A stretch of 45,680 nucleotides of DNA from an uncultured Candidatus Berkelbacteria bacterium (GTDB lineage Bacteria; Patescibacteriota; UBA1384; CAILIB01), in contig CAILIB010000045.1 of assembly GCA_903834195.1 (NCBI GenBank), positions 1 to 45,680 of the forward strand, in the 5' to 3' direction. The notes below the pieces were generated by a model. That model was not told the DNA's origin. It saw only the letters and a list, made by a program, of their open reading frames with translations, and ran no database searches. Numbering within the stretch: position 1 is the stretch's first letter; the number at the start of each line of letters is the position of its first letter. Below, in pieces: positions 1 through 45,680 of the stretch. A program made the position numbers and the translations under genes.

Positions 1-301
1 AATAATTCGTGTGTGTTCTGTAAGTGCTATTCCCGAGCTTACCCTCCTGAGTACTCCAGATGTTCGGAGCGGAATAATGAGCTTTACAATAAAAGACATT
101 CACCCTCACGATGTTGCCGAAGCACTCGGTGAACAAGGTGTGTGTATTCGGGCTGGCCACCATTGTGCAGCCCCACTCCATGACACGCTCGGCATTCCGG
201 CCAGCAATAGGATTAGTGTTGGACTATACACAGAAGAATCAGATATAGACACCTGTGTTGAAGCTCTTCAAAATACTATCAAATTTTTCAGTCGTGTTTG
301 A
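1..301 (+). CDS. sufS: Cysteine desulfurase SufS-like, C-terminal fragment (5' end outside the window)
   Basis: The reading frame enters from the left edge and ends at a TGA. The visible ~99 residues match the C-terminal domain of class V, SufS-type PLP-dependent cysteine desulfurases. The segment RAGHHCAAPL carries the catalytic, persulfide-forming cysteine, and NRISVGLYTEESDID matches the conserved end of the small domain. The enzyme removes sulfur from cysteine and passes it to a scaffold, here almost certainly the IscU/SufU-like protein encoded next. The stop overlaps the likely start of that gene by 8 bp, indicating an operon with translational coupling. The PLP lysine lies outside the window, so the N-terminal half cannot be checked. 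Confidence 0.9.
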   Translation, partial: IIRVCSVSAIPELTLLSTPDVRSGIMSFTIKDIHPHDVAEALGEQGVCIRAGHHCAAPLHDTLGIPASNRISVGLYTEESDIDTCVEALQNTIKFFSRV

Positions 302-671
302 TCTGTACCGTGAGCAAATCTTAGATCGATCTCAAAATCCTCGATTTCAGGGGAGTATTGAAAATGCTACTCATTTTGCGGATGGTGAGAACCGTTCCTG
401 TGGGGACGAAGTTCATATTGAGGTCATTATTACTGATGGAAGCTTTTCAAAAATATGTCACACAACGCGTGCGTGTGCAGTATGTAGCGCCACTACAGAT
501 TTATTAGCCGAAGAGTTTGAGGGGAAACCAGTTGCTTCCCTGCACACATTTGGTGTAGAGCAAGTTACTGAGTTGCTTGGTATTCCACTGTCGCCTATCC
601 GCCTCAAATGTGCCTTGCTACCGTTAGAAACATTAAAAAATTTAATACTTTCATCAAAAAATAAGCTCTGA
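294..671 (+). CDS. sufU: Fe-S cluster scaffold, IscU/SufU family
   Basis: This is a scaffold for Fe-S cluster assembly. Starting at the GTG at 294, the protein has 125 residues and opens FDLYREQILDRSQNP, the usual N-terminus of the family. Three cysteines sit at about C36 (SCGDE), C61 (RACAV) and C106 (RLKCALLPL), close to the 37/63/106 spacing of E. coli IscU. The 18-21 residue insertion typical of Firmicute SufU is absent. The position before the last cysteine is Lys rather than the His of IscU. An upstream GTG at 255 is open in frame but would add 13 residues not typical of the family. It overlaps the desulfurase gene by 8 bp and works with it. No other suf/isc genes are visible here. Confidence 0.85.
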   Translation: MFDLYREQILDRSQNPRFQGSIENATHFADGENRSCGDEVHIEVIITDGSFSKICHTTRACAVCSATTDLLAEEFEGKPVASLHTFGVEQVTELLGIPLSPIRLKCALLPLETLKNLILSSKNKL

Positions 672-677
672 AAGCAA

Positions 678-705
678 TTGATCGCATTCAGAAAACTGAT
701 ATACT
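678..705 (+). promoter_or_regulatory. Sigma-70 promoter of the 715 gene
   Basis: TTGATC at 678-683, then 16 nt, then TATACT at 700-705. The ATG at 715 lies 9 nt beyond the -10 box, so transcription should begin within about 3 nt of the start codon and give an essentially leaderless mRNA. Confidence 0.6.
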
Positions 706-714
706 TTCGATTGT

Positions 715-999
715 ATGCTTACAATACTCACCCGACACAATGAGTTTGGATATATTTCGGTATTCATTGACTCAAAAGATTCACTTCCTGCACACATACA
801 ACTTATCGATAATACAAATCGATGGGAATCAACCGGAAAAATCACGAGGAGAGGCTATATTGGCATCCTTCCTCGGCGTGATTCCCTAATTATCGAAACA
901 CCTCCAGGGGAGGTAATTGGAATCATCCGATCAAAAGACAAAGACACACCTCTTCCAGCAACAATCAGCGGGCGCCTCGGACGATTATTTCCTCAGTAG
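715..999 (+). CDS. Hypothetical small protein (94 aa)
   Basis: I do not recognise this protein. It has 94 residues, no transmembrane segment, no signal peptide and no cysteine. The alternation of hydrophobic and polar residues suggests a small beta-rich fold. The C-terminal third is rich in Lys, Asp, Pro and Arg. The ATG is chosen because a well-formed promoter (TTGATC-16-TATACT) ends 9 nt upstream. It has its own promoter and lies 43 nt after the scaffold gene, so it is probably a separate unit. It faces the exonuclease gene at 1056-1628 convergently. Confidence 0.6.
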   Translation: MLTILTRHNEFGYISVFIDSKDSLPAHIQLIDNTNRWESTGKITRRGYIGILPRRDSLIIETPPGEVIGIIRSKDKDTPLPATISGRLGRLFPQ

Positions 1000-1055
1000 G
1001 AACATCTCCGCTTTCATTATTTGTCATCCAGCATCGCAACTGGCTGACAATTTTT

Positions 1056-1628
1056 TTAAAACAAGCTCAAATTCATTGGAGTCTCATTCCGTTCAATCTT
1101 GACGTGAAAATTTACATCAACCTCACGTTCGCCCTGAATATTCGAGTACTTAATATATCCAGCACTTTTACCAAAATCGTAAATTTCTTTGGTAATTTTT
1201 ACATCATCCAAACAATACGCGCGAAGCTCCTCTATTTTTCCCTCACGAAATAGGGAAATAGCCTTTAGCCCATCACCAGATTTGCCTGTTCCAAGCGTGG
1301 CATGAGCAATGTTATCCAACTTAATGCGAAATCCAGCCGAGGCATGAAATTGCTCGAGAATATCAAAGCTTTGAACCTTACTAATCTCAGGAAAATAGGT
1401 AGAAATAACCTGATCGTCGAAACCTTTGTTATTAAATCCAATCAACAGGTCGCAGTTTTCCAATCGGCGAAAGAACTGGGGGAGTTCGTCTTCGGTGTAA
1501 CTATAATAACGATTATCATTGTACGAATATGCGCCCAAAAGTGAGATATGAAGGCGACGTGGATCACGCGTACCAACTTCTTGGAACGTTTCTTTGGTTT
1601 CTATATCGTACACAATAATATCGCCCAT
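1056..1628 (-). CDS. Predicted 3'-5' exonuclease, DEDD / RNase H-like fold
   Basis: A 190-residue single-domain exonuclease of the ribonuclease H-like DEDD superfamily (YprB/RNase_H_2 type). The N-terminal motif IVYDIETKET supplies the first two acidic metal ligands. LLIGFNNKGFDD is the second motif, and CLDDVKITKEIYDFG near residues 140-155 supplies the last acidic ligands. Such proteins trim single-stranded DNA or RNA with two metal ions; the substrate here is unknown. There is no attached helicase or polymerase domain. The short tail after residue 165 is not part of the catalytic core. The ATG at 1628 is the natural start because the DIE motif follows immediately. It is followed on the same strand by no closely spaced gene. 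Confidence 0.75.
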   Translation of the reverse strand: MGDIIVYDIETKETFQEVGTRDPRRLHISLLGAYSYNDNRYYSYTEDELPQFFRRLENCDLLIGFNNKGFDDQVISTYFPEISKVQSFDILEQFHASAGFRIKLDNIAHATLGTGKSGDGLKAISLFREGKIEELRAYCLDDVKITKEIYDFGKSAGYIKYSNIQGEREVDVNFHVKIERNETPMNLSLF

Positions 1629-1677
1629 AGTAAAAATTACAGAAAAGTGGGGAAGACTCCCCCGGATTATTTGTTAT

Positions 1678-2274
1678 TTAGCGTGAAGCAGCGGTAAAAC
1701 GCTCCTCTACCCTGGCCCAATTCACGTTTTTGAGGAAGGCTGCAATATATCCCTTTCGATCTGATCCGAAGTCGATAAAGTAGCCGTGCTCATAGACATC
1801 ACATGGAAGCACTGGAGTAGCACCCCACACACCGCCGTGATTTTGAGAGTCGGCAGCGTAGATATGAAGGGCGTTATCAGATCTGTCGAAGGCAAGAATA
1901 GCCCATCCCCTAGCCCCCATTGCAGTAGCAGTGAACTCCCCTACGAAGCGTTCCCAAGTCCCCCACTGGTTCATAATTACATCCTTGATTGTAGTACCGT
2001 CAGGATTACCGTCTCCTCCGAGAATATCGAAGAAAACCTCATGGAGAATCATGCCATTAGTGGCAAAAGTCTCCCCTTCCTTTAGCCCCCTCCATTCCGA
2101 GAAAATTTGATTTGCAGCAGAAAGTTGCTCGTCGGTGAAACTTTTTTGTTTCTCAGTAATCTCGTTGCGCTTGGTTACATACCCGGCGTAGAGCTTATCG
2201 TGGTGAATTTCGTTGGTTTTTGCTGAGATTCCGGCAAGCTCCCCTGGGTTTGGTGAGGTCATTTCGTAGGCCAT
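1678..2274 (-). CDS. sodB: Superoxide dismutase, Fe/Mn family
   Basis: This enzyme dismutates superoxide to oxygen and hydrogen peroxide in the cytoplasm. The 198-residue protein carries the four expected metal ligands: H24 (EIHHDKLYAGYV), H78 (MILHEVFFD), D159 and H163 (CDVYEHGYFIDFG). The usual DVWEH is DVYEH here, a variant seen in divergent members, so iron or manganese use cannot be assigned. The start is the ATG at 2274. The frame stays open upstream to 2487, but those 71 residues are unlike the family and cover the divergent promoter of the zincin gene. An SOD in an otherwise very reduced gene set suggests exposure to oxygen. Confidence 0.9.
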   Translation of the reverse strand: MAYEMTSPNPGELAGISAKTNEIHHDKLYAGYVTKRNEITEKQKSFTDEQLSAANQIFSEWRGLKEGETFATNGMILHEVFFDILGGDGNPDGTTIKDVIMNQWGTWERFVGEFTATAMGARGWAILAFDRSDNALHIYAADSQNHGGVWGATPVLPCDVYEHGYFIDFGSDRKGYIAAFLKNVNWARVEERFTAASR

Positions 2275-2325
2275 AAGAGTGTCGTTAATGATTAGGCTTT
2301 TTGATAGTACCACCGGGCTAACAGA

Positions 2326-2354
2326 TTGACAAATGAGGGTTTTTATGGTAAATT
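2326..2354 (+). promoter_or_regulatory. Sigma-70 promoter, extended -10
   Basis: A perfect TTGACA at 2326-2331, a 17-nt spacer, then TAAATT at 2349-2354 preceded by TGG (extended -10). The ATG at 2366 is 11 nt beyond the -10 box, so the 5' leader would be only about 5 nt. The divergent sod gene begins 52 nt to the left. Confidence 0.7.
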
Positions 2355-2365
2355 CCCTGATCACC

Positions 2366-3055
2366 ATGAAACCCGTAAATATCTGTTTCGATGCGGGGGT
2401 GACACCTCGCGAACAAGAATGTACACTGTCCGGAATACGCGAAATGATCGCAATTGCCGGCCTAACTAACTCGATTGCTGTACGCAACTACGGCAACTGG
2501 AAGTCACGGAGTTACAATCCAAATGGAGTACTGAAGGAATTTCACTCTGTTGAGTGGTACCTCCAGTATACCAAAGACAATAGTGACGGACGAGGCCAAC
2601 TCGACGCAGGACAGTTGCACAAACTATTCTGGAACGAGCCCTGGCAAAAAACCGACCCGCACTATGATGTACTCATCACCTCAGCTGATTTGTACGATGC
2701 CCGTAACGGAGTCAGGGAAACAAACTGGATCTTCGGCTCCGCCATTCCTGGATTCAGCCTCGTTGCATCCACCTTCAGACCCCGTGCAGAATTTCGAAAT
2801 GAGACTACCTACTTGGAAGTTCTCAAAACCGGAGTGATGCACGAATTTGGTCACGTTATCGGCTTACCAAATGAAAACCGCGGGTACGCTCTTGAAGAGA
2901 ACCTCGGCGGACACTGTACAAATCGGTGTATCATGCGGCAACGTGTGCGCATTGCTGAGTGGGGAGAGATCACAGCTGATCGGTTAAACCACGGCGCGCT
3001 CTGCAGAGATTGCCTCAGAGACCTATCTCGAGGAATCCCCGACTTGAGACGATAA
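2366..3055 (+). CDS. Archaemetzincin-like zinc metalloprotease
   Basis: A 229-residue predicted soluble metalloprotease without signal peptide. H159-E-F-G-H163 is the zinc-binding helix, followed by VIGLPN. Further on come H183-C184, C188 and M190 (GHCTNRCIM) and C213-R-D-C216. Archaemetzincins carry HExxHxxGxxHCx4CxM followed by CxxC, so the order of elements matches. Here, however, about 16 residues separate the helix from the His-Cys motif, the first cysteine spacing is one shorter, and 22 residues precede CxxC. The third zinc ligand is probably H183 rather than N169. Start chosen at 2366, just beyond a consensus promoter. An ATG at 2333 lies inside the promoter. Substrate unknown. A palindromic terminator follows. 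Confidence 0.7.
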   Translation: MKPVNICFDAGVTPREQECTLSGIREMIAIAGLTNSIAVRNYGNWKSRSYNPNGVLKEFHSVEWYLQYTKDNSDGRGQLDAGQLHKLFWNEPWQKTDPHYDVLITSADLYDARNGVRETNWIFGSAIPGFSLVASTFRPRAEFRNETTYLEVLKTGVMHEFGHVIGLPNENRGYALEENLGGHCTNRCIMRQRVRIAEWGEITADRLNHGALCRDCLRDLSRGIPDLRR

Positions 3056-3057
3056 TC

Positions 3058-3095
3058 TAGGATCCTATACTTCAAATGTAGGATCCTAATTTTTT
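3058..3095 (+). terminator. Rho-independent terminator
   Basis: TAGGATCCTA (3058-3067) is repeated at 3079-3088. The decamer is its own reverse complement, so the two copies form a 10-bp stem with an 11-nt loop, followed by six T. It begins 3 nt after the zincin stop codon. Confidence 0.75.
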
Positions 3096-3206
3096 GCCCA
3101 AATTTATGCTTCGCTACTCTCAGTTCCGTCATTCAATAGCTGCCACTTGCTCATAGGAAGTGTAGCCATAGGAACGACATACAGCACATGTAGCCCGTCA
3201 CCCAGA

Positions 3207-3235
3207 TTGACAATTTGCTCATATTGACGTATACT
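3207..3235 (+). promoter_or_regulatory. Consensus sigma-70 promoter
   Basis: TTGACA at 3207-3212, a 17-nt spacer, TATACT at 3230-3235. This is one of the best matches to consensus in the window. Expected transcription start is near 3242, giving a 27-nt A-rich leader without an SD site ahead of the ATG at 3269. Confidence 0.75.
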
Positions 3236-3268
3236 AATTTAATTTCGAAAAACAAAAACAAATATCCA

Positions 3269-3610
3269 ATGCCCCTCACATTTGCCCATCTCAAAAAAGC
3301 CTATCTCGATTCTGGCTACGAAATCCGTTTTGTTCCCCGCCAGCAACTCGAGGGGATGGCACTTGACGCCCCTGCCGAAGTTAAGCGTCACCTTGATACA
3401 AATATCATGGGATTAATCATGCCTGATGAGTACGCTATCGGTATTGCTAAGGAGTTAGACACCGACGAACGTGCAGTTACGCTACTCCACGAGCTCATCC
3501 ACCTCGCCGATCCAATGATGGAAGAAGACGAAGTTGAAGCTCTCACACTTGAGATGGAAGAGACCCTCTCACCACAGCAGTTTGGATTCTTGCAGTTCCT
3601 CGCGAGCTAG
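3269..3610 (+). CDS. Minimal HExxH zincin-like protein
   Basis: A 113-residue protein with one zinc-peptidase signature, AVTLLHELIHLAD, at about residues 72-84, and a downstream Glu cluster (EEDEVEAL) that could supply the third ligand. That arrangement resembles the small zincin core of ImmA/IrrE-type (minigluzincin) peptidases. There is no helix-turn-helix, no membrane segment and no signal peptide. The start at 3269 is chosen because a strong promoter ends 33 nt upstream and the 18 additional residues upstream are low-complexity. No antitoxin or repressor partner lies next to it; trxA follows 37 nt downstream. Peptidase activity is inferred from the motif only. Confidence 0.6.
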   Translation: MPLTFAHLKKAYLDSGYEIRFVPRQQLEGMALDAPAEVKRHLDTNIMGLIMPDEYAIGIAKELDTDERAVTLLHELIHLADPMMEEDEVEALTLEMEETLSPQQFGFLQFLAS

Positions 3611-3647
3611 GTATATAGTAGGTAAGCTCAGTCATAAACCACAACAT

Positions 3648-4007
3648 ATGGAAGAAACCCACGCAACCATCGAACTTACCGACGCAACATTTACCTCAGA
3701 AGTTAAAACATTCTCTGGAATAGTTTTAGTTGATTTCTGGGCCGAGTGGTGCGGACCTTGCCGTGTAATGTCCCCTCGCATTGAAGAGTTGGCACAAAAA
3801 TACGCTGGAAACCCAATGGTGAAAGTTGCAGCGCTTGACGTAGATGCAAACCAAGAAACATCTATGGAATATCGGGTTATGTCCCTTCCCACATTTAAGG
3901 TATTCCGCAGTGGCCAAGTCGTTGACGAAATGATCGGATCAGCTCCAGTAACCGAGCTAGAGAACATGATTATCCGACTTCTCCCTAAAGAAGCTGCTGC
4001 TGCATAG
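3648..4007 (+). CDS. trxA: Thioredoxin
   Basis: This is a cytoplasmic protein-disulfide reductant. The 119-residue protein has the active site W34-C-G-P-C38 in VDFWAEWCGPCR and the cis-proline loop SLPTFKVF about 40 residues later. Length and order match classical thioredoxin. The ATG at 3648 is chosen because the family N-terminus begins there, although the frame is open upstream through the preceding gene. The C-terminus ends in an alanine run. The partner reductase is probably the trxB gene at 22455-23420. A hairpin at 4038-4057 with a short T tail is its likely terminator. Confidence 0.95.
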   Translation: MEETHATIELTDATFTSEVKTFSGIVLVDFWAEWCGPCRVMSPRIEELAQKYAGNPMVKVAALDVDANQETSMEYRVMSLPTFKVFRSGQVVDEMIGSAPVTELENMIIRLLPKEAAAA

Positions 4008-4037
4008 TAGTATATTCGGTTTTTGTTTGGTATCATG

Positions 4038-4059
4038 AAGAGGCGTAATAGCCTCTTTT
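4038..4059 (+). terminator. Short hairpin abutting the next start codon
   Basis: AAGAGGC (4038-4044), loop GTAATA, GCCTCTT (4051-4057) and T residues running into the ATG at 4060. It probably ends trxA transcription. An extended -10 motif (TGGTATCAT, 4028-4036) overlaps its left edge and would start a transcript inside the hairpin for the polymerase gene. Confidence 0.55.
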
Positions 4060-5301
4060 ATGTACCAAGGATTAAAATCACCTCAAAACGCTCGCGTACT
4101 ATACCTAGATTTCAACTCTTTTTTTGCGAGCGTTGAACAACAAAATAACCCTGCCCTGCGCGGCAAACCTTTGGCTGTAGTTTCTCATATTGGACCAGCT
4201 GGCACTGCACTAGCTGCCTCTTATGAGGCCAAGAAACTCGGTATTCGCACAGGAACCCGTCTCAGGGACGCTTGGGCACTATGCCCTGATTTACTGACCG
4301 TGCAAGTCGGTTTAAGCAGCTATAAAGCCGTGCATAAAAAGTTCATGGCAATATTACAGGATATGTGCGGACCAGAAGTTCGTGCCTGCAGTATCGATGA
4401 GGCAGTAATTCCACTCTCCTCTAACTGGTATGGCTCAGAGTCAGCTCATACACTTGCACTTGCGATTAAAACCCGGTTTCGGGAAGAACTTGGTGAGTGT
4501 ATCAAGTGTTCAATCGGCATTGCTCCCAACGGTTTTCTCGGGAAACTCGCCACTGACATTCGTAAACCTGATGGCCTCCTCGAAATAACTCTCGAAAATA
4601 CAACTGAAATCTTACAAGACTTAGATCTGACTGATTTATGCGGCATTGCCCGTCGCATGGCAGTCCGACTTAATACCTGGCAAATTAATTCACCACTCGA
4701 TTTATATCACAGCTCGCCTGAAATTCTCAGACAACAGTTTGGTATTTGGGGGCAACAATGGTGGTGGCGCCTGCATGGGTACGAACCAGATAACGGCACT
4801 GGTGATTTAAAGTCGATGAGCACTCAACACGCTCTGACTAAATGGACACACGATACCCTTTCCCTCGAACCAACGCTCGATCGCATGACCGATCGTCTCA
4901 TTCACCGGTTGCGACGCAATAAATTTCAATGTCGTCAGGTGGGCATTTTTCTCAGCATAAAAGGTGGACGCAGTCTTTCAGTTGAAGATACCCTCGATGC
5001 TAGTACTCAGAGTTACACAGTACTTTGGGATCGCATTCATCAACTCTTTCACGACCTCCCCCTTATTACCGAAGGGCAAATCCGTTTGCTCGGCGTCTAT
5101 TTTAACCGTCTTATTCCAAGCGAGAATGGCTACCAGCTCGATTTGTTTCAACAAACCGAACGAAGTGAGTCTGTAAGCAAAGCTGTTGAATCTGTCCGTT
5201 CTCGACATGGTTTTCAGGCTATTCAACGTGGGTCAGTGATTCGGCTTGATCCAATAATCGCCAAGGAGAAGCTTGGTTTTGGTCAGATTAAGGATCTGTA
5301 G
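4060..5301 (+). CDS. dinB: Y-family translesion DNA polymerase (DinB/UmuC type)
   Basis: An error-tolerant polymerase that copies damaged DNA. The 413-residue protein has the palm motif LYLDFNSFFASVEQ (first catalytic Asp), ASYEAKKLGIRTG (fingers), CSIDEAV (catalytic Asp-Glu pair), SIGIAPNGFLGKLATD, and a helix-hairpin-helix-like thumb segment (DLTDLCGIARRMAVRL). The little-finger domain follows. The end (RSRHGFQAIQRGSVIRL) is typical of DinB-like proteins from reduced bacteria. No beta-clamp-binding motif is obvious at the C-terminus. The start is the ATG directly after the hairpin. No LexA-type operator was recognised. Confidence 0.85.
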   Translation: MYQGLKSPQNARVLYLDFNSFFASVEQQNNPALRGKPLAVVSHIGPAGTALAASYEAKKLGIRTGTRLRDAWALCPDLLTVQVGLSSYKAVHKKFMAILQDMCGPEVRACSIDEAVIPLSSNWYGSESAHTLALAIKTRFREELGECIKCSIGIAPNGFLGKLATDIRKPDGLLEITLENTTEILQDLDLTDLCGIARRMAVRLNTWQINSPLDLYHSSPEILRQQFGIWGQQWWWRLHGYEPDNGTGDLKSMSTQHALTKWTHDTLSLEPTLDRMTDRLIHRLRRNKFQCRQVGIFLSIKGGRSLSVEDTLDASTQSYTVLWDRIHQLFHDLPLITEGQIRLLGVYFNRLIPSENGYQLDLFQQTERSESVSKAVESVRSRHGFQAIQRGSVIRLDPIIAKEKLGFGQIKDL

Positions 5302-5312
5302 CCTCTGTTTGA

Positions 5313-5341
5313 TTGACCTTCCCACGCAATTCCGGTATAGA
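5313..5341 (+). promoter_or_regulatory. Sigma-70 promoter
   Basis: TTGACC at 5313-5318, a 17-nt spacer, TATAGA at 5336-5341. Expected start near 5348, giving a ~40-nt leader that contains the SD site GGAGG at 5379-5383. Confidence 0.65.
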
Positions 5342-5388
5342 AAAGGTGGAACATTTCGCATTGGCGATCTTGATTCCCGGAGGAAAAC

Positions 5389-6138
5389 TTGTCAACGATT
5401 TCGGAAAGAGCCGCAATTGCAGAGGCTAACCAGACCAGATTCGCACGATTAAGAAAATACCCTGGACGGATTCTGTCCAGGGGAATAACCCCAAATGGGG
5501 AAGAGTTCGTCATACAGTACGCGATCACTGCTAGAAGCGCACCTTCGCAGAATCGTAAGCTCGAACACAACCATACAACGTCCTCGATACGTACAACACT
5601 CGCCGATCCCAAAGGACCTGGAAGTAGCGATACACGACTGACCGTTTATCCGGCCGTTGCAGAATACGACAACTTTCACGTCGTATCAAATGGCACTCAT
5701 ACGCTCAAAATCCTTGGCGGTGAGATTGTGGGCATGAGTCCAATCGAATCACTTGCTAGCGAGAGCTACGAACCAGATTCTTTACACACTCCTCGGATAT
5801 GGGGAACCTGTACCTTGGAGGATGGTACGGCCAAAGTCCAAATTGGAAGTATCAACAAAAAGGTCGACAACGACGATTCCCTCCCACAAAATTGGGAGTA
5901 CACAGAGCTCGTACCTGGGCTTTGCTACACGATCCATACCTACGAAGGAGACTGCGACCCACCACAACCCTTCTACGCCGAGCCTTACGAGATGCCGATT
6001 GAGTCAAATGCTCCTCCGGAAATTCTCAGAAGTCTCTGGGAAATCATCGGAACTGAATTTCGTGTCTGCGCGCTGGTACGCACCATCAATCTCAAAACTG
6101 GCCAGGTCAGCACGTACATCGAAAACCGATTCAGCTAG
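5389..6138 (+). CDS. IMP cyclohydrolase-like (PurO-like) protein
   Basis: A 249-residue protein resembling the PurO/IMP cyclohydrolase-like family (PF07826), whose characterised archaeal members close the IMP ring in purine synthesis. Matching segments, recalled from that family, are YPGRILSRGITPNGE, ITARSAPSQNRKL, the Tyr-Pro and Asn-Gly-Thr blocks (LTVYPAV, HVVSNGTHT) and EPDSLHTPRIWGT. It begins with TTG, supported by GGAGG with a 5-nt spacer and a good promoter. No other purine gene is nearby, so a different ring-handling or regulatory role is possible. It is flanked by its own promoter and terminator as a single-gene unit. Confidence 0.65.
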   Translation: MSTISERAAIAEANQTRFARLRKYPGRILSRGITPNGEEFVIQYAITARSAPSQNRKLEHNHTTSSIRTTLADPKGPGSSDTRLTVYPAVAEYDNFHVVSNGTHTLKILGGEIVGMSPIESLASESYEPDSLHTPRIWGTCTLEDGTAKVQIGSINKKVDNDDSLPQNWEYTELVPGLCYTIHTYEGDCDPPQPFYAEPYEMPIESNAPPEILRSLWEIIGTEFRVCALVRTINLKTGQVSTYIENRFS

Positions 6139-6165
6139 TGCCACATCGAAACTCGTCAATACTAC

Positions 6166-6196
6166 AAACGCCCAGGGTATCAACACCCGGGCGTTT
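6166..6196 (+). terminator. GC-rich terminator hairpin
   Basis: AAACGCCC-A-GGGT (6166-6178) pairs with ACCCGGGCGTTT (6185-6196) with one bulged A. The T tract afterwards is short and interrupted. It ends the IMP cyclohydrolase-like unit. Confidence 0.65.
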
Positions 6197-6210
6197 AACA
6201 TTTAGTGCAG

Positions 6211-6239
6211 TTGAGTGAGAAGCTATATCCTGTTAGAGT
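6211..6239 (+). promoter_or_regulatory. Probable tRNA-Ser promoter
   Basis: TTGAGT at 6211-6216, a 17-nt spacer, TAGAGT at 6234-6239 preceded by TGT (extended -10). Transcription from about 6246 would give a precursor with ~96 nt of 5' leader, including the tRNA-like fragment and hairpins at 6267-6333. Confidence 0.5.
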
Positions 6240-6266
6240 AGAAACGCTCAGAAATAGAAATAATCT

Positions 6267-6341
6267 GGAGAGGTCGCATATCCAATAGGATATTGCTCCA
6301 ACCTCGCTCATAATGAAGTGCGAGCACTTCATTCTTCACTC
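6267..6341. repeat. tRNA-Ser 5'-end duplicate plus hairpin module
   Basis: Positions 6267-6280 repeat exactly the first 14 nt of the tRNA-Ser gene (GGAGAGGTCGCATA). Then come a small hairpin (ATATCC/GGATAT, 6278-6293), CCTCGCTCATAA, a 9-bp hairpin (6312-6320 with 6325-6333, loop CGAG) and a CACT-ending spacer just before the real tRNA. The tRNA-Glu locus has the same order of parts at about 42677-42752. Confidence 0.7.
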
Positions 6342-6431
6342 GGAGAGGTCGCATAGTGGTCTAGTGCACCGCCTTGGAAAGGCGGCATACTCGAAAGGGT
6401 ATCGAGAGTCCGAATCTCTCCCTCTCCGCCA
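6342..6431 (+). tRNA. tRNA-Ser (anticodon GGA)
   Basis: 90 nt including an encoded CCA. Acceptor stem GGAGAGG (6342-6348) pairs with CCTCTCC (6421-6427). The anticodon arm is CCGCC-TTGGAAA-GGCGG, giving anticodon GGA for UCY codons. A long variable arm follows (ACTCGAAAGGGT), as expected for serine, then T arm GAGAG-TCCGAAT-CTCTC and GCCA. The T loop has TCCGAAT rather than the usual TTCRANN. Confidence 0.95.
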
Positions 6432-6439
6432 AAGTGAAA

Positions 6440-6465
6440 AGCTCAGTTAAAGACTGGGCTTTTTG
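6440..6465 (+). terminator. tRNA-Ser terminator
   Basis: AGCTCAG (6440-6446), loop of seven, CTGGGCT (6454-6460) with one G·T pair, followed by TTTTG. It lies between the tRNA and the repeated downstream element. Confidence 0.7.
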
Positions 6466-6476
6466 CTTTGGAAAGA

Positions 6477-6652
6477 AGAGATTCGGACTAGGAAAGGGGT
6501 CGGGAAAACACTTGTTTTCCCGTAGAGGAGAGCAGCGAATGAAATGAGCGATGAGAACCTGTGAATGTTCTGGGAGAACATTCACGTACCACGTGCAAGC
6601 ATGCCATTATCAATGGGTTCTCATCCCGTTCGATTCCTCTCCCTCTCCGCCA
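6477..6652. mobile_element. tRNA-associated 176-nt structured element, copy A
   Basis: The left end, 6477-6489, is the exact reverse complement of the tRNA-Ser T arm (6407-6419). The right end, 6637-6652, repeats the last 16 nt of the tRNA including CCA. Between them lies a core shared with the copy at 42878-43053: AAAGGGGTCGGGAAAAC, a 9-bp hairpin (6501-6509/6514-6522), an 11-bp hairpin (6561-6571/6575-6585), the segment GTGCAAGCATGCCA, and a small terminal hairpin (6604-6616). A 10-bp long-range pairing (6550-6559 with 6616-6625) is specific to this copy. There is no ORF. The layout resembles an integration at a tRNA 3' end with a displaced att-like fragment, but it is far too small to encode an integrase. 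Classification as mobile is inference. Confidence 0.6.
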
Positions 6653-6653
6653 T

Positions 6654-6731
6654 AAAATACATACCCATCTATCACTAGTCCTCGGTACAATAATGTACCT
6701 GCGGAGTCGTTCCAGACGGGTATGTATTTTT
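6654..6731. repeat. Palindromic structured element, copy 1 (possible bidirectional terminator)
   Basis: A 13-bp perfect outer stem (6654-6666 with 6718-6730) encloses CCATC...GTCCTC, an inner hairpin GGTAC-AATAAT-GTACC and TGCGGAG. T runs at one end and A at the other allow termination on either strand, including for the gene that ends at 6762. The same constant segments with different stems occur at 36489-36560. Confidence 0.65.
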
Positions 6732-6761
6732 AGGTACACATTCACCAACTTGCTTGAATTC

Positions 6762-7289
6762 TTATTGCGCCTGAATTCCACCACCTCCAGCTGGGCCACC
6801 ACCCATACCGCCAGGAAATGCAGGGTTAACCATAATACGAGCAGCCACAGTTGAATCTGACGTATCAGGAGTAATCACAACTGAATCCCCTGATTGAATA
6901 TCGCTCACACTCGCAGTTGCACCACTATTCGTTATTACTGTAGCACTCGTAATCGACAGGGTTTGATCAGCATTCGTCCGTGAATTTGTGACAGTAATAC
7001 TTGAATCACTCACTGCTGAAACCGTCCCAAATACACCACCTCGTCCCCGACGCGCACCGCTCGGCACTCCACCAGCTGCTGCACCACCATTAAATTGTGG
7101 CACCGATGCATTTGTAGTTACCACAGCTTTGGCAGTAGTTGTTTTGCGCTTCTGATACTGCACACCACTCATAAACGCAACTCCAGCAATAACTGCCACA
7201 ACAACACCAGTAATCACCGGTTGGGTCATATATTTTTCGACTGACGCAGATTTTCGCACTGGCCGCGCTTGATGTGATTCAGGTGTCAT
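6762..7289 (-). CDS. Membrane-anchored DUF5666-like protein
   Basis: A 175-residue protein with one N-terminal membrane segment (about residues 25-43, VITGVVVAVIAGVAFMSGV) after a basic stretch, so the rest probably lies outside the membrane. The external part contains a glycine/alanine linker, an Arg-rich turn (SGARRGRGG), and a small beta domain (GTVSAVSDSSITVTN...TVITNSGATASVSDIQSGDSVVIT) that resembles DUF5666, an OB-like fold common in Patescibacteria and Actinobacteria. The C-terminus is a Gly/Pro-rich tail (FPGGMGGGPAGGGG). No enzyme motif is seen. It is transcribed divergently from uppP, and the palindrome at 6654-6731 lies 30 nt beyond its stop. Confidence 0.65.
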   Translation of the reverse strand: MTPESHQARPVRKSASVEKYMTQPVITGVVVAVIAGVAFMSGVQYQKRKTTTAKAVVTTNASVPQFNGGAAAGGVPSGARRGRGGVFGTVSAVSDSSITVTNSRTNADQTLSITSATVITNSGATASVSDIQSGDSVVITPDTSDSTVAARIMVNPAFPGGMGGGPAGGGGIQAQ

Positions 7290-7393
7290 GTACGTACATT
7301 AATCTTGATTTAGTTTAGTCTATTACCCATTCCTGAAAATTACCTTAGAAAACCACTCATTTTTCTTTTCAATCTCTGCTACCATGGGGACAT

Positions 7394-8257
7394 ATGATTA
7401 CATACTTTCAAGCAATTGTTATCGGCCTTCTGCAAGGCGTTTCCGAACTCTTCCCTGTTTCTAGTTTAGGACACAGCGTTATTCTCCCTCGCTTACTTGG
7501 GTGGAACATTCATCAACAAGATCCATTCTTCCTCACTTTTCTCGTCGCCACCCACCTTGCTACCGCAATTGTACTGGTTGGATTCTTTTGGAAAGACTGG
7601 GTAAAGATTGTCAAAGGCATGGGCCGCTCATTAGTAGAGCGCGAAGTTAAACCGAGTAATCACTACGCTAAACTTGGTTGGCTCCTCATGGTTGGAACAA
7701 TTCCTGCAGGCATTCTCGGTCTCTTACTCGAGGAACCACTTCGCGCTGTTTTTGCCTCAGCAACATCTGCAGCATTTTTCCTCATGCTCAACGGATTACT
7801 TCTCTATGGCGCTGAACTCCTCCGTCGAAGGGCTCCAAAAACAGCAGATAGTGGTGATTCTGACGTTCGCCTCTCCAAAGTGAGCTGGGCTAAATCATTT
7901 GGAATTGGTGCCATACAAGCCATAGCACTTATCCCTGGATTTTCCCGTTCTGGTGCAACAATGGGTGGTGGCTTACTCGTTGGCCTGTCTAACGAAGATG
8001 CAGCTCGTTTCAGCTTTTTAATGGCTACTCCAATTATTGCTGCAGCTGCCATCCTGAAAGTTCCAGATCTCTTTAAACCAGAAAATAGCAGTCTCTTAGG
8101 ACCTGCTATTGTTGGTGCTCTCTGTGCCGGTGTAACCGCCTATCTCTCAGTAAAATTCCTGATGCGTTACTTTGAGACAAATCGCCTCACACCATTTGCA
8201 ATTTATTGTGTATCCGCTGGAGCGTTACTCTCCCTTTACTTCTTGATCTTCGGTTGA
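7394..8257 (+). CDS. uppP: Undecaprenyl-diphosphatase
   Basis: An integral membrane phosphatase that regenerates undecaprenyl phosphate for cell-wall and glycan assembly (UppP/BacA family). The 287-residue protein shows the two family signatures: GLLQGVSELFPVSSLGHSVILP near the N-terminus (Glu-rich active-site loop) and IPGFSRSGATMGGGLLVG near residue 180 (the P-loop-like motif with catalytic Arg and Ser). About seven or eight hydrophobic segments are visible and the length is normal. The last 33 bp overlap the convergent small membrane protein gene. It supports murE and the FemAB-like protein, which use the same lipid carrier pathway. Confidence 0.93.
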   Translation: MITYFQAIVIGLLQGVSELFPVSSLGHSVILPRLLGWNIHQQDPFFLTFLVATHLATAIVLVGFFWKDWVKIVKGMGRSLVEREVKPSNHYAKLGWLLMVGTIPAGILGLLLEEPLRAVFASATSAAFFLMLNGLLLYGAELLRRRAPKTADSGDSDVRLSKVSWAKSFGIGAIQAIALIPGFSRSGATMGGGLLVGLSNEDAARFSFLMATPIIAAAAILKVPDLFKPENSSLLGPAIVGALCAGVTAYLSVKFLMRYFETNRLTPFAIYCVSAGALLSLYFLIFG

Positions 8258-8479
8258 TTTCTTTGGAGCTCCTTGGAACCAGGCAAAAATCAAACATGCC
8301 AATCCGAGAATAAATGTTCCAATGGCGTGTTTGGAGTGAATTACAATTGATCCCGCATCATGCCCTGGGAAAAACGATGGAAGCTGATTTGCTTGGTCAG
8401 TTCCGTAAATATAGCTAACTACAAAGAAAAGTATTCCGAGGATAACTGCACCAATTGTAAGTACCTTCGCTGTTTTCAT
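8225..8479 (-). CDS. Small two-helix membrane protein (84 aa)
   Basis: Two hydrophobic segments, about residues 5-25 (VLTIGAVILGILFFVVSYIYG) and 48-68 (HSKHAIGTFILGLACLIFAWF), are joined by a ~22-residue loop, with a charged lysine/glutamate tail. I do not recognise a family. Similar small proteins are often annotated DUF3185-like, but I cannot confirm that here. It converges on and overlaps the end of uppP by 33 bp. A real gene is supported by the clean two-helix pattern and the ATG start, but its function is unknown. Confidence 0.6.
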   Translation of the reverse strand: MKTAKVLTIGAVILGILFFVVSYIYGTDQANQLPSFFPGHDAGSIVIHSKHAIGTFILGLACLIFAWFQGAPKKSTEDQEVKGE

Positions 8480-8520
8480 AATTTTTAATTACGTTATTTA
8501 GACCTTATGATAAACCACTC

Positions 8521-8549
8521 TTGTGAAAGTGGCTAGTTTTAACTATATT
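8521..8549 (+). promoter_or_regulatory. Promoter upstream of folC
   Basis: TTGTGA at 8521-8526, a 17-nt spacer, TATATT at 8544-8549. Expected start near 8556, about 16 nt before the proposed ATT start codon at 8572. Confidence 0.5.
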
Positions 8550-8571
8550 CTCCACATACTAACTTACACCT

Positions 8572-9936
8572 ATTACAGAGTACGAGCAGACAATTGAGTA
8601 CATCTATAACCGAATTCCCCGAGGAAATCAGGTTCTTTTTTCGGGCGGTCGTGGTTTAGCGCGGGCAAAACATTTCTTTTCCCTCCTCGGAAATCCTCAA
8701 GACAAGATCAAAGCCGTTCACGTTGCCGGCACTTCAGGCAAAGGCTCAACCAGCTATCTGATTACAAAACTCCTCATGGCGCAGGGGTTCAAAGTTGGTA
8801 CACACATGTCTCCACATATATTAGATCGTCGAGAACGGATGTTAGTTAATAACACATACATCGGTGAATCTGATTTTGTACAACGGTTTAAACGAATCCT
8901 TACTGCTGCTGATCAAACAGAAAAAGATGGTTTTGGCGGTGTAAGTTTGTTTGAATATATGCTCGCAATTGCCTACGTAACCTACATTGATGAAAATGTT
9001 GATTATATGGTTATTGAAACTGGTCTTGGAGGCAAATTTGATGCCACTAATAGTATTTCGCGCGAAGATAAACTGGCAATAATTACGCGAATTGGTCTCG
9101 ATCATACTTCGATACTAGGCAAAACATACACTGCAATTGCCAAGCAAAAAGCAGGCATTATTGGCATGAACAACTGTGTAATCACGATTACGCAACCAGA
9201 ACGCGTACTTACCGTTTTTAAAGCTGCTGTTGCTGAAAAAAATGGAACACTCCAGGTAATCAATACAAGTGATATACAACACATTAACACAACGAGTGAA
9301 GTCACTTCATTTCACTATCTAGGCAAACCATACGAACTAGGATTACTCGGAACACATCAAGTTGAAAATGCGTGTATTGCTCTTTGTGCGCTTAAAACAC
9401 TATCTCAAAGAGATGGGTTCGTAATTCAAGAAGAAGCTGTTAAGAATGCATTAAAAACTGCATCCCTTCCTGCCCGCCTTGAAAAACGTAGCTATGTTGG
9501 TACGCCAATTTTTCTTGACGGTGCGCATAATCCCCAAAAAATGCGGGCACTTATTAAAAGTCTTAAAGCAATACTACCAAATCAAAAGATACATTTCCTT
9601 GTTGGTTTTAAGGCAGGTAAAGAGTGTGAAGAAATACTACAATGTATTATTCCGCTCGCAAAACACATTACCGTAACACGATTTTCTCGACCAATTTCAG
9701 GACACATTCTCTCAGTTGAACCAACTCAATTTGTCAGTTTTTTTGAAAAAATGAAATTCAGTAATTACACACTTGTTGAGGATGCCCAACGTGCCCTGGA
9801 TTCGGCAGCAAAAGGTGAACTATTAGTAATCACAGGATCACTCTATCTTGCAAGTGAAATAAGACCTTTTCTTACAGAGTATCAACCGATAACGGACCCG
9901 GACCAGACCCAAATATCCCGATCACAAACGCTTTGA
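8572..9936 (+). CDS. folC: Folylpolyglutamate synthase / dihydrofolate synthase, apparent ATT start
   Basis: A Mur-ligase-family enzyme that adds glutamate to folates. The frame is open from 8563, after a TAA at 8560-8562. Family-typical residues run from TEYEQTIEYIYNRIP through the P-loop VAGTSGKGSTSYL and on to VIETGLGGKFDATN, LDHTSILG and FLDGAHNPQKM. No ATG, GTG or TTG occurs in frame before 8776, which would remove the P-loop. The first plausible start is ATT at 8572, giving 454 residues. An ATT start is known for infC and would suggest tight control; a sequencing error is the alternative. The 3' end overlaps the convergent lepB gene by 65 bp. Confidence 0.85.
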   Translation: MTEYEQTIEYIYNRIPRGNQVLFSGGRGLARAKHFFSLLGNPQDKIKAVHVAGTSGKGSTSYLITKLLMAQGFKVGTHMSPHILDRRERMLVNNTYIGESDFVQRFKRILTAADQTEKDGFGGVSLFEYMLAIAYVTYIDENVDYMVIETGLGGKFDATNSISREDKLAIITRIGLDHTSILGKTYTAIAKQKAGIIGMNNCVITITQPERVLTVFKAAVAEKNGTLQVINTSDIQHINTTSEVTSFHYLGKPYELGLLGTHQVENACIALCALKTLSQRDGFVIQEEAVKNALKTASLPARLEKRSYVGTPIFLDGAHNPQKMRALIKSLKAILPNQKIHFLVGFKAGKECEEILQCIIPLAKHITVTRFSRPISGHILSVEPTQFVSFFEKMKFSNYTLVEDAQRALDSAAKGELLVITGSLYLASEIRPFLTEYQPITDPDQTQISRSQTL

Positions 9937-10351
9937 TTTGCGAACGATCTATCGGACCATATACCCGAGAATCAGTACTATGATCTCGATTATCACCAAC
10001 AACAAAGAACTCGTTATCTTTTAACGTATACGGTTGACCTTGATACGGAACAATCGTTCCAGGCACTCCTTCAACACGCTTAACAAAGCGAACTGAAGAC
10101 GCTCCTTCATATTGAACAATCACAATATCACCCACATGTGGTGTAAGAATTCGTGCGCAAATCAAACAAACTGGTAAACTTTCTCCGTTACTCAATGTAG
10201 GATCCATGCTATGTCCATCGACCCTAAAAATAGTGAATACGGAACTATTTATCACAACGAAAACTACTCCTGCAAAAAACAATCCCCCAAAAACTCTATA
10301 CGCATATCGAAGTAAGCGAAACCAGCGATTAAAAATTAATCTAGTCTGCAT
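9872..10351 (-). CDS. lepB: Signal peptidase I
   Basis: A membrane serine protease that removes signal peptides from exported proteins. The 159-residue protein has one N-terminal membrane anchor (about residues 18-40), the catalytic serine in GHSMDPTL, the catalytic lysine in VRFVKRVEGVPGT and the signature box GDNRDHSTDSRVYGPI. It is a short, minimal S26-family enzyme. The start overlaps the end of the upstream membrane protein gene by 11 bp, so the two are translationally coupled. The 3' end overlaps folC convergently. It would process the exported proteins seen here, but not the prepilins, which need a different peptidase. Confidence 0.92.
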   Translation of the reverse strand: MQTRLIFNRWFRLLRYAYRVFGGLFFAGVVFVVINSSVFTIFRVDGHSMDPTLSNGESLPVCLICARILTPHVGDIVIVQYEGASSVRFVKRVEGVPGTIVPYQGQPYTLKDNEFFVVGDNRDHSTDSRVYGPIDRSQIKAFVIGIFGSGPGPLSVDTL

Positions 10352-11771
10352 TTGGATCCTTCACTTTGATCATGAGTTTTGCCAACTCATTCGCCAACAA
10401 CCCTACGTGATTTAGGAACGTGGCCGGATCAATAATATCTTCACTCGAATTCAAGTACCATTTAGGAATGTACCATGGAGCACCGTTGAATCGAGCCAGC
10501 CATTGCTCTGTTACACCAGCAGCAAGTGCATACGGCACGTAGGTATAAAATAAGCTACCCTGACTGCCTTCTGCACCAATTTGATGTGGGGAAGAAAGGT
10601 ATGAAGTAAACGCAGCACACTCGGTAATATATGCAGCAGCATCCGGAGTAAAGAGCACAACAAATGCTGCTCGACGATAAATATACAACCCTGATACGAA
10701 CACTCCAATACCGAATGGAAACAACACAGGATACTCAGAAAGCCACCCAAAAGCTGAAATGAGAACTAATAGTAATCCAACAGCTTGAGCAAGTATTCCA
10801 ATCGTTTTAAATCGCACATGGGCAATACGCGGATTCTCGGTAAAAAATCGTCGAGAGTTAAATGTATTGTAAATTTCGACATAAAGCTGACTTACTGCAG
10901 CAGAAAATAACTCTCTATTTAATGTTTCAATAAGTTTATGGAGATACGTAGGCCGAGTATCATCAGGAAATAAGATCGTGAGCCAACCCACTTCATACGA
11001 CTCTAAACCTTCTTTCAGACTTGTCCGCGCAAATACCACACCTTCAGGATGCTCAATAATCTGAAGATAGCCTCGATCAGCTAAACTAATCAGAAATGAA
11101 ACAAAATCAATCGGCTCAATAGTGCTATGGTGCAGGATTGCTAACTGAATAGGACTTAATCCAAGTGGTGGAATATTCAATTGTTGCGAAGCAAACCAAG
11201 GCGGCCTACGCAGTGCACGGTGCATCATCCACCATGCCAACCCCAAGATAAGAAGGGCTAGGATAATACCTAAAAAAATTGAGATTCGATGTACACCGCT
11301 TCGGATGTACCAACTAATCCCTGGGTGAAAATAACCCGAAGAAGGCGTAAGTACAAGCGTTGTGTACGATTCCGGAGAATATCCTGCTGAATTAATCAGC
11401 AGTGTCGTGCCTGCTGGCCAACTATATTGCACTGTATCATTACCCTGAATAGAAATTAAACGAGGTATAACTGTACTATGCGCATCACTGGAAAACTGAA
11501 GTGTAAGATTAAGCGGAGTAGTCTCCGAATCAAGTGTTGGACTAATTAAGGGAAGTTTAATTGTTCCGTCGGTAGCTAATCTGGCAATCGTGTGACCTGA
11601 CTGAATAATATCCCCAACCGATGTTACTTGAAGCGGGGTAGTATCTGAAACATCAAATGGTTCTACTCTACTATTCCAAGCAACAAAACCGACGACAACA
11701 AATACAGCGCATGCCAAAGCAATGCTAATACGTAACTTTACTTGTGTTGAGATATGAGGTTGAGTTGTCAC
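10341..11771 (-). CDS. DUF2207-like membrane protein
   Basis: A 476-residue protein that starts with GTG. It has an N-terminal membrane segment (about residues 14-30), an external beta-rich domain (about 40-155), a second membrane helix (about 163-188) followed by WWMMHRALRRPPW, a cytoplasmic winged-helix-like region (LSPIQLAILHHSTIEPIDFVSFLISLADRGYLQI), two more helices near 330-370, and a C-terminal domain. This order resembles DUF2207 proteins. Their function is unknown. It precedes lepB with an 11-bp overlap, so it probably acts at the envelope. A TATAGA motif lies 10 nt upstream of the GTG. Confidence 0.65.
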   Translation of the reverse strand: MTTQPHISTQVKLRISIALACAVFVVVGFVAWNSRVEPFDVSDTTPLQVTSVGDIIQSGHTIARLATDGTIKLPLISPTLDSETTPLNLTLQFSSDAHSTVIPRLISIQGNDTVQYSWPAGTTLLINSAGYSPESYTTLVLTPSSGYFHPGISWYIRSGVHRISIFLGIILALLILGLAWWMMHRALRRPPWFASQQLNIPPLGLSPIQLAILHHSTIEPIDFVSFLISLADRGYLQIIEHPEGVVFARTSLKEGLESYEVGWLTILFPDDTRPTYLHKLIETLNRELFSAAVSQLYVEIYNTFNSRRFFTENPRIAHVRFKTIGILAQAVGLLLVLISAFGWLSEYPVLFPFGIGVFVSGLYIYRRAAFVVLFTPDAAAYITECAAFTSYLSSPHQIGAEGSQGSLFYTYVPYALAAGVTEQWLARFNGAPWYIPKWYLNSSEDIIDPATFLNHVGLLANELAKLMIKVKDPNAD

Positions 11772-11802
11772 ACTGTATTCCTATCTATAGTTTACAACAC
11801 TA

Positions 11803-11831
11803 CTGTCATTTCTCGAAGGATGTGCTACTAT
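11803..11831 (+). promoter_or_regulatory. Leaderless promoter of trhO
   Basis: CTGTCA at 11803-11808, a 17-nt spacer, TACTAT at 11826-11831 preceded by TGC (extended -10). The ATG at 11839 lies 7 nt beyond the -10 box, at the expected transcription start. Confidence 0.65.
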
Positions 11832-11838
11832 CGGTGCG

Positions 11839-12735
11839 ATGCAATATCAAATTCTCCTCTACTACAAATACGTTCCAATTGACGACCCAACTGCGTTAAT
11901 GGACTCTCAACGCCAACTTTGTTCCAAGTTAAATCTTAAGGGACGCATTATTATTGCAACCGAAGGAATTAACGGAACAGTTGAAGGTACTTTTGAAGAT
12001 ACAGAACTCTATGTTCAGGAACTAACCCAAGATCCACGTTTTACCGATATTCACTGGAAAAAAAGTGAAGGAACTGGAAATGCATTTCCTCGACTTTCGA
12101 TTAAGGTACGCAGTGAGATTGTAAGTAGTCACCTAGGCGAACGTGACGTTGACCCTACCAAAACTACTGGAAAATACCTTTCACCCGAAGAGCTTCATCA
12201 ATGGTTTGAGAGCGGAAAGCAGTTTTCTATTGTTGATATGCGAAACGACTACGAACATCGCGTTGGCCACTTCGAAAATTCAATGCTCCCCGAGCTTGCC
12301 AATTTCCGTGATCTGCCAGAAATACTCAATTCAATCGAACACCTACGAGACAAACCTGTCCTTACAGTTTGCACAGGCGGAGTACGATGTGAAAAAGCCT
12401 CAGGATTTCTTGTTACTCAAGGTTTTACTGATGTATATCAACTTCAGGGTGGAATAGTTTCTTACATGGAAAAATTCCCAAACAAGAATTTTCTCGGAAA
12501 GCTGTATGTATTTGATGGTCGCATAGTCATGGGCTTTGGCGACGATGCCGCAGATGATTATGTAATGCTTGGTCGCTGTGATCTCTGCGATACCCCATCA
12601 GAGCGCTACGTAAATTGCGCTAATCCAACCTGTCACAAACATTTCATCTGCTGCACAAACTGCGCTCCAGAGATTAGCGCTGCATTTTGCTCAGAAGAGT
12701 GTAGCGAAAAGATTCGCGCTACTGCGTTAGTTTAA
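11839..12735 (+). CDS. trhO: tRNA uridine-34 hydroxylase, rhodanese family
   Basis: This enzyme hydroxylates wobble uridine 34 of tRNA (TrhO/YceA family). The 298-residue protein has the N-terminal domain (YYKYVPIDD, GRIIIATEGINGTVEG), a rhodanese domain with DMRNDYEHRVGHF and the catalytic cysteine in TVCTGGVRCEKASGFL, and a C-terminal cysteine-rich zinc domain (CDLCD...CANPTCHKHFICCTNC...FCSEEC). That tail has nine or more cysteines and fits the longer family members. The start is an ATG placed at the predicted transcription start. It overlaps the convergent membrane gene by 17 bp. Confidence 0.93.
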   Translation: MQYQILLYYKYVPIDDPTALMDSQRQLCSKLNLKGRIIIATEGINGTVEGTFEDTELYVQELTQDPRFTDIHWKKSEGTGNAFPRLSIKVRSEIVSSHLGERDVDPTKTTGKYLSPEELHQWFESGKQFSIVDMRNDYEHRVGHFENSMLPELANFRDLPEILNSIEHLRDKPVLTVCTGGVRCEKASGFLVTQGFTDVYQLQGGIVSYMEKFPNKNFLGKLYVFDGRIVMGFGDDAADDYVMLGRCDLCDTPSERYVNCANPTCHKHFICCTNCAPEISAAFCSEECSEKIRATALV

Positions 12736-14566
12736 ATACATACCAGCCATTCTGGGCGTATATAACTTGATATTTCTCTGTCAAAACTGAGAGATCGATA
12801 CCATACTGTGCAAGTTCTACATCACTGAGCACTAAATGAGTAAGTCCATACTGTTTAATGAGTTGCTCAGAATCAATTGCACCAGTAAGTATGTCTGCTC
12901 GCGCATTCATTTCGGGAGTATATTGGATACCATACGACCAGAGCCAGCCATCGTAGCCAACCAAAATTGCACGTCCTGTAAGCGTCGGAACAATATTATT
13001 GTGCTCAGACATAGTTAATACACGCGCATTTATTGGAAGAACACTTCGCAAATCTGCAGCGGTTTGAATATCTGATTTAGTGAAAAGTGCATAGCTTTGC
13101 TCTGGACGAGTTTCACGCACAACTGCCAGAATTCCACTTCCTGTAAGCAATATAAACACAAGGAATGCAATCGGTGCTAATTTTCGATCCCAAATTTTCA
13201 CTAAGATCCAAGCTGTCGGAATCATAAGTCCCCAATATGCATACAGGAGAATCTTCATGTTATCGAAGTCGTTTGGCTGAAATATACGCAGATTGGCAGC
13301 TATCGCAATAATGACTGATGCACTTACTAATACTGTCAGATAGCGATTTTTGATTCGCCAAAGTACCCAAGGAACCGCAATGAGCAATGGCAACTCTAAT
13401 CCAATATTTCGCCACCAAAATTCGAGAACTGTCTGACTCGCAGGACGCATCCAGCCAGTATACCAGCGCCCAAAACCATCATGGTATGTAGATATAAACT
13501 GCCACCAAAGCTGCGGCAACGCTATTACAACGAGTACTAGTATTGCTACATACCAGTGCCGCGGCGTACCATCGCGACGTAGGAGAAGCGCCACAGAAAG
13601 GAGCCCCCAAATGAGCAGAACCACAAAGAACGAATGTACGTGCAAAAGTGGTAACAAACCTGTTAAAACTGCTGCAACCCAAAGAGAATACCCTGATTTA
13701 TGCGACTCTTGAATAGTCTTTATTAAGAGTAAGATGATCAACATTGCAACTGCAAAACCAATTTCAAACGATCGCTGCGGTAGAAAATGTGAAGTTACTG
13801 GGTTTGCAAAATTGAGGAATTTATCCCCCATATTCGTGTAATCATTTAGTAGCACCGCTTTTGTCCCTTGTATGCCGTACTGCTGAAACATCTCAACTAA
13901 TCCCCAACTACTCCCTGCAAATAAAAAGAGGAGGAGCTGAAGAACCGCAACCTTTACCCGTTTAGTTACTGCATAGACTACTTGTACAGACAAATAGCAT
14001 CCAGATAGAAAGAGAAGAATGTTAGGGAGAAAAAGTGACAACTGCCACGAGACCCCTAACCGCAGTAATACTCCAGAATAGAAATCAACAAGAAACGGGT
14101 AACTTAGTGAAGATTGATAGAATATTGGGAAATAAAGTGGAACATGATCCTGGTACGCAACACTCGACATAAGTGTCATATGGAGTGGAGTATCGCCCCA
14201 GCTATACCCTGGTACATACCACGCCCCCGCGTCACCAATTCGTAATGCGTGCAAACTGTACAAATAGCCTGCTAAAATCACAAATGTGATACCGAATATC
14301 CACCAAGAATATTTAGCCTTTACTCGAGGTTCATGATACTTTCGCCACCCAAGTACCGAGATTACAAGGAGTAATATATAACTTAACGCAATCCCTATTC
14401 CAATATTTGTTGGAAGCGCAAAGAGGAACGAACTCCAGGCAGCCAACACAATACCAACTACTCCACCAGCTACCCAACGTAACCACACAGAAAAAAAGGG
14501 TACACACCACGACAGAATAGTGTATCCTGCAGACAGAGAGAGTGCAAAGAAAAGTAGGCCTAACAT
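12719..14566 (-). CDS. Polytopic membrane protein, GT-C glycosyltransferase-like
   Basis: About 615 residues with around a dozen hydrophobic segments over the first ~470 residues and a soluble C-terminal domain of ~130 residues. GDAGAWYVPGYSWGDTPLHMTLM in the first large external loop, with acidic residues near a membrane edge, resembles the catalytic loop of GT-C lipid-linked sugar transferases. HFLPQRSFEIGF is another motif seen in such proteins. The exact family is not identified. The ATG at 14566 is preferred over the one at 14578 because the -10 box TATGAT (minus strand, 14574-14579) lies 7 nt upstream and covers the earlier ATG. It is divergent from dnaG. Confidence 0.65.
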   Translation of the reverse strand: MLGLLFFALSLSAGYTILSWCVPFFSVWLRWVAGGVVGIVLAAWSSFLFALPTNIGIGIALSYILLLVISVLGWRKYHEPRVKAKYSWWIFGITFVILAGYLYSLHALRIGDAGAWYVPGYSWGDTPLHMTLMSSVAYQDHVPLYFPIFYQSSLSYPFLVDFYSGVLLRLGVSWQLSLFLPNILLFLSGCYLSVQVVYAVTKRVKVAVLQLLLFLFAGSSWGLVEMFQQYGIQGTKAVLLNDYTNMGDKFLNFANPVTSHFLPQRSFEIGFAVAMLIILLLIKTIQESHKSGYSLWVAAVLTGLLPLLHVHSFFVVLLIWGLLSVALLLRRDGTPRHWYVAILVLVVIALPQLWWQFISTYHDGFGRWYTGWMRPASQTVLEFWWRNIGLELPLLIAVPWVLWRIKNRYLTVLVSASVIIAIAANLRIFQPNDFDNMKILLYAYWGLMIPTAWILVKIWDRKLAPIAFLVFILLTGSGILAVVRETRPEQSYALFTKSDIQTAADLRSVLPINARVLTMSEHNNIVPTLTGRAILVGYDGWLWSYGIQYTPEMNARADILTGAIDSEQLIKQYGLTHLVLSDVELAQYGIDLSVLTEKYQVIYAQNGWYVFKLTQ

Positions 14567-14569
14567 CCT

Positions 14570-14579
14570 TACTATCATA
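14570..14579. promoter_or_regulatory. Overlapping divergent -10 boxes
   Basis: TACTAT (plus strand, 14570-14575) for dnaG and TATGAT (minus strand, complementary to 14574-14579) for the GT-C-like gene overlap by two bases, so both promoters cannot be occupied together. The minus transcript would be leaderless. The plus transcript would carry a ~20-nt leader with the small hairpin GTGTT-ATC-AACAC. Confidence 0.45.
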
Positions 14580-14601
14580 GCGTGTTATCAACACATTTCG
14601 T

Positions 14602-16386
14602 ATGGCAGACTCGAAAATAAGTGAAGAAATCAAAGAACGCCTCCCGGTAGAGCAGCTCATCGGCCAATACGTACCTCTGAAAAAAGCGGGTCGTATCTAT
14701 AAAGGCCTCTGCCCATTCCACGGCGAGAAAACCCCTTCGTTTACGGTTAGTCCGGAACGCGGTGTCTTTAAGTGCTTTGGTTGTGGTAAAGGCGGTGATA
14801 TTTTTGACTTTATTATAGAAATAGAAGGTCTAACGTTTCCTGAAGCTGTAAAACTGCTCGGAGATAAAGCCGGGGTTGAGGTTCCTGAGTGGAAACCAAC
14901 TGGACAGAATGGGAGTACTCCAAGTGGGCCAAATCGTGCACGATTATTTGAAGTTACAAGTTTCACAAGCAGACTTTGGAACAGTATTCTAACCAAGCAT
15001 CCTAAAGCTGAACATGCGCGCACATATCTTGCTGGACGTGGACTCACCCCAGAAACCATTGCCACTTTCCAAATTGGATACGCCCCCTATGGCTCTGCAA
15101 CAGGAACCTCACTGCAACAGGCAGGTTTTAGCCGTACCGAACTTCAAGCCGTTGGTGACCCTACCAAATTTCAAGATCGGATCACGTTTCCAATTGCCGA
15201 TTTAACTGGCAAAATTGTTGGATTCACTGGCCGTTTACTTGAAACAAAAGATGACCCACGGGGAGGAAGTAGTCGTGGACCTAAATACTGGAACACTCCT
15301 GAGACATCAATTTTCGTAAAGAGCCGGACACTTTACGCACTCCATCTCGCCAAGCAAGAAATCAATAAAAAGGGCTTTGCAATTTTGGCTGAAGGCCAAA
15401 TGGATGTCGTTATGCTCCACCAGCATGGATACATCAACACAGTAGCTTCGTCAGGCACAGCGCTAACGATAGAACAGCTCAAATTAATTGGAAGGTTTGC
15501 CCCTGCAATTGTTTTTGCATATGACGGCGATAGTGCTGGAATAGAAGCCACAAAGCGAGGCTTAGAACTTGCACTTCAACAAGATCTCACACCATATGTC
15601 ATTAGTATTCCTAATGGTAAAGACCCTGCTGAATGCTTGCAAAAAGACCCAGAACTCTGGAAAAAGGCCTACGAAAATCGGCTGCGTGGTCTTGATTGGG
15701 TAGTAGAAGAAGCCCTAAAAAACGCTCCTCGCCCCCTTCCACCAGAAACTAAAAAGGCCCTTGCGAAAGAATTAATCCAATGGCTTACTTTTGTATCCGA
15801 TCCAACCGAGCAGGCAGATTGGTTCCTACGCCTTGCAGCTAAACTGGAAACAAATGAACAAAATCTACGCGAACTTTTCCGTCGCATCAAACCTAATGCT
15901 CCTCTTGCTGCAAGTCGCGAACAGGTAACTTCAAACCAACCTACAACAGATCCATCTCTTCACTCGCTCGTTGATACATCAATTGCGATACTTTTAACGT
16001 TTCCTGAAACATATCCAGTACTTAAAACCCAGTTTTCTGGTCCAGCAATTGTCTCGCACAATCCCCTATTCACAAAACTTATTCCTCTCATTCAAAATAT
16101 CCCTGCAGACAGTAGTTTAGAGCAAAATATTGAATCTCATTTAAATGACGATGAGCGCAAAGAAGTGGCTTTACAAAGTGAGGGATTACTAGTACAATAC
16201 GGTGACATTGAGTTATCCCCTTCATGGGCGATTACAGAACTCAGCCTCATACTCCAGCGCATCAGGACAGAGTCCCGCGACCAGGCGAAATCCGCCATAT
16301 CTGAGGAAATTCAGCGTGCACAACAACTCGGCGACGTCGAAAAAATAAAAAGTCTCTTTCAGGAACTACAAAATCTGATATATTAA
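14602..16386 (+). CDS. dnaG: DNA primase
   Basis: Makes RNA primers for replication. The 594-residue protein has the N-terminal CHC2 zinc finger (C37-P-F-H40 ... C58-F-G-C61), the RNA polymerase domain, and a Toprim fold with LAEGQMDVVMLHQHG and AYDGDSAGIEATKRG, whose acidic residues bind metal. The C-terminal third is a helical region that would contact the DnaB helicase and is poorly conserved, as usual. Length is normal. rpoD follows 74 nt downstream on the same strand, reproducing the common dnaG-rpoD order. No rpsU is present upstream. Confidence 0.97.
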   Translation: MADSKISEEIKERLPVEQLIGQYVPLKKAGRIYKGLCPFHGEKTPSFTVSPERGVFKCFGCGKGGDIFDFIIEIEGLTFPEAVKLLGDKAGVEVPEWKPTGQNGSTPSGPNRARLFEVTSFTSRLWNSILTKHPKAEHARTYLAGRGLTPETIATFQIGYAPYGSATGTSLQQAGFSRTELQAVGDPTKFQDRITFPIADLTGKIVGFTGRLLETKDDPRGGSSRGPKYWNTPETSIFVKSRTLYALHLAKQEINKKGFAILAEGQMDVVMLHQHGYINTVASSGTALTIEQLKLIGRFAPAIVFAYDGDSAGIEATKRGLELALQQDLTPYVISIPNGKDPAECLQKDPELWKKAYENRLRGLDWVVEEALKNAPRPLPPETKKALAKELIQWLTFVSDPTEQADWFLRLAAKLETNEQNLRELFRRIKPNAPLAASREQVTSNQPTTDPSLHSLVDTSIAILLTFPETYPVLKTQFSGPAIVSHNPLFTKLIPLIQNIPADSSLEQNIESHLNDDERKEVALQSEGLLVQYGDIELSPSWAITELSLILQRIRTESRDQAKSAISEEIQRAQQLGDVEKIKSLFQELQNLIY

Positions 16387-16392
16387 ATCTGT

Positions 16393-16437
16393 ACGGCTCT
16401 GCCGTCTGTATTTATTTCTCTACCCTGAAAAGACGGC
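16393..16437 (+). promoter_or_regulatory. Alternative hairpins ahead of rpoD
   Basis: ACGGC-TCT-GCCGT (16393-16405) forms a tight hairpin. The segment GCCGTCT (16401-16407) can instead pair with AGACGGC (16431-16437). The two pairings exclude each other. This could modulate read-through from dnaG or processing of the dnaG-rpoD message. The evidence is base pairing only. Confidence 0.35.
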
Positions 16438-16460
16438 TCCCTAACCACTAGTTTCTTCAT

Positions 16461-17648
16461 ATGACTAAACGCCCACCTAAAGCGTATATCGAAGAACGTC
16501 TCGATTACGTCCCAGCACTGCGCGACTTGCTCAAAAAAGGCAAAGTTCACGGTTTTATCACTGCCAAGGAAATTATCCAAGCGTTCCCAGAATTTGAAGA
16601 TGACGTTCCACAGATGGACGCTTTTTTCAGTTACTGTTACGACCGCGGAATTGAAATTCAAGAATCGCCAAATCGCCTTCTACAAATGCCGACTGGCGCA
16701 CCTGTAAAAGCTACAGCTGCTGGTAAAAAGAAAACTGCTCGCGCCAGTGTTCAATTCAACTCACTAGTTGATGAAGGTCCTAGCACCAAAGAACTTGAAG
16801 CAGCTGATGAAGATGTGCCAAACCTTTCAGACGACTCAGTTCGCATGTACCTACGTGAAATTGGTCGTATCCCTCTTTTGAACACTGAAGACGAAATTAA
16901 GCTTGCAAAGCGTATTGCACACGGTGATCAAATTGCCAAAAAGAAACTAACCGAAGCCAACCTTCGTCTCGTTGTTTCTATCGCGAAGAAATACATTGGA
17001 CGCGGACTTTCACTCCTTGATCTTATTCAAGAAGGAAACCTTGGTCTAACTCGCGCTGTAGAAAAGTTCGATTACACCAAAGGGTTTAAGTTCTCCACGT
17101 ATGCTACCTGGTGGGTTCGTCAAGCTATTACTCGAGCAATTGCTGACCAGGCTCGAACAATTCGTATCCCAGTCCACATGATCGAAACGATCAACAAGTT
17201 GATCCGCGTCCAGCGCTCACTTGTTCAGGAACTTGGTCGCGAGCCAACCCCTGCTGAAATCGCCAAGGAAATGGAGATTGACGAAGACAAGGTAAACCAT
17301 ATCATCAAGATTTCTCAAGAAACAGTTTCTCTTGAAGCTCCTGTTGGTGAAGAAGAAGACTCTCGCCTCGGTGACTTCCTTGAAGACAAAGAAAGTCTCT
17401 CCCCTGAAGAAGCTGCAATTTACGAGTTGATGAAGGGTCACGTTGAAGAGTTCCTTGATGTTCTTCCTCCTCGTGAACAAAAGATTCTCCGCATGCGTTT
17501 TGGTCTTGAAAACGGCCGTTCACACACTCTTGAAGAAGTTGGTCAAGAATTTGGCGTAACACGTGAACGTATTCGTCAGATTGAAGCTAAGGCGCTCAAG
17601 AAACTTGAAAAGCACGAGCTTTCATCCAAGCTACGCGACTACCTATAG
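16461..17648 (+). CDS. rpoD: Primary sigma factor, sigma-70 (RpoD)
   Basis: Directs RNA polymerase to housekeeping promoters. The 395-residue protein has a truncated region 1.1-like N-terminus, region 1.2 ([21 protein letters not shown]), region 2 ([30 protein letters not shown], then [17 protein letters not shown] for -10 binding), region 3 and region 4 with [17 protein letters not shown] for -35 recognition. It lacks the large non-conserved insertion of proteobacterial RpoD. Its region 2 and 4 motifs are standard, consistent with the TTGACA/TATAAT-like promoters seen here. Alanine/lysine-rich residues about 75-95 form a linker. Three stacked hairpins follow the stop. Confidence 0.97.
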
Positions 17649-17658
17649 AATGCTTCAA

Positions 17659-17757
17659 GGGGAAGGACTTTCGTCCTCCCCCTCGACGACGCACAGAGTG
17701 CGTCTGCTCCCCCTCCTAAAGTGAAGAAAATACCAGGAAGTAAATTCCTGGTATTTT
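17659..17757 (+). terminator. Triple-hairpin 3' end of rpoD
   Basis: Three hairpins occur in series: GGGGAAGGAC/GTCCTCCCC (17659-17681, one bulge), GACGCAC-AGA-GTGCGTC (17688-17704), and a perfect 13-bp stem AAAATACCAGGAA/TTCCTGGTATTTT (17727-17757). The last, with its T-rich end, is the terminator. The first two may stabilise the 3' end. Confidence 0.75.
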
Positions 17758-17792
17758 CATGTATAGTAGCTTTAGAAACATAAAGATTATCA

Positions 17793-18335
17793 ATGCTCGG
17801 ATCACTTTCAGGAACAATAACCGCACGGCTCGAACAACGCATCCTCGTCGAGGTAAACAGAGTTGGGTATTGGGTTTTTACAGGTTCATGGCAACCAAAC
17901 GGTGAAATTACCTGCTACATTCACCACCATGTCCGTGAAGATGCCTCGGTCCTCTACGGCTTTTCAGACATCCAAACACTTCAGCTCTTTGAGCAGCTGA
18001 TTAGCATTAGTGGAATTGGACCAAAGGCCGCTCTCGCCATTCTTTCTCTCGGAAGTAACGACAGTATCCGCACAGCAATTGCACAAGGTGATAGCGGATT
18101 CCTTTCGATGGCACCTGGTATCGGTCAAAAAGCTGCCCAAAAAATCATCCTCGAGCTTAAGGGTAAACTTCCTGAGTTAAGCGATGTCAGCAGCACACAC
18201 CAAGATGTAATCGCTGCACTCGAATCTCTTGGGTATAAAGCCAACGATATTCGTGCATTTGTAAACGAAATGCCGGCAGGAGTTACTGATCTTAACGACC
18301 AAATTCGCTGGACCCTCCAGCAGCTAGCGCGTTAA
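17793..18335 (+). CDS. ruvA: Holliday junction helicase subunit RuvA
   Basis: RuvA binds four-way junctions and loads RuvB for branch migration. The 180-residue protein has the N-terminal OB domain (MLGSLSGTITARLEQ, YCIHHHVREDA-like segment), two helix-hairpin-helix motifs (LISISGIGPKAALAIL and APGIGQKAAQKIILELKGKL), and a C-terminal RuvB-binding three-helix domain (ALESLGYKANDIRAFV). Length is slightly below the usual ~200. A TATAGT motif at 17762-17767 may be its -10 box. It overlaps the convergent HD-domain gene by 4 bp. ruvB and ruvC are not in the window. Confidence 0.95.
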   Translation: MLGSLSGTITARLEQRILVEVNRVGYWVFTGSWQPNGEITCYIHHHVREDASVLYGFSDIQTLQLFEQLISISGIGPKAALAILSLGSNDSIRTAIAQGDSGFLSMAPGIGQKAAQKIILELKGKLPELSDVSSTHQDVIAALESLGYKANDIRAFVNEMPAGVTDLNDQIRWTLQQLAR

Positions 18336-19138
18336 TTTTTTGGCGGTTCAACGAGTGAGAGTAATCGCTCTTCTTCAATGTATCCACCATTTTCCAGAAG
18401 AATTTTAATCCAGGCGTTGTACGGAGCAAAACCCTTCTCTTCTCGAAGTGTGACACGTGTATGTAACCTCCCAAGTTTTGACAATCCTACATCATCAACC
18501 ATTTCAGTAAATACTGGCAAGGGAAATGAATCATCAAATAATTCAACAATCTCGGGATATTTTAATGTAAACTTTGTAAAATAGCCAAAGTAATATTCGG
18601 CCGGGCGCGGAATACGCCCATACTCATTTACAATGTTAGTCGCAAAAAGCGTATTTCCGGCAAAAACTTCATGCATTGCCTCACCTAGCGCATCGAATTT
18701 GTCAGCAAACTGTACAACATAGGCTTCCAACGAATTTGGCTCAGCAGCATCCCTCAACAGATCTTCATACGAATACGGTGACAAATCGAGTGAATACTTG
18801 TGAGAAACTTTTTTAATAGCTTCTTGCTCCATTTGTTTCACATCAGCCATCTGCTCAGCGGTCATTTTGCTTTTGTTCCCCGCCTGCACATCACCCATAA
18901 TAATCTCAGCATCATCATGCACAAGCGCTAGTAACACCGCACGCTCAGGATTAAATCGAGACCCAAAAATAGTCCCGGCGTACGGTGCAATTGTTTCGAC
19001 AATCCACGCAACTCGCTGAGAGTGCGTCAGTAAATTAGTCCGGTAGTACATCTGATCGTACAAACTATACCGGGTAATAGAAGTCAGTGCTTCTAGCCGA
19101 TCTGTTTGTGCGCTCAAAACATCAGTAAATGATCCCAT
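18332..19138 (-). CDS. HD-domain phosphohydrolase (YfbR-like)
   Basis: A 268-residue HD-superfamily metal-dependent hydrolase. The metal ligands are H in LLTHSQRVAWIVE, the HD pair in ALVHDDAEIIMGD and D in VVQFADKFDALGEA, the order found in 5'-deoxynucleotidases such as YfbR. The middle region is helical and the last ~80 residues have no known motif. A nucleotide substrate is inferred from family only. It begins 9 nt after the last pseudopilin gene on the same strand, but a TAATAC box lies 6 nt upstream of its ATG, so it may also have a leaderless promoter of its own. Confidence 0.7.
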   Translation of the reverse strand: MGSFTDVLSAQTDRLEALTSITRYSLYDQMYYRTNLLTHSQRVAWIVETIAPYAGTIFGSRFNPERAVLLALVHDDAEIIMGDVQAGNKSKMTAEQMADVKQMEQEAIKKVSHKYSLDLSPYSYEDLLRDAAEPNSLEAYVVQFADKFDALGEAMHEVFAGNTLFATNIVNEYGRIPRPAEYYFGYFTKFTLKYPEIVELFDDSFPLPVFTEMVDDVGLSKLGRLHTRVTLREEKGFAPYNAWIKILLENGGYIEEERLLSLVEPPKN

Positions 19139-19147
19139 ACACTCGTA

Positions 19148-20380
19148 TTAATACTGCTCTTCCCAGTACTGTACACTAAGCGCTTGTGCCACACCACTTG
19201 CCCCAGCAAATGAGGCTGCTGTTCGAGTAGAATTATAGGTTAAGGTCAACCCAAAACCAGTATTTATATTCATTGGCCCAGCTGAAATAAGTGCTCCATT
19301 CACATTTATTGTCTGGGCACTGCTAAAATTTGTACTACCGGCTGCATAAAATACCCCATTAATATTCCACGTACCATAGCCATTATTTATATTATTTGAA
19401 ACGAATATTCCTGCCTGACCAGTTCCAGGGTCATTCACGTTGATTATCGCATTGGTTGCCGAGTTATTAATTCCCAAACTTCCTGCAATGATCAACATCC
19501 CACTAATGTTAACTGTTTTATTCTTCATCCAGTTTCCAATATTCACATCTCCAGTAATATACGTAACAGGACCTGGGAAGTTAACTGTTGCACCTCCTGT
19601 AGAAACTGCAGTTTGGAACTGCGCAGCAGTGTACTTTGTAGTGTAATGAGTTGAGTAATAGGTAAAGTCAAAACTTGGAGCAGTAATTGTAGATGGCGCT
19701 GCTTGACACCCACCAGCTGGAGTTGGCGAACACGACGAAGCAAATACACCACCAGAATTTTGTAATGTAGTTTGATTAGAATTATATGGACCAGGAGTTT
19801 TAATCACTCCTCCATTCAAATTAACTGTTGTTTGATTAAACGTAATCCCGCCACCGGCGTAAAAATCACCCCCAGCAATCGAAAAAGTACTTCCGGGATT
19901 ATTTACTGCTATCGCTGCACCCGAAAACATAGCTGCCGTTCCCGTTGGACTTACCCCTCCACCAGCTACTGCACCTTCAAACACCGTCGCAACTACTCGA
20001 CGCTTACTAACAAATACACCATTATCGCTAGTACCGGTCACATCAATTGTCCCGTACCCACCTCCTCCTACTGAACTCTTCATCGTAACTGTATAACCCT
20101 GATTTGTTGCTGGAGCATTCGTGGCCGTATAGGTTACATTTAACGTTCCTGCTGCAAGAGCAGTTTTATACGCTGGAGTTGTATTAATTCTCCAGAGTGC
20201 ATCTTGAACACCACCTTCCGAAACATAGTATGCAGTTACACTTTCCTGTTGTGAGCGGGAAATTTTTGATTCAAGTGTTGAAACTGTTATGAGCGCACCT
20301 ACACCAAACATTGAGACTCCTAATAATACGAGAATTGTTGCCAATGCATAGCCTGGTTTTCGCTTTTGAAATTTCATCAT
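19148..20380 (-). CDS. PilX-like pilus assembly protein with long passenger domain
   Basis: A 410-residue protein whose N-terminus (KPGYALATILVLLGVSMFGVGALITVSTLE) is a class III-like hydrophobic stretch with a Gly-Tyr junction, similar to PilX/DUF7305-type proteins rather than a classical GFTLIE pilin. Residues ~35-140 resemble the PilX stalk (QESVTAYYVSEGGVQDALWRI). The remainder is rich in Asn, Gly, Thr and Ser with repeating beta-strand units (VNLNGGVI, VNISGMLIIAGSLGI, WNINGVFYAAGS, INVNGALISAGP), suggesting a right-handed beta-helix. It is the last gene of the pilin operon and overlaps the preceding gene by 4 bp. Extracellular location is inferred. Confidence 0.7.
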   Translation of the reverse strand: MMKFQKRKPGYALATILVLLGVSMFGVGALITVSTLESKISRSQQESVTAYYVSEGGVQDALWRINTTPAYKTALAAGTLNVTYTATNAPATNQGYTVTMKSSVGGGGYGTIDVTGTSDNGVFVSKRRVVATVFEGAVAGGGVSPTGTAAMFSGAAIAVNNPGSTFSIAGGDFYAGGGITFNQTTVNLNGGVIKTPGPYNSNQTTLQNSGGVFASSCSPTPAGGCQAAPSTITAPSFDFTYYSTHYTTKYTAAQFQTAVSTGGATVNFPGPVTYITGDVNIGNWMKNKTVNISGMLIIAGSLGINNSATNAIINVNDPGTGQAGIFVSNNINNGYGTWNINGVFYAAGSTNFSSAQTINVNGALISAGPMNINTGFGLTLTYNSTRTAASFAGASGVAQALSVQYWEEQY

Positions 20381-20973
20381 GGATTCCTCCCTAATGGGGT
20401 ATTTCGCCCGAGAACTGTGGTTCGAACTGTAAAGGTTTGGTTAAACGAATCAACAGTATTTATCTGAATTTGAAGAAGATTATCTCCATAAAAGATAAGA
20501 TTCTGCACATGATCAGCTACGTCTGTAGTTGAAACTACACTTGGTGTCGGACTAATTCCACCCGTTCCAACTGCGTTCCAAACTACGCGATGATTTGGGT
20601 CATAGTTAAACGCATATTGCTTAATATCAAGCTTAAGCGTCCCGTTTACCACATAATACCGTCGGTAACTCAGATCGTTCGCGTTACCATCCTCAAATTC
20701 GATGCCATTTGGCTGAGCAATACTATTATCGTTAATCGTAGCCGGAAATACAGTAACCACATCGTTAGTCTGGCGAAGTTCACGCGACAAGCGGTCAATA
20801 ATAATTCGACCATTTTGAGCGATTTCTGCGCGAGACTGATCCAAGTTAAGTGACTTACGAAACAAGGTATATGTAGCTGTACTAATACCAACGAGAATAC
20901 CTGAAATCAGTAGAGCAATAATAAGCTCTATGAGCGTGAAGCCAGGTTTTCGCACCCTATTTATTGTAGTCAT
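20377..20973 (-). CDS. Pseudopilin, PilW/GspJ-like
   Basis: A 198-residue pseudopilin from the ATG at 20973 (an ATG at 20988 would add five residues). The prepilin motif is KPG|FTLIELIIALLISGILVGIST, with Gly at -1 and Glu at +5, so it should be cleaved and methylated by the PilD-type prepilin peptidase. The long soluble domain, containing AQNGRIIIDRLSRELRQ, is typical of the PilW/GspJ minor subunit. It overlaps the neighbours on both sides in one five-gene operon. Confidence 0.8.
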   Translation of the reverse strand: MTTINRVRKPGFTLIELIIALLISGILVGISTATYTLFRKSLNLDQSRAEIAQNGRIIIDRLSRELRQTNDVVTVFPATINDNSIAQPNGIEFEDGNANDLSYRRYYVVNGTLKLDIKQYAFNYDPNHRVVWNAVGTGGISPTPSVVSTTDVADHVQNLIFYGDNLLQIQINTVDSFNQTFTVRTTVLGRNTPLGRNP

Positions 20974-21364
20974 AGGTAGAAAGTACATAGGAACGGTTCA
21001 CACTTCCTTCAGACCAATACACGGTTACTGTGAGGCGTTTTAACCCAGTATCAGTGCCTGAAACTGCATACGAGGAATTTATATAATCAATAGTAGTACT
21101 ACGCTGAAACAAACTATATACAGTTCCAGTTGAATTTGGCACAGTGGCTTTTGCTTCATAGGTACCAGCAGTAAGCGCCGAATAGGCCAGCGAACGTAAT
21201 GTTTCCATTTGTTCTTCGGCCAAAAAAGCAGCGTCGGTCTGGTAGCTACTCTGATTTAGCAAGCGTCGGTTAATCGGAAAAATCTGCAAAATTGAAAGCA
21301 TTCCTACAGAAAAAAGTGAGAGTGCAATGAGTAATTCAACAAAGGTAAAACCCCGGCGACGCAT
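20957..21364 (-). CDS. Pseudopilin, PilV/GspI-like
   Basis: A 135-residue pseudopilin. The prepilin motif is MRRRG|FTFVELLIALSLFSVGMLSIL, with a five-residue leader, Gly at -1 and Glu at +5. FLAEEQMETLRSLAYSAL after the helix is characteristic of PilV/GspI, where 'EQME.L' follows the hydrophobic stalk. The start overlaps the stop of the preceding gene in a TAATG arrangement, which indicates translational coupling. Confidence 0.8.
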   Translation of the reverse strand: MRRRGFTFVELLIALSLFSVGMLSILQIFPINRRLLNQSSYQTDAAFLAEEQMETLRSLAYSALTAGTYEAKATVPNSTGTVYSLFQRSTTIDYINSSYAVSGTDTGLKRLTVTVYWSEGSVNRSYVLSTYDYNK

Positions 21365-21840
21365 TAGAACTCCGACTGGTTATTAATCACTGCACCCGAT
21401 GGTCGAATATCAATTTCTCGACTTCGATTTCGTATCGTGTCGGTCAAAATAATGTTACCCGAAAAATTAGGGACTCCTGACGTTGCAAATTGAATATCAC
21501 TATTGCCACTAAAATTTACTGCAGAAATAGTAATATTTGAAGGAAGTGTAAGCGTATTTTGGGTTGTTTTTGTCGAATTTGCAGAATTAAACAAATAGAG
21601 CGGAACCGTAGTGCCGTTTGTAGTAAACGTCACTCCATACAACTTTTGTTCAGTAACCGTTTTCTGTTGTGCACTTCGGACGAAATCGGCTACCTGCGCC
21701 ACTGCAGAGTTTAACTCAAGCTGAGAAAGAATAAGCTGGTATGTAGGCACAACAAAAGCACCAACCAGTGCAAGAATGCTCGTTACAATGAGGAGCTCAA
21801 TGAGTGTAAGTGCTGGTCGCCTGGACCGCGTATAAACCAT
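21364..21840 (-). CDS. Pseudopilin, GspH/FimT-like, with Ala at the cleavage site
   Basis: A 158-residue protein starting at 21840, where its ATG overlaps the preceding stop (TAATG). The prepilin segment is RRPA|LTLIELLIVTSILALVGAFVVP. Position -1 is Ala rather than the near-invariant Gly, and +1 is Leu, while Glu +5 is kept. Prepilin peptidases tolerate Ala poorly to moderately, so processing may be slow. The rest resembles GspH/FimT minor pseudopilins (VAQVADFVRSAQQKTVTEQKLYGVTF). Confidence 0.75.
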   Translation of the reverse strand: MVYTRSRRPALTLIELLIVTSILALVGAFVVPTYQLILSQLELNSAVAQVADFVRSAQQKTVTEQKLYGVTFTTNGTTVPLYLFNSANSTKTTQNTLTLPSNITISAVNFSGNSDIQFATSGVPNFSGNIILTDTIRNRSREIDIRPSGAVINNQSEF

Positions 21841-22418
21841 TAGTAATTCACTTTCTTTATTGTACAGTTTACGCAGTACCCCGGAATATTCGGCTCGTCC
21901 TGGTGTGGAATACACGGGCCAGAAATACAGTAGAAAACAGTACTATCGGATACGAAGGTTGGGAAAAGTATTGGATCAGCACACGTAGAAGCGGGATCAC
22001 CCGTACCACAAAGGTGGTAGCTAATCTGATATACCTGCTGTCCATTGTATGGCCACGCGTCGTAATCGAACTGTCCGTGAGGCCACACACTCGTTGGCCA
22101 CACTTGATTTGGCAAATACTTTTCAAGTCCTGGTGGCATACCGCGAGACACATCAGCTGGATACGTATAGTTATGATCTTCGGCATACTGTGTAGTCGCA
22201 GTTGCTAACGTATTAAGCTCGGTAGTAACTCGAGTTAGTTTCGAGTTAGCTTGATACCTAATTACGCCAAGCACAGCTAAGGTAGCCAGTATCGCAATAA
22301 TTGCAATAACTATAATAAGTTCAACGAGCGTGAATCCCCTCTTTGTGTGCATTTTTCGTGCGAATTTGCGACGTAACAGACTAGTATTAGTATATACTCC
22401 AAACCTGTTATCTGCCAT
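21840..22418 (-). CDS. Type IV pilin-like protein (likely major subunit)
   Basis: A 192-residue pilin with motif KRG|FTLVELIIVIAIIAILATLAVLGVIRYQ after a ~22-residue basic leader. The soluble domain contains four to six cysteines (LCGTGDPASTCADP, YCISGPCIPH, GYCVNC) that could form disulfides, as in GspG-like major pseudopilins. The ATG at 22418 is preferred to the one at 22424 because the -10 box TATCAT ends 8 nt upstream of it. It heads the operon, and the motor, platform and secretin genes are not in this window. Divergent from trxB. Confidence 0.8.
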   Translation of the reverse strand: MADNRFGVYTNTSLLRRKFARKMHTKRGFTLVELIIVIAIIAILATLAVLGVIRYQANSKLTRVTTELNTLATATTQYAEDHNYTYPADVSRGMPPGLEKYLPNQVWPTSVWPHGQFDYDAWPYNGQQVYQISYHLCGTGDPASTCADPILFPTFVSDSTVFYCISGPCIPHQDEPNIPGYCVNCTIKKVNY

Positions 22419-22426
22419 ACTCATTC

Positions 22427-22432
22427 ATGATA
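22427..22432 (-). promoter_or_regulatory. -10 box of the pilin operon
   Basis: TATCAT on the minus strand, 8 nt from the ATG at 22418, giving a leaderless mRNA for the operon running to 19148. It sits in the 36-nt space shared with the divergent trxB gene. Confidence 0.5.
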
Positions 22433-22454
22433 AAACGGGTCAAAAAATACACAT

Positions 22455-23420
22455 ATGGAAGCACAAACGTACGATACACTCATCATTGGCGGAGCTTGCG
22501 CTGGCCTTGCAGCTGGAACCTACGCTGCCCGCCGAGCTATGAAAACACTTATTGTCACAAAAGACATTGGTGGCCAAATTGCTACCACACCAAGTGTGGA
22601 AAACTACCCAGCAATTGATTTTGTTACCGGCCCACAACTTGCTCAAGACATGATGGCTCAAGCTATGAAGTGGGGCGCTGAATTACAGTACGATGAGATC
22701 TCCAAAATTGAAAAGCGAGGCGAAAAAGACTTTGTCGTGACTGGTGACAAAGGTACCTATGCTTCAAAGTCATTAATTCTGGCTTACGGCAAAACTCCAC
22801 GCAATCTCGATGTTCCCGGTGAGAAAAAGTATGCCGGCAAAGGAGTTTCCTACTGTGTAACCTGTGATGCCCCATTATTTCGCAACCGTACAGTTGTGGT
22901 TGTGGGCGGCGGTAGCTCAGCACTAGAAGGTGCACTCATCCTGAGTAAAGTTGCCAAAAAAGTGTACATCGTTCACCGTCGCGACGAGTTCCGTGGTGAA
23001 GAAGTTTTGGTGGCACAAATGAAGGCTGAACCTAAAATTGAAATGGTACTCTCATCGGTAACTCAAGAAGTGGTAGGAGACGGTCAGTATGTTACCGCAT
23101 TACGAGTGCAAGATGTGAAGGACGCCAGTATCGTTCGAGATATTCCGGTAGACGGTGTATTCGTTGAAATTGGCTTTATTGTAAACAGCGCTCTGATTAA
23201 AGAACTGGTTGATTTGGACCGCCTGAATCAAGTAATTACAAACAAAAAAATGGAGACCTCCACTTCTGGCGTATTTGCCTGCGGAGATCTCACTGACAGC
23301 CCGTATAAACAGGCTGTTATTTCGGCTGGCGAAGGTGCCTCTGCTGCCTTAACTGCCTATTCATATGTGAATGATGGCAAGGCAGCTGGTGTTGATTGGA
23401 CGTCACATCCTACTTCGTAA
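22455..23420 (+). CDS. trxB: Thioredoxin reductase
   Basis: A flavoenzyme that passes electrons from NADPH to thioredoxin. The 321-residue protein has the FAD-binding motif IIGGACAGLAAGTYAAR (an unusual Cys in place of the common Pro), the redox-active disulfide C-V-T-C in GVSYCVTCDAPLF, the NADPH motif VVVGGGSSALEGALIL followed by HRRDEFRG, and the C-terminal FAD motif GVFACGDLTDSPYKQAVISAGEGA. Length and order are normal. The substrate is probably TrxA at 3648-4007. It starts near the divergent pilin operon. Some relatives act on ferredoxin instead, but the HRRDEFR motif supports NADPH use. Confidence 0.93.
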   Translation: MEAQTYDTLIIGGACAGLAAGTYAARRAMKTLIVTKDIGGQIATTPSVENYPAIDFVTGPQLAQDMMAQAMKWGAELQYDEISKIEKRGEKDFVVTGDKGTYASKSLILAYGKTPRNLDVPGEKKYAGKGVSYCVTCDAPLFRNRTVVVVGGGSSALEGALILSKVAKKVYIVHRRDEFRGEEVLVAQMKAEPKIEMVLSSVTQEVVGDGQYVTALRVQDVKDASIVRDIPVDGVFVEIGFIVNSALIKELVDLDRLNQVITNKKMETSTSGVFACGDLTDSPYKQAVISAGEGASAALTAYSYVNDGKAAGVDWTSHPTS

Positions 23421-23423
23421 ACC

Positions 23424-23981
23424 CTACTTCAACCGATCTTCCTGCACCTCTTCAAGCTTTTCAAAAACAAGTTGAATTAACTCTTTCGGATCAGCGTGCA
23501 TGACCACATGCCCACGGCCACGATGAGCCTTATCGAGTAACATCGAGTATTCATCGGAAAGCCCACCACTATGAAGGAGGATGCCAATAACTTTATGACG
23601 CTCAAAGGCACTGGTGAATTCGTGTAAGCTTCCGATGCGCCCACTCACCTCAACCACCGCGTCACACATGTCGATGAGCAATGTGTCACGACCTGCATAG
23701 TCATAACCAGTAAAGAAGATAATGTCATGGTAATGAACCGGCAGACGGTATTTTTTTACATGTTCAAGTTCAGAATGAGCTGGCGAGAAACCAATAGTCT
23801 GGCCGTGCACTGATTTTGAACCACGCGCAGCAGCCAACGGAACGCCAGTTGTTGCACCTGTAACAAGAATGCCGCCGTGCTTGGCAATTTCGCGACCAAC
23901 TTCAAAGGCAAGGTGCTCACCTTGGTCTGCTGCATGGCCTGCTGCTGCGCCTGATATTGCAATTTTAGGATCGAATAGCAT
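23424..23981 (-). CDS. SLOG / LOG-family nucleotide-binding protein
   Basis: A 185-residue Rossmann-like protein of the SLOG superfamily (TIGR00725/LOG-like). Visible elements are the N-terminal strand and glycine turn (KIAISGAAAGHA), GGILVTGATTGVPLAAARGS as nucleotide-binding loop, and VVEVSGRIGSLHEFTSAF, the counterpart of the PGGxGTxxE motif. That motif is VSGRIGSLHE here, with the first Pro-Gly-Gly changed. LOG proteins release cytokinin-like bases from nucleotide monophosphates, while other SLOG proteins sense nucleotides, so function is undecided. It begins 8 nt after the gene upstream (23990-25153) and ends 3 nt from trxB. Confidence 0.65.
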   Translation of the reverse strand: MLFDPKIAISGAAAGHAADQGEHLAFEVGREIAKHGGILVTGATTGVPLAAARGSKSVHGQTIGFSPAHSELEHVKKYRLPVHYHDIIFFTGYDYAGRDTLLIDMCDAVVEVSGRIGSLHEFTSAFERHKVIGILLHSGGLSDEYSMLLDKAHRGRGHVVMHADPKELIQLVFEKLEEVQEDRLK

Positions 23982-23989
23982 AAGAATAT

Positions 23990-25153
23990 TTAGTAATTTT
24001 GTATTTTATAAAACACATTGAACATTTGGATCATTGAGCGACGCTGACTTTCATCCACAATATCATTAGCACACGCCAAGATTAGCTGCATTGCCATTAC
24101 CGAATTTCCTGAAAGTCCTAACAACCTCGTTAGCATGTACTTTACATTCACCGGTGTCGCAATAAGTTCTGCTACAGGCGATGAGTTAAGAAAAACTCGT
24201 ATTGTGCGCTTAAATTCAACTTGTTCATCAAGCGTGAGAGTTTTATAAAATATTGTTGTTTTAACTTCAAGATTTTCTGAAGATATTAATGATGGAGTCC
24301 AGTTGAGAGTTAGCCAATTCAAGATTTTTTGACGTACAGGACTAGTTACAGAATAATTTACCTGGAAACTAGTTAGAGACTCTTTTAGTTGATTATCAAA
24401 CATTTGTTTCCAAACTAGGTCATCAAAAAACTCAAGATTAGCTACAGCTTTTTCAAACGATATAGCATCAATAATTTCTAGACTGGTTAGGAACCCAATA
24501 AGCAGCTCCGCTTTTTCAGCATAATTTACTGGATCAAGTATTTTTGCAATAAACTCTGTTGGAAAAATCTTTAAACTTGCCAATTGGTCAGATTGAACTG
24601 TTACTTCTGAACCTAGTAACTCTCTTCCATCTGTAATTGCACGACTATCTGCATCGTAAATTGATTGCATAACCGAACGTACAAGATCACGCTTTACAGG
24701 CTCAACCGTACTATTAAGAAGTGTATGCGCATACACTATCCGTTGGATATATTTAGGAGCAATAAACAGTGAAATACTTGAGTACCATATCTGCATCAAT
24801 TTACGGGACCACGCCGAATAATTAAGCGCTGCGGGATTGATAACAAGATCTGGAAATCGCTTAATATAATTTGAACAAACTGACGAACTTGAGTATTTTG
24901 CAAGCGCAGTTAACATTTCCACCTGATCGATTGGTGGAAGAGTTGTAGCAATGTTTGAACCTACCACCTGTAAATCTTCCCCAATTTTTTCGAAAAAATA
25001 ATCAAGCACTACCAAGGCAGAGTATCGCACTGTTATGTACTCACTTTCAGGAAGTGCACGAACGTATTCAAGCACCTGGTCACGTGGTGGCCCAGTTATT
25101 ACCCAATCTATGATTGAGGTTGTTAGTTCTGATAGTTCTTCTTGAATTTCCAT
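23990..25153 (-). CDS. Unknown helical protein coupled to the large membrane protein
   Basis: A 387-residue, mostly helical soluble protein with no signal peptide or membrane segment. I do not recognise a family. Long amphipathic helices separated by short turns recall HEAT/ARM-type alpha-solenoids, but no clear repeat unit could be drawn by eye. Its ATG lies one base after the TGA of the 1196-residue membrane protein, so the two are translated together. A cytoplasmic partner or adaptor role for that protein is a reasonable inference and no more. Confidence 0.6.
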   Translation of the reverse strand: MEIQEELSELTTSIIDWVITGPPRDQVLEYVRALPESEYITVRYSALVVLDYFFEKIGEDLQVVGSNIATTLPPIDQVEMLTALAKYSSSSVCSNYIKRFPDLVINPAALNYSAWSRKLMQIWYSSISLFIAPKYIQRIVYAHTLLNSTVEPVKRDLVRSVMQSIYDADSRAITDGRELLGSEVTVQSDQLASLKIFPTEFIAKILDPVNYAEKAELLIGFLTSLEIIDAISFEKAVANLEFFDDLVWKQMFDNQLKESLTSFQVNYSVTSPVRQKILNWLTLNWTPSLISSENLEVKTTIFYKTLTLDEQVEFKRTIRVFLNSSPVAELIATPVNVKYMLTRLLGLSGNSVMAMQLILACANDIVDESQRRSMIQMFNVFYKIQNY

Positions 25154-25154
25154 A

Positions 25155-28100
25155 TCAAGGGGTTGCGTTTCTTGTTAGAACTTCTTCTGGGTCTGACCAA
25201 ATGCCTTTGAGAGTTTTTCCGATATCAAGTGCCTTAAACGCGTTTACTAAAGCCTTAACTTCTTTATCTTCCTTGGTTTTATCTTTATCATTTAATTCAG
25301 CCTGAATATCTTGAATCAGCGCCTTATCAGTAGGACTACAAATGGTCAAAATACCATCGAATGCTGCACTAATTGTGTCTTTATTTTCTAATCTAGGACT
25401 ACTAGTAGCATCATGATACATTCGTGCAACCGAGGTAATAGACTCCAGAACATCCATTTGTCCTGCTGAAGTACTCATTTTATCTGGATGTATATGGTCA
25501 CCATTCAAAACTTGCTTCTGCATTTTCTTATCTCCTTTTGTGTAACCCTTTGGTTTTTTATATTCATCCTCGATATAACCACCAATATTCTTCAACTGAC
25601 CTTTTAACATATCTGGATCAGTAATAGCTATCTCACCATGATGAGCCGCAGTGACAAATTCCATCGCTGAAAAAACCTTATCCTTCTTTGCTGAATCTTC
25701 CTCTATTCGCTTTCCTGAATCTACTCGCGCATCACGGAAATGCCGCTCTTTTGCAAGCTTAGAATTTGGATCATCATGATCTGCTGCTCCACTTCGATAT
25801 GCCTCATTCAACTCCGACTTTTCTATGAATGCCAACTCATCCTTACTAGCTTTCATATCTCGAAGCTCTCCATCCATTTCACGAAAATGATGATCACTAC
25901 TCGCCACTCTTGCTTGTGTTGAACTTTTGAGTAATTCTTCATTTTCTTTAAAGACTTCTTCATGTTTTGAATGAAACATGCTTCGTTCTATATTTTTTCG
26001 ATTTGCTTTCGACCCACGTGAGAGACTTCCCTCTAAACGTGTTCTCCTTAATTTTTTCTCTTTTTCATTTTCTAATAACAAACCATACTCAGAGCTTGCT
26101 ATTAGAAGTTTTTCATTCTGTTCCGGTGTACGAACGCTTTCATCAATCGCAGTTAACTTATCTATTTCAGCCATTTTACTGGCTATAGCTTTTTCAATAC
26201 CTGCTAACTCATTATCGGTTGTTGAAATATCTGCCAACTTCTTGCCATCTTTCTCAATAGACTTATAATTCAACCCCTTCTTACCATACTCAACATTTTT
26301 CTCGCGCTGTTCTGTAAGCTTATGCTTAAAATCAGTTACTGAAGCAATTGGATTATTTCCTCCTTTTATGCGGCCCCAGCGCATGTCGAATTCATCTTTT
26401 GCACCCTTTTTCGCAGCATTCGTTCCATACTTAATTGCTGCTCCAGCGGTTTTATCCATAACACCCTTGAGCTCACCTGCCATCTTAAATGGAGTTGTAA
26501 TTGCAAAATACAAACATGTAACACCTAACGCATAACTTATAATCCCAGATAAAAAGTTCACCGATTGCGCGGTACCAGTTGTCACATTTCCACCTACGCG
26601 GAAAAATTGAATCATCAACCATACCCAAAACGCCGAAACACAGTTCATGAATATCCAACCTTGTGCTGTTTTCCACCAACGAGTCCATACTGGTTTAAAT
26701 AAATCTACCGTAATTCCAAAGAACGCGAGTGGCGCTAACGGAGTTAGTATGAAAAATACTACCGAACGGAATACAAAGAGGAATGCCAGAATAAGAATCA
26801 TTACTACTACCACCAGCACAAATAAATTCAGAACTAACTGCTGCAAAATTTTATTCATGTCCGGCGAGTTTTTATCGCTATCCATGGTTAAAATTGGTGC
26901 AGAATTTATCGTATTAAGTGCAACTCCATTACACCCTTGAGTCGTACTACCCGCAGTTGTTGTAGCTCCAGCTCCAGCTCCAGTAGTAGATCCTGTTTTT
27001 GTAGTTCCCGTATTACTCGTGTTTGCAGCTGTTGGAGTAGTAGCTGTTCCTTGTGAACTTAAATTAGTAATTGAAAGCACAACGCAGTCCACAGTAAGTT
27101 CTTGATTGCCATTCAATGACGGACTCGTTATATACGTTGCAAGATTATTTGAAAACTCTATACACACCTTAGTCGCATAAACTCCGCCATATGCAAGTAG
27201 ATACCCAATAATTAACGCAGGGAGGGCTTTCTTAATTGCATAGGTATTTACTTGGATTTGAAGAATATTTGCTAATGCTACAATCACAAGCATGAAAACA
27301 ACAAAACTTCCAAGAATCCGAATGAGTAAATTCGCAGTACTATTAACAACTGCCAACCTATTTAGGTTGTCTATAATAAAACCTGGTGTCAGTTCTTTGG
27401 GGACAAGGTTAGCTACAAAATTACCAATTCCACTTGAACCAGTAGGTACCACATCAGAATGAAATGGCACCATCTTTGCTAATGTGTATACTCCAACTGC
27501 AAGTAGCGACTGATTTATTGTTGCACCCAACACTGCAACTGCACATATTGCACCTTGAATTGCCTTAACAATGTCAGTGCCCGAACTAGATCCGCAGTAC
27601 TGATTATTTGCTGCCCCAGCTGCTGCGACTGAGTTTTGTGTTGCGTCTGCAGTTTTTGCTCCCGAAGCTAAAGCAGCCTGCATTGCTTGCACATCTGCGG
27701 CAGTTTTTGGCGCAGTCGTAGTTAGTATTGGTCCAAGTATTGTTTTAAAATCTTGGTAAAAAGCAGCAGTACTTGGGTACACATGTCCATTAACGTAACC
27801 TGGTTGAGTTTTAGATCCTGCTAAATACTCAGTCAGATTCTGAGGTTTAAATATCATCGAATTCTGACCCTGCCCAGCCCCAATCACTTTACCAAGAGCT
27901 GAAAGAACCGGACTAGCTAATGGACCCCCCAAAGTACCCAGACTTGCCCCCTGACCTGCCCAATAATCATCATATCCACCTGAATAATCTAAGTCATTTA
28001 TCAGAATACTAAACGCGGTTTGAGCATTCGCATCACCGCCCATTTGAGCAATTACCTGGTTTTTTACCTTTGTATTATTTGAAAGTATCTTAAGCGCATT

Positions 28101-28745
28101 CACTCCTCCATACACATTTGCAATTGCAGGGATAAGGCCACTAGTAATTTTTGCCTGTACTGCAGCTTGCTGTGCTGTGTAGGAGGCAACATCTACTGTT
28201 CCATCAGATGATTTATATTTTGTCGGGTCAGCTAATGTCTTAACATCCTGAATTACATCTCTGTAGATTGTGTCGGTATTTTTTACCCACTGATACGTTG
28301 TGTCATAAATTGTATAAAATGTATCAGACTCAGGTGTAGTATTCCCATCAGGAACAAAGATTCCTAATAGCGATGTAGCCCAGCTCGATGTTTGAAACAT
28401 AAACACCGAAGAAGGATCTTTTCCTTGTAATACTTTCGTGTAGTACTGATAAATATAATTGTTATTGGTCTGCAAAGAATTGTCATCTGGAGTTGTAAGA
28501 TAATAACTCCTACCCAATAAAGGAAGTTGCCACTCTGTACCGTTTTTACCTCCTACTGAATTACTGTTAAATGCTGCATTGATTTGCGTTGAATACTGAG
28601 TAAATAAACCAGGAAGATCCGCCGGCATCGTAACTGTAGTATCAGCACGTACAATTTTTGGAGAATAAAAACAGGCAACCTGACTAAACGCCAGAATTCC
28701 TACAAAAATTGCAGCAATAAATCGTATTCCCCTCATATACTTCAT
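25155..28745 (-). CDS. Large TrbL/VirB6-like membrane protein with charged C-terminal tail
   Basis: A 1196-residue protein. Residues 1-34 look like a signal peptide, and 35-390 form an exported domain. Hydrophobic segments lie near 395-427, 470-497, 507-527, 635-680, 695-716 and 728-755. A Thr/Gly-rich linker (565-605) sits in an external loop. Residues 760-1196 are highly charged and coiled-coil-like, presumably cytoplasmic. The central segments resemble the TrbL/VirB6 inner-membrane channel proteins of type IV secretion, a group found in several Patescibacteria. No VirB4 or coupling ATPase is in the window. A TACAAT box 8 nt upstream suggests leaderless expression with the two genes that follow. 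Confidence 0.6.
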   Translation of the reverse strand: MKYMRGIRFIAAIFVGILAFSQVACFYSPKIVRADTTVTMPADLPGLFTQYSTQINAAFNSNSVGGKNGTEWQLPLLGRSYYLTTPDDNSLQTNNNYIYQYYTKVLQGKDPSSVFMFQTSSWATSLLGIFVPDGNTTPESDTFYTIYDTTYQWVKNTDTIYRDVIQDVKTLADPTKYKSSDGTVDVASYTAQQAAVQAKITSGLIPAIANVYGGVNALKILSNNTKVKNQVIAQMGGDANAQTAFSILINDLDYSGGYDDYWAGQGASLGTLGGPLASPVLSALGKVIGAGQGQNSMIFKPQNLTEYLAGSKTQPGYVNGHVYPSTAAFYQDFKTILGPILTTTAPKTAADVQAMQAALASGAKTADATQNSVAAAGAANNQYCGSSSGTDIVKAIQGAICAVAVLGATINQSLLAVGVYTLAKMVPFHSDVVPTGSSGIGNFVANLVPKELTPGFIIDNLNRLAVVNSTANLLIRILGSFVVFMLVIVALANILQIQVNTYAIKKALPALIIGYLLAYGGVYATKVCIEFSNNLATYITSPSLNGNQELTVDCVVLSITNLSSQGTATTPTAANTSNTGTTKTGSTTGAGAGATTTAGSTTQGCNGVALNTINSAPILTMDSDKNSPDMNKILQQLVLNLFVLVVVVMILILAFLFVFRSVVFFILTPLAPLAFFGITVDLFKPVWTRWWKTAQGWIFMNCVSAFWVWLMIQFFRVGGNVTTGTAQSVNFLSGIISYALGVTCLYFAITTPFKMAGELKGVMDKTAGAAIKYGTNAAKKGAKDEFDMRWGRIKGGNNPIASVTDFKHKLTEQREKNVEYGKKGLNYKSIEKDGKKLADISTTDNELAGIEKAIASKMAEIDKLTAIDESVRTPEQNEKLLIASSEYGLLLENEKEKKLRRTRLEGSLSRGSKANRKNIERSMFHSKHEEVFKENEELLKSSTQARVASSDHHFREMDGELRDMKASKDELAFIEKSELNEAYRSGAADHDDPNSKLAKERHFRDARVDSGKRIEEDSAKKDKVFSAMEFVTAAHHGEIAITDPDMLKGQLKNIGGYIEDEYKKPKGYTKGDKKMQKQVLNGDHIHPDKMSTSAGQMDVLESITSVARMYHDATSSPRLENKDTISAAFDGILTICSPTDKALIQDIQAELNDKDKTKEDKEVKALVNAFKALDIGKTLKGIWSDPEEVLTRNATP

Positions 28746-28753
28746 CTTGCTCT

Positions 28754-28759
28754 ATTGTA
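28754..28759 (-). promoter_or_regulatory. -10 box of the TrbL-like operon
   Basis: TACAAT on the minus strand, separated by 8 nt from the ATG at 28745, again a leaderless arrangement. Confidence 0.5.
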
Positions 28760-28821
28760 CACTAGTAAAGCTTCGTAATACTACGAATGTCATGGCATAG
28801 AAAGCAAATACGTCTCTCGTT

Positions 28822-29409
28822 TTACGGAGTAAGGTACTTAGACGTCAGATGATCGCGCGCAGCAAATGCACTCGTTGCCCGCTCGGTAAAAGAACTGTCT
28901 ACCTTAGCCAATTCTTGATACGTAAGCCCAAGATAATTCCATGCTTCGGCATATTGGGGGTCTAATTCGGTGGCTTTTTTGAGTGGGTATTGTGCATAGG
29001 AAAAAGACCCAGCTTGGTACAATTTCACACCTTCGATGAGCGCCTGTTTTGGATCAGCAAACTGTTGCATAGCTTCTTGCAGTTGCCCAAGTTGAATAAC
29101 TGCATTGTGCTGGGCAAAAAAACTGAGTGCTGCATTTGGGTTTGTCGATGCCTGTTCAGCAAGTGCCCGATTTGTTCGAGCGGATTCTAACTCAGGATTA
29201 TACGAGAGTGACTTCGTGTAATTTGCCTGTGCCTGTGCATATTGACCCGCCACAAAATCAGCGTCTGCCCGCACTGCATACCGATCAGCTATGCGCTGCT
29301 GGACTGGCTTAATAACGAGAATAGATGAAAGTATCGCAATACCGACAGTACAGGAAATAATGAGTGCCACCCTCCACCATGCCAAATGAACCGGGGCACC
29401 TTGCTTCAT
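28822..29409 (-). CDS. Membrane-anchored TPR protein
   Basis: A 195-residue protein with one N-terminal membrane segment (WWRVALIISCTVGIAILSSILVI, about residues 12-34) and tetratricopeptide-like repeats: YAVRADADFVAGQYAQAQANYTKSL and AEAWNYLGLTYQELAKVDSSF. These repeats usually mediate protein-protein contacts at the membrane. The start is the ATG at 29409, which overlaps the valS stop as ATGA. An in-frame ATG five codons earlier lies inside valS. No partner can be named. Confidence 0.7.
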   Translation of the reverse strand: MKQGAPVHLAWWRVALIISCTVGIAILSSILVIKPVQQRIADRYAVRADADFVAGQYAQAQANYTKSLSYNPELESARTNRALAEQASTNPNAALSFFAQHNAVIQLGQLQEAMQQFADPKQALIEGVKLYQAGSFSYAQYPLKKATELDPQYAEAWNYLGLTYQELAKVDSSFTERATSAFAARDHLTSKYLTP

Positions 29410-31493
29410 TCTGCCGTCGGCCAACTACTCGTGATGAGCATTCCTTCACCAACAGAAAGTTCCTGCCAAATTGCTTCACTTACAAATGGCATAAACGGAT
29501 GAACTAATTTGAGAATAATGCTTAGCGTCTCCCAAAGCACCGCGCATGTTGCATCAGACACTTGATCGTCAATTTTCTGATTCTTAGCTGCTTCAACGTA
29601 GATATCAGCAAACTGGTGCCATGCAAATTCGTGAACAGTTTGGAGAGCTTGGGCAAAACGGAAGTTTTCTAAATGCTCATGTACTTCTTTGATTGCCGCT
29701 GTACGCTGTTCAATGATGAGCTTGTCTGCATCAGTGTGTTCACCATGGGTAAGCTTCTTTGGGTCGCGGTCACCTATTTGCATATCAACAAAACGGGCCA
29801 TGTTCCACAACTTATTAGCAAAGTTGCGCCCACCTTTTACTTTTTCTTCTGGCATGGGAATGTCTGAGCCAGCGGCAGATCCAACAATGAGACCAAAACG
29901 AACCGCATCGGCACCGTACTTAGCAACCATCTCGGTTGGGTTCACAACGTTACCCTTCGACTTCGACATCTTTTTACCTTTGGCGTCTAGGACGAGACCA
30001 TGAAGGTAGACATCTTTAAATGGCACTTTTCCTTCAGTATATAAGCCGAGCATAAGCATGCGACTAATCCAGATGAAAATAAGATCGCGACCAGTTTCCA
30101 TTACCGAGTTAGGATAAAATTCTACCAAATAGTCACGGTCGACGCGCTCTTTATTGAGCGCTTTTAAGGTCGCATACGGCCACTGTCCAGATGAAAACCA
30201 AGTATCAAATGTGTCAGTATCATTGGCAATATCTGGATTGTCAGGCATTGCTCCAGCAACTGGAATACCCCACCAGTTCTGTCGGCAGATATTCCAATCT
30301 CGAAGACCCTTGAGCCAATCGAGTTGAATTTTTTTGTACTGCTCAGGATGAAAGGTAACTTCTCCTCGTTCAATCGCATCAATTGCTTTTGCAGCAAGTG
30401 GAGCAACTTTAACATACCACTGCGGCATAAGCATTGGCTCAATCGGCTGGTTTGAGCGGTAGCAGAGACCGATAGTATGGCGGTAGGTTGGATCAATTTT
30501 CTCGACCATGCCTAATTCCTGCATACGTTCACCTACTTTTACGCGCGCTTCAGCCACCTTCATACCGGCAAACTCGCCAGCAATTGGAAGCATCCGCCCA
30601 TCAAGCCCAATAACCTTATTAATCGGCAAATTGTGACGTTGAGCGATCTCAAAATCGATTGGATCATGTGCTGGCGTAATTGTCATAGCGCCAGTACCAA
30701 ATTCTGGCTTAATAGCTTCATCGGCAATAACCGTAAACTCAGCTTCTTCACCCGTTACTGTCATTGCTTTGAATGAAGTACCGACGTACTTTTTGTAGCG
30801 TTCATCTTCTGGGTGAACCACAATAGTCTTATCACCAAATTTTGTCTCAGGGCGTACTGTAGCAACTGTAATTGGTCCATACTTTAAATAATAAAGCGGT
30901 TCTTGGCGTTCTTCGTGCACTACTTCTAAATCTGAGTACGCGGTTTGATATTTAACACTGTAATTTACGATACGTTCGCCACGGTATACCAAACCGTCAG
31001 CAAACATACGTCGAAAGGTTTCGTATACCTGTTCAATAATAAGAGGATCGAGTGTAAATCGCTCGGTCGTCCAATCACAGGAAGCACCAAGCATGCGAAC
31101 CTGATTTTCCATGGTCGCCTTATGCTCCATGGTAAAGGCATAGCACTCCTCGTAGAACTGCTCACGCGTCATCTGGAAGCGGGACCGTCCCTGCTTTTCC
31201 AAGAATTTCTCGAATACTGTCTGCGTCTCGATACCAGCATGATCAGATCCTGGCACCCATAACGTCCGGTCACCACGCATCCGATGCCAGCGCACCATAA
31301 TGTCTTCGAGAGGGATCATTAAGGCGTGCCCAATGTGCAAATTACCATTCGCATTAGGCGGTGGCATGACAATTGAAAAAGCAGGTTTTGACTGATCGGT
31401 ATGGGGTGAAAACGCACCGCTCTCCTCCCACATTTTGTATATGCGAGATTCGTGCTCAACGGCGACGTAGGCTTTTGGAAATTCTTGATTCAT
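29406..31493 (-). CDS. valS: Valyl-tRNA synthetase, compact form
   Basis: A class I synthetase that charges tRNA-Val. The 695-residue protein has the HIGH motif as NLHIGHALMIP, WVPGSDHAGIETQ, the editing (CP1) domain with TVRPETKFGDK and PAHDPIDFEIA, the signature ICRQNWWGIPVAG, DTWFSSGQWPYATL and GKKMSKSKGN. It is about 180 residues shorter than E. coli or B. subtilis ValRS. The region between NWWGIP and DTWFSS has only about 22 residues, so the usual Cys-rich insert is missing, and the C-terminal coiled-coil arm is absent. TACAAT 9 nt before the ATG makes the mRNA leaderless. The TPR gene follows with a 4-bp overlap. Confidence 0.95.
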   Translation of the reverse strand: MNQEFPKAYVAVEHESRIYKMWEESGAFSPHTDQSKPAFSIVMPPPNANGNLHIGHALMIPLEDIMVRWHRMRGDRTLWVPGSDHAGIETQTVFEKFLEKQGRSRFQMTREQFYEECYAFTMEHKATMENQVRMLGASCDWTTERFTLDPLIIEQVYETFRRMFADGLVYRGERIVNYSVKYQTAYSDLEVVHEERQEPLYYLKYGPITVATVRPETKFGDKTIVVHPEDERYKKYVGTSFKAMTVTGEEAEFTVIADEAIKPEFGTGAMTITPAHDPIDFEIAQRHNLPINKVIGLDGRMLPIAGEFAGMKVAEARVKVGERMQELGMVEKIDPTYRHTIGLCYRSNQPIEPMLMPQWYVKVAPLAAKAIDAIERGEVTFHPEQYKKIQLDWLKGLRDWNICRQNWWGIPVAGAMPDNPDIANDTDTFDTWFSSGQWPYATLKALNKERVDRDYLVEFYPNSVMETGRDLIFIWISRMLMLGLYTEGKVPFKDVYLHGLVLDAKGKKMSKSKGNVVNPTEMVAKYGADAVRFGLIVGSAAGSDIPMPEEKVKGGRNFANKLWNMARFVDMQIGDRDPKKLTHGEHTDADKLIIEQRTAAIKEVHEHLENFRFAQALQTVHEFAWHQFADIYVEAAKNQKIDDQVSDATCAVLWETLSIILKLVHPFMPFVSEAIWQELSVGEGMLITSSWPTAE

Positions 31494-31502
31494 ATATCTG
31501 GT

Positions 31503-31508
31503 ATTGTA
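31503..31508 (-). promoter_or_regulatory. -10 box of valS
   Basis: TACAAT on the minus strand, 9 nt upstream of the valS ATG. No convincing -35 element was found. Confidence 0.45.
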
Positions 31509-31570
31509 GCCGAAAAAAGCTCTACTTAAAAGGAGACAGGCGATAATACTCTCGCCTTTTCCAATTGGTT

Positions 31571-31579
31571 TGCTAGGAT
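31571..31579 (+). promoter_or_regulatory. Extended -10 promoter
   Basis: TGCTAGGAT, with TAGGAT at 31574-31579 and the ATG of the coiled-coil gene 6 nt later (31586). The same nonamer precedes the FemAB-like gene at 32007-32015. Confidence 0.5.
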
Positions 31580-31585
31580 GCGGAT

Positions 31586-31966
31586 ATGAGCTCTCCCACT
31601 TCCCTCACCCTCTCTGGTTCATATAAAACTGACATGCCAGTAATTAGTTCACGTTTTACTCTGCTTGAGGATTTTCTGTCATTACTTCTTGAGCGGCAAG
31701 AGGCTGCTTTTGAACGCGTTGAAGCACGCTTTGATGCGATTGAAGCACGGCTTGATGCTATGGATGATCGTTTTGATGCGATAGACGCTCGACTAGATAC
31801 CATGCAGGTGGAAATAACAGAAACTAAAAATGTAGTTCAAAAAGTAAGTCATAGACTAGAAAAGATTGAAATTGCAATGCCATTCATTATATCTAATCTC
31901 GAACTTCAGCAAGCTGCACTAACCAGCCTTCTCAAACAATACGGAATAATAATTCCTCAAAAATAG
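31586..31966 (+). CDS. Short coiled-coil protein with exact heptads
   Basis: A 126-residue protein of unknown function. Residues ~40-80 are a perfect run of seven-residue units (RVEARFD, AIEARLD, AMDDRFD, AIDARLD), an Arg/Asp-rich heptad pattern expected to form a parallel coiled coil. The rest continues as a helix (ETKNVVQKVSHRLEKIE) and ends in a hydrophobic patch that could bind a membrane or partner. The heptads are also visible in the DNA as diverged 21-bp repeats, pointing to growth by slippage. It has a leaderless promoter and lies just before the FemAB-like gene. Confidence 0.65.
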   Translation: MSSPTSLTLSGSYKTDMPVISSRFTLLEDFLSLLLERQEAAFERVEARFDAIEARLDAMDDRFDAIDARLDTMQVEITETKNVVQKVSHRLEKIEIAMPFIISNLELQQAALTSLLKQYGIIIPQK

Positions 31967-32006
31967 CCCCTCACCACTCAACCCCTACAGTATTTGCCCA
32001 CAAATC

Positions 32007-32015
32007 TGCTAGGAT
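32007..32015 (+). promoter_or_regulatory. Extended -10 promoter
   Basis: TGCTAGGAT with TAGGAT at 32010-32015. The ATG at 32024 is 8 nt further on, so the femAB-murE-polA message is predicted to be leaderless. Confidence 0.5.
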
Positions 32016-32023
32016 ACGAGTAC

Positions 32024-32962
32024 ATGGACCAGCTTTCTGCCTTCCTCCACACACCTGCCTGGGAACGTTTCCAGCGCGCAATTGACGCACCAGTACAACG
32101 GTACGCTGATGAGCTGTATATCCAGCATTCGATCCCCCGTGGGCACTACTGGCAATCTTCACGGTGTGCAATTTCTACCAAGTGGGAAATTCCTGATTTT
32201 GCCAAACAAGCTTGGTTTCTTCGTCTTGATCCCGACATGCAGACATCGTCTGAAAATCTTGAAAAGTACGCCAAAGATCACTCACTTCCCCTCTTGTCTA
32301 CAACCGCCTTTCAGCCCCGCCAAACCTCGGTAGTTACCCTCGATGACGAAGAGACTGTTCTTTCGCGTATGAAAGCCAAGTTTCGCTACAACATGCGCGT
32401 CGCCGAAAAACATGAAGTTATAATAGAACTTCATCATACTAATGTTCTTGAGCAATACCCCCGCTTTTGGAAGCTCCTTTCCGAAACCGCAGAACGACAA
32501 AATTTCCGTACCCACGGCAAAGCCTACTACGAAAGTATGATTCGTGAGCTTGAAAAAGATGGTATGGTCCACATGGGTATTTCAACAATCGATGGCGAAG
32601 ACCTCGCCATAATTCTCGTAATTACCTGTGGAAATGTGGCAACCTACCTGCACAGTGCTTCTTCGCTCGTACGGCGTGAAACCAAATCACTCAATCTCCT
32701 CCACTGGAATATGATTAAGTGGGCAATGGAAAATGGTATTACATTATATGATCTCTGGGGCACCCACGCTGTTCAAGATGAAAACGGTGAATGGAACGAG
32801 ATAAAGGACCATGCCTCAGCCGGCACTACCTACTTTAAACTTGGGTTTGGCGGAACAATTCACGAGTACCCTGGCACGTATGATCTTGTCTTACGCAAAA
32901 TTCCCTATACACTCTACACAAAGGTCCGGGCAATCCGCAGTCGTAAACGCGCATTCCAATGA
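32024..32962 (+). CDS. FemAB-like aminoacyltransferase
   Basis: A 312-residue protein of the FemABX/peptidoglycan bridge-forming family, which transfers amino acids from aminoacyl-tRNA to lipid II or a related acceptor. It has two GNAT-like halves. Visible features are LSRMKAKFRYNMRVAEKHEV (acceptor-site region), HGKAYYESMIRELEKDG, and YLHSASSLVRRETKSLNLLHWNMIKWAMENGITLYDLWGT, the last a typical family motif. GTTYFKLGFGGTIHEYPGTYDLVL closes the second domain. The start at 32024 fits the leaderless promoter. The gene overlaps murE by 4 bp (ATGA), placing cross-bridge formation with stem-peptide synthesis. The amino acid added is not predictable. Confidence 0.85.
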   Translation: MDQLSAFLHTPAWERFQRAIDAPVQRYADELYIQHSIPRGHYWQSSRCAISTKWEIPDFAKQAWFLRLDPDMQTSSENLEKYAKDHSLPLLSTTAFQPRQTSVVTLDDEETVLSRMKAKFRYNMRVAEKHEVIIELHHTNVLEQYPRFWKLLSETAERQNFRTHGKAYYESMIRELEKDGMVHMGISTIDGEDLAIILVITCGNVATYLHSASSLVRRETKSLNLLHWNMIKWAMENGITLYDLWGTHAVQDENGEWNEIKDHASAGTTYFKLGFGGTIHEYPGTYDLVLRKIPYTLYTKVRAIRSRKRAFQ

Positions 32963-34341
32963 ACCCGATCAAGAGTCTCAAAAAGCGTCTTCGTGGCCAT
33001 GTGAGCCGCAAACAACTCAACGCTTTTCACTTAGCTGGTGCAGTTGCAGCTAATATCAAGTACCGTTTTCCAGCTCGAAAGATGCTGGTTATTGGCGTTA
33101 CAGGTACAAAAGGCAAGACAACCACTTGTTACTACATTGCTTCAATTCTCGAAGAAGCCGGTTACAAAGTTGCCATGGCTACCACTGTGAATTTTCAAAT
33201 TGGTGAGAAAAAGTGGATAAATGATCTGAATAAAACAGTTCTTCCTCCCGATCAACTCTTCGACTTTTTCCGTCAAGCCAACGATGCCCGGTGTGACATT
33301 ATGGTTATGGAAGTCACTTCACATTCTATTGAACAACAGCGTATCTGGGGAATACCGTTTCGCTACGTCGGCTTCACCAACCTAAGTCACGATCACCTTG
33401 ATTACCACGGCACAATGGATGCCTATCGCGATGTAAAACTACGTCTCTTTCAAAAGAAGAGTCCCAAAGCATGTGCCAGTAACGCCGATGATCCTGTTGG
33501 AAGATACTTTTTGGAACACACTAAAATTCAACGCCGCTGGAGTTATAGCACCGAGTCAGCTGACATGCCGATCAATGCCACAGATCATCTTTGGGCTGAC
33601 AAGATTTCTGCCAATTCTTCTGGTGCAAGTTTCACGTTGCGCACATTAAACGAAGAAGGCCGAGTTGTTCTCCAATTACCAGGCCGTTTTAATATTGAGA
33701 ACGCCCTGTGTGCTGCCGCACTTTGTATGAACCTCAATCTACGACTCGGTACTGTTATTGCAGGACTTGAAAAAGTTGACCGCGTACCCGGCCGTCTTGA
33801 GCGCATTGAAACACGCAAAGGCTTCTCAGTTTTGATCGACTACGCGCACACGCCTGATTCTCTCGAAAAACTCTACAGCACCCTCCGCCCAGATATCCGT
33901 GGCCGCATGATTGCAGTTTTAGGTGCTACCGGCGACCGAGACAAAACCAAGCGCCCAATTATGGGTGCGCTGGCCGCCCGTTTTTGCGACTATGTCATTC
34001 TTACCGATGAAGAACCATACACCGAAAACCCTCAAACGATTATTGATGAAATTGCACGTGGAGTTCCGCGTGGCCGTACTCTTTTCAAAGCTAATAAACC
34101 AGATACGACCAAGCGCATTTTCAAAGATGAAAATGAAACCGGCGAAGGCGTCTGGTGGTGGCGCATGCTCGATCGCAAAGCAGCTATCGACTATGCAATC
34201 AGCCTTGGGAAAATGGATGATATCATTCTTGTTACCGGCATGGGAGCTCAAAAGTTCAAGATGGTGAATGATGAAAAATCTCTTTGGGACGAACGTGCAA
34301 TTATTGAAGAAATTCTGCACAGCCGAAAACTACTCGACTAG
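32959..34341 (+). CDS. murE: UDP-N-acetylmuramyl-peptide ligase, MurE type
   Basis: An ATP-dependent ligase that adds the third residue of the peptidoglycan stem peptide. The 460-residue protein has the P-loop VTGTKGKTTTCYYIASIL, MEVTSHSIEQQRIWGI, TNLSHDHLDYHGTMDAY, PGRFNIENALCAAAL, DYAHTPDSLEKLYSTLRP and GATGDRDKTKRPIMG. The pocket that reads the third residue is usually DNPR in diaminopimelate enzymes. The matching region here is TDEEPYTENPQTI, with Asn-Pro retained but Arg replaced by Gln, so specificity is uncertain. It overlaps the FemAB-like gene by 4 bp and ends 9 nt before polA. Confidence 0.9.
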   Translation: MNPIKSLKKRLRGHVSRKQLNAFHLAGAVAANIKYRFPARKMLVIGVTGTKGKTTTCYYIASILEEAGYKVAMATTVNFQIGEKKWINDLNKTVLPPDQLFDFFRQANDARCDIMVMEVTSHSIEQQRIWGIPFRYVGFTNLSHDHLDYHGTMDAYRDVKLRLFQKKSPKACASNADDPVGRYFLEHTKIQRRWSYSTESADMPINATDHLWADKISANSSGASFTLRTLNEEGRVVLQLPGRFNIENALCAAALCMNLNLRLGTVIAGLEKVDRVPGRLERIETRKGFSVLIDYAHTPDSLEKLYSTLRPDIRGRMIAVLGATGDRDKTKRPIMGALAARFCDYVILTDEEPYTENPQTIIDEIARGVPRGRTLFKANKPDTTKRIFKDENETGEGVWWWRMLDRKAAIDYAISLGKMDDIILVTGMGAQKFKMVNDEKSLWDERAIIEEILHSRKLLD

Positions 34342-34350
34342 CTATATATA

Positions 34351-36495
34351 ATGGCAAATTCTACCCTTCTTATCGTTGATGGAAATGGCCTGTTCTACCG
34401 CGCCTATCACGCGTTTCCTAAGGATCTCACCACACCAAAAGGTGAGTATATTGGTGCAGTGTATGGGTTTACCCGTATCTTTCTGAGTACCATCAAAACT
34501 CTGAAACCAACTCACGTAGCCGTGGCGTTCGATTTAAAGGGTGATACATTTCGCCATACCCAATATCCGCTCTATAAAGCGACACGCGATAAAATGCCCG
34601 AGGATTTGGCCGCACAGATTCCCCGAATGTGGGAAATCGCCCAAAAAATGGAAGCCCCGATTTACAGTGCTGAAACCTTTGAAGCTGACGACTGTATCGG
34701 CACAGTTGCAGCTCAGGTAGTAAAAAATGATCCTGATACAAGAGTTGTTATTCTTTCGGGTGATCAAGATTTGATTCAACTCGTGAACGATCGAGTTTCA
34801 ATGTACGCGCCAGGCATTTCACCGAAGAAGCCGACAATGTACACACCTGAAAAAGTTCAGGAAAAGTACCAGTTTGAGCCCCGTCAGATGATCGATTATA
34901 AGTCTCTCCGTGGCGACCCATCGGACAACATTCCGGGTGTTAAAGGAGTTGGTGAAGTTACTGCTACCCAGCTTATCCAGACGTATAAAAGTCTTGATGG
35001 TCTGTACGAAGCTGTACATTCAGGCAATACCGAAGGTATTAAACCAGGTATTCTCGCAAAGCTCATCGGGCACGAAGCAGACGCGCGACTTTCATACAAG
35101 CTCGCAACAATTTGTACCGAAGTTCCGATTTCAATTGATCTCGATGCCTGCCGTTTGGAATTGCAACATCCAGAACATTTGGTTGGATTATTCCAAGAAC
35201 TTGGGTTCAAGAGTTTACTAACTGAACTTCCCACCAATCACCGAATTTCGGCCGAAGCTCACGATGTATTTTCTAACGCCGAATCCGAGACTCCTGCTGA
35301 AGAAGTCTACAAAAGTCGTAGCGAAGAAATAGACGACCAGCTTGCGCCAATCCTACGTGAAATGGAAGCTACAGGTGTAAAAGTAGACCTTGCCTACCTG
35401 AAAAATCTTGAAAACGAGTACACTACTGAGATTACTTCATTAATCACACAACTTCATACAATGGCTGGTGAGGAATTTAATCCTGACTCTCCTCAGCAAG
35501 TTGCCCACGTTTTGTACGAGGTTTTGAATATTCCAACGACCAACATCCGCAAAGGTAAACTTGGCTTCACAACCGATGCTGCCACCCTAGCTGATCTTGC
35601 TCCCGACTACCCAATTTGTGCCCTACTTCTCACCTATCGCGAGCTGACTAAATTACAGAATACCTATATTAAACCTCTGCAAGAATTGGGTGATGAGAAC
35701 GATCGGATTCATACGTCCTATGCTCCGGATACTGCTACTGGACGTGTTTCTTCCCGCAATCCAAACTTGCAAAATATTCCAGTTAAAACTGAGCAAGGCC
35801 GCCGCATTCGTCGCGCCTTTATTCCTGAAGATGGCTACACGTTTGTAGCCGCCGATTACTCTCAGATGGAATTACGGGTTGCTGCCCATTTGTCTCGTGA
35901 CCCTGCGCTTATTGCAGCCTTTAAAGCTGGTGGTGATTTTCACGCCGAAACCGCAGCTAAAATGGGCGTGGATCGGCGTACCGCAAAAGTAATTAACTTT
36001 TCGATTTTATACGGCAAAGGAGCCTTCGGCTTTTCCCAAGATCTTGGAATTAGCATGAGTGAAGCGCGCGATTACATTGATCAGTATTTCAAAACATTTC
36101 CCCAACTGAAAAAGTTCCTCGATCAAACTGTTGAATCAACCAAAAAGCTAGGCTACGCCGAAACACTGTATGGGCGCCGCAGATATCTACCAGAAATCAT
36201 TTCAGGAAATTATCTCCAGCGTAGCGCTGCTGAACGTGAAGCATTGAACTTGCCAATTCAGGGTACACAGGCTGATATTCTCAAAGATGCAATGTGTCAT
36301 TTAGCCGGCGCACTGAAAAATACTGGCATTCGCATGATTCTCACAGTGCATGATGAACTTGTTCTCGAAGTCCCCGATGCAAAAGTGAACGAAGCATGTC
36401 AAATTCTTGAAAAAGAAATGACCGGCGTAATCGAGTTACTTGTACCAATTAAAGTTGAGGTGAAGACTGGTAAAAACTGGTCAGATACCAAATAG
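34351..36495 (+). CDS. polA: DNA polymerase I lacking a proofreading domain
   Basis: A repair and primer-removal polymerase. The 714-residue protein has an intact N-terminal 5'-3' exonuclease (LLIVDGNGLFYRAYHAFP, AVAFDLKGDTFRH, AETFEADDCIGTVA, ILSGDQDLIQLV, GDPSDNIPGVKGVGEVTA) followed by a short linker and the family A polymerase domain: DYSQMELRVAAHLSRD (motif A), RRTAKVINFSILYGKGAFGF (motif B) and TVHDELVLEVP (motif C). E. coli Pol I has 928 residues. The ~200 missing residues correspond to the 3'-5' exonuclease, whose DEDD motifs are not found. It is read with murE and ends within a palindrome that also covers the next gene's stop. Confidence 0.95.
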   Translation: MANSTLLIVDGNGLFYRAYHAFPKDLTTPKGEYIGAVYGFTRIFLSTIKTLKPTHVAVAFDLKGDTFRHTQYPLYKATRDKMPEDLAAQIPRMWEIAQKMEAPIYSAETFEADDCIGTVAAQVVKNDPDTRVVILSGDQDLIQLVNDRVSMYAPGISPKKPTMYTPEKVQEKYQFEPRQMIDYKSLRGDPSDNIPGVKGVGEVTATQLIQTYKSLDGLYEAVHSGNTEGIKPGILAKLIGHEADARLSYKLATICTEVPISIDLDACRLELQHPEHLVGLFQELGFKSLLTELPTNHRISAEAHDVFSNAESETPAEEVYKSRSEEIDDQLAPILREMEATGVKVDLAYLKNLENEYTTEITSLITQLHTMAGEEFNPDSPQQVAHVLYEVLNIPTTNIRKGKLGFTTDAATLADLAPDYPICALLLTYRELTKLQNTYIKPLQELGDENDRIHTSYAPDTATGRVSSRNPNLQNIPVKTEQGRRIRRAFIPEDGYTFVAADYSQMELRVAAHLSRDPALIAAFKAGGDFHAETAAKMGVDRRTAKVINFSILYGKGAFGFSQDLGISMSEARDYIDQYFKTFPQLKKFLDQTVESTKKLGYAETLYGRRRYLPEIISGNYLQRSAAEREALNLPIQGTQADILKDAMCHLAGALKNTGIRMILTVHDELVLEVPDAKVNEACQILEKEMTGVIELLVPIKVEVKTGKNWSDTK

Positions 36496-36560
36496 TACTT
36501 CCATCGCACTGTCCTCAACACAAAAATGTGTTTGCGGAGGTGCTCAATAAGTACTATTTG
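36489..36560. repeat. Palindromic structured element, copy 2, between convergent genes
   Basis: A 12-bp perfect outer stem (36489-36500 with 36549-36560) includes the polA stop codon in its left arm and the stop of the convergent gene in its right arm. Inside are CCATC, GTCCTC, an inner hairpin AACACA-AAAA-TGTGTT, and TGCGGAG. The constant segments match copy 1 at 6654-6731, whereas both stems differ in sequence yet stay paired. Confidence 0.65.
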
Positions 36561-37414
36561 TGACCACCTAATGCGAATTCGAGGCGGCGAGCAAACGCCT
36601 CAGGCAACGGACGAACAGGATACGACGACAGCGTATTCACTTCCTGTTGCGTAATCTGCATCCACCAGGTACTTTCTTCACTCATCTCATTAAGCGAAGT
36701 GTGAAGCGTAAAGACAAAATCTTGGCCATGGTACTCAGTATGCAACGAACGGAACAGGGTTCGCATTAGTCGAGCAATATCTTGCCGTTCATCCTTACTA
36801 ATCTTTTCAAAAGTTGGCTGAGTACGTTTTGGCAAAAACCAGACTTCTTTTTCAAACAATGGCGCAGAGGGCACATACAAATCACCAGCGTCATTATTAA
36901 GAATAATAAACGCACGCTCTTTTGCGCGGAGTTTTGCAACTAATTCTGTCTGCAACACAACTTGCGAACCAGCAATTGGATGACTTGTGGAAATCAAATC
37001 CCCTACACGCAAATACGCGGGACCAGCAGTGCGCTGCATAGCTGTGGAAAAACTAAATTTTACAAAGTGAACGTATGGGTTCTGGTACACCTGCATAATG
37101 CGTTGCTGAATCAACATGAGCCAAGCATCCCACTCCCGTATTTCCCATTCAGACAAGGAAAACTCACCCGTATAGAGCATTGTTTCTGCTTCACCCACTG
37201 GCGGCTGACTCTGGTACAGCAAATCATCTGCAACCTGAGCTCGCTTTTCAGGAGGATCCATAATAAACGGCTGACGCGGGATGGTTGCCGCAACAAAGTG
37301 CTGAGTTTTACCAATATCAAGCAAGTGACGATCGGTTATATCAATGTCAGTTAAGCTGTGCGCGCCAAGAAGCACCCACTGATTGAAGACCGGATTGTAG
37401 CGGTATATGTTCAT
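36554..37414 (-). CDS. GalT-like HIT-superfamily protein with altered active site
   Basis: A 286-residue protein resembling galactose-1-phosphate uridylyltransferase. Evidence: the N-terminal RYNPVFNQWVLLG, which corresponds to RxNPLTGEWVLVSP, FVAATIPRQPFI, and an HIT-like segment ISTSHPIAGSQVVLQTELV. The family active site reads HPHxQ, in which the second His is the nucleophile. Here the sequence is H-P-I-A-G-S-Q, so the nucleophile is missing. It may be a binding protein, or a phosphorylase with another mechanism. WWMQITQQE near the C-terminus retains the second-domain pattern. A TATCAT box lies 14 nt upstream of the ATG. Confidence 0.6.
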   Translation of the reverse strand: MNIYRYNPVFNQWVLLGAHSLTDIDITDRHLLDIGKTQHFVAATIPRQPFIMDPPEKRAQVADDLLYQSQPPVGEAETMLYTGEFSLSEWEIREWDAWLMLIQQRIMQVYQNPYVHFVKFSFSTAMQRTAGPAYLRVGDLISTSHPIAGSQVVLQTELVAKLRAKERAFIILNNDAGDLYVPSAPLFEKEVWFLPKRTQPTFEKISKDERQDIARLMRTLFRSLHTEYHGQDFVFTLHTSLNEMSEESTWWMQITQQEVNTLSSYPVRPLPEAFARRLEFALGGHK

Positions 37415-37450
37415 AGTAATCTTAACTCATGATACGGCAGTCGGGTGGCA

Positions 37451-37479
37451 TTGCACAAGGAGCCACTCTCTGGTAGAAT
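37451..37479 (+). promoter_or_regulatory. rpsT promoter
   Basis: TTGCAC at 37451-37456, a 17-nt spacer, TAGAAT at 37474-37479 preceded by TGG. Expected start near 37486, with a 28-nt leader that has no SD site. Confidence 0.6.
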
Positions 37480-37514
37480 TGCTCTGATCTTCACTTATTT
37501 AGTTCGTACAAAAA

Positions 37515-37859
37515 ATGCCTGTACTCAAATCATCCAAACGCTCACTTCGCACCGCAAAACGCCGTCACGAGGAAAATCTCGTCACGAAAGAACTCTACAA
37601 AAAAGCTGTTAAAGGAGCCAAAAAAGCTCTTCAAACTGGTGCTGAAGGTATGAATGATCTGTTCAGCAAAGCTCAGAGCGCGCTTGATCGTGCTGCAAAA
37701 AAGCACACCATTCACCCAAACAAGGCTGCTCGTCTTAAGTCTCGCATGGCTAAGCAAGCATCTGGTATCGTAGCTGCTCCTGAAAAGAAGCGCACAACTG
37801 CTAAGAAAGCTGCTCCAAAGAAGACTGCTGCTAAAAAGACACCTTCAAAGAAGAAGTAA
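37515..37859 (+). CDS. rpsT: Ribosomal protein bS20
   Basis: A small-subunit protein that binds the 5' domain of 16S rRNA. The 114-residue protein begins MPVLKSSKRSLRTAKRRHEEN, matching the bS20 N-terminus, and has the helical core with KKHTIHPNKAARLKSRMAK. After residue ~88 there is an added Lys/Ala/Thr tail (KKAAPKKTAAKKTPSKKK). Low-complexity basic tails of this kind are common in small genomes and may bind RNA. The gene stands alone between a good promoter and a strong terminator. The convergent upstream neighbour is the GalT-like gene. Confidence 0.92.
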   Translation: MPVLKSSKRSLRTAKRRHEENLVTKELYKKAVKGAKKALQTGAEGMNDLFSKAQSALDRAAKKHTIHPNKAARLKSRMAKQASGIVAAPEKKRTTAKKAAPKKTAAKKTPSKKK

Positions 37860-37874
37860 GTTCTGCAGAAGATT

Positions 37875-37898
37875 GCCCCGCTCCGGCGGGGCTTTTTT
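37875..37898 (+). terminator. rpsT terminator
   Basis: GCCCCGC (37875-37881), loop TCCG, GCGGGGC (37886-37892) and six T. The clearest intrinsic terminator of the window. Confidence 0.9.
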
Positions 37899-37910
37899 GT
37901 GCTCTCATAA

Positions 37911-37939
37911 TTGACTATCAAAACATTTTTTGTTAGGTT
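37911..37939 (+). promoter_or_regulatory. Sigma-70 promoter, extended -10
   Basis: TTGACT at 37911-37916, a 17-nt spacer, TAGGTT at 37934-37939 preceded by TGT. It drives the 37972 gene with a ~26-nt leader that contains the SD site. Confidence 0.65.
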
Positions 37940-37971
37940 TCAGGTAGCTCAGTAAGCTAAGGAGGCTGAAC

Positions 37972-38502
37972 TTGCTACGAGATGAAAATCACAGAAAACG
38001 GCCGATTATCTGTCGGCTTTTTGCACAAGACCGTTATGTTGATGATGTTCCTTCAGAGAACGGATTCTCCATGACTATGGATGGGGAAGCAATTTGGGTA
38101 AGTTGTAAACCCAATATCACTTACCCAACGGTAATCCAAACTGATCTCCCATGCTTCCAAAGCAAAGGGAAACCTGCACATGTTTCAGACAACGATTTTG
38201 ACGCCGATTATCAATACGCAAAGGCACAAATCAATGAATGGAAGGAGTATTTAATCCAGGTAACACTCGTTGCACTATCATTCTACAACGAGGTTCAACA
38301 ATCTAGTTGGAAAACCAAGTACAAACTCCAAGTAAATGCGAAACGTGTTACTGTGACACTTTCCGCCGACCGGGAAACGCAGACTATCGAACTCCCTGCA
38401 CTCATTCTTGACACGTCTACCGTGCTAAAAATCACCACAAGTGCAAAATTAAATGGTCAGCACTTGATGCAACAACTCAGAAAAGAAGCAGGAATGATCT
38501 AG
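37972..38502 (+). CDS. Hypothetical protein (176 aa), TTG start with strong SD
   Basis: I do not recognise this protein. It has 176 residues, no signal peptide and no membrane helix. Residues ~75-105 form a helix-rich stretch (YAKAQINEWKEYLIQVTLVALSFYNEV), followed by alternating strands (VTVTLSADRETQTIELPALIL). The start is TTG, chosen because AAGGAGG (37959-37965) lies 6 nt upstream and the promoter position agrees. With its own promoter and terminator it is a single-gene unit, resembling the genes at 5389 and 43392 in style. The SD-led start contrasts with the leaderless starts of nearby core genes. Confidence 0.6.
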   Translation: MLRDENHRKRPIICRLFAQDRYVDDVPSENGFSMTMDGEAIWVSCKPNITYPTVIQTDLPCFQSKGKPAHVSDNDFDADYQYAKAQINEWKEYLIQVTLVALSFYNEVQQSSWKTKYKLQVNAKRVTVTLSADRETQTIELPALILDTSTVLKITTSAKLNGQHLMQQLRKEAGMI

Positions 38503-38517
38503 TCATGTCAACGACCA

Positions 38518-38541
38518 AACTCCGCCCAGCTAGGCGGAGTT
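38518..38541 (+). terminator. Terminator hairpin
   Basis: AACTCCGCC (38518-38526), loop CAGCTA, GGCGGAGTT (38533-38541), then ACTTATTTTATT. A 9-bp perfect stem with a loose T-rich tail. Confidence 0.7.
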
Positions 38542-38551
38542 ACTTATTTTA

Positions 38552-38581
38552 TTGCATATTGTTCACATTGAGTTGTATGAT
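38552..38581 (+). promoter_or_regulatory. Leaderless promoter of the RHH-manC-manB operon
   Basis: TTGCAT at 38552-38557, an 18-nt spacer, TATGAT at 38576-38581. The ATG at 38590 is 8 nt beyond the -10 box. Confidence 0.55.
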
Positions 38582-38589
38582 AGTGTCAT

Positions 38590-39225
38590 ATGTATCGCGA
38601 ACGACTCACCATCACGCTCGACAGCGAACTTCTCTCTGCAGTTGATGCAACTGTAGACCACTCACAGTTGCGCAATCGCTCCCACGCAATAGAGCATGCC
38701 CTTCGAGAAGGACTCGCTTTGCACGAACTCACCACTGCAATTATTTCGATCTCAGGAAACAGCACAGAAAAACTTCCTGAACTCACTACTCTCCTTGAAC
38801 ATCTGCCCATTTTGTCATACCTTGTAATTGCAACCAGTAACGATCTGACTGCTCAGGATGCTGTCCGAAGCATTATTTCCCTCACCCACAAACACGCCGA
38901 AACAATTCCGGGTGATTTTGGCACTGGCGCCGCTCTCCTCCTCAACAAAGCCCGTCTTACTACTCCGTTCCTATACATCCAACTTTCACCAAAATTAAGT
39001 CTTCCAACCAGTCTTGCTGCCCCATATATTGCGCACCGACGAGGTACTTCACTGGTCACCCACTTAATAAGACCAGTTTCCCAAGACAGTTTTGTACAAA
39101 CTGGAATTTCTCTATTTAACCCTGAAGCAATCGAGTACATCCCGGCCGGACTTGCTTCATTAGAGGAAACCACCTTCCCGGCCCTCCTTAAAGCAGGTAA
39201 AATAGGCACATATGTCACACAGTAA
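38590..39225 (+). CDS. RHH-domain protein fused to a degenerate nucleotidyltransferase-like domain
   Basis: A 211-residue protein. Residues 1-45 (ERLTITLDSELLSAVDATVD, then NRSHAIEHALREGL) match a ribbon-helix-helix DNA-binding domain of the CopG/NikR type. The remaining part resembles sugar-1-phosphate nucleotidyltransferases. FVQTGISLFNPEAIEYIPAGLASLEETTFPALL corresponds to the 'N-A-G-I-Y-V-F-x-P-E...S-L-E-x-x-x-F-P-x-L' stretch of that family. The N-terminal GGxGTRLxPLT loop and metal-binding aspartates are absent, so the domain is probably a ligand sensor rather than an enzyme. It overlaps manC by 14 bp. A transcription regulator of the mannose operon that senses sugar nucleotides is the inferred role. 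Confidence 0.65.
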   Translation: MYRERLTITLDSELLSAVDATVDHSQLRNRSHAIEHALREGLALHELTTAIISISGNSTEKLPELTTLLEHLPILSYLVIATSNDLTAQDAVRSIISLTHKHAETIPGDFGTGAALLLNKARLTTPFLYIQLSPKLSLPTSLAAPYIAHRRGTSLVTHLIRPVSQDSFVQTGISLFNPEAIEYIPAGLASLEETTFPALLKAGKIGTYVTQ

Positions 39226-40294
39226 CCGCTACATCATCATTATTGCTGGAGGTGCTGGCACTCGCCTTTGGCCTCTCAGTCGTTCCGATAGTCCAAAACA
39301 GTTCCAAAAACTGGCTGGCGAAGACACTCTGATCCAACACATGGCCAAGCTTGCTGAGCAAGTTGTTCCCGCCGATCACATTTGTGTTATGACCGTCGAC
39401 CGCTTTGCTGAAACTGTACATGAGCAACTGCCAAATATTCCTAAAGAGAATATCTTTACTGAACCTGCTCGGCGCGATAATGGCCCTGCTATTGCCCTGG
39501 CCATGCTCCACATGGCGCACCGTGATCCTGACGCCACAGTTGCTTTTATCTGGTCCGATCAGCTTATCCAAAATCCTGCAGTATTTGGTGATACGCTCAG
39601 CGCAGCTCTAACCGCAGCTGAAAAATATCCTGAACATACTGTTCTCTGTGGTGCTAAGCCAACTTCACCTGAAACCGGCTTTGGCTACATTCAAATGGGT
39701 AAGGAACTTACTCAGTACAATGATGTTCCAGTCTTTGAAGCCAAACGTTTTATCGAAAAACCAAACTACGCCACCGCCCTCGAATTTGTCCGCTCTTGGG
39801 AGTACCTCTGGAATATGGGCTATCACGCAGTGCGCGTACAAACGTTTCTCAAACATCTTTTGGCAGTAAATCCTGAACTTGAAAATGTCATAACCCGTCT
39901 GCGCACAGCTGTTGAAACAGGCAGTGCAGCTGAAATTGCCACAGCGTATGAGGAAATGCCAAAAATCTCAATCGACTTCTTATACACCCAAAAGCAAAAG
40001 GATATTCTCGTTGTACCGGCTGATATGGGTTGGAGCGATGTCGGTAACTGGAACATTCTGCACGATGTAATGAAAAGAGGCAACGAAAGCCTGGTAACGC
40101 GCGGACCGGTGCAAACCGTAAACAGTACCGACAGCCTCGTTATCGCTAAAGATCGCCTAATCGCCACAGTTGGTATTAAAAATCTCATCATTGTTGATAC
40201 TGGCGACACCATTCTTATTATGAACAAAGATGCGGCTCAAGAATTAAAAACTCTGAACGCACAAATTGCTGAAACTAACCCGGAGCTCTTATGA
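39212..40294 (+). CDS. manC: Mannose-1-phosphate guanylyltransferase
   Basis: Makes GDP-mannose from GTP and mannose-1-phosphate for glycan synthesis. The 360-residue protein has the nucleotide-binding signature IIIAGGAGTRLWPLSRSDSPKQF, EPARRDNGPAIALAM, FIEKPNYATALEFV and the distal motif ADMGWSDVGNW. It has the length of a single-domain ManC without the C-terminal isomerase domain. It overlaps the preceding RHH gene by 14 bp and manB by 4 bp (ATGA), so all three are translated together. Its product probably feeds lipid-linked or surface glycans built by transferases such as the GT-C-like protein. Confidence 0.93.
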   Translation: MSHSNRYIIIIAGGAGTRLWPLSRSDSPKQFQKLAGEDTLIQHMAKLAEQVVPADHICVMTVDRFAETVHEQLPNIPKENIFTEPARRDNGPAIALAMLHMAHRDPDATVAFIWSDQLIQNPAVFGDTLSAALTAAEKYPEHTVLCGAKPTSPETGFGYIQMGKELTQYNDVPVFEAKRFIEKPNYATALEFVRSWEYLWNMGYHAVRVQTFLKHLLAVNPELENVITRLRTAVETGSAAEIATAYEEMPKISIDFLYTQKQKDILVVPADMGWSDVGNWNILHDVMKRGNESLVTRGPVQTVNSTDSLVIAKDRLIATVGIKNLIIVDTGDTILIMNKDAAQELKTLNAQIAETNPELL

Positions 40295-41679
40295 GTATTT
40301 TCGACCCCTACATCTTCCGTGCCTACGATATGCGCGGCACGTATCCGACCCAGATGACCGAAGCGGCGGCATATGCGGCGGGTCAGGCCTTCGTGCACGT
40401 CATGAAGGCTAAGAATGTAGTAGTTGGTCGCGATGTACGTCTGAGCGGACCATCTATTGCAGAAGCCCTCATGCAGGGTGTTGTCGATGCAGGGGCAAAC
40501 GTTATTAACGTCGGTGTAATTTCCACCGAAATGCTCTACTACGCGGCGGCTAAACTTGATTGTGACGGTGGAATGAGCGTCACTGCTTCGCACCTTCCTG
40601 GTCAGTGGAACGGAATTAAGTTCATCGAAAAAGGTGCAATTCCATTAGCACGTGACGGCAAGCTCGGTGAGATCTACGATTTCATCAACGCAGGCCACAA
40701 GATCTCTGAATTTGAAAAAGGTACTATCCGAGAAGAGAACATTATTGATGGCTACGCCGAGTTAATGCAGACCTTTATTGCAAAGGACATGCCTCACCTC
40801 AAAATCGTTGGCAATGCTAGCTTTGGTGCCAACGGCAAGCTGGTTGACGCAGTTCTGAAGGGAACCGACGTCGAAATGATTAAAATCAACTGGAATGAAG
40901 ACGGTCACTTTCCAAAAGGTGCTCCCGATCCCCTTCTACCGGTAAACCAGGTTGAAATTTGTGATCGCATTGTTTCCGAGAGTGCCCACTTTGGTGTTGC
41001 CTGGGATGCTGACGCTGACCGCGCTTTCTTCTACGACGAGAAAGGCCGCTTCTTCAATGGGTACTATATCACCGCCCTCCTGATTAAATACTTCCTCCAA
41101 AAAGAGCATGGTGCCAATGTTATCGGTGAACGTCGTCTGATTTGGGCCAACCAAGCCGCAGCTAAAAATGGTGGCGGACAATTGGTCTTTAGCCAGACTG
41201 GTCACGGGTATATCAAGATGGCCATGCGCGAAAATAACGCCATTTTCGGTGGCGAGATGAGTGGTCACTTCTATTACCGAGACTACTTTTACTGTGACTC
41301 AGGTATGGTGACCTTCCTTGCAATCATGAGCGTGTTCGCTGAAGAAATTAAAAACGGCGGCACAGTTTCTGGATTACTTGATGCCTACCTGAGCGAGTAC
41401 CCAACCTCCCGCCAAGAATTTAATTACATCACACCAAAAGCTGAGGAAATTATGAAGGCGGCTTCCGAGAAGTACGCTGATGCTGAGCAAAATCACCTCG
41501 ATGGCTTAACAGTTGATTATCCACACTTCCACATCAACTTACGTATGTCGAGTAATGAGCCGGTACTCCGCCTCAATTACGAAGCACATACCCAAGAAGA
41601 TTTGGCTACATACGGCAAAGAAATTGAAGATTTTATTACTAGCTTTGGGGCAACATTAAGGGACGATACTCATGCCTAA
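40291..41679 (+). CDS. manB: Phosphomannomutase / phosphoglucomutase
   Basis: Interconverts hexose 6-phosphate and 1-phosphate, supplying ManC. The 462-residue protein has the active-site serine in MSVTASHLPGQWNGIKF (family TASHNP; the Asn is Leu here), the metal-binding loop VAWDADADRAFFYD (DxDxDR), the sugar-binding loop FGGEMSGHFYYRDYFYCDSGM (GEMSGH) and the phosphate-binding SSNEPVLRLNYEA near the C-terminus. Four domains of normal size are present. A GGAG site sits 5 nt upstream of the start, which overlaps manC by 4 bp. Confidence 0.92.
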   Translation: MSIFDPYIFRAYDMRGTYPTQMTEAAAYAAGQAFVHVMKAKNVVVGRDVRLSGPSIAEALMQGVVDAGANVINVGVISTEMLYYAAAKLDCDGGMSVTASHLPGQWNGIKFIEKGAIPLARDGKLGEIYDFINAGHKISEFEKGTIREENIIDGYAELMQTFIAKDMPHLKIVGNASFGANGKLVDAVLKGTDVEMIKINWNEDGHFPKGAPDPLLPVNQVEICDRIVSESAHFGVAWDADADRAFFYDEKGRFFNGYYITALLIKYFLQKEHGANVIGERRLIWANQAAAKNGGGQLVFSQTGHGYIKMAMRENNAIFGGEMSGHFYYRDYFYCDSGMVTFLAIMSVFAEEIKNGGTVSGLLDAYLSEYPTSRQEFNYITPKAEEIMKAASEKYADAEQNHLDGLTVDYPHFHINLRMSSNEPVLRLNYEAHTQEDLATYGKEIEDFITSFGATLRDDTHA

Positions 41680-42544
41680 ACAAAAAACTGCGCTCGCGTT
41701 TGATATCGGCGGTACCAAAATCGCCTGGGGAATTGTTACAGAAGAGGGCGAAGTTACCAAACATGGTCGTGTTGAAACTCCACACGAAAAAGATGAGTTT
41801 CTCGCTGCCATAGATAAGATTGTCCGTGCTCATCCAGCTGATGCAGTCGGTATTGGCATGGCGGGAACATTTGATTCTAACCACAAAACGCTTTTAGTTT
41901 CACCAAATGCACCCGGATTGCGTGATATTCCCCTCCATGACTTTGTAACTGAACTGGCCAATGTTCCTGTAGCACTGGACAACGATGCCCGCTGTGCTCT
42001 AATTGGTGAAGTGTGGAAGGGTGGCGCACAAGATACCAGTAGCGCTGTTTTAATTACACTTGGCACCGGAGTTGGTGGCGCAGTAATGCAACGCCAGATT
42101 GTATTGTCACACCCGAATGATATTTCTCAAGAAATTAGTCACATTGTTGCCGATACAAGTGACCTGTTCCCTGCAATTTCGGGCCGCGGAACCATTGAAG
42201 CAATGATCGGTGGACGCAACTTGGAAAAACGCTTTGAATGTTCACTAGCTGAACTTTCTACAGCTGCTCGTAAACATGACAAAGACGCATTGGAGATTTG
42301 GGATATTATAGCCTACTACTTTTCCGAGTGCGTACAAGCAATTTATAGTACCTATAGTTGTAAATTGATTTTAGTTGGTGGACGTGGCGCGCACGATTTA
42401 GAATTCTATATGGAGGGTGAGATGCCGTGCCCGATTGCTGCCGCCACACTTGGTGAACAGGCTGCACTAGTTGGTGCTGCTCGCCTTGCATTTGATGCGA
42501 TTGAGAATGTTGAGGCTGAGGTTGCTCGTGGGTGGGACGAGTAG
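41672..42544 (+). CDS. ROK-family sugar kinase lacking the zinc motif
   Basis: A 290-residue ROK-family protein. KTALAFDIGGTKIAWGIV is the ATP phosphate-binding loop, GIGMAGTFD and PVALDNDARCALIGE (catalytic Asp) follow, and LITLGTGVGGAVM is the second phosphate loop. The family zinc motif CxCGxxGCxE is replaced by SGRGTIEAMIGGRNL, with all cysteines lost, although the preceding Glu and His (QEISH) remain. Zinc-free ROK kinases exist, and activity is still plausible. It overlaps manB by 8 bp with an AAGGGA SD site 8 nt upstream. The likely role is phosphorylation of glucose, mannose or an amino sugar for this operon. Confidence 0.8.
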   Translation: MPKQKTALAFDIGGTKIAWGIVTEEGEVTKHGRVETPHEKDEFLAAIDKIVRAHPADAVGIGMAGTFDSNHKTLLVSPNAPGLRDIPLHDFVTELANVPVALDNDARCALIGEVWKGGAQDTSSAVLITLGTGVGGAVMQRQIVLSHPNDISQEISHIVADTSDLFPAISGRGTIEAMIGGRNLEKRFECSLAELSTAARKHDKDALEIWDIIAYYFSECVQAIYSTYSCKLILVGGRGAHDLEFYMEGEMPCPIAAATLGEQAALVGAARLAFDAIENVEAEVARGWDE

Positions 42545-42566
42545 CCTAGACGTAGTCTGTTAGTTT

Positions 42567-42575
42567 TGGTATATT
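42567..42575 (+). promoter_or_regulatory. Probable tRNA-Glu promoter (extended -10)
   Basis: TGGTATATT with TATATT at 42570-42575. No -35 match was found at 17 nt. Transcription from about 42582 would give a ~170-nt tRNA leader covering the hairpin repeats at 42625-42740. Confidence 0.4.
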
Positions 42576-42624
42576 CGGTCTGCTCGACTGTGTAGTTGTG
42601 CGTATTTTTTAGTAGAGGTGGCGT

Positions 42625-42752
42625 GATATTGTTTCGCAATAGTATCGCCGCATTCGGAACTAACTCAAGCAAGCCTGCGCTATATCGCTTCGCGATATTA
42701 TCGCCGCACTCGCCATAAATACGAAAGTAAACTTTCGTATTTCGGCTCACTT
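42625..42752. repeat. Hairpin repeats and tRNA-Glu 5'-like fragment
   Basis: Two related 33-nt units lie at 42625-42657 and 42682-42714. Each has a hairpin (GATATTG/CAATAGTATC and ATATCGC-TTC-GCGATAT) followed by TATCGCCGCAYTCG. GCGCTAT (42677-42683) matches nt 2-8 of the tRNA-Glu gene. Then CTCGCCATAA, a 10-bp hairpin (42719-42728 with 42731-42740) and a CACT spacer lead into the tRNA. The order matches the tRNA-Ser upstream module at 6267-6341. Confidence 0.6.
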
Positions 42753-42829
42753 GGCGCTATCGTCTAGAGGCCTAGGACATCTGGTTCTCATCCAGAAAAT
42801 CACGGGTTCAAATCCCGTTGGCGCTACCA
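42753..42829 (+). tRNA. tRNA-Glu (anticodon CTC)
   Basis: 77 nt with encoded CCA. GGCGCTA (42753-42759) pairs with TGGCGCT (42819-42825) with G·T pairs at 1-72 and 6-67. The anticodon arm TCTGG-TTCTCAT-CCAGA gives CTC, reading GAG. The T arm is ACGGG-TTCAAAT-CCCGT. D loop and overall sequence are typical of bacterial tRNA-Glu. Confidence 0.93.
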
Positions 42830-42830
42830 T

Positions 42831-42861
42831 AGAAAAAGAGGCTATTATAGCCTCTTTTTCT
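42831..42861 (+). terminator. tRNA-Glu terminator
   Basis: A perfect 14-bp stem, AGAAAAAGAGGCTA/TAGCCTCTTTTTCT, with loop TTA, starting one base after CCA. A/T tracts on both arms make it bidirectional. Confidence 0.85.
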
Positions 42862-42877
42862 ATGTCTAGTTCAGAGA

Positions 42878-43053
42878 GGGATTTGAACGGGAAAGGGGTC
42901 GGGAAAACGGAAGTTTTCCCGTAGCGGAAGGCAAGTAACGAAGTTACCGATGGAAACCTGTGAATGTTCTAGGAGAACATTCACTTACCGTGTGCAAGCT
43001 TGCCACACATTGCCGGGGGCAATGTGAATAATCAAATCCCGTTGGCGCTACCA
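42878..43053. mobile_element. tRNA-associated 176-nt structured element, copy B
   Basis: The left end GGGATTTGAAC (42878-42888) is the reverse complement of the tRNA-Glu T arm. The right end, 43032-43053, repeats the last 22 nt of that tRNA exactly, through CCA. The first nine bases of the left end can also pair with 43032-43040 to close the element. The core shared with copy A includes AAAGGGGTCGGGAAAAC, a 9-bp hairpin with a different loop (GGAA), GTAAC-GAA-GTTAC, an 11-bp hairpin identical to copy A apart from the loop, GTGCAAGCTTGCCA, and a 9-bp hairpin CACATTGCC/GGCAATGTG. There is no ORF. Mobility is inferred from the layout. Confidence 0.6.
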
Positions 43054-43090
43054 AAAGGAAAACTCCGCCGTAGAGCAGGGTTTTCCTTTT
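43053..43090 (+). terminator. Second terminator after the duplicated tRNA-Glu end
   Basis: AAAAGGAAAACTC (43053-43065) pairs with GGGTTTTCCTTTT (43078-43090). It directly follows the displaced CCA and may be the original terminator of the tRNA gene before the element arrived. Confidence 0.75.
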
Positions 43091-43156
43091 GTGGTGTTGC
43101 ACGATAAAAGAAAGCGCTAAAGTGCAATTAAGCACTGCATTTTTCAGGCTGAATTA

Positions 43157-43185
43157 GTGACACGCAGCGCACCTTTTGCTATAGT
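43157..43185 (+). promoter_or_regulatory. Extended -10 promoter with long leader
   Basis: GTGACA at 43157-43162, a 17-nt spacer, TATAGT at 43180-43185 preceded by TGC. Expected start near 43192, 200 nt upstream of the next start codon. Confidence 0.6.
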
Positions 43186-43191
43186 CCGCTT

Positions 43192-43391
43192 AGCACCTCG
43201 ACCAACTTGCGGTGTGCACATTGTCAAGCTGAGGGTGGTTCGCAGTATTTGCATGCAACAATCCCTGGCAATAACATCTCACTCAAGAGAAATAGTTTAA
43301 AACTAATTGGTACTTCACCGATTAGAAGAGGCAGGGATATCAGCTTTTTGTAGGTGTGAGACATTTCACACTGACGTCTTTTAGGAGAACC
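43192..43391 (+). promoter_or_regulatory. Long structured 5' leader (unclassified)
   Basis: A 200-nt region without an ORF holds nested helices: P1 AAGCTGA/TCAGCTT (43226-43232 with 43340-43346, then four T), P2 ATCCCTG/CAGGGAT (43261-43267 with 43332-43338), P3 CTAATTGGT/ACCGATTAG (43303-43311 with 43317-43325, one G·T pair), and a hairpin GTGTGA/TCACAC (about 43354-43372). AGGAG lies at 43383-43387. P1 followed by T residues could act as a terminator. It matches no riboswitch class I can name. Confidence 0.45.
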
Positions 43392-43796
43392 ATGACACCA
43401 AATTATCCACCAACTTTTCGTGACGCCCTTGCAGGCCTCGACGGAAAGGTAACTTCCGTATTCGTCAAGGGATTTTCAGAGAGCCCTCTCGCCATTCTTA
43501 TCGGAGCTCCTGTATTAAACGCCAGCGGCTGGGAAAAAACACTCCTCGATCTCCGTTTTGACGGCAGTACTGTTTGCTGGACTGTAGATCAAGGAACTAT
43601 TCGAGAACTTGTCGCTAACAAAGTCGTCGACTTGGTAATCGTCACGGATTCCGTTGATGGTCAGACATTCTTAGCAAAGCTCGCAGAACTCGCAGCACTC
43701 GCGGTGCCAAAAACCAAGATCGTGTTCAGGAAATCTGGAGAACTTTCTATGGAAGAAATTGCAAACCTAATCATGCATGATTATCTGCAATGCTAA
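43392..43796 (+). CDS. Hypothetical protein (134 aa) with structured leader
   Basis: I do not recognise this protein. It has 134 residues, no membrane segment, and an alpha/beta pattern: strand SVFVKGF, strand AILIGAPVL, strand VVDLVIVTDSVDG, helix TFLAKLAELAALAV and strand TKIVFRK. Such alternation would fit a small Rossmann-like or sensor fold, but no motif confirms this. The ATG at 43392 is chosen because AGGAG precedes it by 4 nt. The frame is open upstream to 43356, inside the structured leader. It has its own promoter and a very strong terminator, so it is a self-contained unit. Confidence 0.6.
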   Translation: MTPNYPPTFRDALAGLDGKVTSVFVKGFSESPLAILIGAPVLNASGWEKTLLDLRFDGSTVCWTVDQGTIRELVANKVVDLVIVTDSVDGQTFLAKLAELAALAVPKTKIVFRKSGELSMEEIANLIMHDYLQC

Positions 43797-43830
43797 TCAT
43801 TGACAGGCTGGAACCGAAAGTTTCAGCTTG

Positions 43831-43878
43831 CCAAAAAAACCAGAGATATCAATAGTTTGATGATTCTGGTTTTTTTGG
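43831..43878. terminator. Strong bidirectional terminator
   Basis: A perfect 14-bp stem, CCAAAAAAACCAGA (43831-43844) with TCTGGTTTTTTTGG (43865-43878), serves both convergent genes. A smaller hairpin GCTGGAAC/GTTTCAGC (43807-43827, one G·T pair) precedes it. Confidence 0.85.
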
Positions 43879-43923
43879 ACAACTTCATGATGATTCACGG
43901 CAAAGACACAAAAAGAGATTCAC

Positions 43924-44874
43924 CTAACGGACCAAGTCTAATCTAGACCTGTCGTCTGCGTACTTTTTACGCAAGTAAGGAAGCATTTTTTGCTTAAATT
44001 CTGCACTATGCATAAGTTTCATTGCGTCACTGTCTGCCACTGAAATTGGCCCCTCCTTAAACCGCTCATCCATTTTTTCTTTGTCAGTAAGGTATTCTTT
44101 TTCATACGCATCTGGATCTGAAACATACCTCACATACTCTAGGGCAAATGCCTGTTTGTCATTCTCAATAGTAGTATCTGCATTGTGTAGAAAATTATTG
44201 AGTGCCCCATCAAACCGCTGTGTATAAGAAGGGTGTATATCCAAATTCTTTTCAATAAACTTTCCAACTACCGTAGTAGCCATAGTATCACTCATCCCCA
44301 ATGCTTCAGCAGTATTTGGCTTCCGAGGGTACGAATCATGCTGCGTAGTAAATGGGTAGGTAATGGAACCGTTTAACAGCACATCTGATCCAACACCAAG
44401 CGTATCTTTAAGATCAATGCCTTGTACTTCCGGATGACGCTCGAGCCAATGTGCGATGACTATTTCCTGGTTATCAGTAAGCGCAGTAGTAAGCTCAGTA
44501 GTCACTTTACCGGATGTCATGGTACGGGCATACTGCACTTGTTCTGCATGCTTTTTTGCCGTGTCTTCGTACACACTGAAACCTCCAGCCAATACAAGTA
44601 ATGCCAAGGCACGAAGACCCCACTTTTGTATTAATGGATGGATTTGACTTAACGTATCACGCAAACGAAACTCTTCCTCTGCTTGCTGTGGCACGTCAGC
44701 ATGTATTACTGCTGCAACATCCTCCAATTCAGACGCCGATAGAGGGTCCTGCTTCACAGCTGCCAATAACTCAGAGGAAGCATTTTCTGTAAGGACCTCA
44801 AGATCGATAAGATGCTTTTCGTCACCTCGTTCAACGATTTCACTATGTGTATACTGAATATCTTCAGGTCTCAT
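43924..44874 (-). CDS. Single-pass membrane protein of unknown function
   Basis: A 316-residue protein with an acidic N-terminal cytoplasmic part (residues 1-85), one membrane helix (about 88-104, ALALLVLAGGFSVYE) and a ~210-residue external or periplasmic-like domain, rich in Lys, Asp and Glu. No family was recognised. The ATG at 44874 is chosen because TATACT lies 8 nt upstream. A TTG two codons earlier is possible. The gene is a single unit between its own promoter and the terminator at 43831-43878. Confidence 0.6.
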   Translation of the reverse strand: MRPEDIQYTHSEIVERGDEKHLIDLEVLTENASSELLAAVKQDPLSASELEDVAAVIHADVPQQAEEEFRLRDTLSQIHPLIQKWGLRALALLVLAGGFSVYEDTAKKHAEQVQYARTMTSGKVTTELTTALTDNQEIVIAHWLERHPEVQGIDLKDTLGVGSDVLLNGSITYPFTTQHDSYPRKPNTAEALGMSDTMATTVVGKFIEKNLDIHPSYTQRFDGALNNFLHNADTTIENDKQAFALEYVRYVSDPDAYEKEYLTDKEKMDERFKEGPISVADSDAMKLMHSAEFKQKMLPYLRKKYADDRSRLDLVR

Positions 44875-44882
44875 ATGCAATT

Positions 44883-44888
44883 AGTATA
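44883..44888 (-). promoter_or_regulatory. -10 box of the membrane protein gene
   Basis: TATACT on the minus strand, 8 nt from the ATG at 44874, so the mRNA is predicted to be leaderless. A weak TTGGGT -35 lies 18 nt further upstream (44907-44912). Confidence 0.5.
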
Positions 44889-44976
44889 AAGCACTTTTAA
44901 ATGAATACCCAATCACTTAAATCCCTGAATGGTATCGTGCAAAACGATATAAACTCTTCTATTAACACCACACTCG

Positions 44977-44985
44977 TGCTAATAT
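44977..44985 (+). promoter_or_regulatory. Extended -10 promoter of the attenuator
   Basis: TGCTAATAT with TAATAT at 44980-44985. The leader peptide ATG lies 7 nt further on (44993), so the leader would itself be read from a leaderless transcript. The -35 region is poor. Confidence 0.5.
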
Positions 44986-44992
44986 CTACCCA

Positions 44993-45052
44993 ATGAAACT
45001 TCATCAACTAACCAGCTATTATTACGCCCTAACCCTCTCTCAAGAAGGCTAG
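44993..45052 (+). CDS. Putative leader peptide with Tyr-Tyr-Tyr
   Basis: A 19-codon ORF, MKLHQLTSYYYALTLSQEG, ends in TAG. Three consecutive tyrosine codons (TAT TAT TAC, 45017-45025) sit about 19 nt upstream of the segment GAAGGCT (45044-45050), which overlaps the last codons and the first base of the stop. This is the layout of amino-acid attenuation leaders such as those of trp and phe operons. The start lies at the predicted transcription start. Function is inferred from the arrangement with the helices at 45044-45104. Confidence 0.55.
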   Translation: MKLHQLTSYYYALTLSQEG

Positions 45053-45104
45053 TCTTCGCGTACTATTTCGCCAAGCACACACTGAGCCTTCCGGGCTCAT
45101 TTTT
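45044..45104 (+). promoter_or_regulatory. Transcription attenuator (antiterminator/terminator pair)
   Basis: Terminator: TGAGCC (45083-45088), loop TTCCG, GGCTCA (45094-45099) and five T (45100-45104). Antiterminator: GAAGGCT (45044-45050) is fully complementary to AGCCTTC (45085-45091), which shares bases with the terminator's left arm. A ribosome stalled at the Tyr codons would leave GAAGGCT free and allow read-through. One that reaches the stop would cover it and allow termination. Confidence 0.6.
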
Positions 45105-45134
45105 AGTATCAAATTAATTAGTAATTACACATAT

Positions 45135-45680
45135 ATGAAAACAGCAGGAATTATCGGAGGACTCGGACCAGAAACAACCGCCGAGTTCTACATGGAAATC
45201 AATTTTGCCTGTCAGCAGCTTAATACAAAAAATCGGCCACCAATGCTCATCTGGAACGTTCCCCTTATTTACCAGATTGAGCAGGATCTTTTGACCAAAA
45301 ATACAGGTCAGGAACGCTACATTCCATTCCTTATTGAAGCCGCAACTCGCCTCGAAAAAGGCGGAGCTGACTTTTTGGTAATGCCGTGCAATACCTTGCA
45401 CATTTTTATGAATGAAATCCGAAACTCGGTTAAGATTCCCGTCTTAAGTGTGGTAGAAGAAACAGCAACCTTTCTGGGCAGCAAAAAGATTGATGAAGTT
45501 GGACTCTTGGGCACCTCAACTACGGTAAGCCAAAATTTGTACGAATCCGACCTAGCAAAGCACGGAATTATTCAACGTATTCCTGATGGATTTGCCCAGG
45601 CGAAAATCAGTAAAATGATCAGCAACCTCTTTTCTGACTCCGCCTACCTTTGGGCAGTATGGCTGGTATCGCGGAGATGC
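45135..45680 (+). CDS. Aspartate/glutamate racemase family protein (3' end outside the window)
   Basis: The reading frame opens at 45135 and runs off the right edge (182 residues visible). MKTAGIIGGLGPETTAEFY and GGADFLVMPCNTLHIF match the Asp/Glu racemase (Asp_Glu_race) family. The Cys in MPCNT is the first catalytic cysteine. GLLGTSTTVSQNLYESDL follows, as usual. The second catalytic cysteine, in the GCTE motif, lies beyond the window. These enzymes make D-aspartate or D-glutamate for the cell wall. The gene follows the attenuator at 44993-45104, and 30 nt separate the terminator from the ATG. Confidence 0.8.
   Translation, partial: MKTAGIIGGLGPETTAEFYMEINFACQQLNTKNRPPMLIWNVPLIYQIEQDLLTKNTGQERYIPFLIEAATRLEKGGADFLVMPCNTLHIFMNEIRNSVKIPVLSVVEETATFLGSKKIDEVGLLGTSTTVSQNLYESDLAKHGIIQRIPDGFAQAKISKMISNLFSDSAYLWAVWLVSRRC

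Follow-up and report, generated by a model that had tools for sequence, protein, structure and literature searches.

For decades RtT has figured in lists as a curious repeat behind a single tRNA operon, and it is usually described and annotated as an sRNA. At tyrT and tyrV of E. coli K-12 it reads, in the same order as the element described here, as a trailer, an inverted T arm (GGGGAAGGATGAGAAGCTTCGA), a core and the 3′ end of tRNA-Tyr. At tRNA-Pro, both in Salmonella Infantis and at proK of E. coli including K-12, the inverted segment is GAGGATGAGAACCTCCG and the copied end is that of tRNA-Pro; thus RtT, too, has ends that vary with its target. The K-12 proK locus (L276 and L280; NC_000913.3, about 3708250-3708615) carries an unannotated RtT-like unit and a truncated second one after tRNA-Pro(CGG), copy number and trailer at proK vary among E. 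coli strains (L277-L279), and at a Salmonella tRNA-Pro an integrase-like coding sequence begins after a truncated third RtT unit (L275, from about 1700). Beyond the tests reported below, the comparisons with other known systems are drawn from general knowledge. Integrase-bearing elements of tRNA 3′ ends likewise insert inside a conserved gene end and restore it, but the element described here is ~200 bp long, has neither integrase nor cargo, carries an inverted copy of its target and is retargetable. REP/REPIN sequences moved by RAYT (Y1) are also short, gene-less hairpin repeats that are presumably mobilised in trans; they differ from the present element, which has target-copied ends, sits at gene ends and is not associated with Y1 genes. 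The bridge or seek RNAs of IS110/IS1111 and the internal guides of group I introns resemble it in having a guide that spans the target junction, whereas the element-bearing genomes lack an IS110 transposase and the element has no intron signature. In the open-access literature, no description of this layout was found.

The window, by which we mean the whole 45,680-nucleotide stretch analysed, from an uncultured Candidatus Berkelbacteria bacterium, contains two stretches of 176 nt that carry the element described here, one after tRNA-Ser (6477-6652) and one after tRNA-Glu (42878-43053). Re-reading both confirmed the coordinates and sequences given in a preliminary description, and their parts are as follows.

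6342-6431, + strand: tRNA-Ser(gga), the gene whose end is copied (ARAGORN and Rfam RF00005)
6407-6419, + strand: T-arm target AGTCCGAATCTCT in tRNA-Ser (guide match)
6432-6476, + strand: trailer X of the left Ser gene end, with a terminator-like hairpin AGCTCAGT..ACTGGGCT and a T run; unlike the trailer of the right Ser copy (from sequence)
6477-6489, + strand: inverted T-arm segment (the 'guide'), 13 nt, AGAGATTCGGACT, exact reverse complement of 6407-6419
6493-6509, + strand: conserved core 17-mer AAAGGGGTCGGGAAAAC, Ser copy (4 copies in its own genome)
6501-6522, + strand: P2 hairpin CGGGAAAAC/GTTTTCCCG, Ser copy (covariation over 111 sequences; fold)
6550-6625, + strand: P3 stem GATGAGAACC/GGTTCTCATC with a 56-nt insert in its loop, Ser copy
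6561-6585: hairpin of this P3-loop insert, which also contains a CCATT/AATGG stem and which the Ser copy has in common only with the Pro and Glu copies of the same genome
6637-6652, + strand: 16-nt direct copy of the tRNA-Ser 3′ end through CCA
6653-6735, + strand: trailer of the right Ser gene-end copy, with a long terminator-like hairpin (from sequence)
42753-42829, + strand: tRNA-Glu(ctc) (ARAGORN), with T-arm target GTTCAAATCCC at 42806-42816 (guide match)
42830-42877, + strand: trailer X after tRNA-Glu, with a terminator-like hairpin AAAAAGAGGC..GCCTCTTTTT (from sequence)
42878-42888, + strand: inverted T-arm segment (the 'guide') of the Glu copy, 11 nt, GGGATTTGAAC, exact
42892-42921, + strand: core 17-mer and P2 hairpin of the Glu copy (P2 at 42900-42921)
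42949-43026, + strand: remaining core of the Glu copy, in which the 3′ strand of P3 is missing
42960-42984 and 43006-43026, + strand: common insert hairpin and CACATTGCC/GGCAATGTG pairing of the Glu copy
43032-43053, + strand: 22-nt direct copy of the tRNA-Glu 3′ end through CCA

The Ser and Glu stretches align at 82% over 116 nt (E = 4.8e-27), and both fold better than all of their dinucleotide shuffles (z = -3.6 for Ser and -3.8 for Glu). As had been noticed from the window alone, the ends match the tRNA that each copy follows, on the left as an exact inverted T arm (13 and 11 nt) and on the right as a direct repeat through CCA (16 and 22 nt), and the stems quoted as differing between the copies are present and pair in both. 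The common core that had been proposed is real, but its limits needed revision: the GTGAATGTTCT hairpin, GTGCAAGC..TGCCA and the CCATT stem are parts of an insert seen nowhere but in this genome's Ser, Pro and Glu copies, and the part conserved widely is AAAGGGGT-P2-GGAA-P3-P4. The assembly (1.13 Mb, 75.65% complete) contains four exact occurrences of the 17-mer AAAGGGGTCGGGAAAAC, each behind a tRNA, the further copies being those after tRNA-Pro (E = 4.6e-33) and tRNA-Ile (E = 9.8e-24). All four begin with the exact reverse complement of 11-13 nt of their own tRNA's T arm and end with a repeat of that tRNA's 3′ end through CCA. The Ser, Pro and Glu cores are 82-86% identical and only these three have the GTGAATGTTCT hairpin inside the P3-loop insert, so that they descend from one another, though their ends differ.

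RtT RNA (RF00391) was not matched by cmscan of positions 6300-6800 (E up to 5) or of the whole window, and the core of the element matched no Rfam family. Like RtT, the window element stands after a tRNA and is composed of a trailer, an inverted T arm matched to that tRNA, a structured core and a 3′-end copy through CCA; unlike it, it has a core of unrelated sequence and occupies protein genes and many tRNAs, whereas RtT is found mostly in tandem arrays with a T1-like piece before the core. On the best reading, the window family is a new family of RtT-like layout, distinct from RF00391. We put at about 60% the probability that its members are copies of a non-autonomous, gene-less, retargetable integrative element that restores the gene end into which it inserts. 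What has been shown is the layout, the ends matched to the target, the covariation of the core hairpins, a patchy occurrence, one core retargeted to genes that are unrelated, and a single empty site within a genus.

The preliminary description had suggested a possible tRNA-targeting element; specificity for tRNAs did not hold, since conserved protein genes also have the same core at one of their ends, 3′ or 5′. ARAGORN placed a tRNA within 200 nt upstream in 53 of 70 loci from two surveys, and none upstream in about 30 of the 86 loci that were fully parsed, a count that includes a few tRNAs missed by ARAGORN (e.g., at L025, L040, L123 and L140). Most of the tRNA-less loci are ends of conserved protein genes, named from their translated ends: EF-G (six loci), LepA, TypA, L11, L14, L32, DinB and a glycosyltransferase at the 5′ end, and S9, L33, GyrB, RpoD and also EF-G at the 3′ end. 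Conserved gene termini are targeted in either orientation, with the gene body always on the side of the guide target, so that the element is antisense to genes targeted at their 5′ end. The stretch complementary to the guide is no more than ~30 codons from the gene end and mostly falls in a strongly conserved motif such as AHIDAGKTT or an RpoD motif. A core found widely away from tRNAs had been expected to speak against an integrated element; most of the ~30 loci with no detected tRNA are of this kind, yet they show the same layout, which strengthens the mobile-element reading.

From left to right, a locus consists of the gene body (T1), the gene end with its trailer (T2 x), the guide (T2 inverted), 3-4 nt, AAAGGGGT, P2, the GGAA linker, an optional hairpin, P3, a variable P4 and T2 again. 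The unit measures ~160-230 bp and holds no genes, the core itself ~75-140 nt; the spacing from the guide to AAAGGGG is constant at 3-4 nt, and the core start lies 74-175 nt from the second gene-end copy (86 parsed loci). The guide is an inverted copy of 10-20 nt of the adjoining gene end: against its own upstream target it scored at least 10 in 83% of the 30 loci without a detected tRNA, compared with 2.4% against other loci, and it fits the left, functional gene-end copy better than the right one in 74 of 78 loci and equally well in the other 4. Mismatches between guide and target show no preference for G-U, which leaves RNA pairing of the guide unproven. In recent copies (L100, L107, L056, L034 and L045), the guide ends and the right T2 starts on one and the same target base, so that the core is centred in an inverted repeat with a third direct copy to its left. 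In tRNA copies of greater age, the guide is still matched by the left copy, and the right one is altered exactly at the junction (GTTCGAATCC to GTGAGATTCC, or an inserted hairpin). At EF-G, GyrB and RpoD loci the two gene-end copies span 66-89 nt and show 100% identity; at loci of the EF-G C-terminus, L33 and LepA they differ largely at synonymous sites, which suggests that one copy was imported from another lineage. Variants of the layout were also seen. At six loci (L016, L026, L088, L096, L111 and L264) the guide pairs with the arm of an adjacent short hairpin and not with a gene end; at L062, L075, L081, L092 and L110 the core stands directly 5′ of a tRNA with no gene-end copy, and in most cases its terminal GAC abuts the mature 5′ end of the tRNA; and tandem or clustered copies occur at L126, L144, L059, L095 and L116, as in the tyrT array.

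A direct-inverted-direct pattern, in which the guide ends and the right copy starts at one position, is also what fold-back copying at gene-end terminators would give, and such by-products of palindromes or template switching could spread by homologous recombination with no dedicated mobility. The tandem arrays at L126 and L116 and the want of any enzyme association agree with this, as does a tRNA-Gln in which the stem of the native terminator extends through CCA into the acceptor strand where no element is present (L220, genome G050). It leaves unexplained why a single conserved core, defined in sequence, should recur at dozens of genes with no relation to one another, and why the guide is constantly 3-4 nt from AAAGGGG; we regard it as unlikely, though to be taken seriously. 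Homologous recombination as such could explain the spread of an element between species at the same target, but not its retargeting.

Covariation, proposed from the two window copies, was found when many copies were aligned. Over 111 distinct sequences, P2 and P3 pair in 98.0% of cells; double changes occur in 15 of 17 P2/P3 pairs, with 226 double-change cells compared with 51.5 in shuffles, and the signal was lost when the partner strand was slid by one to three columns. In P2, for example, CGGGAAAAC becomes CGGGGAAAC or CGGAAAAAC with the partner strand changing to match. Selection acting on a folded strand is well supported by this pattern in the aligned copies. The preliminary description had proposed selection on RNA structure, and the part that stands is the folded hairpins; the folded strand may be RNA or single-stranded DNA, and G-U pairs make up only ~2% of helix cells, fewer than we would expect for an RNA helix with so much change.

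These helices bear on a second alternative, that of a gene for a structured non-coding RNA which serves the cell at tRNA ends, in processing, stability or regulation, and is kept by selection and not by mobility, as RtT is usually described. The strong covariation, the excess of G-U pairs (30) over A-C mismatches (12) on the reported strand and the same layout in RtT, annotated as an sRNA, all agree with such a gene, whereas the low share of G-U, the patchy occurrence with nearest relatives at other targets, the usual position behind a terminator, and the same core lying antisense at the 5′ ends of EF-G and LepA and at unrelated genes do not, and we consider it improbable. For the narrower suggestion that the element is an RNA acting on tRNA 3′ processing, the fit is poor: copies also lie antisense upstream of EF-G and LepA, and most stand behind a terminator that leaves no room for a promoter.

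The distribution of the core in Patescibacteria is patchy. A covariance model of P2 and P3, with E-values from a short calibration, was used for the genome surveys. The class has 13 positive genomes among 55, the richest with 7 copies, and a phylum-wide sample has 22 among 287; the other four members of the same family have none. When GTDB contigs were scanned for exact matches, at least 115 stretches were returned, nearly all from Patescibacteria among the matches listed; matches in Marinobacter, Rhodobacter, Auribacterota and a few others were taken as chance, the P2 partner strand being lacking in the printed sequence. The core was absent from 2.9 million viral contigs, 50,697 phage records and 72,556 plasmid records, and phages or plasmids as carriers were rejected on these collections.

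Nearest cores usually sit at other targets, as in the pairs EF-G and tRNA-Pro (96%), tRNA-Gln and L33 (97%) and tRNA-Ser and tRNA-Ala (98%), and genome G016 has three tRNA copies that are 95-99% identical in the core. Near-identical cores are thus found at targets that are unrelated, each with its own guide and gene-end copy, so that elements retarget. In genome G009, of the same genus as G023, tRNA-Ile is followed directly by AATCTTGCATTTT and rpsO with no element; in G023 the element is present, and the native trailer AATCTTGCATTTT follows the right gene-end copy. The pair shows a unit inserted inside a gene end and restoring it. Together with the diverged gene-end copies, it contradicts a simple target-site duplication of the whole gene end and trailer. 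The native trailer is on the right in G023 and arguably on the left in G016, and the unit in its present form may partly reflect later recombination between the repeats. Genomes were compared at species level only, so that empty sites are rare, and none was found among relatives of G053. At locus L104, a unit with an S9 tail follows an unrelated ORF whose end has AAATTTGGATTAA (~14 nt, the guide-complementary part) in common with S9, and the true S9 gene is intact 4 kb away. A long autonomous element of 4 kb was considered for this locus and rejected in favour of an off-target insertion beside a ribosomal operon, and no long autonomous version was found among the 86 parsed loci. Judged from sequence, the nearest cores, the empty site, the synonymous differences and L104 are the marks of a mobile unit whose target would be chosen by ~14 nt. 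What the window had first suggested, a gene-less mobile element with target-matched ends, integrated at tRNA 3′ ends and with selection on its hairpins, is supported.

No mover was found in the genomes searched. Reverse transcriptase (PF00078) was present in 7 of 13 element-bearing and 21 of 42 element-free genomes and Y1 transposase (PF01797) in 8 of 13 and 21 of 42, neither being found in the element's own assembly, and the IS110 DEDD transposase (PF01548) occurred in 0 of 13 element-bearing genomes; as element presence shows no association with these genes, all three were rejected. A self-splicing or reverse-splicing RNA would have as its guide the counterpart of a group I internal guide sequence, pairing with both flanking ends, and would insert by reverse splicing; the guide does span the junction just 5′ of the core, and the right copy is often altered exactly there (GTTC|GATTCC, sometimes with an inserted hairpin). 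We consider this very improbable, because Rfam gave no group I or II intron match, the core has only ~75-140 nt, the junction lacks a U-G, the unit contains terminators, insertions in antisense occur and reverse transcriptase is not associated. The element could also be a scar, or an end sequence, of an ordinary island with an integrase for gene ends, a reading that deserves equally little credence: known integrases use the same kinds of target genes, and one Salmonella record has an integrase-like sequence after a truncated RtT unit at tRNA-Pro, but no site-specific recombinase, integrase or cargo lies between the gene-end copies of the 86 parsed loci, an inverted target copy is not part of attL or attR, the core is independent of the target, and it is absent from the phage, viral and plasmid collections.

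On the reading of a retargetable integrative element, one unit would consist of a gene-end copy with its trailer, the inverted gene-end guide and the core P2-P3-P4. It would insert at a fixed point inside a conserved gene end, the gene being completed by the left copy and the native end displaced to the right. With its RNA or single-stranded DNA folded around the core, the element may recognise its target, or be joined to it, by base pairing through the inverted copy, and both guide and gene-end copy would be regenerated from every new target. The strand-transfer enzyme would be supplied in trans and not encoded in the element, and in transfer between species at the same gene, the conserved gene and the duplicated end may provide the homology by which recombination finishes the process.

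The layout is not restricted to the window core. An inverted T arm lies downstream of 110 of 281 distinct tRNAs in the fetched loci, compared with 4 in the upstream control, and 23 of the 110 lack the window core by fuzzy match, ~6 of them being divergent members and ~15 having other cores. Three other-core families with the same layout were seen at tRNAs, namely B (L069, L062, L043, L088 and L262), C (L121) and D (L113 and L137); the pattern of family C was not found again in 287 genomes. It is possible, though we hold the idea only tentatively, that a widespread class of protein-less, nucleic-acid-guided mobile elements with unrelated cores exists in Patescibacteria and Enterobacteria, in which each insertion copies part of the target into an inverted guide and a replacement gene end; almost any conserved gene end could then become a new target, and the host would survive.

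The window family, far more varied than RtT, shows the RtT layout to be a general design, with an inverted target copy, a structured core and a restored gene end, for which both core protein genes and further tRNAs can become targets. Should insertion be guided by base pairing, DNA would have here a novel means of site selection that spares the target gene. E. coli K-12 carries RtT copies at tyrT, tyrV and proK, and the question is therefore testable in that organism.

Follow-up and report, generated by a model that had tools for sequence, protein, structure and literature searches.

A probable tyrosine-codon transcription attenuator, with a leader peptide likely to be leaderless, before an amino-acid racemase gene of the Patescibacteria

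Why should a short open reading frame with three consecutive tyrosine codons, followed by a transcription terminator, lie before an amino-acid racemase gene in an uncultured Candidatus Berkelbacteria bacterium? The window, that is, the whole stretch of DNA that was analysed, is a complete contig of 45,680 bases from a 1.13-Mb genome of 46 contigs, estimated to be 76% complete. A sequence-only reading had proposed that a ribosome stalling at the Tyr codons decides between an antiterminator and the terminator, with the ATG of the peptide at or near the start of the transcript. Folding and many independent cases in the racemase family agree with this proposal, and we consider classical ribosome-mediated attenuation to be the best explanation for the element (probability about 0.8): it would sense the supply of tyrosyl-tRNA and control the racemase gene, by way of a leaderless leader peptide. 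The parts of the element and the genes on either side of it are the following.

43924-44880, strand opposite to the racemase: upstream neighbour gene
44977-44985, + strand: TGC-TAATAT as a putative extended -10 element, with the leader ATG 7 nt further on (leaderless or nearly so); from the sequence
44993-45052, + strand: leader peptide open reading frame, MKLHQLTSYYYALTLSQEG, 19 codons, ATG at 44993 and stop TAG at 45050-45052; from the sequence, shuffling and the joint test
45017-45025, + strand: control codons TAT TAT TAC (Tyr-Tyr-Tyr); from the sequence
45029-45052, + strand: protector hairpin of the 1:2 type, in which the region after the Tyr codons pairs with GGC-TAG; from the fold of 45027-45104
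45044-45091, + strand: antiterminator hairpin of 16 bp, 45044-45060 with 45069-45091, outer arms GAAGGCT/AGCCTTC; from folds and the pairing test
45083-45104, + strand: intrinsic terminator TGAGCC-TTCCG-GGCTCA (45083-45099) followed by TTTTT (45100-45104); from the terminator call and the fold
45135-45680, + strand: amino-acid racemase gene (PF01177; TIGR00035), residues 1-165 at 45135-45629, cut by the contig end

The open reading frame, the Tyr codons, the terminator and the complementary segments all lie where the sequence-only reading had placed them, GAAGGCT at 45044-45050 and AGCCTTC at 45085-45091, but the extent of the pairing had been underestimated, since these heptamers are only the outer part of the 16-bp antiterminator seen in the folds. 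The triple TATTATTAC is by itself unsurprising, with 0.40 occurrences expected in the window; a leader with at least three Tyr, Trp or His in six residues before the terminator has p = 0.03 by shuffling, and the antiterminator pairing reaches p = 0.003, the lowest value that 300 shuffles allow. The terminator (-9.6 kcal/mol) sits between the putative promoter and the racemase gene, and because the upstream gene is on the other strand, it cannot be the end of that gene. A promoter before the leader ATG is plausible. The earlier claim that it puts this ATG at the transcription start is borne out in that an extended -10 element ends 7 nt upstream, and is tempered by a TAATAT that agrees with the consensus TATAAT at 4/6 positions and escaped a consensus promoter scan, with no good -35 upstream of the ATG. 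With transcription starting at or just before the ATG, the mRNA that carries the 19-codon leader would probably be translated as a leaderless one.

Folding was done on the RNA left free at each ribosome position, with assumed ribosome footprints defining the cuts. With the ribosome stalled at Tyr (45043-45104 free), the minimum-energy structure is the 16-bp antiterminator, at -16.2 kcal/mol. With the ribosome at the stop codon it is the terminator, at -14.0 or -9.8 kcal/mol (45053- or 45063-45104 free), and with the leader untranslated (45027-45104 free) it is the 1:2 hairpin together with the terminator, at -18.4 kcal/mol. These folds correspond to the three structures expected of a classical attenuator: the antiterminator, which excludes the terminator, becomes available on a stall at Tyr and is masked once the ribosome reaches the stop. 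In the window, 17 nt separate the last Tyr codon from the antiterminator; across the 31 leaders described below this spacing ranges from 5 to 20 nt. When Tyr-tRNA is ample, the ribosome would get to the stop codon and cover the segment from 45044 to about 45060, which would block the 2:3 hairpin and let the terminator form, so that transcription would end near 45104. When Tyr-tRNA is scarce, the ribosome would stall at 45017-45025, and 45044-45060 would pair with 45069-45091, using up the left arm of the terminator, so that the racemase gene could be transcribed. A leader that is not translated at all would form the 1:2 hairpin (45029-45052), which is predicted to bring the terminator back.

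The racemase gene is identified by its matches to TIGR00035 (125.3 bits; cut-off 93.1) and PF01177 (94.9 bits; cut-off 31). Its C-terminal part is found in reversed orientation on another contig of the same genome (G000:C36), which we regard as the continuation of the gene because the racemase of another bacterium (L004) matches both parts, the window as residues 1-165 and the reversed C36 as residues 181-224. The C36 piece on its own matches PF01177 with E 3e-5 and 24.2 bits, under the cut-off of 31. The window part contains the cysteine motif MPCNTLH and C36 the motif LACTDL, whose cysteines are presumably the catalytic cysteines of the racemase. The last 51 or so bases of the window (45630-45680) have no racemase-family match though the gene goes on in C36, possibly a sign of a poor contig end. 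The genes beyond the window edge had been named as a place to look for tyrosine or aromatic functions. None follows the racemase: the next gene, on C36, encodes DUF4287, and tyrS, a candidate for that position, is ruled out, as it lies on contig C3; our scan found no aromatic leader before it. Queries with prephenate dehydrogenase, prephenate dehydratase, DAHP synthase and aminotransferase found no relative in this incomplete genome, which fits a Tyr auxotroph. The putative link between the racemase and the supply of tyrosine is indirect in the host genome; in relatives, racemase genes adjoin tyrS, trpS, hisS and tyrA-like genes.

Racemases of this family are patchily distributed, being present in 6 of 55 genomes of the window's class and in 49 of 379 sampled across the phylum; a deeper search found them in 131 of 373 genomes, including weak matches that resemble glutamate racemase. 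Reading the regions upstream of these genes turned up short open reading frames with clusters of Tyr, Trp and His, followed by terminators, and 50 of the 188 loci examined have a terminator no more than 160 nt before the racemase start. In a set of 51 loci, made up of 50 relatives (one locus counted twice) and the window, a leader with at least three of these residues in six was found at 20, against 1.8 expected from shuffles that preserve the terminator, and one with at least four at 6 (0.2 expected). To meet the objection that Tyr, Trp and His were a post hoc choice, we ranked all 969 residue triplets; HWY headed the list, at 20 of 50 loci against 2.2 expected. Three loci (L067, L195 and L226) were left out because no racemase start was found. 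Two more rows, L219 and L242, duplicate L190 and L192; they were removed from the tree, the joint test and the triplet ranking, while still being counted in the 188-locus reading and the 51-locus leader count; the identical racemase rows L187/L233, L022/L253 and L024/L266 may also be duplicate loci.

From the loci with terminators we selected 31 leaders for their content, blind to antiterminator pairing; one of them (L283) begins with GTG. In 23 of these 31, the RNA downstream of the control codons pairs with the terminator's left arm better than its shuffled versions do at p<=0.05, and in 17 at p<=0.01; among 157 terminators at gene ends in the host genome, the corresponding numbers are 9 and 1. 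When partners were swapped across loci, none of 20000 permutations reached the native mean pairing. The arms vary in sequence from locus to locus yet stay complementary. Of the 31 leaders, 21 have a -10 box (at least 5/6 positions matching) whose end lies 4-14 nt upstream of the ATG, where 1.7 are expected. Two further features were seen at racemase loci. In four genomes (L193, L242, L282 and L283, in G300:C7, G230, G568 and G615) the racemase gene is broken into two frames near residue 145-165, a recurrent feature that may reflect gene splitting, frameshifting or decay. A gene for a TrpR-like regulator lies just upstream of the racemase in L277, with a WW leader between them, and just upstream of trpS-racemase in L022.

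Of the alternatives, coincidence survives best: the racemase promoter would lie after 45104, and the short open reading frame and the terminator would be unrelated intergenic sequence. An aromatic-cluster open reading frame does lie near 24 of the 611 T-tailed hairpins of the host genome, the -10 box of the window is an incomplete one, and the closest relatives of the racemase are without the element. When an aromatic leader, a -10 box and an antiterminator are sought jointly at a T-tailed hairpin, however, only 2 of these 611 pass, the window site and one inside the 3' end of a gene, and a good -10 before the racemase start at 45135 is not visible by eye. Moreover, the architecture recurs: 15 of 49 Patescibacteria racemase loci with a 5' terminator pass the same test, whereas among the 331 remaining hairpins of those loci a single one does. 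We therefore judge coincidence to be improbable. The lone passing control hairpin (L012) precedes a tyrA-like gene and is itself probably a real attenuator, because its open reading frame, with six Tyr in eight residues, sits between the racemase gene and tyrA-like and aminotransferase genes. This leader, MCFNVLYYSYYYYVAGKIQASFGMLKQ, has its own terminator and lies downstream of the racemase start, at roughly +700 to +950.

Conservation in close relatives, which the sequence-only reading had expected of both the Tyr codons and the pairings, did not hold. In the window's subclade (29 rows in a tree of 129 racemases) no other row has such a leader, including the nearest rows L005, L019, L006 and L004. 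Both L004 and L019 lack such a leader although a synthetase gene is close by, tyrS next to the racemase in L004 and trpS some 2.4 kb downstream in L019. The element occurs in other lineages of the racemase family. Covariance models built from other attenuators, with no window sequence in training, gave the site 5.5 and 2 bits, which is no real match, and attenuator homology by sequence with other families is ruled out by the models R3 (window-free training) and R1. A further model, R2, scores the window well because it was trained with the window included; the weak R2 matches elsewhere in the host genome (C24 and C37) look like chance. Since the window-free models miss the site, what is common to these loci is an architecture, not a sequence family. 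Together with the negative result in the subclade, this suggests that the window element was gained, or diverged past recognition, independently.

It is very unlikely that the unit is an independent small RNA, some 110 nt long, with its own promoter and terminator and no relation to the racemase. A transcript of that length could arise, and its fold z-score is -2.55. No Rfam family, T-box included, matches the window element at the gathering score, the best match (E 0.08) being to another family on the other strand and below threshold. In addition, the terminator is lost from the minimum-energy fold of the complete unit, which is odd for a stable small RNA and expected of a switch, and the Tyr-codon open reading frame would be left unexplained.

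Many genomes carry racemase genes with leaders and, after them, trpS, tyrS or hisS. We combined the racemase-locus leaders with those found by the covariance models R1 (matches in 45 of 373 genomes) and R2 (63 of 379; window in training). Synthetases were labelled by BLAST against single references, some being checked with Pfam or NCBIfam, within about 3.2 kb on the same strand. Trp is present in 19/19 leaders of trpS, His in 7/7 of hisS, and two or more Tyr in 4/4 of tyrS. Trp separates trpS from the rest and His separates hisS from the rest (p = 0.0008 each), though not cleanly, as Trp is also found in 2/7 hisS and 3/4 tyrS leaders, and His in 5/19 and Tyr in 16/19 trpS leaders; in L283 a second attenuator and another gene lie between the first leader and trpS. 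Antiterminator pairing at p<=0.05 was seen in 29 of 34 further leaders, which we chose for leader content after reading 64 model-matched loci; among 30 of the model-matched loci, 11 repeat racemase loci counted before. That the same switch responds to another signal, with translation of an aromatic peptide slowed by a ribosome-targeting inhibitor or by the nascent peptide and not by Tyr-tRNA charging, is a highly improbable reading, favoured by racemase leaders that mix Tyr and Trp beyond the needs of a single-amino-acid sensor, but opposed by a codon identity that tracks the adjacent synthetase (Trp with trpS, His with hisS) and by peptides that have no fixed sequence in common.

In the window's class, L333 has a YYYY leader and a competing hairpin before a prephenate-dehydrogenase-like gene, a match of R2 that was partly helped by the window in its training. 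The models also found Phe-rich leaders before pheS (L322), prephenate dehydratase (L318) and DAHP synthase (L341). More generally, the leaders of L318, L322, L327, L339 and L341 are rich in Phe, Trp or Tyr, and among their targets are a PDH-PDT fusion and a DAHP synthase gene with trpS after it; pheS comes after the leader in L322 (checked with Pfam) and in L327 (by eye). Leaders with runs of His (HH or HHH; SHYY in L304) and attenuator hairpins occur in L299, L303, L304, L308, L309 and L311, with hisS downstream on the same strand in L303, L304 and L311. Short open reading frames rich in Ile or Leu at the model matches L323, L329, L337 and L346 are possibly branched-chain attenuators. Tandem attenuators of one model family flank a racemase in two cases (G464:C3:91480 and 92852; G615:C35:1014 and 2614).

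A tentative generalization, against which the odds still lean somewhat, is that ribosome-mediated attenuators whose leader peptides are leaderless and rich in Tyr, Trp, His or Phe occur throughout the Patescibacteria, which are streamlined and largely auxotrophic, and that the racemases they control are aromatic or histidine racemases. If so, these racemases may, for example, convert scavenged D-Tyr, D-Trp or D-His to the L-enantiomer used by the adjacently encoded synthetase. A predicted switch with matching codons precedes tyrosine, tryptophan and histidine genes in many related bacteria. Tiny genomes without amino-acid pathways seem to employ classical attenuation, and regulatory logic comes within view for organisms known almost solely from metagenomes. 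As control codons show which amino acid a gene serves, direct tests become feasible, both of what an orphan racemase family does and of whether attenuation employs a leaderless leader peptide.

Ribosome-mediated attenuators are known for the trp, his and phe operons of enterobacteria. The window element differs from these in that its leader ATG lies some 7 nt after the -10 box, probably with no Shine-Dalgarno sequence, and in that its control codons are Tyr, its target is a racemase and its host belongs to the Patescibacteria. T-box riboswitches of tyrS and trpS in the Firmicutes sense the charging of the same tRNAs through a choice between terminator and antiterminator; that mechanism uses no leader open reading frame, whereas the window element has one. 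The list of operons for which attenuation was earlier called well known (trp, phe and his) is correct and incomplete, as the available part of one study predicts attenuators before trpS and leuS in Streptomyces and names pheST as a gamma-proteobacterial case (PMC1262725). In its conclusion, the same study counts tyrosine genes of other species among those under T-box control. Its synthetase attenuators, as far as that part goes, have leader peptides with matching codons, as in the relatives described here, but there the synthetase is under direct control and a racemase is not mentioned. The earlier statement that no case had been described in Patescibacteria or before a racemase agrees with the open-access literature, in which we found no such attenuation in this phylum, including Saccharibacteria and Parcubacteria, no attenuator before a racemase and none with a tyrosine-codon leader peptide; the open-access papers on the candidate phyla radiation that mention a leader peptide concern other matters in the portions available. 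Trp-type attenuation with leaderless leader peptides is thus apparently undescribed in this phylum, and what would be new relative to the known systems is a trp-type attenuator with a leader that begins at or near the 5' end of the transcript, with Tyr control codons and with a racemase as its target.
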